Part shown: piece after piece, positions 1 through 64,000 of the stretch
Position numbering within the stretch: the stretch's first letter is position 1
How the letters are laid out: every line of letters starts with the position of its first letter
Translations under genes and position numbers: made by a program
Assembly (NCBI GenBank): GCA_015039465.1
Contig: MU130477.1
Coordinates: 368,619 to 432,618, forward strand
Direction: 5' to 3'
DNA: 64,000 nt
Source: Phlegmacium glaucopus
Taxonomy: Eukaryota > Basidiomycota > Agaricomycetes > Agaricales > Cortinariaceae
The notes under the pieces: model-generated
The model's input: the letters and a program-made list of their open reading frames with translations, nothing else
What the model was told of the DNA's origin: nothing
Databases searched by the model: none

Positions 1-279
1 CAAAACTAAGGAAAACATACAAGCTTCGAGTACTTAAATGATAATAAGGAATAGCAACCAAAATATAAAAGATAAATATAAAGTGCTGCATTCTGCTCCC
101 AGAAGTTCCTGCATTCTTGGGTGAATAATCTGTAGCAGGTGTGCTGACTGATAGTGGGAAAGTGATGACAAAGAAATAGTTGTTATGGTGAAGATGTGGT
201 GATGGGTCTGGAGTAATGTTGGAAGAGCCGGAATGATACAGAGAAGTCTTGGAGTTGGATGTAGGAAGAGTAGATCCGG
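1..279 (-). repeat. LTR-B fragment, inverted and truncated
   Basis: The reverse complement matches the second half of the solo LTR at 1686-2219 (roughly its 1786-2030 part), including the ATTCTTGGGTGAATAAT stretch and the A/T-rich TATA-like segment. The fragment is cut by the window edge on one side and by repeat A starting at 280 on the other. It carries no coding potential. Confidence 0.75.
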
Positions 280-1110
280 TGATATGATTTAAATCTGCAT
301 AAGCATGGTTTTTGCAATTTTTATCTATTATTTCAGCATAAATATTAATTAATGCACCAATAACTGGCTAATACAACTGATAATAAACAAGGGAATCAGA
401 GTTGTCTACCCTACAACTGCTGATTAGACCTACTACTGTGTGACTTAAATGCATATAGTTAATAAGTGTGGTCAATAGACTATCATTTGTTACACTACAA
501 ATTGCATGTCTGGATTAAAACCAATAAATCCATGAATATCCTTATAGACTTGGCACAGGAAAAGTTAAATATACATTATTGAGTTAGCAAATGTCATGGG
601 GTGTGATTGTGGAGCAACAGAATATTATTAATAAATATTCAGGGGAAGGTTCCCTAGCAACAGTGGAAGCAGAATAACCAAGATAGTGGAACCATGTGAT
701 TGTGTGGGAATCATGATGATTAAGGATAGGGGGAGTGCTGAACAATCATAAAGATTGTTTCCAGGCACAATAGGCACAGTTACCATCAAGAGGGGTGGAA
801 ATTACCTAAAATTAGTAACATGGGGGCTAAAGATAGACAACCCCTATATTTTCAGGAACAATGAGTGCACATGGTGCCAGAACCAAAGCAAGGGTACCAG
901 GAACCAGTATATCTATTTTTGGACATTATCTATTTTTAAATATCTCAAATGTATAAAATACCTCCCAGGGTTTGTAAATAGTCAGAAAATTGGATTCTTT
1001 CTTTTCCCCCTCATTTGCAACCTAGTACAGCTCACTGTCTTAGACATTGAGCAAGAACACTTGTCTTTGAGATTTGGGTATTGAATACAGATCAGTTTCT
1101 CAGAGTGTTG
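280..1110 (+). repeat. Repeat A, copy 1 (3'-truncated)
   Basis: It begins TGATATGATTTAAATC and is nearly identical to 35825-36670; a diverged third copy lies inverted at about 15806-14550. Similarity stops near 1110, so the last part of the about 1.31-kb unit is missing. The ORF inside it (755-1084) is repeat sequence and I do not treat it as a gene. It sits inside LTR-B sequence. Confidence 0.8.
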
Positions 1111-1680
1111 GACTTGTTATAAGGTAGATGTCGTGCAAATACAGCAAGGTCACATGCACATAGTGTGACACATTCTAAAAAGGCAAATTTGCAGTCAATA
1201 TGACTGAAAGCCACTTTAAACACCTTCATCAATGAGTTTTTAAAGATCAGGTCAATAGCAATTGTACCTAGTTAGCGAAATTCCTTTGTAGGTTTATTTT
1301 AGTCCCAGAGATAAAGATGGAATTTCCACAATAAGACTCAGTACTTGAGAGATTGCACTAATTATCCTCTTTGAAGACACTCATTGACCTCACCTCCAGC
1401 TATGGGACAGAAGAAAAAAGCCTCTAAAGCACGTATAGGAAACTTACAAGTTGTGAGAGGGTCATTACCAGACAAAAGGTGGAAATCCACCCCAGCAGAA
1501 TCAGATTTATCGGATGGGAAAACATCTGACAATGAGATTGTACATCTTAAATCTTTTAAAACCCACCAAAACTGCTACATAATATCCCAAATGAACAGCA
1601 GGAGTGATGAGGATATACCAAAGGCATTGTGTGGGTGGTTAGGCAGTGGATGACTTCCCATAGCGTTACGGATGACTTCC
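1111..1680 (+). other. Spacer with unassigned 89-codon ORF
   Basis: No recognised gene. An ORF at 1384-1653 encodes a basic start (MGQKKKASKARIGNLQ) and a serine/aspartate-rich middle, reminiscent of the start of basidiomycete transposon ORFs, but no domain is visible. It ends just before the tandem pair GATGACTTCCCATAG at the LTR-B target site. It may be a decayed transposon fragment. Confidence 0.25.
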
Positions 1681-1685
1681 CATAG

Positions 1686-2219
1686 TGTTACATTCCATCA
1701 CACGTTACTCTGGTCCAACTCCATCGGAGTTGTTTCCAGTAGTCTGTACTCCGTTCCAGTACTTTCCCTTGTCTCTGACTCTACTCCTCCTACGTCCGAC
1801 TCTGAGACTTCTCCGTATCACTCCAACTCTTCCAACAATATCCCAAACCCCTTACCACACCTTTGTCATACCAGCCATGGATTATTCACCCAAGAATGCA
1901 GGACCTTTTCTGGGAGCAGAACACAGCACTTATATTTATATTCTATATTTTGGTTGCAATTCCTTTTATATTTAAAGTACTCGAACTTGTATGTTTTCCC
2001 TCAGTTCGAATATCATCTTAGTTTCCTCCTCTTGTTCGTCCTCTAAGTCACTGAGGTCTTCCGACTTTCCATTCTCTTCCGTTCCCGAAATCAGGACATT
2101 GTAGGAGCTGTGCAGCACAGCACATACGCTGAGGCCAAAGTCCTTTCCGTTACTTGTTCCAGTTCCATTCCGTCTGATCTGGTGTTACTCCGATGTGACC
2201 CCTTGTTTTGAACTTAACA
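1686..2219 (+). mobile_element. Solo LTR (family B) with CATAG duplication
   Basis: The 534-bp sequence starts TGTTAC and ends TTAACA. It is flanked by a perfect 5-bp duplication CATAG (1681-1685 and 2220-2224), the signature of an LTR retrotransposon reduced to one LTR. An A/T-rich TATA-like segment near 1930-1975 could be the promoter part. Other copies: 1-279 (inverted), 8575-8667 (5' end only), and 48726-49083, which is present in reversed, uncomplemented order. Confidence 0.85.
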
Positions 2220-2383
2220 CATAGGAATCTGAAATTTCAAACTGGTATCAAATTCCAGCTTAAATTAGATAGCTTAGATTTAGAATCATTTGAAACCCAG
2301 TCTCATCCCGTGGACATGAAAATTCCAGATTCATTTTCATATCAGATTGTGTTTATGTCATCAAAGACCGTTAGAACTCGCCC

Positions 2384-5097
2384 ATGACGACGCTTAGCGA
2401 CCTCTGCCATGAAGAAGAGGAGGCTGCTGCTGCCGCAGTGCTTACTCTCACCTTGGAACACATCTTGGCAGCTTGGAATGCACAAATCAAGCGCTGCCGG
2501 CCTCATCAACTTTACCTCACACGATATAAATCGTTGTTGTTGTTGTATATAAACACCAACCAGAGAGCAGTGGACCAGACCTTAGGTCAAGAGACTCCCT
2601 GTTGTTCGTTTAGGGAAGGTATAACCTTAGACTTGTATCACACAGAGGTAGGGGGTGAGAATAGAGATGAGAAGGATGAGGATGAATGAGGAAGAGTCTT
2701 CAGTAAGACTATAGTAATTGACAGTGGGGATAGATTGACAGTTAAAGGCAGAAAAAAAGTGAACTTGAGGAAGGAATTCATTGGAATTCCACTGAGATGA
2801 TGAAAGTGGGGGGTAAGAATGAATTGAACTCAACTACCTATCCTGGTACAAAAGAGCAGTATTTATACCCTAAGGATGAGGCTATGTAAAACAATAAAAA
2901 AGAAAGAAGTACGCGCTGTCAAAGGAAGAAAGATAAAGAGAGGACAGCTGCGAGAAGAAAAGAACAATGGAAAAGAAGAAGGAACAATAAAAAAATCTGT
3001 AAAGTGTCAAAGTGCGAGAGAAAAGAAGAGAAGGCAGTGTACATAGTCCAATAGCAAAAATATATCAACTCCATAGGCGTGTGGTCATGTCAAAAATGTG
3101 AAAGGTCCTGAGTCAACACTTGAAAGGCGCAGCCTTGTTCCCGAGAAAACACTACTTGCCCATGGTCCCATGTCGCGCAGCCTTGATAACACTTGACACA
3201 CTGCGAGAATAATCCTCTGCTGCTGATTCATCTGCAATTCCTGCTTAGTTGTGATCCTCCTGGACTTCCTAAATTGTCATAAAGAGGGTGGGAAGGCTTC
3301 AGGTACCGCGTGAATGATGGTTTTGGCAGTGAATGATAAGATAAGAGGTAGATGAGTGAGGATAGGGGACTGAGTGAGATCCAGGAGCGAGGTATGGCAA
3401 GATAGATGGCTGAGGGGAAGACTTGTGGGTCCATAGCCACAACAACAATGACAAAGCCTTTGACATAATGGGAGATGTAGCTGATGCGTCCATAAAGGGG
3501 CCGTTCTTGAAATGATGGACCATAGATACGATCAAACGCGAGCCGATGACCGATGCGAATAGTAGATTGATCGCTTTGTTGTATCACTAGCCAAGGGACA
3601 AACGGATGGTAGATGTTAAGGAGCATGTCGATAGTGTAAATGATAGACAACATAGTGGAAGACATTTGAGGATATGATGAGTGATGAGGATGTTATCATT
3701 GAACGAATGATTTTGTTGACCAGGAACGCGATTCAGGGCTGCTTCCAAAATAGGTAAGTAAATTCAAAGTCCACTTATTTTCATGATGGCGACTTTTAAG
3801 CTTTCTTCTCACGCTACCAATCAGTATTGGTGCGCGACAACGACAAGAATTATTACTGAATCCACACATTGGGACACCATGGCAGACACTCTGGGCCAGC
3901 CAAGAAGACCGTGCATTCATTACTACAATGGGCCTTGATGTTGTGACCTTTTATAGGATTTTAGAAGGCCCCAGAGGATTTGAAGAGTGGTGGGAGAGTA
4001 CACCAATTCCACGCAACGATGTGAGCTGTAGTGGTGACCCACGAGGCTATAGACAATCACTGGATGCTGCAGGTGGCCTGGGCCTTATCCTGCACTACCT
4101 AGGATCTGCTATGCTTGAAGTCACTCTTCAGCAGGTCTTTGCACTGACCCCAACTGTTCTTTCGAGGTTTGGATTTACTTTTTTTTTTGTTTTGAGATTT
4201 TCATTCATAACTATTATTTTCAGATACCTGGAGTTCGCTGAAGACATCCTTTATAATACCCTTCATTCACTTGAAGAAGGATCTATCTCTATGCCCCATA
4301 CTGCTCAAGAGTTTCAACATTTTTCCAACCTCATCTGCATGCGGCATCCTCTTTTAGAAGGTGCTTTTGGTTCTATAGATGGGCTTTCCTTACTTGCCCA
4401 GGAATCAGATGACCCCGAAATCGAAAACGCGACCTACAATGGCTGGAAAACGGCACATTGCATCAATAATGTCCTTGTATTTTCTCCAGAAGGTATTTCT
4501 TTCACTGTTTTTTTCTCTTTTTTGTCCCAGGCTAATTCATTTGACTGTTAGGTGTCATTATCAGTGCCGTCATCAATGCTCCAGGCAGCTGGCATGATGC
4601 ACATGTCGCATGCCCTATATTCGAACAACTCCGCTCTCATGTACCAGATGGACACTTTCTTGTTGCAGATACAGCATTTCCTTGTGGGACAGCATCAATC
4701 AAAGGCAAGATACGTGCCCCAATCAAGGGAGGGTGAGCGGATCCTGGCCGAATATGCTGCACAACAGCTAACATTGGCTGTCAACCGCCAACTCCTCTCA
4801 TATCGACAAACGGCCAAATGGGGTATTCGCATGATTCAGGGCTCATTTGGCCATCTGCGAGTCCCACTCAAAATCAGCTCACCAAAACGTAGGCAACGGC
4901 TACTGGAGATAATTATCAGACTTGCCAATGTACGTACTTGATGTGTAGGAATCAACCAGATACAAACTGTATATATGCCGATATGGAAGGCTGCAGAGGA
5001 TGAACAGTTGTGGCTTGACCTTGGGGATATGATGTTTGGGGACATTTGGAGGAGGGATTGTGTTTCTCGCTTTCATTTAGTAGTTGAAGATCAATAA
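2384..5097 (+). pseudogene. PIF/Harbinger-type DDE transposase, broken
   Basis: A DDE_Tnp_4-like transposase. The reading frame starts at 2384, is interrupted by a 1.3-kb LTR (2525-3839), and resumes exactly in frame after the 4-bp duplication ACGA. Two introns are visible (about 4167-4224 and about 4493-4550). Catalytic positions: first Asp in GSIDG and second Asp in LVADTAFP. The position where relatives have Glu before WG reads Lys (AAA at 4816-4818, AKWGIRMIQGSFG). A frameshift near 4730 and an in-frame stop after ANVRT add further damage; coding resemblance continues to the TAA at 5095 (VGINQIQTVYMPIW). The gene converges on the element's second gene at 5248-6356. Almost certainly inactive. 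Confidence 0.85.
2525..3839 (-). mobile_element. Solo LTR (family C), copy 1
   Basis: This 1315-bp element is the reverse complement of 40439-41743 at high identity. It is flanked by a 4-bp duplication ACGA (2521-2524 and 3840-3843). In element orientation it starts TGTCGCG and ends GATTTATA, with a TATA box (GGTATAAATACTGC) about 330 bp from its end. The position and size fit a long solo LTR with U3-R-U5 structure; no internal retrotransposon genes are present. It carries a 145-codon ORF (3665-3228, minus) also open in copy 2. Confidence 0.85.
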
Positions 5098-5247
5098 ATA
5101 TTTATTTTGTATTCCTAGGACCTATGTCTCGAGACTTTAAGCAGGTGTTACTTCAACGGAGGCCACCTGGCCATATTTATTCTTCTTTGGTGTCATCCTC
5201 ACAAGCATGCCTTCATCATCGTATGGGGTATGTTTTGAAGAGCTGGC

Positions 5248-6356
5248 TTAGTGAAGAGCAGGTGAGGAATATGATTGAGATTGAGATGAGTTGTATTGGT
5301 GGGATGGACACTTCTTGGAATAGCCTATGTCACAATCAGAGGAGGAATCACGGCGGCGGCGGCGACGATGGTGAGAACCCAACATCTTATATACAGTCTT
5401 CAACATCCTGATTTCACCTTCTGCTGCATCTGCATGACGTGCTTCAGCATCTGCATGGCGACCTTCCATGAAGAACCTTTCCTGTAAAGAGGAATATTGG
5501 GCACATAGTTCACAAATTTTGGTTTGAGTTGCATGCAGCTGGGATTGTTGCATGGCTAAGATAGTTTGGCTCTCATCTCGTTCATGCATGGATTCAGGCT
5601 TGAAAAAAGATCCAATTGAGCTGATGGCATCGTTTGCTTGGGAGGCTGCAGGATTGGTACGACGAGACTTGACTTCAAGTGGATTAGTGACTTTGTAGCT
5701 TTTTATGGTAACAAGAGACTTGTCTGTCTTTCCACCTTTGGCCACAGTTTTCTTCTCATTTTTGACCTTCGGTTTGGATTCCACCTCTGAATCAGAGGAT
5801 GAGTTGTTGGTAAGGCTGATGGTGCTGTGATTTTCTTGGTTGTCGTCATTCAGGGTAATTGCAGCAGAGCGTGCCGTAATATCATCATCAGCCTGAAGAG
5901 CATCTTGGTAAAGCTGAAGATGTTCTCCTTCTCCTGTTGGTTTCTCGGTAGCTGTCTTTACAATCTAAAAAATCCATTAGCAACCCATTCTTAAATAGAA
6001 GGTGAAAAGTCATGCACCAGGTCAAACTTATGTTTAATAGGTACTCTATCTCTTTCCATTGATCCATTCTTCTTTGCATACTCATTGTATTCCTTCGTAA
6101 CAGCTTCCCATCCATCTTGACCAATAGGACATCTCAAGCCAACAATTTTTACGAGTACAACCTGATCAGGGATACTGAAGTTCCGTGCTCCCTCAACTCT
6201 TCCTCCTCGCTTGTCTGCTTTTGTTGGTTTGCCAGGCTTTGTTTTTTTGCTGGGCTTCTCTTTTTTCTCGGGCTTAGCTTTACCAGTTGGGTCTACTGTC
6301 ACGTCACTTCTGGTAGCTTTCCTCTGATACTTCTTTGGCTGCACAGCCTGAGACAT
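5248..6356 (-). CDS. Myb/SANT-like protein of PIF/Harbinger element 1
   Basis: Second ORF of the element, transcribed toward the transposase. Exon 1 (from 6356) gives a Lys/Pro-rich N terminus followed by a Myb/SANT-like helical region (FSIPDQVVLVKIVG, then DGWEAVTKEYNEYAKKNG). This part probably binds the element termini and partners with the transposase, as known for the family. After an intron near 5960-6000, a second part holds a Ser/Asp-rich linker, a Gln-rich helical segment with repeated ARHADA, a run of arginines (HHRRRRRR) and a Ser/Tyr-rich tail ending at 5248. The reading frame looks largely open, unlike its partner transposase. Exact splice sites are inferred. Confidence 0.7.
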
Positions 6357-6639
6357 AAAATCTACATGCTTCAGGGATCATTGTAAATCCACAGGATCAG
6401 AGACACTTTTGCTTGACAGTTCGGAAGGGTCAGATGGGGGGTTTGTTAACCAAGGTCTCTCCAATACCCTTGGCTAGTTTGTTGGTTGCTCATGACCAAT
6501 CCACTCTTCTCTTTGTCTCACTTCAACCATTGGATAGGCTGCATTGTTCTTTTGGACATTTTAATGATTTTCTGCTTTGTATAAACAATTACTTGTAGTG
6601 TGTTAATTTATGACAAAAGGAGGAAATGATAAAGGACTA
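6357..6639. other. Spacer, nothing recognised
   Basis: This should contain the right end of Harbinger element 1, but I could not find a convincing terminal inverted repeat or TTA/TAA duplication here matching the 2225-2383 side. Short ORFs have no recognisable features. Confidence 0.4.
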
Positions 6640-8450
6640 TGAAAGTGAGCTCAACTGGTCGAGCTCACTTGGTTAATCTGTTCACATGGTTGGTTTCAGA
6701 AGCAGGTCAAGCTTGACCTTTGCTGCTATTATAAATATCTGTTATAATCTTAATTATTCCATGTCAAGCAGATTTCAGCCACATTTTCTTTCCTATGACT
6801 CAACAACTGGTATGTGCTTGGTCTGCATTTTCAACATCTCCATGCCAAAAGTAAATATAGTGATGTCTCTTTGACACCTATACTCAACTATCTTGGCTGA
6901 GTTTTCATGGTATTTGGAGGCATTGGTGTTGAAACCTGAATTGCTTTTGGTGCATTCCAACAAGGTTACCTGCATTCAAGGCAAGTTCTTCATTCTTGTG
7001 GTATGCTTGTTAACATTGAATTCAAACAATGAACAGTCATTCCTATCTTTGTTACATGGCTTCAAGAACACGCTACTCAATTTCGTCAGTAATCCATGCA
7101 TGAAGGATGTTCTGGGGTTGTTGGGTGTGAAAGTTGTCACAACCATGGTGCCAGAACCAGGCTGTTTCATTGTAGCTTCACATGAACAGACATTGAGCCT
7201 TTATGATTTTCAAAAGCTCTGTTCTGTGTTGTGCATGTACAGATTTTTTGCACCTCTAGCAGCTAGGACCATGTATCAAAATGGGCAGTTGCCCATGAGA
7301 AGGCATATATCTGGGAGGCAATCTGCCTGTCAGGCAAGTTGCCCAAGATACATAGATTTCCAAAAAAGGAAAAATTGTAAGAATGATAGATCATCCTTTT
7401 AGGACCCTGAATCTATTGAAATTCTATTAATAGCTTCTTCTTGAGAAAAATGCAAAATACATTTTTTAAATGCAGTGCTAAATGAGATTTGGCCTATGGG
7501 AAAATTTTCCCAAAAAGGAAATAGTGTTTAAAAGGATGGAGCATCCTTTTAAGACCCTGAATCTGTTGATATTCTATTAATAGCTTCTTTCCTTATTGAG
7601 AAAAATGCAAAATGCATTTTTAAACACAGTGCTAAATGAGATTTGGCCTATGGGAAAAATTTCCCAAAGAGGAAATATTGTATAGAATGATAGAGGATCT
7701 TCTTAGGACCCTGAATGTATTTGAAATATATTAATAGCTTCTTTCCTTATTGAGAAAGGGCCATATTAAACAAACTTAAGTCCAAATTTGAGTTGTATTA
7801 TTTAGAGTTGCCTTTCTTGGATGATAGCTAAATATAAATACTGTGTGCCTGCCAAGACTATATTTTTATATTTGTTTGCATCTGAGGCCATAAAATCATA
7901 TAATTGAATTCTAAACATAAAAATTGAGCCAAATAGAAGGTCATACTATTGAAATTGATCCCATCAAAATCCAAATATGCCAAAAGTACACACTGTCTTA
8001 CATACCCTAGCACCATGTGGAACAGTGGGCAAATTGCCAATGGGTAGATTGCCCTCCTGATATATACCTCCTCATGGGCAACCTGCCCAGTTTGATACAT
8101 GATTCTAGCTTACAAGGCTGATTTCTCAGCGGTTGTCAGGGTCCATTATTTTATCAACAGCCTCAATTGGTATGCTGCACAGAAGCTGGGCAAGTATCAT
8201 GGTGATAGTCCTAAAGGCTAGAATGTTTACAGGGACTTTGGATGTTGAAGCTAGGTTGCCGGTACCCAATGAGTTCTGTAATGCAGGGGCAGGAGGTCAC
8301 TGGCTATTATCATTGGGAGATCTTTTGCTTCCTCTGGTGATGTGAATATGTTGAGTATTTTGTCAATAATGTGTGCCATGATCCTGAGTTGATACACGTA
8401 CTCTTTGTGATCAGATTATGCAAGCAAGCTCGACTGGTCAAGCTCACTTA
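6640..8450. mobile_element. Inverted-repeat element with nested arms
   Basis: The sequence around 6640-6690 (GTGAGCTCAACTGGTCGAGCTCAC, itself a hairpin) is the inverted counterpart of 8402-8450. Inside, 7263-7345 and 8020-8108 form a second inverted pair (ATGTATCAAAaTGGGCAGTTGCCC-type arms), as if one inverted-repeat element sits inside another. No transposase is visible; the ORF at 6893-7402 shows no recognisable domain. Probably non-autonomous DNA transposon remnants; family not assigned. Confidence 0.5.
7380..7757 (+). repeat. Three imperfect tandem units of about 150 bp
   Basis: Three successive units share AGGACCCTGAAT, ATTAATAGCTTCTT and CTTATTGAGAAA blocks and a FGCCTATGGGAAAA-type spacer (DNA TGGCCTATGGGAAAA). 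The same unit occurs once, inverted, at about 37143-37260, and again in the reversed block at about 44400-44560. A dispersed repeat; no coding evidence. Confidence 0.75.
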
Positions 8451-8574
8451 CATAATCCAAACTGCTTCTATTGACTTTTCCTCTGATAATAATATACTTA
8501 TGCTGTCCATGCTCATTGGCCACTTGTGCAGAATTGTTAAGTCCCCTGATGCTCAATTTTCACCATTCACCTGT

Positions 8575-8667
8575 TGTTACATTCTGTTATATGTTACTCC
8601 GGTCCAGCTCTGTTGGAGTTGTCTCCGGTAGTCTGTACTCTGTTCCAGTACTTTCCCTTGTATCTGG
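8575..8667 (+). repeat. LTR-B 5' fragment
   Basis: Begins TGTTACATTC and matches 1686-1780, including GTAGTCTGTACTC and CCAGTACTTTCCCTTGT. It is cut at 8668 by about 50 bp matching the end of repeat A in reverse complement (TGATGTAACTGCACAGAG), a nested insertion. Confidence 0.7.
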
Positions 8668-9109
8668 TGATGTAACTGCACAGAGCTTGTTGAGAAAAGG
8701 TGTATTTTCAAGATCATCTTGCTGTTTAAGCAAGGTCTCCCCAGGGCCTATATTACACATTTGTTGTGTTACAACTGTGATGTCTAACACAAGCAAATAC
8801 AATACCGCTTCCTCCATGCCTCAACTTGAATGTTGATACCCTACTTTTGTACTTGTTTGTATCAAGGGCATGTTACCTCCCTGTGGAATTTCGTAGAATT
8901 CTGTAGAACTCGACGCGTGCATGAACATTGTGTTTCCATTGTCCGGAAACTATGTTACAAAAAGTTTCTGTGCCTTATACAATTCATGTTCAACTTTAGT
9001 GTCCCTGTCAAGACGTTCGTCTCTGTACACACTGTCTTACATACCCTAGCCCCTAGCACCATGTTGGTCAATATGATGATGGCCACGAGTCACATCCCAT
9101 GCATGAAGG
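8668..9109. other. Repeat debris, no gene
   Basis: The first 50 bp are the inverted end of repeat A. At 9025-9062 the sequence repeats the GTACACACTGTCTTACATACCCTAGC motif seen at about 7986-8011. Nothing else is recognised. Confidence 0.5.
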
Positions 9110-9622
9110 TCACTTGCATATTCGGTTGGGCTCTGTGTTGCCATCATATAATGGAAGGTCCAAGGCATTCAGGATTTTCCTGGATGGATGGCAATTGTCC
9201 CATATATCTTGCACATGACCACTCATAGCTGTTGGACCACAAGCATTGCCAGAAGGCTTGATGGAATAGTCTGCAAAATGAACATGGAGTAAATTCAGTG
9301 AATGGTCATGGCAAGAATTGATGATATCTGTATTACCATTGATAGAAATTTGCTGTGATTGTGTGCCAGCAACTTTTCTCAGACCATCCTCATTGAGAAA
9401 TATTTTTTCCTTGAGAGGCCATCCGGTCACAATAACATTCTTCTTCCTCAATTCCTGTTGCATTTGGACAGGTGTTAGTGCCTTCCATGCTGCGTAAGTG
9501 AATGACTTGATAAATGGAATTTCCCAGCCACATGATATGAAGTGGTTGACTGTGATCATAGAACACTTCAACACAATCAAAAGGTTGACAAAATCGATCG
9601 TGATAAACTTTGAACTTGACAA
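9110..9622 (-). CDS. Unassigned protein fragment (170 codons)
   Basis: An open frame with protein-like composition: AAWKALTPVQMQQELRKKN, then VIVTGWPLKEKIFLNEDGL, and a C-terminal KILNALDLPLYDG. The last motif faintly recalls the stretch preceding the JmjC-like domain in some basidiomycete hypothetical proteins, but no catalytic residues are present, so this is a weak comparison. There is no obvious complete start and no continuation into a larger gene. Likely a truncated gene carried among repeats. Confidence 0.35.
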   Translation of the reverse strand: MSSSKFITIDFVNLLIVLKCSMITVNHFISCGWEIPFIKSFTYAAWKALTPVQMQQELRKKNVIVTGWPLKEKIFLNEDGLRKVAGTQSQQISINGNTDIINSCHDHSLNLLHVHFADYSIKPSGNACGPTAMSGHVQDIWDNCHPSRKILNALDLPLYDGNTEPNRICK

Positions 9623-9629
9623 AGAAATT

Positions 9630-10959
9630 TAATAATTGAAAAGCATTGAACTTTTGCGACTTACATGGAAACTAGCAGTGAATGAGTTGGGTTCACCTGT
9701 CACATCGAAAACAGTGTAAGATCTATTCCCTTATCACTATTGGCTCAAATAATGAAGCAACTTTGTCCACATTGATAGGATTTTCTTCAGATCCCAGCCC
9801 TCTTGGAGGGATGGGAGTGTAAGAGGATGTGGAGACCTGTAATCATGTTGAATTCAAGGTGGTTATCTTTGATAACCACCTTACACTATATACTACAATG
9901 CGTGTGAAGCAATACAACTATATATGGCTAGTACATAATAGAAGGTAGGGCATGTGTTTGATAACAAGAATAGATATTGTAGTGATTGTTGCGAGTTTGC
10001 AAGGGGATAGTGGTTTAGAGACAATCTTAGATAGAGATTTGAGTTAGGTAAAAGAGAATGAATATTGTCCATAATGCTAAAGAGTTTTTATACTATGAAA
10101 ATGCGGCATAGTGGCCCACCTAGTATAATGGTGCCACAAAGTCTATAATATGGAAAGGGAAGGAGGCCGCAGGCCACCTCGCTTGGTCCATAATCTATGA
10201 CTACCTATGCATTGTCTGAGTTTAGTAATTAAGCAAAACAAAGGAAAAATGATAAGAAAAAGAAAGAAAATATAAACTATGGGTTTGTGTAGCCAGTCCG
10301 TCTTCCCCACAATATGACACCAGGTTGCGATGTCATTGGACAAAGGGCATAACCACTACTACAACATAAAGGTGAGAGCTGTGATCAGGGATGAAGGACA
10401 ATGGTAGCAGTTAACAATACAAACATAGAGAGTATTGTTCATACTGTAACTAAGCTAACTGTAGGGGCAGACACAAGTGTCCCCTTACATCACCCCACTG
10501 TTAAGATTCATTGTCCTCAATGAACAACTTGAAAAAAAATAAATAGGCTGGGGGTGTTTAAGTACTAATATGGACATAACGGAGATATAAAATAAATAAA
10601 GGAATGATATAATAATAATTAATTAATTAAATAAGAAGTGGTGTGATATGAAAAATAGAAATAAAAGACAGAGCAAAATGGAGGATCGGAGTCGGAGTGG
10701 AACTACAGGGTTCCAGAGTAAAACTGGTGATGGAAGCGGAGTTGGATGGAAGGTCAGAGGTCGTCGGAAAGGCGGGGTATATGATTCTAAGGTTGAGGTT
10801 TGGGTTAAAGTCGGGTGTCCCCTAACACTCACTCAATATGCCTTGGAGGGCACTATTATCTCACTAATCACATGCAAGGAACACTTCAAGGTCTCATTTA
10901 TTCATTCATTTTATACAAGTTCCTGACCAACACTTCACATCCCACTCATGTTTTGTTGC
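9630..10959. other. Spacer with one perfect hairpin
   Basis: No gene recognised. At 9856-9882 there is a perfect 12-bp stem with a TTT loop (AAGGTGGTTATC / GATAACCACCTT). The 10300-10560 part looks like LTR debris but I could not fix its boundaries. Short ORFs are without features. Confidence 0.4.
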
Positions 10960-12022
10960 GGTGCATGATCCTCCTTTATCACATGGGTGATTGAAGATGA
11001 CATTCCTGAATCTGGTATGCTTTCTATCTCTTATCAGTCTTTTTTTTACATGCATAGCACAGACCCTGCCACATCTCATTTGCAACATTGATGGTTTGAT
11101 GAATTTACTTTCAGCTTGTGTGCTTGTTATCTTGGGGAATGTCCTTGATTTCAGGACTTACCATGTGCTGAGTCAAGAAGAATACACAAAAGCAGACAAG
11201 AATCAGCAGATTCTGATCGACCATGAAATCAACATTATTCCTGTTAGTGAACAATTTGCTATTTGCTATGGCGGTGGAGTTGCTTTATGTCTCATCAACT
11301 GGATCTGCCACTGCTCTGTGATCACTGGTCCTGGAGGTGATGTTATAAGTGACTTGCCATCTCATTTTTTCATTCAGATTGCTTAAACCTTGATCAAGTA
11401 CAAAGAAGGTGCAAATGCCTCAAAGCTTGATTTGCAGGCAAAACAAACAATGTTGTAGACATTGATCCTCACATCTCTTCTTTGTGGCCAGAACAACATT
11501 TGTTACCTTCTGATTTGCTTGCACTTGTGAACCAAGATGAATATTCCATTCAGCAGCTCCCTGATGTCCAATGCAAGTGGTCAAGCCTCCCATCTGGTAT
11601 GTTTTGATTTTTGAATACATTATGCTAACTTGTAATTTGTCTCCAGATTTCTTCTATGACAGTGTTACTGGGTTAGATGAATGCTACTTCAATGCTCAAC
11701 AGGATTGTCAACTTTTGGAATCATTGCTGGTCATTCCCCAATTGAAGATGTGTTCCTCTGCAAGTCAACATTCTTCCAAGTGCACTAGATTAGGCTGACC
11801 TTTTCTTTTTTACTCTTTCCCTAAGTTTACTCATCATTTTCTGTTACCTATATAAAAACCTTTGCTTTTAATGTTATGCAATCAACTCACTGTCAACTAT
11901 TCTAAGAACCACATTAATACCCTGCACCTACCCATCTCAGTACACAACAAGGCTAATTCTCTGACACTTGCCAAACTTCAAGACACAGCCTTGTCCATGA
12001 TGCTCAAGCAAATATATATATA

Positions 12023-12647
12023 TGTTGGAATTTTTAGTAATTATGCAAGCTAAATGTATCATATATGGACCAGAGTTAGTGTTGTTGAGGCTAGCTTGAG
12101 CAATTTTAGTATTTTTCAAATAACATGACACTATGTACTTTGATTGCTTAGTGTTGGGAGATGACCCCCAGGCTTATAGGGTCCTTTATATGTGTAAATA
12201 TTCATATAATTCTATAGGATTTATTAGAATTTATATTACCATCAAGCCATTTGTCAAGTGGCTTGATGGAAATATCAATTCCAATAAATCCTATAAAATT
12301 CTATAAATATTTACACATATAGAGGACCCTATAAGCAGGGGGTCATCTCCCAACACTAAGCAATCAAAGTACATAGTGTCATGTTATTTGAAAAATACTA
12401 AAATTGCTCAAGCCAGCCTCACTAACCAGAGTAGATAGCAGGAATATTAACCAATAGCGGTAAGGGCTTGTAGATAGCAAATAAGCATAGCCATGGTCTG
12501 AATTGTATAAGTAGTAAGCCTTTGAGGATGGAATTCCTCATTGGTTTAAGCTAATACAGTGTATATTCCCTCTTCAGCTTAAGCTTCAACTCAGTTAGCG
12601 CTCTTGTCTGGAATCTGTACTTTAAGCCAACACTAGAATTTCCAACA
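12023..12647 (+). mobile_element. Solo LTR (TGTTGGAA...TTCCAACA) with ATATA duplication
   Basis: Termini TGTTGGAA and TTCCAACA are perfect inverted repeats typical of Ty1/copia LTRs, flanked by a 5-bp duplication ATATA (12018-12022 and 12648-12652). Without the nested foldback (about 12064-12430) the LTR would be about 260 bp, a usual copia LTR size. Confidence 0.8.
12064..12430. mobile_element. Foldback element nested in the LTR
   Basis: Two arms of about 180 bp are near-perfect reverse complements of each other around a short centre near 12248. They share TTGCTTAGTGTTGGGAGATG, TAGGGTCC and CATCAAGCCA stretches. The whole element could fold into one long hairpin. It has no coding capacity and lies inside the solo LTR 12023-12647. 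Confidence 0.8.
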
Positions 12648-13930
12648 ATATATCCAAATGTTATTATCAGAAGTTATGTATGCATTCAAGGTGTATATTA
12701 ATTATCCTGTCTCCTTGCACCAATCTCCAGCTATATGTTGTATGCAGTCCTGAAGCCAGCAAACATTCTAATTGGAAATAACAATCTTTATTCAGCTTCT
12801 CCCCTGAGATAGCACAGGCTCAATCGCTGGCACATTTGCACAGAAATGTAACTGCTGCAACTTTACACTATGCAACATACAAGAAAATTTGCACTGAGCA
12901 GTGCACTGAGCTCAAGGCTTTCTTACAAGTGAGTACTTCATTAATGTATTTTGGTCTCTCTGTTTAAACATTGGCCAGGACACAGCACTAGGCCATCAAG
13001 CCAAGTTGTTTGTCTGCATCCTCTCAGTTGAAAACAAAATTGATGCCTTCCAATCAGCCACACTGGCTTACCAGGTATTGGATGAATTGAAGGTATGAAT
13101 TCCAACTTGTCCTCAATGTCCTCAATGCTAAACTTTTTTATGAAGACTAACATAAACAACTATGCTGTTGCTGTCTTGCTGTCAGTGAATATAAGTGCTT
13201 ACAAGGGTGATATCCCTCACAACCACATAACCTTGTATGCATTCTACCTATCATATGAGTCTTATAATTATTCTTTCTTCAGAAGATACTCAAGCAGTAT
13301 TGATTTGATTTGCTGATGGGCATTGAACATGACTACTCAAATTTGGAGAAGATTACAACCTCTGTTAGCTATTCGCTCACTCAAAGTCAGGTGAGAGTCA
13401 AGAAACTTGTACATATAATTATGAAGATAATCAAAAATGCTTACTCCTTGTTTTTTATAGATACAAGATAGCATAACTCAAAACACCAATGTATTCACCC
13501 TTGCACAGGTCATTGTCCATCACCCTGTCACCCAACTGTTCAGCTTTGTTCCAGCATTGCACTCATGGTAAGCATCAAGTTGTTCTTTTTGCAAATGCTA
13601 CCACCTGAACAATGTTAGCATGCAATTCATCAAGAGTGCAATGGGGGCAAAAAGTATTGGAATCTTATTGACCAATGCCTTGCATTAGTATGCAGACTGG
13701 GAATCTAATGCTGCTAAGGCGGCAAGGTGCATATTGTCTCTTGGTTCCCCTTCCATGATAATACACTCACATCCTAATACATATGCAGGGCATTCAGGGA
13801 TATCCTCAAGACTGATAGAGATACTTATGGCATGGGTGAAGATTATGAGATAGGAGATGTTGTTGCTGATGACTGGCAGCAGAGGGTCAATGATGTTGTT
13901 GCTGGGATATAGCAGATGTGGTGTCATAAC

Positions 13931-14549
13931 AATTGCAGGGCCTATTAGACATATTTTTTCTTTTCATGAATGAACATGTCACATTACCAGCCAATTTTCA
14001 CCCATGAGAACCAATAATGGACTGGAATTTGTAACACATAATTGCCCCCTACTTCACATAGTGTATAGCCTGTTAGGGAACAAGACTGTGTCAAGGACAA
14101 TCCAAGACACAGGCCAGGTAGTACTCAGTCACACTAGTGGAGAACCCTGTAAGTGTTGTTATTGACCAAGGTGCAGATCCTGTATCTGCACCTTAACTAT
14201 TTATAGTAAGGTACATGGTCTGTTCACTTGTATGTACATGTGTGTATAGTGATAAGGATCAGTCATGTAATACTAAACTACTAAGCAGATAGCTGACTGG
14301 GCATGTGACTAAGGCATAATGACTAAGACTATGGATCTAGGTCCAGGAGATGGGTAAGGGTAGGCACTAGGGTAGCAAGCTCATGATGGGATGTCACATG
14401 GTGACAGAGGGTGTTGGGTAGTGCCATAGGTCTAGGCAGTAGCATAGGGTAATTGTATGATGGGTGGGATCAATAGATGGGTGGTGCTTATGCATAAGAC
14501 TGGGAGGCATTGAAATGACTACTCAGGGATGATAGAGAAAATAGGACTT
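13931..14549. other. Spacer with perfect hairpin
   Basis: No gene seen. An 11-bp perfect stem (AAGGTGCAGAT / ATCTGCACCTT, 5-nt loop) lies at 14168-14194. The remainder is repeat-like with no clear boundary. Confidence 0.4.
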
Positions 14550-15806
14550 TTGGAGATATAAAATCTCTACTCAATCTTATACTCAATCAGCTCTGTGTAA
14601 AAGATGCATTCAGGTTTCCTGGAAAGTTTAACCATTCCAAAATTAAGAAATTCAATTCAATTGGTGCTACACAGAAAATAAATGATTTGGATCAATTTTA
14701 AAGTGTGATCAAACTTTTGAATGAGTTTTGCAATGTATGGCTTGCACCAACAGTCTAGCAAGAAGTTCCTTAAATCTTCTAGATTGATTTTCAACAAAAT
14801 ATTGTGCACAGACAAGCCCAAGGCCTAATGTGACTTAAACAACCAAAATTGAACACACTAAGGGACTCCTGTACCCTTGCTGTGACTAACAAAAACACCA
14901 ACTTAACACCTCAACAACACTCACAAGCTTTTTGTGACACTGTGACAAAGTCACAAAAACTCGTACTCAAATATAATTGACTTGGACTAAATCAAATAAT
15001 ATTTCTGCACCTCTTGTACACCTCAGAGAATTCAATAGTCTACTTTTCCTTGACCCACTTGCTAATTTCCAGCACTGGTTCAGAGCTGTACTCAATAGTA
15101 AATGTGGGGGGGGAAGCAAGAAGTACTAAAATCTACTGTAACTACAGTTCTGGTTGCCTTTATATACATACAAATATTTACAAAAGGGGAAATAGCTAGA
15201 AAAGTCTTTATACAATCTCTTTGAAACAAATGATACAGCTGCCAGAGACAGGTAGATTAATTAATTGATTGATACTCTGGGCTACTCTGGGTTTGTGATT
15301 AATTATTATCACTCCCACATCACCTCTGAGCCCAGAGTTATATTTGTTTCATATGTCTATCATTTATTGCACAATTTCCAATGATTTTCGGAACATTCCA
15401 AAAATTTCCCATGGTATAAATCTTAACCATTTGGCCTCATATGAGTGCTGTTTTGGAACTCCAAGTGATTCTCCCATGGTATAAGTTTGGCATGCTCTGT
15501 GTGATTTTGCCCCCTGTGTTTAGGTACTGTTTCTGTACAATATAGAGTTATCATGGAGTTTATGGTTTTAACTCTTGACTATATAATCTTGTAGCAGTGA
15601 ATAAATAGTCATTTGACCATATTCAAAAACTACTAAGTGTTTGAGTCAACAGAAACAGTAATTAGCAGTTGTAGGGCATACAACTCCAATTCTGTTATTT
15701 AATTATCAGTTGTATTTAACAGTTGGGTGCAATTATTAATTTAATAATGCTGAAATAATAGACAAAATTTGCAAAATCCATGCATATGCAATTTTAAGTC
15801 ATATCA
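14550..15806 (-). repeat. Repeat A, copy 3 (inverted, diverged)
   Basis: Reads as the reverse complement of 35825-37110. It starts TGATATGACTT at 15806, shares GTCTATTATTTCAGCAT, then GGTGCAAGCCATA, and GATCCAAAT blocks in the same order. More diverged than copies 1 and 2. Confidence 0.65.
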
Positions 15807-15985
15807 GCATAGGGTACCAAAGGGAGGTCCCCTGACATAGCCCACTACAAAGACAGACAACATCTCAATATACACAAATAGCTGGGCTGTTGAAAAACAT
15901 CACAAGGGTGTGGTTGAATGTGTCACCTTTAGTACAGCATTGACGTGGAAATCATTCACAAGTGTGATATTAAGTGTATGTTTGT

Positions 15986-16759
15986 TAGGGATGCTGAAGT
16001 TTGGTTCTGAACCAGTCCAGAGAACCAGAACCAACCAAACCAAACCAAGTATCTGGTTTGGTTCTGGTTCTGGTTCAGCCTCAGCCATCTGGTTCTGGTT
16101 CTGGTTCTTGATTGGCCAGAAATCTGAGAACCAGTTCTGAACTGGTTCAAACCATTCTGAACCACTATATCCCCAGGCAAACATTTAAGTGATATATTTA
16201 CCTATTTGCATTATTTTACAGGTTAAATGGCCACAATGTACCTGTATCTGTAATGAAAATATTTATTCAAGTCACCAACACAATATATTTCCAATCAGAA
16301 GTACATCATTTTTTGGTCTGGCATAGTACATAATCAATAATATGTCTCATTTACTTTATAACTTCAGGTTTTATTAATATTAATATACTCCTATTGCAAG
16401 AATCCAATTCAAAGTTGTCACTAGTTGGCAAAATGATTTAGTAGTATTTTCTTCTTTTCATGTTTACTTTTAGTGATGTTATAGTTATAACACCAATACT
16501 ACAAACTTCTGGCCTCAAATTTCAAGATATATTTATTTCTAAGAAATAAGATGTAATTTTAGAAAATAAAATTTAAAATGAGAATTTCTTGTCTAATTGG
16601 TGATATCCTAACAAAAGTCTATTTTTAACTGGTTCTGAACCAGAACCGAACCAAGAGAACTGGTTCTGTTGGTTCTGTTCTGGTTTTCCTAAGCAGTTCT
16701 GGTTCTGGTTCTGAGAAAATGGGTCCTGAACCGAACTGAACTGAACTTCAGCATCCCTA
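15986..16759. mobile_element. Non-autonomous hAT-type element, 774 bp
   Basis: Terminal inverted repeats TAGGGATGCTGAAGTT / AACTTCAGCATCCCTA are flanked by a perfect 8-bp duplication ATGTTTGT (15978-15985 and 16760-16767), the hAT hallmark. Both subterminal regions are packed with direct and inverted copies of the hexamer GGTTCT/AGAACC, as expected for transposase-binding clusters. No transposase is encoded; the Asn/Gln/Glu-rich ORFs here are by-products of the hexamer array. Confidence 0.9.
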
Positions 16760-16767
16760 ATGTTTGT

Positions 16768-17372
16768 TACTTCAAATGGTGGCACAGTTGAAAAATGTGG
16801 GTGCAAGACAAGAAATTTCATGACATGAGATCCAATTAGATGGCATGTAGTGTGAATTGAACAGGATGGTAGGCACATTGTGCCTAAGTCGCCTGAATTT
16901 GTGAACAGCATATCAACTTACATGTGCTAAATGATCTAAGTACACAGTGCATAGTAGTGAGTTGGATATGATGGATGGCAGATGGTTACCTGCCACTCGC
17001 TGAGGTGCCAGGATTCATGAACAACTTATACCACATTACATGTATAATGATCTACTTAGACAGTGCATACTAGCAATGAGTTGAACAAAACGCACTCGAC
17101 ATTGTTACCTACATTTGGCTCAGCTGGAAAAAATCATGAAAAGCTTATCAGATTACATGTTTTAGCGACATCAACTGTTGACACGGTGTCCAAATCTATT
17201 TGAATCTGTCGACAACGTCCTGCTCACGTTGACAAAATCTTCTAAAAATACATCAACGTCGTGTGAACTTCACGGAGCAAACACGTTTTGGCCAAATGGC
17301 GGTGTAGGCCTAAATATATTGACTTGTCAAGGCTGGTGTACATATATGTATCATCGCAAATAGGAATTAAAT
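16768..17372. other. Spacer, nothing recognised
   Basis: I see no gene or repeat structure here beyond the end of the hAT-type element; it is the 3' flank of the P450 gene. Confidence 0.4.
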
Positions 17373-19941
17373 TTAGTCAATTGGTTGCACCAACTTCACT
17401 ATCATGGGGAGCTGGGGTCGCGTGCCCTCACCGATAACTATTGGTGCTGCAAGACCGTTCATCTGCCAGAATATTTCTTTCTTCGACGGAGTGAACTCGA
17501 ATGACTCGATCAGCAACGACAAGACCACCTCTGCAGCGAATATAAATATGACAACAGAATCGTCAACGAATGTGGACAATTTGCTTACTCATTTCAAGCT
17601 GAGAAAACTTAAACCCGCTGATATAGTCTCATAGTCAGTACTTGGAAAAAACCATGTAAAACAATATACTGACATGCATGCCCTACCGCCACCAAGGAAA
17701 GTCATCCTGAGCGTATTTAAATCAAACCATGATAATTTTTTTCAATAGTACGAGTTGAACTCACAGATTGGAATAAATCCCAGGAATATGAGCCGCGGAA
17801 ACCGAGTCCGGCAAGGGGGCCAACCATCTATCCGGCTTCCATTCATAAGAATCTGGTCCCCATATTTCAGGATTTCGATTGGCAGCAAGAATTCCAACTA
17901 TGACGTTGGTATTATTTGGGATAAGCACTTCATTGATTTCTCGTCCATTCAATCCTTTGATTGAGGTTGAAACAGGAAGAACAACATCTTGCCTGGTACT
18001 ATTCCAGAATACCTAATCAGTTACCAAGATAATACAGAAGTGAACAAGGGGAGTGAATGAACGTACGTCCTCAGTACATACGGAACAGGCGGATAACTGC
18101 GCGATGGGTTTGATTATCATTAAATGGAAGGATAACAATAATACTCACAGTCTCAAAGTCTCACGGCAGACGGCATCCAGATATGGTAAAGCAGTTAGCT
18201 CGTCATACTCAAGGTTTCCATGACGATTCCTTGCATCCACAATTTCTTGGCGGAGTTTGCTTTGGACATCCTGGTGGATTGACAAGAGGTGTAGTATACG
18301 GGCGAGTGCGCTAGAAGTAGTATCCATTGCGGTGAAAGTTAACACACTACTTGGGTCAGACATTGTGTGGCAAACATAAAATTTGACACCTACGTCATCT
18401 GGGCGAGTAACTCTTCCTTTGACATCTTATCTTCCTCAGATGCACTCATATTTTCTCTCACTATACAACTAATGAGTCAAATACACTTATGTCAAACGAT
18501 CAGGTGATACGCACTCAAAATGCTCATAATATCTTTGCCTTGGCCGATCTGTCGAGTAACGGCTTCATCTTCTTCCTCCAGCGCCTTCTTTGCCTCGAAA
18601 ATTTCAACCGAAGTGTTATGAAGCACGTCTACGATGTCTCGGAGTTCATGGACATTCTTCCAGGGAAAAATATCCATGACAAATCGTCGAAACTTAGGTG
18701 TTCCGATCTTTAGGCATGTGGACAGGAAATAGGTTCTAGTGAACAACGTCTTGAATAACGTTGGCCTTGTATGATCGTCAGCGCGTTGTGTCAGGGAAGG
18801 GAAATAACGTGACATACATGAATAACTTGGCTGCAGTACTATATGGATGGGGGACACCGTCCTCGGTTAGCGGGTCAAACGAGTACCCAAGCCCACTTTG
18901 ACTGATCAATTCCAGTGCTGTGCGAGTCATCCAGGAAAGTACTTCAATCTAAAGCCAACGAAATGAGACGTTAAATAGCAGATTGGACAACTACCAACTT
19001 CCTGTGGCCCATCTTTGGTTCTACGGACAAAGGCATCTCGAAGCTTGGGGGACAAAACAATATTAAAACAGGCAACAAGAAATAAGATGTGAATGAAGAG
19101 AGTACCTTGTAGGAGACGTCATAGAATATCGGAACTAGAGTTTCAATCAGTAGAATCCATCTGTAAGTAAAGAGCTGTGCACACTCATTCCACGCATATG
19201 CGCAATGGAAAACACAGGGTTCAACAACTTTCTCTGCCTTCGGTGATGGTCCCCTTTGGATTAAGGTTAGGAGAAGTTTGCGTGGCAATGACGGGAAACC
19301 AATACCCAATGTTCCCAGAAGTCCGGGACCGAAATACAAGCGATTTCCCCTTGAAGTGAGATGTTAGTATGTGATCCATGAATTGATCCTTCATTGAATG
19401 GTCAATTTACTGGATAAATGACGATGTTTCTTCATATATATATTGATCCTAAGGCGATAAGCACTGGAATCATGATGAATTTAAGAGAAGCCTACTTTGA
19501 CAGTTATATGATGCAGTGCTTTCGGGTCGAATACATAAAGTTGATTTTCCTAAGGCTGCGATCAGCATCAATTGAAAGATGGAAAAGAGTAAAGCACGAA
19601 CCCCAAGGAAGGCCTTAATCTTGATAACACTTCCATCTGCGAGGCGTCATCATCCTTTTCGTGGGGAATCAAAAGATATCCATACACTTCTGTGAAATTT
19701 CTTTGTGAAATTCCCATGCATTAGTATTGAATAATTGGGGAAAAACGCCTGGAGATCGGTAGACGTTAGGAAAGCAGTTTCAAGGACGAAGGATTGAATA
19801 ACAATCACCAAATAAAAAGGATTTAGAAGGCGGGCCTGGTAGGTTGTCCAGAGCTGATTTGAAAAAGAATTCTCGTAGCACCTTCCAAAGAGCATAGAAA
19901 ATTGCATAGGCAATGACAACTTGAAGGAGGATGGGAAACAT
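17373..19941 (-). CDS. Cytochrome P450 monooxygenase, complete
   Basis: A complete fungal P450, likely an ER-bound haem monooxygenase; the substrate is unknown. I can trace 18 exons with short GT-AG introns that sum to 1644 nt (547 aa), frame-consistent from ATG 19941 to the stop at 17373. The N terminus is a hydrophobic anchor followed by LPGPPSKS. Then come KYGSVIKIKAFLG, NRLYFGPGLLGTLG and HRRQRKLLNPVFSIAHMRGM, then the I-helix TAMDTTSSAL (about 18310), ExxR in CRETLRL, the PERF-like WKPDRW, and the haem loop FLGGGRACIGFKFSQLEM (cysteine ligand present, about 17680). It shares its upstream region with a divergent small-protein gene at 20771. A close paralogue lies inverted at 62871. Confidence 0.92.
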
Positions 19942-20770
19942 AGCAGAACAATGGCAAAGGGGGATGGTGTTAGTACGAAAGTATCAAGTGCATGCCAAGA
20001 TATATATATATGCCTAGATTCCCCGGCAGAAGTGGATGCGTGGCCACCTGATACCTTCCCTATCCATGCATGATATATAGATACACACGTTCCTTTGTTT
20101 CGGAAGCTGGTTTATTGCGCATATGACTAATAGGCTATTTGAGTTTGTTCTCATTCGAAAAGCTCATCAATGACCAGGAACTGAAAGGAGCTGTACCGGT
20201 AACAAGATCGACAACTGCTGGTACAGAGCCGATGCTACGTGCTCACTGCGGCCGAATCTTGAGAGATGAAGTAGGCCTCCAGGGATAATGGATTAGGGTA
20301 GTAATTGGGAGCCGTTCACCTGGATTTCAACGACCAGTAATCAAAAGGTAGTCAGACGACCGCGCCTGACTAAGCCTTCACAAATTCATGATGATGAAAC
20401 AAGAGCCAACAGTAAACCAACTTGCAAAGAAAGCCTAAGAAACGACTCGGATAATTTCTTCCTATCTGTAGTTGACAAGGTGAAGAGTGATAAAACGTAT
20501 GTTGACTAAGATCACGTGAGGATTGCGACATCTCTAAAAATGGAAGATACAAGGTTAATTAACACGAAACACGCGTTTATTGCTGGGTCACACAATGTTG
20601 CAAAAGCGTCGCCCACAATTTGTAGTTTACAGTCACAGACACGCGAAAATGATATTTTGTAACGGAATATGTTGATTTGGGACAACTAGTTCCCAAAACG
20701 GGATCATGCCACCCCAAAAAAGGAAGATGGTCAAACATGAACATTCAACTTTCAACGTTCAACATCCATC
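19942..20770. promoter_or_regulatory. Shared divergent intergenic region, copy 1
   Basis: About 830 bp between the P450 (minus) and the small-protein gene (plus). The same sequence recurs at about 28490-29549 and, inverted, at about 61785-62870, so it was duplicated as a unit. Conserved pieces include TAGATTCCCCGGCAG, TCACGTGAGGATTGCGAC and GGGACAACTAGTTCCCAAAACG (the last holds an AACTAGTT palindrome). A TCACGTGA E-box-like palindrome and a TATATATATA tract 50 bp upstream of the P450 ATG are candidate control sites; their function is inferred only. Confidence 0.6.
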
Positions 20771-20960
20771 ATGTCCCAATCATTGTCACAATCTTTCAGC
20801 AAACTTACGGTAACACCTCTGCCGTACTCTAAGCCTGACCTTGCGAATTAGGTTACACCCGCGGCACCAACTAAAATGCAACTCCCATACCCAACATTAT
20901 CCGACGTTCATGCCTACCCTAAAGGTCGTGTCTGTTTCTACGGCTATGACATCTTACAGG

Positions 20961-23588
20961 ATCATCAGCAAACCTGACCAGACGTTAGTTTGCAAAATAT
21001 TGTCAATATAGCAAGAAACGCAGGAAAAGTTCCCGACCCACTATAACTATCTCATAGATGACATCGAAACACAAGGGGGCACCGGGAATCAAACCCGGGA
21101 CCCGGGGTTGGGGGGGGGGGGGGGCTGCCGGAGGCTTAGAAAAAAAAAATTTTTGGGGGTCAAACTTTGAAAAATTGCATATAAGTACTTGCTAATGGTG
21201 TAGCACACGATAATACAGTCCCTGGACAGATATATGGATTAGTTGTTCCCCATTTAGGTCAGCTGGGCCAAGTTTTTTGACTACTGATGGTCCAGTGAAA
21301 GGCAAGTTAAGACTTCAAAATAACTTAGACCATGTACTGCTCACATATTTACTGTTTACTACATCCTCAAAGATGGTTAATTCTAGTTATCTAAAGTGTT
21401 GTGGCTTGGGCGGCTCAAGTTCTAGGTCAGAAGTAAGCGGAGCCCGAAAATGTGGGAAAAACATACCATATTTGGATGAAAACATACCCGATATGGGTTG
21501 GGGGGGGGGGGGGGGTTGGCAAGGCCTTAGAGAAAAAAATCCACCCCGTGTAGTTTTTTGAATCTTGGTGCCCCCTTGTCGAAACAATGAATTGTTAATT
21601 TTTCGTAGGATTCTACCAAGAGATTTTGAAACATTTAATACCTAGTTAACTTTTGGGACAATATATAGCCATACTAACTTTGACCAGCATTAAATAGTAA
21701 GTAAAGTTTTGCTGGCTGTCATAAGTTCATCGAGCAACCAAAGGCCTAGAAAGCTATATAACCACACACGCAACACACAGGAGCTTTGGGCACAAAGCAG
21801 ATCAATTGAGCATAGTATCGGTTACATGGCATCTATCAAACAAGAAGCGAGGCAAACACGTTTCACGAAAACATGATACAGCAAGACAGGGCAAATAGAG
21901 CAAGTTCAATGGTAGGTGAGAACATAATATAGCTGTGTCCCAATGAAACTGTGTTAGGACAGCAGAAAGCAGGCAAAAACCAGAGCAGCCACAGCGATAA
22001 GAATCAAAGCGATGAGAACCAAATGCATGTTCATTAGTCATATCGCCTGCCGTGATTGCGGGACAGCGGAGACAGCGAAAGCGGAATTCAATGAGAGGAG
22101 CCTTGATCATGACGAGAAAACCTTTTGATCATGATGAGAGAAGCCTTGGTCGTGATGAGGGGAACCTTGAGCATGACGAGGAGAGTGGTGACTCGAGTCC
22201 TGCCTCACGTAGTGTCGAGATGTCGGCTCCTCGGGCAGCCGTCACAGCTGCATCAAGCTATAATCATAAATATATGCGCGCTGAAAATTGGTCTCTCGAG
22301 TAGAGAACAAAAAAATTTACCAGTTTCAAAAACCCCTCAAGCTCCTCTGGCTCTTTTTGGAAGTCCAAAAAGTCCTTGGAAATTTGAGAGAGGGCTTTAC
22401 GAAGGGCGCCATAGACCTCGGGTTGCTTGCGGCTTTCGTGAAGGAATCTAATATACAAATAATGTGCGGTACCACACACGAAGGATAAAATTTGATACAC
22501 ACCGTTCCTTGGTGATCTCCAAACTCCTCGACCTCAAATGACATCGCAGCATCCAAAACAAGACTGTAGTTGACGAAAGCATCTTGGTTTCTGGTATAGA
22601 ATCCAACAAATTTTTATAGGGATCCATTGGGCAGTTCATATATAGTGGTAATAAGCAACAAGACTTGTTCTGAGTTAAACAGGTAGAAATCAAGCGCACC
22701 TTTTACGCTTCCGAGTGTGATTCCAGGCTGTCAATAAATCAGCTTTTTTGCTTTGGGTGGCCCTCTTCAGCCTGAGTCTTCATCGCCAGAGCGGCTGGAC
22801 ATGAGTTCAGAGTTCCAAGAGTGTTAGTCGATGTACAAGTGGTGGTAGAAGGAATCTGAGTTCAATCTGAGTTCAAATCAAGAATCACATGACCTTATCG
22901 CTCTCAAGCGCAGGTGAAGCCGGAACTTGTCAACCAATCCCGTTGATGACGACTCTCTGGAAGATGAAAACCATGGCGACAACTTGGAGGACTTGGCAGG
23001 GGATGCGGAAGAAGAGGACTATGGGTATGTAATTGACTCAGAAGTAGAAGAGAGTGATGAAGAGGACTGGAGAGGACAAGGACCTTGGGGGTGAAGATGG
23101 GGAGGAACCATGGGAGATGGATGATGTACAAGCAGAAGGCCTTGATGACCTGTAGATAAATAACAGCTGCTTTAATTCGCTACATAATGTTATGGAAACT
23201 TTGCCATGGTTTTCGTCAAGACAGAATATCTTACAGTTAACATATTGTGTCTTAAATTTTGACAGCACTATAGATTTTCATGACAAAGTCTTCCTGCAGA
23301 AATTATAGCTCAAAGGATTTTCCTTCACTTTTCGACGTGTGGAATTACTTTCTCGATACCATGATTTGCAATAGATATTGAATAAAAACTTTGAAAATGG
23401 ATAATAAGTATTTTCCATTCTTGTATACCCTTAAAAAAGAACACACAGGTATATTATGACCTTAGAGATTTTGCCAGCAATCTATACCCACGACAATCTT
23501 TATTTTTGGAATACATTACAGGGAGAAGATTGTGGGAAAAATTATACACCGAAACGCAAAAGGATGATATGTCAGGTTTGCTGATGAT
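20961..23588. mobile_element. 2.6-kb inverted-repeat insertion in copy A
   Basis: It is bounded by inverted repeats ATCATCAGCAAACCTGAC (20961-20978) and GTCAGGTTTGCTGATGAT (23571-23588). The target duplication is either AT or GAT; the ends do not decide. The interior holds a nested hAT-like element (21072-21578), short imperfect repeats (22085-22180), protein-like minus-strand pieces around 22264-22700 (for example RKALSQISKDFLDFQKEPEE), and an acidic plus-strand stretch near 22950-23150 (EEEDYGYVIDSEVEESDEED). No DDE transposase was recognised; it may be a non-autonomous or gene-capturing DNA element. Confidence 0.65.
21072..21578. mobile_element. 507-bp element, 8-bp duplication, tRNA-like end
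   Basis: Terminal inverted repeats CAAGGGGGCACC / GGTGCCCCCTTG are flanked by a perfect 8-bp duplication TCGAAACA (21064-21071 and 21579-21586), fitting the hAT group. The left end continues into a T-arm-like stem (CCGGG TTTGATT CCCGG on the minus strand) resembling the 3' half of a tRNA, but no acceptor partner or anticodon arm is present. Two long poly-G runs lie near 21112 and 21499, each after GGGTTG and before a GCTTAGA/CCTTAGA motif. Confidence 0.8.
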
Positions 23589-23918
23589 TGGCTCGTCAAT
23601 TATGCCAGAACCAATCATGCACGCGGTCGCTACTCCTGGGAGCTTATGTCCCAAGCGGTGGATATCCTGATAGCAAAGACGGGTATTAGGACGCTCGACA
23701 TGGAGACGGCTCTTGTCAATCCCACCGTCCCCGGCGAGACTATCATACCAGGGAATCGATCAGAGGAACCGATGGTACCCCTCTTAGCCATTTGTTCCAA
23801 TTACCCCAAGTCATACCGGAGGAGGCCCAGTCAAGCGCAGGTCGACCAATTGTCGCATATTTTGGGGAGACAGCCCAGGTGGTGGATTGACTATGAGCTC
23901 CCTTCTTCGTATCAGTAA

Positions 23919-24409
23919 TCTGCGAACCTGTGGAATGAGCTAGCATACATTACTCTGCTGTATGTTTGCTATTAAATAAAACACTTCATGGGATTCCCAG
24001 GGGATATGTTGATATGTGACTGGCAGGATCGCATTGTGCTCTATAAGATCCTGAACCGTTCTGGGGTCCAGGATGGGTCATACCAGCACAAATGGTCCTG
24101 CCATCTGCGCAGCATTTCTGTCAAAGTCTTTCATCCTATTTGCTGTGTTTTCACCTATGGGAAAGGTGTATCTGACATTCTAACCTCGAACAATGCAGAG
24201 TCCTCAGCCTACCATTCATGAACACACGCCAGTTGTCTTGCTTAACGAGATGCTCTCGAAACGTCCTCCCGATTCGACTATTATGCCGCCTGAGATTTGC
24301 CAGAAGATGTTCTTCGACAACGCACCAATAAGTATAACTCTCTTCGTGTTTTCTAAACTGCTGTCTGAAAGATCCAGACATCAGTCAAAAGTCTGTTTAC
24401 ACTGAGAGG
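23919..24409 (+). other. Duplicated 3' flank with F-box-like fragment
   Basis: Downstream of the small-protein gene, a block (GGGATTCCCAGGGGATATG onward) recurs at about 30149-30212 and, inverted, at about 61030-61260, with a diverged trace at 28440. One frame reads GDMLICDWQDRIVLYKIL, similar in style to the beta-strand repeats of basidiomycete F-box proteins. No complete gene is visible; probably a gene remnant duplicated with the P450 unit. Confidence 0.35.
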
Positions 24410-25297
24410 TCTGTACGTAGTGCAATGACAGAAAAGCAGGGCAGTCAGTCCAGACCTTATCGAAATTGCGGCAATGAACACAAAGCGATCGTTGTAGTTC
24501 TGCAGACTTGAAGGAATGTTGATCGCCTGATGACGTTTAGCGGCAATGAAGTCAATCTTTGGGGAAACTAGAGAGATAGCGGCTATGGGTTCCCAAGGCC
24601 CGCAGAAACGATAAGAAACGGCCCGTGGTATGACTGGTGTCAGCTAGTAGAGAAAGATCATTATAAGCTTCAGGCTTCCGAGATTTGCCCTGGTACGTTC
24701 CGCTCTACTGTGCAATGAAGGCAATTGCTATGTAAGACCTGGGGATCCAAAATTGTGAACCGTTTGTAAGTTCGTTTAAAACTCACGCAAGATCATAGCA
24801 GTGCAAGTAGTTTATCGATGACGTGTCTGATAACAGGAAACTCACTGATAAGTAAATGAGCATGTTGTACATTAACTCGGGTATGATTCCTTGACAGAAA
24901 GTTGTTGAGTCGGAAATTAGTACAAACGCAACATAGAGCACCTCGGAAATCTTATTTGGCTTTATGTGACAGCTGATGGAAAATCATGGCGAGAATCTGC
25001 CACACGGCCGAGCGAGCCAACCAGCTACTAACCAAGAGATCATACTACGCGCGGTTGATTCAATCGAAACAAGGCACGACACAAGGCCAGAAGTTTGAAC
25101 ACAAGACGACAGAGAGGAAAGGGGTTTAGCCGTACCCAGACTCAGACGCCTGAAGCAAACCTCTTTTACCTGTCATGTATTAAACATCAATAGCACTGGA
25201 CGACGTTTGTTGACTTCTGTGGTGAACTGCAATGTATCTTCAACATCTAGCAAAAGGGAGAAAAAATGCCATATCTCTTAGAATTGAAAATAGATAC
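24410..25297. other. Intergenic, nothing recognised
   Basis: I see no gene or structured repeat in this stretch, which is the 3' flank of the SET/MYND gene. Confidence 0.4.
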
Positions 25298-27720
25298 TCA
25301 TCGCATCATCTTCGGCCTATCCTCATATACATTCCTTAAGCCAGTCTTCCACACAGCCAGCTCCTTTTCCAGTTCAGCCACTTGCCGACGTACATTTTGA
25401 CCTACCTCGCCTCCTTCATTACTTCCTCCTCCGAAACCAATCATTAATTCGGACCTTGCCTTCTTGAGGGTCTCGTATGCCAGTTTGAGCCTCTGCGGTC
25501 CAGAAGGGGGGTAAGCAGGAGGAACTATCATACTCGACGATGAACTTGAAGACAACGAAGCAGGAGTTGTAGGCCCCGATTGTGGTGGAATCATATGAGT
25601 TGGATGAGGCTCATCCACGCTAAGAAGTTTACCCAGTTCGGCGAGAGCGATGCCACGTATTGGATGTCCTTCCGTAAGGATTTGTCCTAAGCCCGTATTG
25701 GAACGTGTCGCAGAACGAATAGCCTCATCCAAAGCCTCCTGAACATCTCTCTGTGACAACCTCTGGGGTGTATCCTGAAGGTCAGCTTGCAGCTGCGGTG
25801 AGCGTATTTCTTCAGTGAGAGGTTCCGCGATCGGCAGATGGGTTATGAGAAGAGATGTATTCAGGCGTGAAAGTGCAAGTAAGGGATGTGCAGCTGGAAC
25901 GAGTCCAGCCGAAATAACTATGGGGATCAGATTCGTAGTGAGCTGGAGTGATTTCTGAGGATCTGCACTCAGTGTATCAGTCATGTCATTTTGATGATAT
26001 GGAGTGCACGCACTTGAGAACTGAAGTGTTTCAGCTTTATCCAGAGCTTCTTGTCCAACCCGGATAGCATCCAATACGGCGTCTGTATCCCTAACAGGAG
26101 TTTTACATTTTGAACAACGAACCAAGCTAGTTTCTGCAGAACCGGTAAGTAGTTGACATTATTATATTGAGCTGACAAACGACCTTCTGTGGGCAAAGGA
26201 CAGACACCACCGCATGTTTTGGGGCACCACATAACCTCTCTCCAGTCAATCGGGCTATCCATCGGCGGTACGCACAGTCGACAGCGGCATGTGAAATGGT
26301 ATGTGTCTTTCAGCAACTTCTGTCGTCGTTCGCGGGGAAGAGTGGTATCGATATAAGCAGTTAAAATCTAAAAAATATGTTGAGCTTAATGATGTAATGT
26401 AAAAGTGGAGGGAACCAACCTCTTCATCAGGAGCGATATATTTTAAAGCAACTACTTGCATAAGGGGTTCTTGATCTTTCCTTGATTCGCCACCAGCCCG
26501 AGGAAAGACAACAACAGCATTCGGATCACACGAATGGTTGATCAAAGCAACAATTGGCGAGACGCATGCACCAATAGGAGTCAAAGAAGGCGTAGATATC
26601 GTAAATGTGTTAGTCGTAAACTTTACGAAAATAAAACTTATAAGCTTTACTCGGGAATGGAAGGAAGGAAGATGAAGGATCACGAACCCGAGATACGAGG
26701 TCCACAAGGTCAGCTGCACCAAACACGCTAAATTCTGCAAGTTCTTGGGGTGAGGTGAGGCCTAGAAAACGTACAATCGCATGGGCCAGGTGTGTGTGCA
26801 CCTGCGAATCGTGAGCATTGGGGTCTTTCGTGAGGGATGTACGGTCTAAAGGCTTGATCAGAAGCCGCAATATCTTGCAGTTTAGCCACTTACGAGATTG
26901 GAGTGCATCAATTTCCCTGGACTGTCCCAATAAATGAGTCAGATGCTTTTTGTTCTTTAGAGGCACAATCATGATACAGACATACCCAGACACTTTCGCG
27001 ACCAAGTTTCCGCCTTTTCCATAAAATCCTGCCTAAACAACGGATGGCATCGCCTGGAAGCGTGGGAGCTCCAGATGTCGCTGCCTCGGACGAACACCAC
27101 CCTTGAATCGCCATACACTCTTGTTTATGAAAAGCCCAATCGGTATTTTGACATTTCTAGGAAGGTTACTTGATAAAGACCAACAGGTATTTTGACGAGA
27201 CCTACAGAATCGCAATACAGGATTGCTTTGCAACCTGTACAACGGCTTAAAGACCCAGACCCTGGACCAAAACAACTGGAACAATACGCCTCCAGATTGT
27301 CATTTGATAGGGCCGCAACGTGGGGTTTTACAGAGATCAGCACTTCTCCTGTACTTGTATTAACGAATTTAAGCACGCCTATATTTTTTTCGGAACTGAT
27401 GATTACTCACCAGGTTTCCAATGGATTTTACTGTAGACACCTCTCCCATTTTCGGGTCTCCCTTCATTGACCCGCACATCTAGGACCGAAGGAATTGCGG
27501 TGTAAAGACCATTAGAATTCAGGGAAATTGGACCAGTAGTGTGAGTGGTGTGGGTTGGTACCATGTCCGGGTCATTCATAAATCTTGGTTCAAGTTGGTT
27601 AGAAGGTTCGTTAGGTGTCTGGGACGTTGATATCTCCTTCAAAGTATAACATTTTGCTTCTTTGGCCTTTCTTTGCTGCTTGAGTTTGGAAAACTCTGAC
27701 ATAGCTGAACTTGGTTCCAA
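25298..27720 (-). CDS. SET/MYND-domain protein methyltransferase (SMYD-like)
   Basis: A predicted lysine methyltransferase, nuclear or cytosolic. Several short introns separate the exons. The N terminus has VLDVRVNEGRPENGRGVYS, the start of the split SET domain. A complete MYND zinc finger follows once an intron is removed: CSSC, CTGC, YCDSKC, then HKQEC (about 27310-27110). Next come DALQSHRTSL, the core NHSCDPNAVVVFPR (about 26540) and APDEEILTAYIDTTLPR, and a post-SET cysteine cluster CRCRLC and CSKC. The C-terminal helical region ends with a Ser-rich linker and RQVAELEKELAVWK. No damage was seen. Start at 27720 (MEPSSAM) or 27702 (MSEFSK). The gene lies between copies of the P450/small-protein repeats but is itself single here. 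Confidence 0.9.
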
Positions 27721-27841
27721 CTTGGGGGATCGAGAGGGTCAGATAGCATTTTACTCCCACGGTATTGATATCATAATGGACCTCATAAGAATTATTTAAT
27801 TTTGATAACTAAACGTTAAACGCGTTAAACCTTCGCGTTCA

Positions 27842-28369
27842 ATGTCCCAATCTTTCGGCAAACTTACGGTAAGACCTCCGCCCTGTGTTTCGTACTCTAA
27901 GTCTGACCTTTTGAATTAGGTTACACCTGCGGCACCAACTAAAATGCAGCTCGCATACCCAACATTATCCGACGTTCACACCGACCCCAAAGGTCGCATC
28001 TGTTTCTACGGCTATGACATCTCACAGGATTGGCTCATCAATTACGCCAAAACCCACATCAGGAATCATGCACGTGTCCATTACGACTGGGCGCTTACGT
28101 CCAAGGCGGTGGATGTCCTGATCGCACAGACACGTATTAGGACGCTCGACATGGAGACGGCTCTCGTCAATCCCACTGCCCCCGGCGACACTATCATACC
28201 AGGGAGTCGACCAGAGGAACCGATGGTACCCATCTTAGCCATTTGTTCCAATGACCCCGAGTCATACCAGAGGAGGCCCAGTCAGGCGCAGGTCGACCAA
28301 TTGTCACATATTTTGGGGAGACAGCCCAGGTGGTGGATTGACTATGAGCTCCCTTCTTCGTACCAGTAA
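27842..28369 (+). CDS. Small conserved protein, copy C, intact
   Basis: Exon 1 is 27842-27868 (MSQSFGKLT), the intron 27869-27919 (GTAAGA...TTAG), exon 2 27920-28369; 158 aa in total. Conserved blocks shared with copies A, D and E: YPTLSDVH, KGRxCFYGYDISQDWL, LIAxTxIRTL, ETALVNPT, SQAQVDQLSHILGRQ and the C terminus PRWWIDYELPSSYQ. No signal peptide or membrane segment; rich in Arg, Pro and Gln. I do not recognise the family. The flanks resemble those of the P450-linked copies, but here no P450 is attached upstream. Confidence 0.75.
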
Positions 28370-28489
28370 GTCGCGAGCCTGTGGAGTGAGCTGGCATACA
28401 TCAGTACTCTGCTGTATGTTTGCTATTAAATGAAACAGTTCATTGGATTACCAAGGGATATGTTGGTATGCGTCTGGTGCAGGTGCACA

Positions 28490-29549
28490 CCATGATATAT
28501 AGCCTAGATTCCCCGGCAGAAGTGGATGCGTGGCCACCCGATACCTTCCCTATCCTCAGATGCATGACATATAGATATGCACCTTCCTTTGTTTCCGAAG
28601 CTGGTTTATTGCGCATATGGCTAATAGGCTATTTGAGTTTGCTCTCATTCGGAAAGCTCATCAATGACCAGGAACTGAAAGGAGCTGTACCGGTAACAAG
28701 ATCGACAACTGCTGGTACAGAGCCGATGCTACGTGATCACTGCAGTCGAATTTTGAGAGATGAAGTAGGCCTCCAAAGATAATGGATTAAGGTAGTAATT
28801 GGGAGCCGTTCACCTGGATTTCAACGACCAGTAACCAAAAGGTAGTCAGACGACCGCGCCTGACTAAGCCTTCACAAATTCATGATGATGAAACAAGAGC
28901 CAACAGTAAACCAACTTGCAAAGAAAGCCTAAGAAACGACTCGGATAATTTCTTCCTATCTGTAGTACTTGACAAGGTGAAGAGTGATAAAAAACCGTGA
29001 ACACGATCACGTGAGGATTGCGACATCTCTAAAAATGGAAGAAGATACAACGAAACACGCGTTTCTTGCTGGATCAGAGGACAATGTTGCAAAAGTGTCG
29101 CCCACAATTTGTAGTTTATAGTCACAGATACGCGAAATGTAATGATATATGCTCGTCATGTGGTGTTAGCACGTGCGAGTCGAGTGCTACTTCCGCTGAT
29201 ACCAATGGATACCCAGCCTGAGTATATATTCTCATTTTTTCCCCGTTATTCTTTCTTTCCCTCAGTTGACTCACAGAACGTGTCAACTGAGGTGTGTATA
29301 TTTCTTTATTACCGATTCCTATTTACTTATGTACCTTATCAGAGTTCTGGACTGTTAATAGGTATTGTACAAATACAGTTGACTCACAGAACGTGTCAAC
29401 TGAGAGTTCTGGACTGTTAATACGAAAATGATATTTTGTAAAGAAATATGTTGATTTGGGACAACTAGTTCCCAAAACGGGATCATGCCACCCCAAAAAA
29501 GGAAGATGGTCAAACATGAACATTCAACTTTCAACGTTCAACATCCATC
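28490..29549 (+). repeat. Shared divergent intergenic region, copy 2 (P450 lost)
   Basis: Near-identical to about 20005-20770, from TAGATTCCCCGGCAG to CAACATCCATC just before the small-gene ATG. The P450 half of the pair is absent: identity starts about 60 bp upstream of where its ATG would be and the sequence to the left is the 3' flank of copy C. A 285-bp solo-LTR-like insertion (29138-29422) interrupts it. Confidence 0.75.
29138..29422 (+). mobile_element. 285-bp solo-LTR-like insertion, CGAAA duplication
   Basis: This segment is absent from the otherwise matching region near 20655 and is flanked by CGAAA on both sides (29133-29137 and 29423-29427). It starts TGTAATG. Its last part contains two direct copies of a palindromic motif AGTTGACTCACAG and ACGTGTCAACT, and twice AGAGTTCTGGACTGTTAATA, suggesting a short internal duplication. 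Confidence 0.65.
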
Positions 29550-30078
29550 ATGTCCCAATCATTGTCACAATCTTTCAGCAAACTTACGGTAACACCTCTG
29601 CCGTGTTTCGTACTCTAAGCCTGACCTTGCGAATTAGGTTACACCCGCGGCACCAACTAAAATGCAACTCCCATACCCAACATTATCCGACGTTCATGCC
29701 GACCCCAAAGGTCGTGCCTGTTTCTACGGCTATGACATCTCACAGGATTGGCTCATTGAATATGCCAAAGCCAATCATGCACGTGGCCGCTACTCTTGGG
29801 AACTTATGTCCCAAGTGGTGGATATCTTGATAGCAAAGACAGGTATTAGGACGCTCGAGACGGAGACGGCTCTCGTCAATCCCACCGTCCCTGGCGACAC
29901 TATCATACGAGGGAATCGACCAGAGGAACCGATGGTACCCCTCTTAGCCATTTGCTGCAATGCCCCCAAGTCATTACGGAGGAGGCCCAGTCAGGCGCAG
30001 GTCGACCAATTGTCGCTTATTTTAGGGAGACAGCCCAGGTGGTGGATTGACTATGAGCTCCCTTCTTCGTATCAGTAA
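29550..30078 (+). CDS. Small conserved protein, copy D, intact
   Basis: Exon 1 is 29550-29588 (MSQSLSQSFSKLT), the intron 29589-29637, exon 2 29638-30078 (starts VTPAAPTKMQLPYPTLSD); 159 aa. All conserved blocks of the family are present (CFYGYDISQDWLIEYAKANH, RGRYSWELM, IRTLETETALVNPT, and the PRWWIDYELPSSYQ end). Predicted soluble, function unknown. It keeps the full P450-side upstream region (28490-29549) although the P450 itself is gone, so it may still be expressed from that promoter. The intron donor GTAACA is less canonical than the GTAAGA of copy C. Confidence 0.75.
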
Positions 30079-30214
30079 TCTGTGAACCTGTGGAATGAGC
30101 TAGCATACATTACTCTGTTGTATGTTTGCTATTAAATAGAACACTTCATGGGATTCCCAGGGGATATGTTGATATGTGACTGGCAGGATCGCATTGTGCT
30201 CTATAAGATCTTGA

Positions 30215-31620
30215 ATGGCGAATGTTTTATATTGAGGAAGAAAAATAGTTTTTCCATCAAATAGTAAAGAATTAAATTGAATTCCGTACTTATGGCATTC
30301 CGTCTTTCGGTCTCACAGGGTAATTCAACGTGATTCGACAGAATTGAAAATTCAATGGTATTAGAAAAATCTAACTAAATTATTATTACATATTGAACTA
30401 TGTATATCGAAAGTCATAGATATGAACATCGGCACAGCGCTACGCTGGGCGAGGGTTGGAAGAAGGAAGGTGGTTCAACAAGATGAAAGTATGAGGGCAT
30501 TCAGGCATGTGCCGTTGATGTACCTGTGGTGGGATCAGACCGCAAGTAGTAAAGTAGTTCATGGGGTTAATGTAGATTTCCTCGATAGAGTTTAGAAGAG
30601 TTCGTGGTATTGAAATACGCAAGGAGAGTAAACCGCGAACAGTAGTGAAGTATGTGAAGTAGCTTAAAGAATGAGACTATTGACTTAGAATGTTGCTGCA
30701 AAGTTTATGGGATCAAAACTCTGGCCATCTCTTGTGCACCTGGCCTCCTACTTGCTACAGGTACCTAATACAAGAGTAATAAACTAACCAGGTGCAGATA
30801 TGCGAAACAGTAATGTAAGAATTGAGCTAATGTGAAGTCACATGGGCCCAATAGTTTGGTAATGAAGGAATAGGAGATAAAGTAAAAGTAAAGGTGATGA
30901 GTAAGGAGGTCAGTTGAATGACCTCCTGTTTCGAAGGAAATAATAAAAATATATATATGGAAAGTTGAAAGAAATTAAGTTGAAAACAAAACGGACCATA
31001 ATAAAACCAGTGAAAGGGATGTGTATGCAAGCCGTGAAAGACCGTGAGATTAGAGAGTGGCTGTGTGAAGGTGTGGTTGCGAAGGGATCAAATGGTTAAG
31101 TCCTATATTGACTGAGAGAACTGAAGATATGTCAAAGTATGAAGTGTGAAGAGGAATGAGGGTGCATCAGTAAACCCTGGTTTCGGTACAGGCATATACA
31201 AGGGTACATACCGCTACAAACTGAGGGACCCATGGTACACAGGTACAAACAAGGAGACCCACGCTACAAATAGCCAACCAAGATTTACTGATGTGCTTTG
31301 GATAGTTATGAAGGTCATAGAAGTGATGTGCGAAGGTCATGTGAGGACTATATCATGTTGTGCAAGGTGTGAAGGATGTGTGAGAACCGCAAATGAGAGT
31401 GCGAATGAAGTTGTTACCCATGAGGCATCTGTGTATACTGTGAAGTTGTTAAATCGCAAAAATAACCAGTTTATGAACCTAGAGGCTATATGAATCCTAT
31501 CACCGTGCAAGTGTGTACTATGTCAATGCATATGTGTGGTAGTCCTGTTTCTACCGCGCCCCCAAAACTGTGTCAGGAAGTTGTTATGTAATCTTTGGAC
31601 TTTGAAAACACATCGCATAA
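30215..31620. other. A/T-rich spacer, nothing recognised
   Basis: Similarity to the 3' flank of the small-protein unit stops near 30212. Beyond that I see only short ORFs without protein-like features. GGTACATACCGC and GGTACACAGG motifs near 31200-31240 look like minor local repeats. Confidence 0.4.
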
Positions 31621-31744
31621 ATATTGCACAAGCCATGAACCCATGCCTTTGGCATGGCTCTGCTCTGCTCTGCTTTGCTGGCCGCCAGCACAGATTCAGG
31701 GCTTGCCAGGGGCTCCACCCCCTGGACCCCTGGCTGCATCACAA

Positions 31745-31872
31745 CAGTGGACTCAGTTGAAAATCCTAATGGTAGACTTCAAATCCCAATGGTAGACCCA
31801 GTTTCAAAATCCTAATGGTAGACCCAGTTTCAAATCCTAATGGTAGACCCAGTCTGATATCCCAATAGTAGA
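31745..31872 (+). repeat. Tandem repeat of about 27 bp
   Basis: Five imperfect units of the form AATCCTAATGGTAGACCCAGTTTCA. It follows a GC-rich stretch (31630-31735) with CTCTGCTCTGCTCTGC and GGGGCTCCACCCCCTGG. Noncoding. Confidence 0.8.
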
Positions 31873-32654
31873 CTCATCTGACCATCTGAGAGTATTCCCA
31901 TCCACCAATCACACCATTACAACATCAAAAAATCCACATGTCTACAAATATATTCTGATATCACATTGAGCCCAACACAAAATCCAGAGTTCCCTGTAGT
32001 TACAATTCAAAGTATAATTTATTTTATACTCCCTGAATCTATTTTTATAAAACCTTCACACTATTCCCAATTCTTTTATTCCACCTACTTTTCACTTAAT
32101 TTTCTGTTAAAGTACTGATATTTTTCTTTTTCTACATTTCCCTCATCTCAATGGTCTATATACAAATTATGAACACACACAGAACATCTACCATAAGATC
32201 CCTTAAGCTTCATTTTCTCTTCATATATTATTTCCACTTCCACCCTACCTTTTCAGAAATAATTAGTTCTTACTCTTTACTCACTCTGGTCATACCCCTG
32301 TATCCATCATTGAATGTATCTATTATACATTGAACTTTCACCTCATTTATATTTTTCTCAATTTCAAATTGTAGCTGGATTAATAGTAGCTCCACATATC
32401 CTAAATCATATCAAATCTTTAATCTGTCACATCCAACTTAATTTAATGTAATTCAATTTATCTCAATTTTTCATCTTCAAAATTTCCATGGTACAGTATT
32501 CCAATACAAAACATAGAACCCCCATGTTACCACCTACCTGCCCCACTCACTCATCTATACCCATCTAGCCATATACCCATCTCCATCCACCTCTCTGTCT
32601 TCATTTATCTTTCCACTCACCTTGTTATTGTAACCACTTCCATTCACTCAAATT
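31873..32654. other. A/T-rich spacer, nothing recognised
   Basis: Pyrimidine-rich sequence without coding features; short ORFs only. Confidence 0.4.
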
Positions 32655-35484
32655 AAAACTAGTGATGTGCTGGCTCTGGCCTGAAGCCAGAGGCCAGGCC
32701 AGGCCAAGCCTGCAATTTTAAGAGGCCAGAGGCTTGGCCTGGAAGCTTTGAAGCTGAATTTTAAAAAAGATTGGTACTGTACAGTTGGAAAAAAATTAAG
32801 GTGGGATAGTGGCATAACATGCATCTTTCACTGCCTCAACACTGCCCCAATGTCAGCATGGGTCCCTGAACATGACAAACAACAATTGAAGGCATCAGCA
32901 AAGGTTACAGATGCTGTTAACATAAGCAAACCAGGGGTAAAGTCCCACCAGGCAGCTTGAGACCTCATTATCACCAAGTCCAAGGCCACGCAGCCTTCAA
33001 CATCAACATCAACTTGCACAAATAAAACTTCAACAGGTACTTGTCCTGTACCCACTACCACCTCCTCACAATCAACAGCTGCCAAATACAAAAAATCTGC
33101 ATCTGTTCATGATGTTGAGGATGAAGATGAAGATTCAGTTCCAAAAGGTATTGATTAATTGAATTTGATTCTCATCCTTCTGCAGTTGCTTATTCTTATT
33201 TTTTTTTCCCAGCTCCAGTTCCAAAGAAATCCTATGTTGTGCTATCTGACAATGAGATAGAGGAGGTCAGGCCCATGAGTATGTTTTTTTGGGTTTTACA
33301 TCCAAATCCACCTCTAATGTACCACAGAAAAACCCACAACAACTTCTGAAGCTGCTCCAATTGCAGAGGAGCAATCAGCATCCAAAGACACTGAACCTGA
33401 GGCACCCACCATTTCACTCAAAGACAAAACCAAGGATGTTGATGCATTTTTCCATCTGTTAGAGAAGGTTGGTGGAAAGCTGCAAAGAGCATGTGTTCTT
33501 TGCAAGTACATTCAAAAAATTTGCCTTTCACCCAACACTCACAAACCACCCTAGAGCAAAAGGCTCAGTGCAGACAATTGTTGCTGAGTTGACAACTCTT
33601 TGTCGCCATATTGAGGCCAATCATCTTGTAAGTGTATTTTAATTACATCAAACTCTCACTGACTTTGTATGTTTCAAGTACAAATACAATGTGTGGCGTA
33701 GCAAGAATGATTTTGAGTTGAAGCTTCCCAAGGCAGTCAAAGCACAAAAAGATGCCAAGGCCACTGAAGATCACTCAAAGCAGTCCTCACTTGACCCACA
33801 CCTTGAAGAATGCCCCAAGGAAAGATTTGTTCCTTATTCTGACTCACTTTTCCAAGAGGCTGCTATTGAATGGCTCATTGCAACTGATCAAGTATTCTTC
33901 AGTCTCTCCAACCTCTCACCAAAGCTGATCTGAGGAAATATAGCCAATACAAGCTCTCGACCACCCATCCTTCCAAAATATGATCAACATTGCAGCTTGT
34001 GCAACCAAGGGCATCAATATTCCTAACTTCAAAGCTACATGTAAGCATATTGTTGAGCTCTTCAAGAAAAACCTGGACAATTTGCGCCTCAAACTTACAG
34101 TAAGACCCCCATCACCTATGTGGCTCATACTCATTATATTAATTATAATTTCAGAGTGACAAGACTGGGCTTATAAGTCTCACATGTGATGCCTGGCAAG
34201 CAGGAAATAAAGATGCATACTTTGCTGTAACTGGCCACTGGACAGAAGAGGTATCACCAGGAGTTTGGGAGGATCACAGCGCATTACTAGGTTTCACGCA
34301 GATGAACACTGCCCACGATGGTGTTAGGCTTGGATGTGCACTCTTTAAAATTGTTAGACACTTGGGATTTGCCCACAAGGTACATTAGGACTTTCTTGAC
34401 CCTTTATACCATACTAAATCTATGATAGGTTGGCTGAATAACATATGATAATGTGTCAAACAATCTTACCATGCTATGCCACTTTGAAAGTGCCCTCAAT
34501 GCTTTGGATTTGTGGAAAGGATGTAAGGCATGGGACCATAAAGCATCTCATATTTGGTAAGTGGCTCACCATCATTTTGAGATGTTAGGGCTCAATTCAC
34601 ATATCCAGGTGCCTTGCCCACATCATCAACCTTGCAACACAGGCATTGCTGGCTGCACATAGCCCTGCAAAGCACTACAATCCAACTAAGCCAACGGAAC
34701 ACAAGCCAGATGTTGATGGGTACCTTTGCGATGAGATTGGGCTGGTATGGGCAATTGTAGTTAAAGTGAGTCACTTATGCCAGGCTTTTGTCTCCCTGAT
34801 TGACAAATGGTCACTTTGAAGGCTTGTTCCTCAGCAAAGTGCAAAGAATGCCTTTTAAAAATTCAGACACATGCTGGACAGAAGCAGGTGCTCATGCTCC
34901 TTATGGACATGAAGGTCTGCTGGTCGTCTACCTACAAAATGCTTGCAAGAGCTCTGGGGCTGAAAGAGGTAAGCTGCATCACTTTTTATCACTTCATATG
35001 GGTTAATGATATGTGGGTCGGGTCCTAAGTTCCTCGAACAATTTATTTTTGAAATAGCATGGGATGAGACAGACCAGGAGAAGTGGCAAAGACTCAAGGC
35101 ACTTGTCCTGTCCGATGACAAGTGGAAGCATGTTGAATTATTGATAAAGCTGTTGGGTGTATGTGACTACCATTTTCAGGACATGAATGTTTTTCACTGA
35201 TACACATGTAGCATGCAGACGATGCCCAACAAGCATTCTCATACAATAGCAAGCCATGTCTTCACATGGGTATCCCAGCTCTTGAAGCCTTGCACACTGC
35301 ATGGAAGAATCATTTGAAGAATCCAAAATTTGACCTGTTCTTGGATGGACTGGAGGCAGTGATGGTGAAGGTTGAAGAGTATTGTGTCGGGACAGCTACT
35401 TTGCATGCATATACCTTTGTGATGTGTGCATATTTTCTCTTATTATTTGTCATCCACAGTCTAATTTTTCTTGATAGTGCTTGA
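32655..35484 (+). pseudogene. hAT-family transposase, decayed
   Basis: The likely element end is near 32655-32750 (TAGTGATGTGCTGGCTCTGG, followed by many GGCCTGG/CCAGAGGCC subterminal motifs). Transposase pieces run on the plus strand: N-terminal DVDAFFHLLEKVGGK (about 33440); LTCDAWQAGNKDAYFAVTG and ALLGFTQMNTAHDGVRLGC (about 34170-34370); KASHIW then CLAHIINLATQALLAAHS (about 34545-34665); VCWSSTYKMLARALGL (about 34915); and ETDQEKWQRLKALVL (about 35070). Order and motifs fit the hAT transposase. Several frameshifts and stops are present. The C-terminal dimerisation region and right end are missing, replaced by a small inverted-repeat element at 35497. Confidence 0.8.
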
Positions 35485-35496
35485 CCCCGACACAAA

Positions 35497-35768
35497 CATC
35501 AGGAAAAACACTTTGGCTCTAAGAGTCTCTCAGAGCAACCTCAAAAATTCAAGTGTACAAATCATTAAAAAATGCATTTGAAACATATTTATTTTTTTGA
35601 GGTTGGTCTGAGGACTCCCAGAGTAGCTAGAGTGTCTTAAATGCTATCCAAGGACACCTCAGGACAACCTGAACAGCATAGATAAAATTTTGAGTGTCAC
35701 ACATTTGCTCAGGACACCTTTAGTGTATCCTGGTGCACTGACCATCTGGATTAAATCACATCAGGAGG
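35497..35768. mobile_element. CATCAGG-family mini-element, truncated
   Basis: Begins CATCAGGAAAAACACTTTGG and is the reverse complement of about 37762-38051, but lacks the last 21 bp of the second terminal repeat. Also includes the older repeat (AAGGACACCTCAGGACAACC) into which this family inserted. Confidence 0.65.
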
Positions 35769-35824
35769 CCCTGGGAGTCCTTTAGAATTTATGATTTTTA
35801 CTAGACAATATTCAACCACTGCGT

Positions 35825-37138
35825 TGATATGATTTAAATCTGCATAAGCATGGTTTTTGCAATTTTTATCTATTATTTCAGTATAAATATTAATTAATGC
35901 ACCAATAACTGGCTAATACAACTGATAATAAACAAGGGAATCAGAGTTGTCTACCCTACAACTGCTGATTAAACCTATTACTGTGTGACTTAAATGCATA
36001 TAGTTAATAAGTGTGGTCAATAGACTATCATTTGTTACACTACAAATTGCATGTCTGGATTAAAATCAATAAATCCATGAATATCCTTATAGACTTGGCA
36101 CAGGAAAAGTTAAATAAACAATATTGGGTTAGCAAATGTCATGGGGTGTGATTGTGGAGCAACAGAATATTATTAATAAATATTCGGGGGAAGGTTGGTG
36201 CCCTAGCAACAGTGGAAGCAGAATAACCAAGATAGTGGAACCATGTGAATGATGTGATTGTGTGGGAATCATGATGATTAAGGATAGGGGGAGTGCTGAA
36301 CAATCATAAAGATTGTTTCCAGGCACAATAGGCACAGTTACCATCAAGAGGGGTGGAAACTACCTAAAATTAGCAACATGGGGCTAAAAATAGAACAACC
36401 CCTATATTTCCAGGAACAATGAGTGCACATGGTGCCAGAACCAAAGCAAGGGTACCAGGAACCAGTACATCTATTTTTGGACATTATCTATTTTTAAATA
36501 TCTCAAATGTATAAAATACCTCCCAGGGTTTGTAAATAGTCAGAAAATTGGATTCTTTCTTTCCCCCCTCATTTGCAACCTAGTACAGCTCACTGTCTTA
36601 GACATTGAGCAAGAATGCTTGTCTTTGAGATCAGGGTATTGAACATAAATCAGTTTCTCAGAGTGTTGAACTTGTTGTAGCAATTGTTGAATTGTTATAA
36701 AAGTTGTGTTGTGTTAAAGTCATAGCAGAAGTTTGAGTCTTCTTATGTATGCAATTGTATTGAAGTCATAACAGAAGCAAGGGGTCTTCTTGTGTATGCA
36801 ATTGTGTTGAAGCTGTAACAAAGTCTTGGACTTTTGTGTACACAAGTTTAAATCAATCAGTAAAGTCTTAGGAATTTGATGACTGATTGTTGGTGCAAGC
36901 CATAAATTGCAAAGCTACTTAAAAGTTTGATCATCCTTGAATTGATCCAAATTATTGTTGTTATTGTGTGTACTAGTTGAAGTGAAATTCAAAGTCTTGG
37001 AAAGGTTATACTTTCTAGAAAACCCAACTTGCATTATTAAGATTGGTATAAAGTATTGATTGAGTTATTGTTTTGAGTAGAGATTTTTATAATCTTGAAA
37101 ATACACCTTTTCTCAACAACCTCTGTGCAGTTACATCA
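35825..37138 (+). repeat. Repeat A, copy 2, full length (possible LTR)
   Basis: A 1314-bp unit beginning TGATATGA and ending TTACATCA, so its ends are short inverted repeats of the TG...CA kind. Other copies: 280-1110, and inverted 15806-14550. The about 50-bp end also occurs at 8668-8720. Between 36690 and 36860 there are two to three tandem units (TATGCAATTGT.TTGAAG.C). I could not find a convincing target duplication, so LTR identity is inferred. Confidence 0.6.
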
Positions 37139-37142
37139 GCAT

Positions 37143-37537
37143 CCAGGAAAGTATTTTGCAATTTTCTCAATAAGGAGAGCTGTCATTAATATAATTTAAA
37201 CATATTCAGGGTCCTAAAACAATTCTCTACCATCTTTAAAAAATTTCCTTTTTTGGAATTTTATGTAATCTACCCTGACCCACCATATGCTTGAAATCAT
37301 GCTTATCTGTGATCATGTGACCAATGGTCTGTGCGCCATCCAAAAGATATATAAACCACCCACAATTTTGTTTTCTTATTTCCCAGTATTATAGTACTAT
37401 ATAACTTTGTATCACTATTTTATTATTATTGTATTACTAGTATATATGATGTTTAGAATAATTGAATATGATTTTATTATATTATTATTATTCTGTTGTG
37501 TGAGACTATTCAAATATCTGGTTTATATATGCTCTAG
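37143..37537 (+). repeat. Repeat D, whose reversed copy lies at 44.15-44.56 kb
   Basis: It contains CTCAATAAGGAGAGCTG, GATCATGTGACCAATGG and AAAGATATATAAACCACCC. Reading 44560 down to 44150 without complementing reproduces this sequence almost base for base. The first part is also the inverted form of the tandem unit at 7380-7757. Confidence 0.85.
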
Positions 37538-38051
37538 CATCAGATCCAAAGGGACTAAGGCTGCCTCAGGATGCTCTCAGGTGACACTCCCAGGTTGCCC
37601 CAGGACATACCCAGGACATACCCAGGACATACCCAGGACACCCCCAGAGTTTATGAAAAAAAGGACATTGGAATAATACCTTCTTAGAGCACTCTTAGAG
37701 CTCTGGGAGTATCCTTAGAGCATCCTTAGGCTGTCCTGGGGCAAAAGTGTTTTTCCTGATGCTCCTGATGTGATTTAATCCAGATGGTCAATGCACCAGG
37801 ATACACTAAAGGTGTCCTGAGAAAATGGGTGACACTCAAAATTTTATCTATGCTGTCCTAGGTTGTCCTGAGGTGTCCTTGGATAGCATCAGGAAAAACA
37901 CTTTAGCTCTAAGACACTCTAGCTACTCTGGGAGTCTCAGACCAACCTCAAAAAAATAAATATGTTACAAATGCATTTTTTAATGATTTGTACACTTGAA
38001 TTTTTGAGGTTGCTCTGAGAGACTCTTAGAGCCAAAGTGTTTTTCCTGATG
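37538..38051. mobile_element. Cluster of CATCAG...CTGATG mini-elements
   Basis: Two elements: 37538-37761 (CATCAGATCC ... TTCCTGATG, with internal tandem CCCAGGACATA) and 37887-38051 (165 bp, terminal repeats CATCAGGAAAAACACTTT / AAAGTGTTTTTCCTGATG). Between them lies an older repeat shared with 35640-35768. A further right end (TTTTTCCTGATG) is at 53105-53116. Non-coding, hairpin-forming, MITE-like. Confidence 0.7.
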
Positions 38052-38106
38052 ACATATACTGAGGATTGTACAACCTCATTAGTAGTGGGGTTGCACAATC
38101 CTCAGT

Positions 38107-39312
38107 ATGTGTGACACCCGGTCACATGTGGTGACACAGTGTGACACAGCCAAATTCTTGAGACATCGCATTTGTGCTCTCCACACCTCTGAGATACAAA
38201 ATAATTTGTGCTGTATTTAAGAATAAGAAGTAATTATACATGCCTAAGATATTCCTTACAGGAAAAACATTATATTTGACCCAAAAATGCGAAATGAATG
38301 TCAATTGCCTGCCAAATATGAGGCTCCAAAGAGATTGGACATTATCCCTTCAACCACAGCACCTATGAGCATGATTTGCAGAAGGATTTTGCTTAGAATT
38401 TAAATTCAAATCGATCTACGAGTCCAAAATTTTAATTAGTCCCCCCTATGTCAAGATAGACCCTCAAAATGTGCACTTTAACATGATTAGGGGCCAGTAA
38501 TTAAAATTTTAAACTCGTAGAATTGAAGCCATATACAAGTAGATTATTTTATCTCTGCAAATATAATCCTAAATCCCATCTGTTGTGAAGATAATAGCCC
38601 AAGAAGGCACAGGTGGAAGCAAGAGATGCACTGGTGATTGTCATGGGTAAACTATAAAATTTTCCGGGTTTGGACCCATGGACATGTACATCTAAACATT
38701 CTCTACATTTTGCAATTTTATTTGTCCAGAATGGTGAAGAAATGAGTAATCTGTGGGCCCACCATGGTAGATCAATAATTGATGTGAGCAAGTTGAGTTG
38801 CCTAATTTGGACATATTTGACGAAGCAGGGCCACCATGCAGGAGGTGTAGCCAGGTCATTTCTCAACGGATTTTGATAAAACAAATTGCAAAAAATTCAG
38901 AAAAAAAAGAGCTACATGGCTCAAAGCAGAAAATTGTTGAAAATACACAAAATTCCTTGTGACAATTCCTAGAAGGATCTGAATATCCATACCCTTACCT
39001 TGTTCCTCATATCCTTCACTTAGGCCTCTTTGGCACTTGTAAGCTCATCCTTGATGAGATGATGAGCAGGATTGGGAGGATGTGGATGATTGACATCAGA
39101 ATGTATAAGATCTTGGTCATAATATTGCAATTTTCCCAGAATATTTCATTTATTTAGGGGTAATATTCAGGATTATTGTATTATATACACTATACTATGT
39201 ATACTTTGCAAAAAAAATGGAGGGAAACAGTCAATAACTCAAGGAACTGCAACTGTATCAGTAAATGTGACACCAATGGCTGTGTCACACAGTGTGACTG
39301 GGTCAGGCTGTT
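38107..39312. mobile_element. Possible 1.2-kb inverted-repeat element
   Basis: GTGACACAGTGTGACACAGCC (38134-38154) pairs with GGCTGTGTCACACAGTGTGAC (39278-39298). The interior contains a separate foldback at 38415-38521 (arms TCTACGAGTccAAAATTTTAATTA). No transposase visible; the interior ORF at 38884-38549 has no recognisable features. Confidence 0.45.
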
Positions 39313-39536
39313 ACCGGGGATTGTTCACCTCCATTAGAGCTTGTTCGGATATGTCACATGAACAAATATGATGGTCATATAGCATGAGACACATGAAATG
39401 AGTGCGGAGGACTCCGTTTCGGAGTTCCAACCTTTTCATGCCACAACGCAACGGCAATCGATTATCAACAACAGCTCTCCACCAATTTCTCCTTATCGTC
39501 GCTGCATTTTGTATCCCAGCATCAATTGAACTCATC

Positions 39537-42264
39537 ATGGATGATCTGCAGGTCCTTGCAGGTGTCAATGGGCCAACATCCGATACAGGATCAGGCAAGG
39601 GAAGCAAACCCTGGTCCGAGGCAGAGATCCAGGCCCTTGTTCACTTTCTACACCAACATCGCTCTCAGTCAAGTGGTGGGAACTTCAAGCCCTCAATTTG
39701 GAATGCTCTCGTGGTAGAGCTTAACAAGACATTCCATACCTCTCGAACCACACCTGCGGTGAAGAGCAAATATGGGATAGTAAGATTGTTCCTGTTTTTC
39801 ACCATTTCTCACCGTTTTTTTTACCATTTCTCACCGTTTTTTTACAGTTGAAGCATGCAGTCAATGCTCTTGATGTTTGGAACAAGAAAACAGGCCGAGG
39901 TAATGTTGGCCCTTCATCTTCCGTCATTCTTGCACCGGGAGAGAAGTTGTTTGAAGAGCATGTTGCCTCGATAAGTCATAAACAGGTATGTTTGTATAAT
40001 ATCTACAATACTCTATATCTGATAGCAGATCTAGCAAAAGACGGCACTTCAAAGCCTCTGTGGAAAGACCTTCGCTCATTATGACAAGATCAAAGATATT
40101 GTTGGTGACGCTGGTGCGAAAGGTGATATTGTTCATCGTGGGACTCATTCTGTCGTCTCCCCACCCACACTTCCCAATAACGATGATGAAGAGGATCCAC
40201 AGTCATTGTCAAATCTTTTATCCAATCATCCCGCTGCCGGGCACAAACCCGAGCCTCCCAAACTATCTCTCCAGTCCATGACGGACGCACAGAACTCTCT
40301 CTCTCGTTACTTTCAAGACTCAAATCTCGACCACTTGGTCAACATACCCCCAGAGATCATGCAACTCCTGTCTCAGGTGACCTCGCAAGCCGGTTCCTCG
40401 CAAGCCGGCTCCTCACAAGCCGGTTCCTCACAGTCCGTTATCGCGCACCAATACTGATTGGTAGCGTGAGAAGAAAGCTTAAAAGTTGCCATCATGAAAA
40501 TAAGCGGACTTCAAATTCACTTACCTATTTTGGAAGCAGCCCTGAATCGTGTTCCTGGTCAACAAAATCATTCGTTCAACGATAACATCCCCATTGCTCA
40601 TCATACTCTCAATGTCTCACACTATGCTCTCCATTGTTTTCACTATCGACATGCTCCTAAGCATATACCATCCATTCGTTCCTTGGCTAGTGATCCAGCA
40701 AAGCGATCAATCTACTATTCGCATCGGTCATCGGCTCGCGTTTGATCGTATCTTTGGTCCATCATTTCAAGAACGGCCCCTTTATGGACGCATCAACTAC
40801 ATCTCCCATTATGTACAAGGCTTTGTCATTGTTGTTGTGGCTATGGACCCACAAGTCTTCCCCTCAGCCATCTATCTTGCCATCCCTCGCTCCTGGATCT
40901 CACTCAGTCCCCTATCCTCACTCATCTACCTCTTATCTTATCATTCACTGCCAAAACCATCATTCACGCGGTACCTGAAGCCTTCCCACCCTCTTTATGA
41001 CAATTTAGGAAGTCCAGGAGGATCACGACTAAGCAGGAATTGCAGATGAATCAGCAGCAGAGGATTATTCTCGCAGTGTGTCAAGTGTTATCAAGGCTGC
41101 GCGACATGGGACCATGGGCAAGTAGTGTTTTCTCGGGAACAAGGCTGCGCCTTTCAAGTGTTGACTCAGGACCTTTCACATTTTTGACATGACCACACGC
41201 CTATGGAGTTGATATATTTTTGCTATTGGACTATGTACACTGCCTTCTCTTCTTTTCTCTCGCACTTTGACACTTTACAGATTTTTTTATTGTTCCTTTT
41301 CTTTTCCATTGTTCTTTTCTTCTCGCAGCTGTCCTCTCTTTATCTTTCTTCCTTTGACAGCGCGTACTTCTTTCTTTTTATTGTTTTACATAGCCTCATC
41401 CTTAGGGTATAAATACTGCTCTTTTGTACCAGGATAGGTAGTTCATCTCAATTCATTCTTACTCCCCAACAGTCATCATCTCAGTGGAATTCCAGTGAAT
41501 TCCTCCCTCTAAGTTCGCTTTTTCAGTCCTTTACTGTCAACCTACTGTCAACTGCTATAGTCTTACTGAAGACTCTTCCTCATTCATCCTCATCCTCCTC
41601 ACCTCTACTCTTGCTCCCTACCTCTGTGTGATACAAGTCAAGGTTACACCTTCCCTAAACGAACAACAGGGAGGCTTTTGACTTAAAGACTGGTCCATTG
41701 CTCTCTGGTTGGTGTTTTATAACAACACAAACAACGATTTATACCGTGTTGGCGTTAAATTCAATGGAGGTTGATGATCAGAGTCAGGCTCTGGGTCCCC
41801 AGGCTGCCGTTCTCACTTCCCTTCAACCACCCATCTCTGCTCCACCCACTAGTACCTCCTCGATTTCACCTTCCAACTCAATTTCATCTGCAAACAAGCG
41901 CAAGCGAGCCACCGTTGACGATATCAAGCCAGAGCCTTCCAGCCGTCGTACTTCATCAAAGCGTACAACATCCAAAGACCCAACAACAATCTCTGCTTTC
42001 GTCGGAATGACTGGTGCCCTTGGTGGTATCACCACCGCTCTCAATCAGAGCGTCACACAAGGAGATATTCCCACCGTCCAGAGCGCTGTAGCGATCGTCT
42101 CCAAGATGGACTGGCTGTCTGATGAAGACCGCGGCCTTCTTGTAAACTATTATAGCAGAAACCCTACTGCTGCAGCTGGTCTGATTGGGCTTGACGACAA
42201 TACTCTCAAAATATCACTCACATCCTGTATCCAGTTAATCCGAAGCAATGTCATGTCTATGTAA
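39537..42264 (+). pseudogene. Myb/SANT-like protein of Harbinger element 2, LTR-interrupted
   Basis: Starts MDDLQVLAGVNG at 39537. The Myb/SANT-like region follows (KPWSEAEIQALVHFL, FKPSIWNALVVELNK, then AVKSKYGI), an intron at about 39781-39847, LKHAVNALDVWNKKTGRG, and a second intron ending near 40030 before QKTALQSLCGKTFAHYDK. A linker with repeated SQAGS is cut at 40438 by LTR-C. Coding resumes in the same frame after the duplicated CCGT (41748), reading LALNSMEVDDQSQALG, then a basic segment and the C-terminal FVGMTGALGGITTALNQSV to stop 42264. Without the LTR the gene would look intact. Confidence 0.8.
40439..41743 (+). mobile_element. Solo LTR (family C), copy 2
   Basis: A 1305-bp copy of 2525-3839 in opposite orientation, flanked by CCGT on both sides (40435-40438 and 41744-41747). 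It has a TATA box GGTATAAATACTGC at about 41406-41419 and a pyrimidine-rich U3. It contains an ORF (40549-41049) whose last 145 codons match the ORF of copy 1 (for example GPSFQERPLYGRI). No internal retrotransposon genes remain. Confidence 0.88.
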
Positions 42265-42588
42265 TACCATCATCCATCAGTACCTCTCCCTCCTCTTTTC
42301 TTTATGTTCATTATTGTCTCGGTGTATGTACATGTCATAGTACAGTTTCTTGTAGAAAAAAAGTTGTTTGACTATGACTACTAGTATGAATTGCTAATCA
42401 CTATTTTCGTCGGTATAATCATCTAGATTCCCTTCTAAGTCCTCGTCATTCTCTTCTTGCCTAGCCTCTAACACCTGTTGGTAGTCCTGCCACATCCTTT
42501 GAGCAATTTCGTCACGTCTAGCAGCAACATCACCATCCACGGCCTCATTATACTCAATCTGATGTACAAATACATCTCCTGCATTTGC

Positions 42589-43800
42589 TTAGTGGTTAAC
42601 TTGATCTTCAGTGACAATCTCTACCTCTTCTGTGGGATTGTGGATACGGATGAAGTTGTGGATTGCACATAGAGCGGCAGGAATCTGAGTTTGGACAACA
42701 TAGCTGTATTCTGGTCCAATAAGAAGGATCCGAAAACGCCGCTTCAGAACTCCAAAGATGTGTTCAATTATGTTTCTTGCTTGTGCATGTCGTAGGTTAA
42801 ATAGCTCCTGCGGATTTCTTGGCCTATCAATAAAATTAGTTATGGCCCAAAAAAGAAAGGAAAAAAATAGTAAAAGCATTACCGTAAATTTGCCCTTCCC
42901 CATTCCTGAAGATGGTAGCGGACACCACGATAAGGAACCAAAAGTTCATCACAATGCGGGAAACCTGCATCCGCGAGCAGATACCATCCATGTGGTACTT
43001 TCAAATCAGATCGGATGGCATCATCATATACTCGTGCATCTGCGGCTGATCCTTCCCATCCAGTAAGGGAATATGTGAAGAGAAGATCAAATGAACAACA
43101 AAAGAGACAATTCTGTGATACAAAGCCTTTCCGATTGCGACAGGATTCACGCATGTTAGATGGGGCTGCAACACTGATGTGACTACCATCGATTGCACCC
43201 AGAGCCTTTGAAAAATAACGCAATTTTGGGTTTCCAATAATACGTTGCGAAGGGGGATCATCTGGTGTGAGTTGTCGGACATACTTTATGTAGAATGGTG
43301 CACAGGCAAAGATTGATGTCATTTTCCGGAAATACCTGATAATATATATTATTTATCAAGAGCAGACTCAGAAGCACAAAGAATTAAATAATATTTGCTT
43401 ACTTTGAAATTGTTTCATTTGACCTCTGGAATCGTTCACCAACATGGCGAACTGTGAGACCAGTAACCGATGTATATAGGAAGATTGCGAGCTGCTCCTC
43501 CAATGTTACATATTTGGAATCAGTGTAACCATAGTCATGCAACTCAGATATCAAAGCAAGGAAAACTTCCTTGCTGACACCAAGTTCTGTACGAATACGG
43601 TCTGGATGACCCTCAAGAAGTTCATTCACCCAACCACGACCAGTGAGGATGGATGTGTGATAAGGTTCTTTGACATAATAGCGTTGCAAAACCTGGAAAA
43701 AGAAAGGTAAGATGGTAGTGAGGATTTGAGTAATAACCAAAGTAATATCATTGAATAATTTCTGCTGAGCTGCACGCCACTGACGTGAACGAGGATCCAT
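42589..43800 (-). CDS. PIF/Harbinger DDE transposase, apparently intact
   Basis: A HARBI1-like nuclease that would cut the 14-bp ends. Three exons: from ATG 43800 (MDPRSRQWRAAQ) to about 43404; about 43336-42880; and about 42830-42589, with GT-AG introns. HTH-like region LEEQLAIFLYTSVTGLTVR then VGERFQRSNETIS. DDE residues: Asp in ALGAIDGSHISV, Asp in YLLADAGFPH, Glu in IIEHIFGVLKRRFRIL. The C terminus HNFIRIHNPTEEVE is typical. Frames stay open in every exon, so the protein could still be active on its own element or non-autonomous relatives. Convergent with the Myb/SANT gene. Confidence 0.9.
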
Positions 43801-43943
43801 GGCACAATCTGATATCTCTAATAGACACCCAAGTCATCACTTCTCCTTTGGAAATATTCAAACTCCGTTGATGACCGGCAACTTCGGCAAAAGTGTTGAG
43901 CATTCTCACACCCGGCCATACAGAGCATCCGAACAAGCTCTTA

Positions 43944-44108
43944 GTAGCAATCATGTATCAGGTAATGTGACTCAGAGCCTGTTTATACTTAGGTTATTGG
44001 CTTTTTCCGGTTTGCTTATTTGTGACTAACTATCATGATGGGAGCCAGGAAGCAAACAATGATCAATAACTCATTTCCAGCAATGTGTTGTTGTCATATA
44101 TTTGTTTT
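43944..44108. other. Transition to the anomalous block
   Basis: Between the TTA duplication of Harbinger element 2 and the first base demonstrably in reversed order (44109). I cannot tell by eye in which polarity this short stretch is written; the left breakpoint of the reversed block lies somewhere here. Confidence 0.5.
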
Positions 44109-44569
44109 ACTCTCGTAGGACTCCGTCGGAATCAGGGAAACCTAGACTACGATCTTTTGTATATATTTGGTCTATAAACTCACCAGAGTGTGTTGTCTTA
44201 TTATTATTATTGTTATTTTAATATAAGTTAATAAGATTTGTAGTATATATCATGATCATTATTTTATTATTATTTTATCACTATGTATTTATATGATCAT
44301 ATTATGACCCCTTCATCCTTTATTCTTTTGTTTTAACACCCACCAAATATATAGAAAACCTACCGCGTGTCTGGTAACCAGTGTACTAGTGTCTATTCGT
44401 ACTAAAGTTCGTATACGACCCAGTCCCATCTAATGTATTTAAGGTTTTTTCCTTTAAAAAATTTCTACCATCTATTAACAAAATCCTGGGACTTATACAA
44501 ATTTAATATAATTATCGTCGAGAGGAATAACTCTTTTGACGTTTTATGAAAAGACCTGCGCCGCCAATT

Positions 44570-46126
44570 TCTAAAAGATCGTTTTAAGTATTTAAGATTC
44601 CCTGAGGGTCCCGGAGGACTACACTAAATTAGGCCTACCAGTTACGTGGTCCTATGTGATTTCCCCAGGACTCTTTTACCCACTGTGAGTTTTAAAATGG
44701 ACACGACGAGATCCTACAGGACTCCACAGGACCCCACAGGACCCTACAGGACTCATCACTACACTATGATTGTTTAATGGGTTCCGATGGATCCCGGTTT
44801 TAGTAAAAAGGACTACACTAAAGCGATAGCTGTCCAAAAAACCTCGGCTTATAAGTCAACAACCAGTAATAAAAGTACTATTCTTAAACTTACATTATGG
44901 TGTTTTTTTTTTGTCTTAGTGACTACATTTCAGAGATCCGACATAGGTAGTTTAAGAGTAGAAAAAATTGTAACCACTTTTGGTAGGTACGGGGAACACG
45001 TAATGGGGATCAACCTCCAGGTACATAGGTAAAGGTAGATCTCCCTTCACTTCACAAAAGTTTTTTAACATATGACATCTAAAATTCCATTAAAGACTCA
45101 ACTCAACTAACCTTCAACCAAAGTATCAAAACTCCACTAAAGTCGACTCTGTGACCAATCTTTGAGGTTGAGGGTAACCTACACGTGATCCTACATAGGT
45201 GTACTTCCAATTTCAAAATGACCCGACCTTAAGTTGTTACAAACATACATGAGGATTAAGAACAACAAGAACCTCTTACACCAGGTCAAATTATACCAAC
45301 ATTTATTACTCTACCTCCGGTTATAGGTAGTGTTTGGGTACTCACTTACTCCCAACATTTAGACAAACACTTTTCGTATCCTAGAATGATTTGTTGAAAG
45401 ATCACTTTATACGGGTTCTATACAAACACGTTCCTAATATTATTGAATGTATAGACGTTTTAGGACTTGACAACGGAAACTTAGAAGTTTCAACTCTCTC
45501 GTGACGTCCTATCTTCCAATTCTTATAACCTCAGTGACACTAAGTTTTAGATAACTTTGACCCCATTTTTTTACTGATCATTTTCGATTTATTACATAAT
45601 TTTTTTAACTCAAGTTTATCCAAGTTCTAAATATGGAGAAGACGACCATGACTCGGTCATAATAAACCATACTATATATTTACATAGGGAAAAGAAACAA
45701 ACGTCAAAGTGATACAAGGACAATTTGTTACATTTAAACTATATGTTTATAATAGTGGTCTTCAGTTTTTATTTTAAGGTTCGTGGTTATTACTTTAACT
45801 AGTTATTAAATCTTTCTATTTATAACTATAACGTCTTGGAACATAATAATAATGATAATATTAAAAAAATATATATAAAAATAACTCTTTTATAAGAATA
45901 CACATAGTTGGAGAAATGTAATAACACCGGTCTCGCGGAGGTATCCTGGGTTCCTTCTTTGTGGAAACTTGAGTCTTTGGACAGAAAATCGAAGGTTTTG
46001 TTTGTTGTCACTGACCAGAAGTTAAAATACTCCAAAGTATCCCTACAAAAACCCATTTACCTATTCGTGTTCATTACCCATCATTTAATTATTCACTTGT
46101 AATATTTAATAGAGTTTTTGGAAAAG
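44570..46126. other. Unassigned mirror-image interior of insertion
   Basis: Read backwards, this part follows a poly-A tract and ends in repeats D and the CATCAG element, so it appears to be an insertion into the WD40 array. Near 44705-44760 the mirror reading gives CCAGGACACC-type tandem motifs also found at 37560-37650. I recognise no gene in it in mirror orientation. Confidence 0.5.
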
Positions 46127-46154
46127 AAAAAAAAAAAAAAAAAAAAAAAAAAAT
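46127..46154. repeat. Poly-A tract at WD40 interruption
   Basis: A run of about 28 A residues, just where the mirrored WD40 reading (ending GTCTCTGCATCT) is interrupted. It could be a retroposon tail or a sequencing/assembly homopolymer. Confidence 0.7.
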
Positions 46155-48724
46155 CTACGTCTCTGTTATACGTATGATAGTCTTCTTTTCAACTGTCTGG
46201 ACTGGTTTAGACTTACAGGAAACTCGAGACGGAGTGTGAGAGGACACCGACGTAAGGTCCAGGCACGCCACGTTAGTAATCTACGCCTCTGTTATACGTA
46301 TGGTAGACCTCTTTTATGTCGTCTCAACTGGGTTAAACTTACAGGAAACTCGAGACGGAGTGTCAGAGGACACCGACATAAGGTCTAGGCACGTCACGTT
46401 AGTGATCTACGTCTGTGTTATACGTATGGTAGTCCTCTCTTCTGTCGTCTCAACTGGGTTAGACTTACAGGAAACTCGAGACGGAGTGTGAGAGGACACC
46501 GACATAAGGTCTAGGCACGTCACGCTAGTGATTCTACGTCTCTGTTATACGTATGGTAGTCCTCTCTTCTGTCGTCTCAACTGGGTTAGACTTACAGGAA
46601 ACTCGAGACGGAGTGTGAGAGGACACCGACGTAAGGTCTAGGCACGTCACGTTAGTAATCTACGTCTCTGTTATACGTATGGTAGTCCTCTCTTCTGTCG
46701 TCTGAACTGGGTTAGACTTACAGGAAACTTGTGACGGAGTGTGAGAGGACACCGACGTAAGGTCTAGGCACGTCACGTTAGTAATCTACGTCTCTGTTAT
46801 ACGTATGGTAGTCCTCTCTTCTGTCGTCTCAACTGGGTTAGACTTACAGGAAACTTGAGACGGAGTGTGAGAGGACACCGACGTAAGGTCTAGTTACGTC
46901 ACATTAGTATTCTACGTCTGTGTTATACGTATGGTAGTCCTCTCTTCTGTCGTCTCTTCTGACTCCTACTTACAGGAGAGTCGAGACGGAGTGTGAGAGG
47001 ACATCAACATAAGGTCTAGGTACGTCACACTAGTAGTCTACATCTCTGTTATACGTATGGTAGTGTTCTCTTTTGTCGCCTCAACTGTGGACATCTTACA
47101 GAGTCTTGACGAAGTCTGGTTGAGGTACGGAAAGAGGAAGGGTCTGTCTCGAAGGTACCTGTCAGGTAGAATAGAGGTATACAAAAGGTCTATAGTCTAA
47201 AAAGTCCGTCGGTTCGATCCCGACTTCCTGTAGGAAGTTCTGACCATAAAAATTACTTTGGTTTTGAAAGAAAGTTTTTGACAAAACGTAGTTAGTACCA
47301 ACAACGGTTCCAGAAAACCCAGATAAAAGATAATATTCACGTTAGGTAGACGTCGTTGTTCTAGTGAATGTAAACGGGTTAAAAGATCAAAAACGTTACT
47401 TACGTAACGTCAGAGGTTAAACGGATTTTATGAGTTTGTTAGGTAGGTAGCGTCTTCTACAGAAACTTTCTTTAAGAAGTTGAGTTGTGTAAGTAACAAA
47501 AACAAAGGTACCCATTTTACTTACCGGGTCGATGGTGTTCGTATACGTTCTCGAAGTCTTTAAAGAAGTGTAGAGGAGAGAGGGTTTATTTTATGAGAAA
47601 GAAAGGGACTGGTAAGAAAGAGGTAGTTCCTGTCTGTGACTTCACGATCTACCAATACACTTTGTGTTCCCAGTTCTATTACAAAACTCCTTTCTCACAC
47701 TAATGACTACTTTAGTATTTTCCTTCGTACCTCATGACTCTAGACGAATCGTCTTCACAACTATACTACCTTATACATAGTTACTTACTTCCCTTCTTTC
47801 CCGACGTAGTTGGACAAGGTACCCATAAAGGTAGTTTCTTGACTACCGTCAGTATCTTTCTCCCAATATATGTATATGTTGTCGACAGTCTTGGTACAGA
47901 TATGAGGTTTGGAGGGGTGGTCAACGTCTAAATATTCGTCGTAGGTTTTAAGAAAGTATTTCCTGTACATCACCAACCCAATGTGGTCTACATCAAAGGT
48001 TACGTGTTAACTGGTGTAGACTTTCTGCGGATCCGTACGATCCCGATGGAGAGACTCGTTATATAAACGTCTGTCAACGACGTATTTACTTGTTTCATGG
48101 TCTGTAGAATTGTTCCGAAAGTTGAAGTCGGACTCCACCGGTTAATACGGATAACATGAATAAAAAGGGTGGTTCGTTCGTTCGAAATTACATCTCGAGT
48201 TATAGTCGAACGTGTTAGAGGAAAAGTTGGAGTACTTCCTACTTTAACCTTACTAAGTTTCTTGGTAGTTTTCAGAGGAAGTGGTGATAAAGACCTGCTG
48301 ATCATTACTTCTTGAAATGACCTTCTCTAAATGACACGAAATTCTAGTGTCTTTCGTTGAGTCGGTGTTCCCTGACCAGTCTCGTGAGTAGGTCTCGTAG
48401 TTCTTGTTATTGACCCTGTTAATGAGGAAGAGATGACAGGGACATACGTCGTCACTCACCAGATTGTTACTTTAAGTCCTTAACAAACCGTTAGGAGGTT
48501 CTAAACGTCAGTCCTAACCGAAGATGACGTAGATCCTAGTCAACCCTGTCTGTCCCTTCTATGGGTGACCGTCGGTTGACTTCCGTTTATCACCCCTACT
48601 ACGTTGCTTGTAGTGACCATAGTTGGACCTCTACTCTTCTCTTCTTTCATGGTGGTTCCCTAAGGGAAAGTAGTTCCTAAACTGACTTACTCATTCGTTA
48701 ACATCAAAATGGTCAAGGTCGGTA
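46155..48724. pseudogene. NACHT-WD40 (NLR-like) coding sequence in mirror order
   Basis: Read from 48724 down to 46155 without complementing. A STAND-type NTPase with WD40 repeats, a fungal NLR architecture implicated in non-self recognition. Motifs in order: Walker A MAGTGKTTIAYSF; GGTFFSSHL; DVRCIIPTICLQLA; Walker B VIVLDALDECSD; VKFFITSRPE; SGTLFIYAATVCKY; AISSLMEIPMEQVDAALSSL; ISVLHASFYDFIS; then about seven WD40 units of about 126 nt (47100-46155). The frame is open for about 960 nt, with one apparent 1-nt frameshift near 47760, then open again. LTR-B lies immediately before the Walker A codons, so the N-terminal effector region is missing here. The gene would continue at 49085. Confidence 0.88.
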
Positions 48725-48725
48725 G

Positions 48726-49083
48726 ACAATTAAAATTTTGTTCCTTCAGTGCAGCCTCAATGAGGCCTTGCCTGCCTTGCCTTGACCTTGTCATTCGCCT
48801 TTCCTGCAACCGGAGTCGCACACACGACACGGCGGGTCGAGGATTCCACAGGACTAAAGCCTTGCCTTCTTTTTCATTATTCAGCCTTCTGGAGTCACTG
48901 AATCTCCTTCTTATCCTCCTCCTTTGTTTCAACTATAAACTTGACTCCTTATGTATGTTCGAAGCTCATGAATTTATTATTTTCCTTATCGTTGGTTTTA
49001 TATTTTCTATTTATACTTCACGACGCAAGACGAGGACCTTCCAGGACGTAAGAACCCACTTATTAGGTATCGTCCACACGACT
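48726..49083. mobile_element. LTR-B fragment in mirror order
   Basis: Read backwards it matches 1870-2219 (CTGAGGTCTTCCGACTT, then GCACAGCACA and ACGCTGAGGCC) and ends ATTAACA next to the Walker A codons of the NACHT gene. Its 5' part is missing at the breakpoint. Confidence 0.85.
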
Positions 49084-49084
49084 G

Positions 49085-50112
49085 ATGATTGCACTGCACG
49101 GATCTGGAATGCAGCCACAGGAGACTGTGAGGCAGAGCTCAAAGGACATTCAAATTGGGTCAAATCTGCTGTCTTTTCTCCAGATGGTATGCATATTGTC
49201 TCCACATCTGATGCTCACATGGCATGTGTCTGGAATGCAGCCACAGGAGAGTGTGAGGCAGAGCTCAAAGGACATACAAATATAGTCATCTCTGCTGTCT
49301 TTTCTCCTAGTGGTATGTATATTCTCTCTGCATCTTGGGATCATACTGCACGGATCTGGAATGCAGACACAGGAGAGTGTGAGGCAGAGCTCAAAGGACA
49401 TTCAAATAAGGTTAATTCTGCTGTCTTTTCTCCTGATGGTATGCATATTGTCTCTGCATCTTCAGATAACACTGCATGGATTTGGAATGCAGCCACAGGA
49501 GAGTGTGAGGCAGAGCTCAAAGGACATTCAGATTGGGTCAACTCTGCTGTCTTCTCTCCTGATGGTATGCATATTGTCTCTGCATCTGATGATCACACTG
49601 TACGAATCTGGAATATGGCCACAAGAGAGTGTGAGGCAGAGCTCAAAGGACATTCAAATTGGGTCAATTCTGCTGTCTTCTCTCCTAATGGTATGTATAT
49701 TGTCTCTACATCTTGGGATCATACTGCACGGATCTGGAATGCAGCCACAGGAGAGTGTGAGGCAGTGCACACTTCTGTTTTATCTTCATCTGATAACAAT
49801 CAATTATCATCAATCCCTGATGGTATTTGTATCCACACTGATTTTAATGGCCACATCAATGTCTTCCTTGAGCCATCTTTCCTTTACATATGCAAAGAAA
49901 CAATACTCCACAGTATAAGCCTTCAGAGAATCTGGGTTCCACCTCCTTTCCGCAACCCACAATCCATCAGCTATCACAAATCTAAAATATGCCTTGGGTA
50001 TGGATTAGGAGAAGTTTTGCTTTTAGAAGTATGTATGGTCCTTATATTTCATGGATGTTACTTCATTGCTAATTCTTTTCTCTCAAATATAGTTCCAATG
50101 TTAATGTCTTAA
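49085..50112 (+). CDS. WD40-repeat C-terminal part of NACHT-WD40 gene
   Basis: About five to six WD40 units of 126-129 nt in normal polarity, each reading like GHSNWVNSAVFSPDGMHIVS then ARIWNAATGECEAELK; these form beta-propeller blades. Units are nearly identical at the DNA level, as in fungal NLRs that diversify by repeat exchange. After the last unit (about 49767) a non-repeat tail follows (DGICIHTDFNGHINVFLE, RIWVPPPFRNPQ), with a stop at 50112 or earlier if an intron lies after LGEVLLLEV. The upstream half of the gene is the mirrored sequence to the left; reversing that block makes the two halves co-linear. An ORF starting at 48709 is an artefact of the mirrored part. Confidence 0.85.
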
Positions 50113-50236
50113 ATGTTGCAAACTTTCTTTTACTTTTTGGTCATTGTTTTAGCATCATGCTCAATGCATGACTTATACCATGTTTTTTCCTTTCCTGGTC
50201 TCCAAAAAATCATCAAAATGTGTAGAATGCAGCTTA
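50113..50236. other. 3' flank of the WD40 gene
   Basis: A short non-coding stretch between the gene end and the Tc1/mariner-type element; nothing recognised. Confidence 0.4.
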
Positions 50237-50914
50237 CAGGGTTTTGCATAATATAATGAACACTCATTTTTTTTGTGGCGGTCACGTGTGAGATTTCCCA
50301 CAGCCAAATCTTATCAACTGATCAATCTGGCTCAACCTCGATGAACTCACTCACCTTCCAGACACATCCTATCCTCTCGTAAACTCAGAAATATGTTCCT
50401 ATAGCCATCCACCACATATACTGCTACTTTCACCATTTTTTGCCTGTTGGACCCTATGCAACATCACCCTTGATATCAAGACCACATGTCTGCCTCATTT
50501 CTCATCCTGAACCTTTGGATCGATATCATTACATGTATCGTTCAGTAGCATCCAAGTTAGTTAGATATTAAGAGCACATTGTGCATGCAAAAATCCCAAA
50601 ATTTTGCTTGCTCTTGGTATATTCCCCTTAGTAATAGAAGGGATTGACCAATGTACCATAATGATTATGATATGTTAAAATATTTGTGATAGTTCCTATT
50701 GAGCATCCTGCGAGATCTGCCAGCTTTCGGTACATGTAACCGCGGTCACTCTGCCATTTTACAATGCGATCACGTAGATCTTTCAAAAGGTGAGGGAGTC
50801 GCAGCATATCTAACTGATCAAAAATCCCCAATATGGCCTTTGTTTGGCTGTGGGAAAGCTTACACGTGACTGCCACAAAAAAAACGAGTGTTCATTATAT
50901 TATGCAAAACCCTG
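50237..50914. mobile_element. 678-bp Tc1/mariner-type element
   Basis: Terminal inverted repeats of about 58 bp (outer part CAGGGTTTTGCATAATATAA) are flanked by TA on both sides (50235-50236 and 50915-50916). This fits Tc1/mariner insertion. The element is too short for a transposase and keeps only an N-terminal fragment on the minus strand. Confidence 0.88.
50628..50876 (-). pseudogene. Helix-turn-helix fragment of a Tc1/mariner transposase
   Basis: 82 codons: the part KDLRDRIVKWQSDRGYMYRK then LADLAGCSIGTITNIL looks like the N-terminal HTH domain that binds the element's ends. The DDE catalytic domain is absent. It lies wholly inside the 678-bp element, so this is an internal-deletion derivative. 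Confidence 0.6.
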
Positions 50915-50916
50915 TA

Positions 50917-51669
50917 ATGAAGACATTTCTACTGGTTTCCTTACCCCGAAATTTTTGGTTCAGATACCTCAAATTTTTGACCACACCATCTGGAATAGTT
51001 GGAAAAATAGTGCAATTGACTCATTTTGATTAGTCACATCTGATTCTACAAGAAAGTTTGGGTTCCATTGAACTCATTGGCCATATTGAACTGACTAGAC
51101 TTCATAAAAAAAGGAACATTCTGCTGGTTACCTACAAAATGAACTCTTCACAATTCACTCCTGGTCCTAGAAGTCCCTAGACCTTTGTCAAGGGTTAAAT
51201 AAAGGAGCAAAAACAATTGTCTCATGATTTTCCTACTCTGATTGCTAGCAGTTGAAAGTTCAAAATTTGGTGTTGTTGAAAGAACAAACTCCTACAAGCC
51301 CATATTTGGTATAGTAAATGCCTGCTACTAATTTGTCATATATTCAAGGTCTTTACAGTGCCCCATGGTTTCCACTCAGAATCCGAATGGAATCCAAGCA
51401 GATTCCAAGCATTCTGAGGAGCCTATTTGGACTCTAAGTGGAATATTTTCTGGCAGGTAACCCCCTCAAATTTGCAACTTTGGTTGGAACACATTCCACT
51501 TGGAATTAATGTTACACCCTAATAGGTTATGCTTACTAATTTTTAAAAAATCACATATACCGGGAGTCAAACCATTGATATAGTAGCAATTACAATCAGC
51601 AATATAACACCTGAGCCATAGCAGCACTTTCTAGGTGTCAGAGCTTAGTTAATATATTAGCACCTGGGA
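50917..51669. other. Spacer, nothing recognised
   Basis: No gene or bounded repeat seen. Short ORFs without features. Confidence 0.4.
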
Positions 51670-51739
51670 ACATGTACCCTAAACAAGATATATTTTCCCA
51701 TGTCACAACCATTTGCCCTGTCATCACAACCCATCCCCA

Positions 51740-51870
51740 CCACCTTTACAACACTACCACCACCACCACACCACCACCACCACCACACCACCACCACACC
51801 ACCACCACTACCTCATCACCACATGAACTGCTGCCTCACCACCACATGACCACTACTTCACCACTGCAAT
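51740..51870 (+). repeat. CAC/ACC triplet microsatellite
   Basis: A degenerate run of CAC and ACC triplets. Open frames here encode Thr/His/Pro homopolymers and are not treated as genes. Confidence 0.85.
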
Positions 51871-51949
51871 GATGACAACAAAGACAAACAAGCATGAGCA
51901 CAATGATGGATGATTGGAGATGATGGAGGATGACACTGGATGATGATGA

Positions 51950-52470
51950 TGATGGTTCTACCCCTCACTAGGGGTGGTATGTTTATTTTCTTTTTTTATT
52001 TCACTATACTAATTTTTACTGACTAGCTTTGAATGATGGCTAATGACCACAATGACAGCTCTACCCCCCTTGCTAGGGGGGTGGTTTTTTATTTTTATTT
52101 TTATTTATTTCACTAATGACAACAACAACAGCTAACAACAACAACCCCATGACAACCCACCACCACCACCCTGCCACGCCAGCACACTGACAACAACAAT
52201 GCCACTACCACCGCCCCTGCTACGTTGCCACATCATAACACAGCTCTCCCCCTCCCCACTAGGGGGTGTTTTTTTTTTATTATTATTTTGCTATACTAAT
52301 TTTAGTTTTGGACAACCATGATGAACAATGACCATGGCTAATAATGACGACACCACCTCTACCTCCCCTGCCATGTCAAACGACAGACAGCTCTACCCCT
52401 TGCTAGGGGGGTGGGTTTGTTTTTTTTTCATTTTTTTTTCACTATACTAATTTTTTACTTATTAGCTTTG
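51950..52470 (+). repeat. Four spaced hairpin-plus-T-run units
   Basis: Four copies at about 51957, 52060, 52242 and 52391 of a motif CTACCCCTTGCTAGGGGGGTGG (shown in variant form). Each can form a C/G stem and is followed by a T-rich run and CTATACTAATTTT. Spacing is irregular (100-180 bp), with Asn/Thr-type triplet repeats between. Confidence 0.7.
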
Positions 52471-52664
52471 AACAACCACAACAAACAACCACAACAACTA
52501 ACAACAACTACCCCACAACAACCCACCACCGCCACAACATCACCACCTCAGCACACTGACAACGACACCACCATCTCCCCTACCACCTCACCACCTCACC
52601 ACATCACACTGCCCATAACCCACCACCTGTCTCAGCCCACCCATTTCACACCTGTACAACAAGG

Positions 52665-52870
52665 AATATGCACATACAACAACAAATAGGCATGTATAAC
52701 AACAAATAGGCATGTACAATGACAGATAGGTGCATACAATGATGAATAGGCACATTTGACAATGAATAGGTGCATACAACAACAAATAGGCACATACAAC
52801 AACCAGTAGGTGGGTATAACAATGAATGGGTGCATATGATGATGAATAGGCATGTATGACAACAACAACG
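52665..52870 (+). repeat. Tandem repeat, about ten units of 20-21 bp
   Basis: Units of the form AATAGGCATGTATAACAAC with frequent transitions. Minus-strand ORFs reading CYTCLFVVVCAYS-like repeats come from this array and are not genes. Confidence 0.8.
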
Positions 52871-53112
52871 GCCACAACACCTCACCCAGGTTTTGTTTAA
52901 ATTTTTATTTTTATTTTTATAGCCTACAACCATGACACCAGCAAACCCACTCTTACAATTATATTTTATTTCAGGTTGCCCCAGGACAGCCTAAGACTTT
53001 TCATACATAGGTAACTTGCACCCCAGGGCGACCTCTTGACCTGAGCGCCCTGAGCTGCCTGGGGCACCCCAGGACATTTCAGGACGGCCTAGGGCACAAG
53101 TCATTTTTCCTG

Positions 53113-54152
53113 ATGTATACCATTTCAATGGCTGATGAAGCTGTCTTCTATAAATATAACAACAATAAGTACACCATCATTGCCGCTGCAACCAATGATT
53201 TTACTATCATTGCAGATTCCGATGAGTCTATTAAACTCATCAAACAACAACTACATGAACGTTTTGAACTATCGGATCTTGGACCAATCAACTGGTTATT
53301 AGGAGTGAAGATAACTCACGATTTAAAAAATCACACCATCTCACTCTCCCAGCTCTCTTACATCAAACAGATACTCACTCGTTTTGGTCTCGAGGACTTG
53401 CAAACTGCTGTCACACCCTTAGAACCTGGTATTGACCTCACCCTGGACTCTCCTGCAGTTTCGCCGACTTTATTAATGCCTTATGAGAAACCAAGTATTG
53501 AGAAATGATCAGTTCACTCATGTATGTAACAGTCATGACACGACCCAATATTGTGTTTGCTGTATCAATGTTATCTCAATACCTTGAAACACCACACACA
53601 ACCCATTTAAAGGCTGTTACTCGTGTCTTTAGGTATTTATCTGGTACAAAACACCTTCAACTCGTACTTGGAGGTCCTCACTGCTTAATATCTGGTTATT
53701 CCGATGCCAATTGGACTTCCCACCTACATTGACATTCAATTTCTGGTTTCATCTATTTTATTGGCAACGGAATTGTTTTGTGGAGTTGTAAGAAACAACC
53801 AATTGTCATGTTATCCAGCACCAAAGCTGAATATGTGGCGCTCACTCATTCTTCGAAGGATATTTTGTGGATACATAAGTTACTTTCCAAATTTTCTAAT
53901 CTATTTTCTTTTAGTTTACCCACTACTCTCTTTTGCAACAATCAAGGCACCATTCATTTATCCAAGGACTCCACTTTTCATGGTCACACTAAACATATTG
54001 ACGTACACTTTCATTTTATTCGACAAACTATTTCTTCCGGTCACATCACACTCAAATACTGCCCTACATCAGATATGATAGCTGATATATTTACGAAGTC
54101 ACTCACTTACAACAAGTTCGTCAAATTTCGAGAACTACTTGGACTTCAGTAA
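53113..54152 (+). pseudogene. Ty1/copia polyprotein, 3' part (RT end and RNase H)
   Basis: Only the C-terminal third of a copia Pol protein remains. Reverse transcriptase end: LHERFELSDLGPINWLLGVK, SLSQLSYIKQILTRFGLED, then YREMISSLMYVTVMTRPNI. RNase H: SGYSDANW, SISGFIYFIG, LSSTKAEYVALTHSSKDILW, HIDVHFHFIR, then DMIADIFTKSL and the end FRELLGLQ at 54152. There is a frameshift near 53500 and an in-frame TGA near 53731. The 5' part is cut where a CATCAG-family end (TTTTTCCTGATG, 53105-53116) joins. A purine-rich tract CGAGGGGGAG follows at 54166-54175. Confidence 0.88.
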
Positions 54153-54176
54153 CTCCATATCCGTCTCGAGGGGGAG

Positions 54177-54408
54177 TGTTGAACTTATCATTTGTTTATT
54201 TACATATTATTACATAATACTCTTTACTTATTTTCATTGTCGTCTATGTGACACCTCAGTGCTTGAACATCACTGAGGTGTAAGTCATTCATTCATTATA
54301 TCATAACTATTACTTACTTTCTTTTAGTTATTATCATTAGGTATATATCCTATAATATATCTTACAGTGCTTGAACATCACTGAGGTTTATTATCATCAG
54401 TTGTATAA
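54177..54408 (+). mobile_element. Probable 3' LTR of the copia element
   Basis: It starts TGTTGAAC directly after the polypurine tract and may end at GTATAACA (about 54408). It contains two copies of CAGTGCTTGAACATCACTGAGG; the first lies in a perfect 11-bp hairpin (ACACCTCAGTG / CACTGAGGTGT, 54251-54281). The right end is uncertain because no target duplication can be tested with the 5' LTR missing. Confidence 0.55.
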
Positions 54409-54984
54409 CATTCCGGTTACCCTGCATATTCTACACCCTGGGGTATCTCGATGCTGACCCATACCCATACCCCTGAGACCTCTACCCATTAAACCCATGG
54501 TTTACCCATCAAAACAAGCCCAAAAACACCCAAAACAACCCAGAAATGAGCAAGATATGTGCTAAATGATATGTTATATTATTTTGGCTATATCTCCATC
54601 AATTCTCATCCGTTTTGGATGTTCTAGGGCTCGTTTTGTAGGTGGTGTATACAGGAATGTGTACCCATACCCGTACCTGTACCCATCTGTACCCAGCCTG
54701 CTTACCCGCAGGAATTCAAAAACCTGTGGCAATCACTAAGCCTTGGGCTAGCCTGAATTTCTTGATGGCCCTGGACAAATTTGGGCAATTGTCCTGGGTC
54801 CTGTTACTGATGGACAGAAATCTAATTTCATCCATGATCCAACACTTGTCCCCACCCCTGACAAATTGATTAAAATACCACAGTACCATATTGTAATGTC
54901 ATTGCAAGAACCAACCCCATTATGAGAAATTCAACAACGAACCAAGGAAAAATTTCCTATAACTCAAACACACTGAAATCATAA
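54409..54984. other. Spacer with CCCATACCC repeats
   Basis: Short motifs ACCCATACCC and CTGTACCC recur around 54460 and 54660-54700. No gene seen. Forms the 3' flank of the gene ending at 54985. Confidence 0.4.
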
Positions 54985-56352
54985 TCAGTGTTGCCAGCTG
55001 CGCACAGGAGTAACTAACATAGACACAGGTGTTTTCCACTCCTCCCCAAAGGTCCGTTTCAACAATGTGTTAAACGCCAAAACCCTGGTAAGCCGACATT
55101 GCAATTTCACTTTCCACCATCTCGCATTTTCCGGTTCCCTATCATTCGCTAACCAAATCTTCCTCATTTCATCGCGCGTCTGCCGATCTGAAAGCCAGAA
55201 TTGATAATAATACCATTCGGGGCCGCATGATCCCAGGAAATTGCGGTAGACAAATTTCAAAGATTGGAAACCAAGTCCAATGTTTACAGCGGGCGCTTTG
55301 GGGTCGTATACCCATACGGTTATGATGCGATCGTTGAATAGAATGAGAAGGGCGTTGAAGAGAGTCTGATCTTTCCCGACGAAGAGGTTTTTGCTGATGT
55401 AGTAGTCGTGATAAGCATAAAATGTACGTGCCCACCAAGCCATTGTACTCGGGGAGCCACCAAAGAATGAACCTGGCGGCAATGAAATTATTTGACTTCA
55501 GAGGGAGGATAGAAAACGCCTTAGAGGCCCGTGCTTACCTTCACTGAAATCGGTGTCTATTGGACCCATATCCTCTTTCCAATGTCTTGCGCTGTAAGGA
55601 GGATGTTGTATAGGATAAAACAACAGATCCTCCGGCTCTGTACCCGACAGTTTACTGCCCTCCTGCCAAATCTCATGCAAACGAGTCGGATCTGGCCAAT
55701 TCTTATACACATTAATCTCTCTAAAACTTCCGCCATCGCTCCAAAAGACATAATTGTAAGTCTTTCCTTTACGCGCCATGACCCGAACGGCGTTATCGAC
55801 GAAAAACGGCTTGGCGTTCCACACAGAATATAGCTCGGGGGAATGATATGACTTTTCTCTATCGAGACTATGCATCTCTTTGTATACTCCCTCCAGGCCT
55901 TTAAGCGGGGGAACATCGAAGGGGGTAATGTAATTTATATCGATAGTGAGTGGGAGTCCCTCTCCTCTCAGGCCTTTCACAGTTGGTGCAAGATCGGGGG
56001 AAGTATAGAAGTAGACCTCGGTGGTGACAGGCCCTAGAAATCGCTGAAGCCAGTTATGGTATTCATCCTTCGAATGCTTTGATTTGGAGAGTATATACAG
56101 CGAAGAAACAATCAATATGCGAGTCGAATTGCCATAGGGGATAGTAGCGGAAGAAGAGCTATCGCCAGAGTCATCAAGAAAATAGCTTCGGATGGGTCCT
56201 TCCTCCAGAGTTAGTCGGCGAGGCACAATATACTCGTAAAGTACAAAGAGATTAATGAGAATAAGCGTGAAGAGGACAAGCGAGATATTTCGACGCCGAA
56301 GGGACAGTTTGAGAATCCGAGCCATGGAACGATGGCTGATAACAAAGACCAC
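54985..56352 (-). CDS. HtrL/YibB-like protein, paralogue 1
   Basis: Two exons (56352 or 56325 to 55539; 55472-54985) with a 66-bp GT-AG intron; 433 aa, or 424 aa from the second Met (MARILKLSLRRR). A basic start then one hydrophobic segment (LVLFTLILINLFVLYEY) suggests a type II membrane anchor, as in Golgi enzymes. The lumenal part contains HSPELYSVWNAKPFFVDNAV, the acidic DGGSFR in YVFWSDGGSFREIN, GSFFGGS and GKDQTLFNALL, a pattern like the HtrL/YibB family (putative glycosyltransferase fold; biochemical role unproven). A tandem paralogue follows at 57971. Both keep the same intron position. No damage seen. Confidence 0.75.
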
Positions 56353-57970
56353 GGGTGGAACCTTCCGCCGCGTAAGGCGATCGAGGCGGAAAAAGAAGTT
56401 GAGCTGCAGATAAGCCGCCTGTCATGCCGTTGTGGTAGTATGTAATTCAAGCTCCCTAAATACAGCGGCAGAGTTTTGTATCGACAAATTTGAGTCTAAT
56501 AAGACATCGTTCACTATTCAAATTGAACTTTGAGAGTATCAAGTTGAAAAATCCCAGGTTTCCAGAGGTGTCGACTCTCTCGCTACAGCATGTCGCGGCA
56601 CCGCTGCGACGTGCTTCTGAAAATATACTGTATCGGCTCTAAAGTAATTCGGTCAACGGTGAGCGGCAAGATGAAGACCAGGTGAAGAGGGGTATCGGAG
56701 AAGCCTCTCGATACAATTAAATAAATCCAAACACCTTCCAGTTACTCCAAATCCGAGTCATCTCTTACTTTGTTGATGGAAATGGAATCTTCTAGACCTC
56801 TTTTTTGGTAAAAAGCCACTATCTACATTTCCAATTATCCTCTGGGTTCATTAGTAGACCGCTGCCCAAAGGAATATTATTTAGCTCAAATCCTACCTGC
56901 AGGAACGCGATTCCAGAGATGATTTTATCACTTTCCAAGCTGGGGCGATACCTCCTTTGAAATTCGTGAGGGAAGTTTGGGCATTTGCTTTCGAGCCTGC
57001 TACAGCAAGATAGATGCCATTCTTTCTTTCTTCTTCTGTGGCTCTGATGGTTGCATTGGTTCTTTAATACCAATCCGGATAATAACGGAAGGTACACGGT
57101 CAAGCATCTGAAGGTCCACAACGATCGTCGACGCCCCGAAGAGTGATGTTAGGCGGATTTGTCAGGCGCAACGTCCAAACTCCCCAGCCCATTGTTACTT
57201 TTCGAGTAAACATCGTCGAGGCGGTCGTTGGTTTCATCCCCCAACGCTAGCGACAAGGAACCATAGGAGTCGTATTGGGGTATCTGCAGCCTTTTGATCG
57301 TGGGGGTTGGCATTAATAGCTTTCAAGATCCTACAATAGGCTCCGACATCCTGTAGTCGACACGTTCGTTGGGTTAGGGAAGTATTTTGGCAATTCATTG
57401 TTCGCGTGCTTGAGGATGATATCGATAAATTGAGCTGTGATTGCCTTGTAAAAATTGTTCAAAGGGGGGTCGATGAGGGCAAGATCATAGTGTTGAAATC
57501 CGACCAGTACATTACAAGCTAGTCCTAGTGCGTCCATGGGGCTTTCTTCTGGCAATGTAAATATTGCCTGAGATCTGGATAAAATCTGGCGTAAGTAAAA
57601 CTTAGAGAATTGACTTTAAAGAGTACTCTGGGGTTCGAATCTGCTTGGGAAGGCACAAAGGTTGAAGGCTGTGGACATTCAATGTAGTCCGATGTAGTTC
57701 ATACCTATGGTTTGGTTATATACATAATATCCATGTCCAAGAACATCAAGTTGAAAAATCCCAGGCTTTCGTTACGGCATGTTGCGGCACTCAGGCTGCA
57801 GCCTGGGCTGCGGTCATCAAGTTGCTTTCAAAAATTATATAGTTTTGGGCCTGGTGTATACAAGAAATGTAGATAACGAACAGCAAGTCACTATATTACA
57901 AATATGAATGGAGCTCCTCCACCATAAGGGCGATATTATAGATATAGAACTGAAATGAATCCCAAAAAAA
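56353..57970. other. Intergenic region with decayed coding traces
   Basis: Minus-strand traces of an unidentified gene: ATEEERKNGIYLAVAGSKAN then FKGGIAPAWKVIK (about 57055-56920), and a 74-codon ORF at 57555-57331 (DALGLACNVLVGFQHYDLAL). Frames are broken and no family is recognised. The motif ATCAAGTTGAAAAATCCCAGG occurs twice (about 56538 and 57747), suggesting a duplicated upstream segment shared by the two paralogues. Confidence 0.4.
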
Positions 57971-59309
57971 TCACGAAGAGGTAGGAACTCTTTTTGTAGG
58001 GGGTTGCCAAGATTCACCAAACGACCTTTGAATGACATCCATCATCGGTATCGCTCCGGTCAATCGACAAGCCTTCCTGTCCTGCCACCATCCCCACATC
58101 CGCCACCTCTCCTCCGAAATCCAGATCCTTCTCATTTCATGACGCGCCGTACGATCCGCGAACCAGAATTGGTAGTAAAACCATTCAGGACCGCATTCTC
58201 CGAGGAAACCGCTTTCAAGACTGCTGGGTTTGAGACTAGGGCTGGGTACAATCCCTTGGCGCGCGGGGGCGCGGGGGTCGTTCAACCAGACGGTGAAGAT
58301 TCGTTCGGGGAAGAGCAGCAAGAGAGCGTTGAAAATATCTTGATCAATGCCAACGAAGAAGCCATTCTTAAGATAGTGATCATGGTAAGCATAGTAAACG
58401 CGAGAGAACCATTCAACTGAGGATTGAGATCCACCGAAGAATGAACCTATGTAAAGAGTAAGTGATTGAACAGATGAGGAAATATAAAAAGAACGAACCT
58501 TCGGTGAACTGTATTGGGTTAGAAGTTATAGGTCCCATGTCCTCCTTCCAATCCGAAAGTTTTTTATTAGGCGGCTGAAAGATAGGGAGGAACAAAAGGT
58601 CGTTCTTGTCCTTTCCTGTCAATTTACTAGTCTCGTCCCATACTTGCGCTACGCGACCTGGATCAGGCCAATCTCTATAAGCGTGGATGTTTCTGAAGCT
58701 GCCTCCATCATTCCAAAACGCATAATCGTAATGTATCCCCTTATCCGCTAGATTCCGGAGAGCGGTCTGCAATAAAAAAGGCTTCGCGTTCCAGACGGCG
58801 TACAGCTCTGGAGAATGACGCCAATTTTCCTTATCTAGGCTGCTCATGTTTGTATACGTCTCCTCGAGCCCGACCATTGGAGGCACTTCAAAGGGGGAGG
58901 AATACGAGGTGTCGATCGTGATGGGTAACGAACCACGTATCTGTTTGAACGTTTCCACAAGGTCAGGTACTGTATACATGTACATGTCTGTCGTCATTAC
59001 GCCCACAAAACGTCCTAACCAAATAGCATAGTCGTCTTTGCTGTGTTTCGACTTGGCTAGGGGGAACATGGCAGAAACCAGGAGGATCCGTGTATCGTTT
59101 CCGTACTGCGAAGATGCTGGTTCAAAGGGTATGATTCCGAAATCAGACTCGTCTAAATCCTCGATAGTAAGTGTTGTTGTTCGAGGACGGAGGTAGCCAT
59201 CTACGACGAGGATATAGATGACCACAAGACTAAGCAAAATAAAACCCAACCTCATCGAACCCCGGGTTAAACGAGGACGTATACTGATCATGGTGGAAAG
59301 GTTGGGCAC
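57971..59309 (-). CDS. HtrL/YibB-like protein, paralogue 2
   Basis: Exon 1 is 59309-58499 (a second possible start, MISIRP, at 59291), the intron 58498-58447 (52 bp), exon 2 58446-57971; 428 aa. Same architecture as paralogue 1: a basic start, a single hydrophobic segment (LGFILLSLVVIYILVV), then SKHSKDDYAIWLGRFVG, HSPELYAVWNAKPFLLQTAL, YAFWNDGGSFRNIHAYRDW, GSFFGGSQSSVEWF and GIDQDIFNALLLLFPERI. Paralogue 1 has GKDQ where this copy has GIDQ. The shared intron phase and position show a tandem duplication. A membrane-anchored secretory-pathway enzyme is plausible; substrate unknown. Confidence 0.75.
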
Positions 59310-59877
59310 TGTGGAAGAAGAAGCAACGGGCGAAGCCAGGTGGTCGTTGATACAAGCTGTGGGAATTTATTTATTTTCTCAGAAGCATAGCATCCTCTGT
59401 CATTCCCACCAACACTCGTTTACTGTACCAGTATTGTACCGTCTACGGAATGCCCTTGCCAAGATTATTCCTAAAACCCTATCAAGACCTATATAATGAC
59501 CGATTGTCATTATCATTAGGTCTGTTTTAGGAGACTAGTCAAGACCTGGGAAATTCCGTCAAAATCCTTGATCCCACAATCTGGCCATTTTCGTCCCGAC
59601 AGATTCTTGCCCATGGATCAAGTGTTATGCAATAATAGGTATATAAACGATATACCTACCGATGCTCTCACCATCTGTCTCCATGTCAGCATCATCTTCC
59701 CAGCTAAAGCTACCCTAAAAATCCCAATTTTTCGACCAATTTTTGTCCAGAGTCGGACCGGGCTATCCAAACGAAAAAAATGTGCGTTTCCTGCTTTCCA
59801 TCTTTGTATTATCGTTTTCAAGTCCAAAAAATAGGCTTTCCGTGGTCAAAAGGGCATCGGGCTACATTAACTAACTA
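59310..59877. other. Spacer, nothing recognised
   Basis: The 5' flank of paralogue 2. Short ORFs without features. Confidence 0.4.
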
Positions 59878-60087
59878 AGAACGTGAAATTTTATCTCGAG
59901 AACAAGCAATACTCGAGAAAGAGCAACATGTAGCGTCGCTCTTAAGCCACTATGATGAAGAAATTGCTTCTCTTCACCAACTTGTGAGCCAACTACAACA
60001 ATCATATCAGGTGTCACATCAAGAACTCGAAATGTCTGTCAGGCAGGCCATCATTCGTAAACGGGAGGATTTGAAGACTCAGAGGTG
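59878..60087 (+). pseudogene. Coiled-coil exon-like fragment
   Basis: Open frame EREILSREQAILEKEQHVAS, then SLLSHYDEEIASLHQLVSQL, ending REDLKTQR and a stop. It has strong heptad-like Leu/Gln/Glu pattern. It is preceded by CTAACTAAG, which could be a branch point and acceptor, so it may be a last exon left from a lost gene. Confidence 0.4.
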
Positions 60088-60360
60088 ATTGATACGAAAC
60101 AGACAAAAGAAGCTCTGTAGCACATGGGCGATGAACGATGAGAAGAGCCGAAATCGGGAAAGAAGCATAGAGGAAAGCTTGAAGTCGGTTGAGCGAAGAT
60201 CCAGTGAGTGGTGAATAGGGAAAATATGAGAAGATGAGAAAGATAGACAAAGGTGTCATGAAGGTTCGTCCCCTGTTTTTCTCAGGAATTAGATCCTCTC
60301 AACTCACTTCAATATAATCTGAAAAGAAAAGAACCCTCAAAAATCGCCTAGAAGAACCAA

Positions 60361-60798
60361 TGTATCGTACGACGCAAGAGGCCTCATCCAACGCCTACGC
60401 CTACGTCGCCAATCTGCATCGCAACCAACGCCGAAACTAACATCTACCACGATGATACCTATTAGCCGACCCTCTATGAAGAAAGAAAGAGACGAGCCAT
60501 CAGAATCCTCGTCATTCCCATCCGGTTTTCTTCTCGTTTGCCGACACCCTTTACGTCGCTGCCGCTCCTCCTACCCGAATACGTCGACCTTCAACACGTC
60601 CAACCTACAATCGGGCCGGTACTGGCGCCACATTAACCTCTGAACCCATTTTCCCAATGACAATATCATCATCCTCTGGGCAGCCTGAACCAGTTCCTCA
60701 CCCACATCTACGTCCTTTAAAGAGCAATTCAAACCCTGCCTCTAACCCTGCAACTGGGCCTATCTTTCAATATCATCGCCGTACGGTGCCAGAATGAT
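60361..60798 (+). pseudogene. Decayed gene start, unassigned
   Basis: Starts MYRTTQEASSNAYAYVANLH at 60361, shifts frame (TPKLTSTTMIPISRPSMKK) and then a Pro/Ser/Thr-rich stretch (TRIRRPSTRPTYNRAGTGAT, then GPIFQYHRRTVPE). No domain recognised. It looks like a broken N-terminal coding fragment. Confidence 0.3.
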
Positions 60799-60987
60799 TT
60801 TAACGATGAATAGAACCGTTTTGCAGAAAAATGAAAAAATCTTCTTCTCAAGCCAAAGCAGTGGCCATTGGGCGTACCTTGCGGCGGCCTCCTACTATGA
60901 GCCGTAGCTGCTGATAACGTTGGACGAAGAGGGACTGGATTTCCGTCATGCTCAAATCAAGCTAAGATTTTTGGCTGCGTAACCCTA

Positions 60988-61300
60988 TTGCACCGATTGC
61001 ATGTAAAACTTACATCAAAGTCTTGCAATTTAGATAGCGAATTTTTGGCTGAGGACTCTGCATTCTACAACAAGATTAGAGTGTCAAATACACCTGGTGA
61101 AGACAAAGCAAATAGAATCCGAAACAATGGAAGAAACGCTGCGCAGATGGCAGGACCATTTGTGTTGGTACCCATCCTGGACCCCAGACCAGTTTGAGAG
61201 CTTGTAAAGCACAGTGCGATCCCGCCAAACGCATATCAACATATCCCTTGGGAATCTCATGAACTGTCCTATTTACTAGCAAACGTACAGCAGAGTAAAG
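60988..61300 (-). repeat. Duplicated 3' flank of the small-protein unit
   Basis: Inverted counterpart of about 23985-24190: shares GGGGTCCAGGATGGG, ACAAATGGTCCTGCCATCTG and TTGCTTTG-type blocks on the minus strand. This shows that the duplication extends past the small-protein gene. Confidence 0.65.
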
Positions 61301-61304
61301 TATG

Positions 61305-61784
61305 TCAACTCATTCCACAGGCTCGCGGCTTACTCATAAAAAGAAGGGGGGTGATAGTCAATCGTCTCCCCAAAATATGCGGTAATTGGTCGACCTGCGC
61401 CTGACTGGGCTTCCGGTATGACTTGGGGTGATTGGAACAAATGGCTAAGAGGGGTACCATCGGTTCCTCTGATCGATTCCATGGTATGATAGTGTCGCCA
61501 GGGACGGTGGGATCGACGAGAGCCGTCTCCGTGTCGAACATCCTAATACCCGTCTTTGCTATCAGGATATCCACCGCTTGGGACATAGGCTCCCAAGAGT
61601 AGCGGCCACGTGCATGATTGGCTTTGGCATATTTAATCCTGTAAGATGTCATAGCCGTAAAAACAGACACGACCTTTGGGGTTGGCGTGAACGTTAGTTC
61701 CATTTTAAATTCCCAAGGTCAGGCTTAGAGTACGAAAAGTCTTACCGTAAGTTTGGTAAAAGATTGTGAGAATGATTGGAACAT
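61305..61784 (-). pseudogene. Small conserved protein, copy E, degenerate
   Basis: Exon 1 is MFQSFSQSFTKLT (from 61784). The exon-2 start is damaged: the MQLPYPTLSD codons are lost, and an 8-bp deletion after TCTTACAGGAT shifts the frame. Downstream blocks remain (YAKANHARGRYSWEPMSQAV, PTVPGDTIIP, SQAQVDQLPHILGRR), but the end PRWWIDYELPSSYQ is replaced by unrelated residues. It lies divergently next to P450 copy 2. Confidence 0.75.
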
Positions 61785-62870
61785 GATGGATGTTGAACGT
61801 TGAACATTGAACGTTGAACCTTGCAACGTTGGAGGAGTACATTGTCAGCAAATGTAATATTTTGACACTGAATAAAGAAGGTATAGCTCGGAAAAACAGT
61901 GAACTGACTTTCAAATGAAAACCAAAATAAAAATCTGCTTCCTACAAAATGCTGTAAGGACTATCGTCAAAATTTCGTGAGGATCGGAACACCTGATAAT
62001 CCCCCAAAGGTGTACCAGCTGTTTGTGTGTTATTGGTGAATACGCTCTCTTTCCCAATATGATATATCTAAATCCGAGTTTCCAGTCTTTTTTGTCGCCT
62101 TGAGTTCTCACTGGGGCCTCCATTGAGATTTGCAATATTGACCTGAACCATCTTCCTGTATTTTGGGAGGTGGCGTTATCTCGTTTTGGGAACTAGTTGT
62201 CCCACATCAGCATATTTCTTTCCAAAAAAATCATTTTCGCGTGTCTGTGAACGGCGCGTTTCTCGTGTTACGTAATTAACCGCCCAAATCTCACGTGATC
62301 TTAGTCAAAACTCAGTACTCAAGTTGCCAGGATCCGCTTTTTTGTCACTCTTGACTTGTCAACGTTGTCAACTACGGATAGGAAGAAGTTATCGTTCCTT
62401 AGGCTTCCTCAAGTTGACTTACTGTTGGCTCTTGTTTCATCATCATCAATTTGTCAAGGCTTATTCAGGCGCGGTCGTCTGACTAACTTTTGGTTGCTGG
62501 TTGTTAAAATCCATGTGAACGGCTCCCAATTACCCTAATTCATTTTCCCTGGAAGCCTTCTTTATCTCTCAAGATTATGCCGCAGTGAGTACGTAGCATC
62601 GGCTCTGTACCAGCAGCTGTCAATCTTGTTACCGGTACAGCTCCTTTCAGTTCCTGGTCATTTCATGAGCTTTCCGAATGAGACTCCAAAGTCAAATAGC
62701 CTGTTAGTCATATGCGCAATAACCCAGCTAGCAACGTATATATCTATATGTCATGCATCTGAGGACAGTGAAGATATCGGGTAAACTTCTGCCGGGAATC
62801 TACACATATATATTGGCGTGCACCTTGATACTTTCGTACCAACACCACCCCTCCTTTCCATTGTTCTACT
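61785..62870. promoter_or_regulatory. Shared divergent intergenic region, copy 3 (inverted)
   Basis: Reverse complement of the region at 19942-20770, more diverged, with insertions (for example about 61900-62150). The GGAACTAGTTGTCCCA and TCACGTGATC elements are kept, as is the ATGCGCAATAACCCAGCT-type block. It separates degenerate copy E from P450 copy 2. Confidence 0.6.
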
Positions 62871-64000
62871 ATGTCTTCCATCCTCCTTCAAGCTATCATT
62901 GTCTGTGCAACTTCCTATGCTCTTTGGAAGGTGCTACGACAATTCTTTTTCAAATCAGCTCTGGACAACTTACCAGGCCCGCCGTCCCAATCCCTTTTAT
63001 TTGGTGATTGCTATTCAATCCTTCATCCTCGAAGCCGCTTTCCTAACGTCTACCAATCTCCAGGTGTTTTCCCTCAATTATTCAACACTAATGCATGGGA
63101 ATTTCACAAAGAAATTGCACAGAAATGTATGAAAATATCCTTCAACTCCCGACGAAAAGGATGATGACGCCTCGCAGATGGTAGTGTTATCAAGATCAAG
63201 GCATTCCTTGGCGTTCGTACTTTACTCTTTTCCATCTTTCAATTGATCCTGATCGCAGCCTTAGGAAAATCAACTTTATGTCTTCGACCCAAAAGCACTG
63301 CATCATATAACTGTCAAAGTAGGTCTTTCTTACATTAATCATGATTCCAGTTCTTACCGCCTTAGGATCAATATATATATGAAGAAACATCGTCATTTAT
63401 CCAGTAAATTATCCATTCAATAAAAGATCAGTTTATGGATGACATACTAACATCCCATTTCAAGGGGAAATCGCTTATTTTTCGGTCCAGGACTTCTGGG
63501 AACATTAGGTATTGGTTTTCCATCATTGCTGCACGAGCTTCTCCTAACTTTGATCCAAAGGGGACTATCACCGAAAGCAAAGAAAGATGTTGAACCCTGT
63601 GTTTTCCATTGCGCATATGCGTGGAATGAGTGTGCACAGCTCTTTACTTACAGATGGACTTACTGATTGAATCTCTAGTTCCGGTATTCTATGACGTCTC
63701 GTACAAGGTACTCTCTTCATTCATATCTTATTTTTGTTGCCTATTTTGATATTATTTCCCAAAGCTTCGAGATGCCTTTGCCCGTAGAACCAAAGATGGG
63801 CCACAGGAAGTTGGTTGTTGTCCAATCTGCTATTTAATCTCTCATTTAGTTGTCTTTAGATTGAAGTACTTTCCTGGATGACTCGCACAGCACTGGAATT
63901 GATTGGTCAAAGTGGGCTTGGGTACTCGTTTGACCCGCTAACCGAGGACGGTGTCCCCCATCCATATAGTACTGCAGCCAAGTTATTCATGTATGTCACA
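62871..64000 (+). CDS. Cytochrome P450, copy 2, 5' half (runs off window)
   Basis: Ten exons can be traced at the same positions as in the complete paralogue at 17373-19941: 62871-63003, 63064-63126, 63178-63212, 63265-63318, 63366-63403, 63465-63508, 63561-63629, 63679-63707, 63765-63809 and 63860-63990. All introns are 49-60 bp with GT-AG ends. The protein reads LPGPPSQSLLFG, KYGSVIKIKAFLG, NRLFFGPGLLGTLG, HMRGMIPVFYDVSYK, and SWMTRTALELIGQSGLGY. The frame is intact up to the window end; I-helix and haem loop lie beyond it. Confidence 0.88.

Follow-up and report, generated by a model that had tools for sequence, protein, structure and literature searches.

Phlegmacium glaucopus was formerly called Cortinarius glaucopus. 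One study mentioning C. glaucopus had its sequencing and assembly carried out at JGI and states, for the study as a whole, that hybrid assemblies were made by ALLPATHS-LG followed by PBJelly and others by Falcon or Celera (PMC7550596). PBJelly, according to the consulted sections of its description, treats any run of at least 25 N as a gap, which it makes smaller by adding sequence that extends the flanks (English et al. 2012, PMC3504050). Known errors of gap closing, as given in the available portion of the DENTIST paper, include overfilled gaps and inaccurate closures (PMC8848313). A literature search of partial texts found no published report of a gap-fill fault in which sequence is reversed without being complemented, which is no proof of absence; the phrase 'reversed but not complemented', where it was met in such excerpts, refers to a control with reversed motif matrices, a different matter.

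We analyzed a 64-kb stretch of the P. glaucopus assembly (hereafter, the window), in which a block of about 5 kb consists of two pieces, each string-reversed in place, with 25 A between them (Table 1). As in the PBJelly description, the probable gap here has at least 25 positions, one or both flanks would be extended, and the gap would be reduced or overfilled and left unclosed; by contrast, the sections of that description consulted speak of N and do not mention reversed strings or A25. As in the errors described in the excerpted DENTIST text, the fault would lie within sequence added by the closer, but there the length or the bases are wrong, whereas here the base order is reversed without complementing. 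We consider it highly probable that both pieces are ordinary fungal DNA that was written reversed by a gap-filling flank extension into an unclosed gap. The mirror at 44109-49085 is present in the file but almost surely absent from the fungus, and is no biological feature.

Table 1. Features of the mirrored block and its surroundings, as read here (window positions)
Feature	Position	Strand	Evidence
Normal end of left contig, 168-bp repeat piece	43941..44108	+	six of six fetched copies (L003-L008) match at 96-98%
Probable extension of left flank (2018 bp), base order reversed in place	44109..46126	.	seam match to L003; 93-99% reversed matches to six copies
25 A, taken as gap placeholder	46127..46151	.	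fit neither piece; tandem array begins at 46152
Probable extension of right flank (2934 bp), base order reversed in place	46152..49085	.	meets 49086 without a break in the 126-bp period (87% over 156 positions)
Mirrored WD40 repeats, 126-bp units	46152..47087	.	PF00400, E 3.9e-49 on backwards reading
Mirrored NACHT-type NTPase frame, 326 aa backwards	47750..48727	.	PF24883 NPHP3_N, E 1.1e-15
Start of right contig, normal continuation of WD40 array	49086..49771	+	array period; mirror match to 46912-46222
Six-frame ORF, 467 aa	48709..50112	+	first 124 or so residues come from mirrored DNA

When the window was searched by BLAST against its own reversed sequence, 44109-49085 aligned with ordinary sequence only if reversed without complementing. 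Read backwards, 44560-44109 matched 37139-37579 (92.5% of 455, E 0) and 49079-48723 matched 1867-2222 (85.9% of 362, E 2.7e-109), in agreement with the pairs reported in an earlier note made from the sequence (44560-44109 with 37143-37576, and 49083-48726 with 1870-2219). Further matches joined 46912-46222 to 49082-49771 (87.7% of 691), 44734-44557 to 35648-35824 (89%) and, on the minus strand, 49085-48941 to 149-4 (92%) and 44734-44614 to 37882-37762 (93%). In this alignment of the reversed block to its other copies, which the note had proposed as a check, the main matches span 146-691 bases, have several unrelated partners and reach E-values between 0 and about 1e-54; the kinds of sequence that agree on mirroring, repeat families and the WD40 array, are mutually unrelated. 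Chance or low-complexity similarity, for which nothing speaks beyond short AT-rich stretches, has a practically nil probability against matches of this kind, and the note's argument that three unrelated sequences exclude chance holds. Across the whole window, every mirror match at E ≤ 1e-8 had one side inside 44109-49085, and none joined two sites outside it at that threshold. The note had described a single mirror block at 44109..49083; the reversal without complement was borne out, but the block proved to be two pieces around the 25 A, with its right end at 49084-49085.

A 5-mer score, which sets each word against its own reverse, was negative in 62 of 496 scoring windows across the 64-kb stretch, 35 of them in the block and 27 outside it, the latter never below -0.12. 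Both these 27 slightly negative windows and a positive score at 48626-48875, inside the block, count against the gap-extension reading. The window is rich in true inverted repeats, as would suit an ordinary inversion or inverted repeat mistaken for a mirror; however, the reverse aligns where the reverse complement does not, and the k-mer score changes sign across most of the block, so that we regard this explanation as exceedingly improbable. A genomic inversion was rejected accordingly, the segment not being a reverse complement and aligning in place when reversed without complementing. Likewise rejected was a mirror repeat of the H-DNA type, a short homopurine-homopyrimidine tract with mirror symmetry about a centre, since the block holds mixed-base coding and repeat sequence with partners up to 49 kb apart. 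Elsewhere in the window, a 336-bp near-perfect palindrome without clear spacer lies at 12086-12421 (93% self-complementary); it may be a foldback element, or an artefact of the library.

Many copies of the repeat at 43941-44108 are spread over the genome. In each of the six copies fetched (L003-L008), the equivalent of 44108 is followed by sequence that is seen in the window only when reading backwards from 46126. At this left seam, 80 of 80 bases equal those of L003 after in-place reversal, as against 50 of 80 as written. The left piece shows 5, 3, 13 and 3 gap openings relative to four other copies, resembling the 4 to 16 found among the copies themselves, so that a raw noisy long read as the source of this piece finds no support. 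At the right seam, 46152-49085 reversed in place meets the plus-strand WD40 array at 49086 in phase, with the join ambiguous by 1-2 bases. A join of 46154-49085 to 49086 was tried and left the repeat phase off by two bases, which a start at 46152 repairs. The visible A-run is 27 bases long (46127-46153), and its last two bases, 46152-46153, fit the WD40 repeat; since the tandem array starts at 46152, the 25 A belong to neither piece.

Read backwards, the right piece holds a frame of 326 aa with a NACHT domain (48727-47750), one of 148 aa, and WD40 frames of 263 aa (47321-46533) and 246 aa (46891-46154), both of these in other phases. The long open NACHT-WD40 coding sequence that the earlier note saw in reversed 48724-46155 is therefore present as NACHT and WD40 frames, with all of the motifs it named (MAGTGKTT, VIVLDALDEC and FFITSRPE), but is divided among several frames in different phases; the frames of the WD40 region are broken, and the phase changes are as with introns or indels. 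The backwards reading carries a STAND NTPase domain (PF24883, 58.6 bits, cut-off 24.8) and the C-terminal WD40 array of a NACHT-WD40 NLR (PF00400); the NACHT model PF05729 scored 21.9 bits, under its cut-off of 26.7. In a comparison with NACHT proteins, likewise proposed in the note, the backwards NACHT reading had 886 homologous proteins at E ≤ 0.001 (sources jgi, ena and ncbi), the best five among the matches listed with 98% coverage and 78-81% identity. By contrast, residues 1-124 of the ORF as written at 48709..50112 had no homologue at E ≤ 0.001 among 310 candidates, in keeping with the note, which called any annotation of the block in the usual six frames wrong. We take the family of the hidden gene to be the fungal NACHT-WD40 STAND/NLR genes, with which it shares an NTPase domain bearing Walker motifs as well as WD40 repeats of 126 bp that closely resemble one another. 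From these likenesses the gene looks like an ordinary NACHT-WD40 gene; no unusual feature was seen in it, and only its spelling differs. The gene's upstream part is located close to the gap or past it. With one NACHT-type protein as query and 108 of 538 candidates scored, at least 151 stretches of the whole genome matched, the majority at 64-96% identity; these would represent a large NLR-like family in P. glaucopus. Just past the WD40 gene, 50234-50308 and 50843-50917 are inverted repeats of 75 bp, 95% alike and separated by about 530 bp, that resemble small transposon ends.

Outside the two pieces, the window shows depletion of CpG (observed/expected 0.53) but none of GpC (0.94). Within the pieces it is GpC that is depleted (0.16 and 0.21), with no depletion of CpG (0.83 and 1.04). 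The CpG depletion of ordinary sequence thus shows up in the pieces as GpC depletion, indicating that it arose in normal order, and there is no sign of mutation while mirrored. That the organism itself underwent a genuine mirror-image rearrangement, through some novel mechanism, is spoken for by the deposited letters alone; no template-directed route to mirror-image DNA is known. This dinucleotide pattern, the position of the mirrored pieces beside A25 or N-runs, and the ORF start without homologue among the 310 candidates all argue against it, and make it extraordinarily unlikely.

We then considered the A-run. The genome assembly comprises 60.5 Mb in 259 contigs; their plus strands carry 298 A-runs of at least 24, as against 15 T-runs, and at the 17 A-run loci examined the run was 25-33 long, never 24. 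At L008, reversal of the left part in place made the locus collinear with L003 and L006, and A26 takes the place of 135 bases that both of these copies contain; at L011, the flanks adjoin without an A-run at two other genome sites (96% and 82%). The A-runs at these two loci are placeholders, not genomic sequence, and we infer the same for the run in the window. A global conversion of N to A was disfavoured as their source because N-runs also occur, though some of these may not be assembly gaps; the coexistence of A25 and N-runs is itself a point against gap extension.

The earlier note had suggested a scan of the assembly for other mirror blocks. This was done in part, covering 16 listed A-runs, one locus found through its repeat, six mirrored repeat copies and four words, and mirrored sequence was found at A-runs, in repeat copies and as exact words. 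The A-run loci comprised L008, found via its repeat, and 16 of the 17 first-listed A-runs, with C7:21075 left out. By a 6-mer mirror score, for which 114 sides taken from the window served as controls, 17 of 34 sides were flagged at p ≤ 0.05, where 5% is expected, and nine at p ≤ 0.01. At least one side was flagged at 13 of the 17 loci; the four loci with no mirror signature on either side, and a single T-run locus with one of two sides flagged (p 0.018), weigh against the gap-extension reading. The four exact words occurred in normal and mirrored form 141/13, 57/4, 15/1 and 26/0 times in the whole genome, a total of 239 versus 18, which is no unbiased rate because the first two words come from families with known mirrored copies.

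Flanks of 11 A-runs (22 segments of 150 bases, 3300 of the 4800 bases prepared) were also searched backwards, and nine segments matched among the best 40 of 908 candidates, a selection in which misses mean little; for comparison, the best 40 of 1219 candidates were scored as written. Six flanks were taken as mirrored from these alignments (L020 left and right, L023 left, L039 left and right, and L041 right). As written, these six match themselves, both L039 sides also match a site in their own locus, and L020 right matches a single further copy, which would then also be mirrored. With L027 right and L042 right, the alignments indicate that the partner, not the flank, is mirrored, because L027 right occurs as written at more than 20 places and the partner of L042 right sits in the mirrored part of L053. 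L027 left matched backwards at 82-83%. Of six mirrored copies retrieved for the L027 repeat, five have A25 or N within the mirrored segment or next to it: A25 is inside it at L053 and 84 bases from it at L054, and an N-run, a mark that may not always be an assembly gap, is inside it or at its end at L049, L051 and L052. In the sixth, L050 (C184:378841-384996), the mirrored segment at 2074-3862 contains neither A25 nor N-run; this is counted against gap extension and is perhaps a gap closed with mirrored sequence. The right flank of the A-run at C5:283890 (L023, C5:282390-285413) is mirrored by k-mer score and is 100% identical, as written, to C5:277897-278046, 6 kb off, so two mirrored copies may be present. 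At C3:32324-32620 and C3:36883-37215, a local duplication of about 300 bp (96% alike) has one copy split by an A-run, and may be an extension overlapping its neighbour contig.

In-place reversal restored collinearity at four further loci, L008, L020, L049 and L053. At L049, the mirrored piece begins at the contig edge (1862) and stops at 3824, immediately ahead of the N-run, and 78 of 80 seam bases are right in place versus 49 of 80 as written; at L053, the piece stops where A25 begins, and its seam, like that of L020, is within 1-2 bases. In the window and at L020, L049 and L053, therefore, added sequence lies between contig edge and placeholder to within 1-2 bases.

The recurrence of this pattern at other A-runs and N-runs points to gap extension. 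A gap-filling step would have extended both contig ends into a gap that was left unclosed, each extension would have been written in reversed base order without complementing, and the 25-A run would stand for the remaining gap. N-runs inside contigs would suit a scaffolded hybrid assembly. The fit of PBJelly to the mirrored pieces is close, and we infer that a PBJelly-like flank extension, within a hybrid assembly by ALLPATHS-LG and PBJelly, was the step responsible. Another file-handling fault, for instance in a post-processing or scaffolding script, may instead have reversed the strings, and A25 in place of N hints at some non-standard step; but in the window and at L020, L049 and L053 the mirrored pieces span from contig edge to A-run or N-run, as flank extensions do, and we consider such a script unlikely. 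The earlier note's view that an assembly or file fault is by far the likeliest cause is supported.

Perhaps, although we rate it below an even chance, the gap-extension step of a widely used hybrid pipeline planted mirror DNA by gaps in many public genomes, unnoticed and first charted here; on this reading, it went unnoticed because common aligners skip the reverse without complement. A search for a reversed 16S pattern across a prokaryote collection gave 0 matches and, without a positive control, says little. What makes the finding useful is that it diagnoses an assembly fault which recurs and is hard to see. A simple test, alignment to the reversed sequence and a search for plus-strand 25-A runs, allows the owners of this and sister assemblies to find affected stretches. 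Because the pieces are spelled backwards, genes read from such stretches would be wrong, and the stretches could give false orphan proteins and lost read mapping. They look like unique sequence and hide real genes and repeat copies, invisible to standard searches: in this window, a NACHT-WD40 gene is present yet unreadable in six frames.
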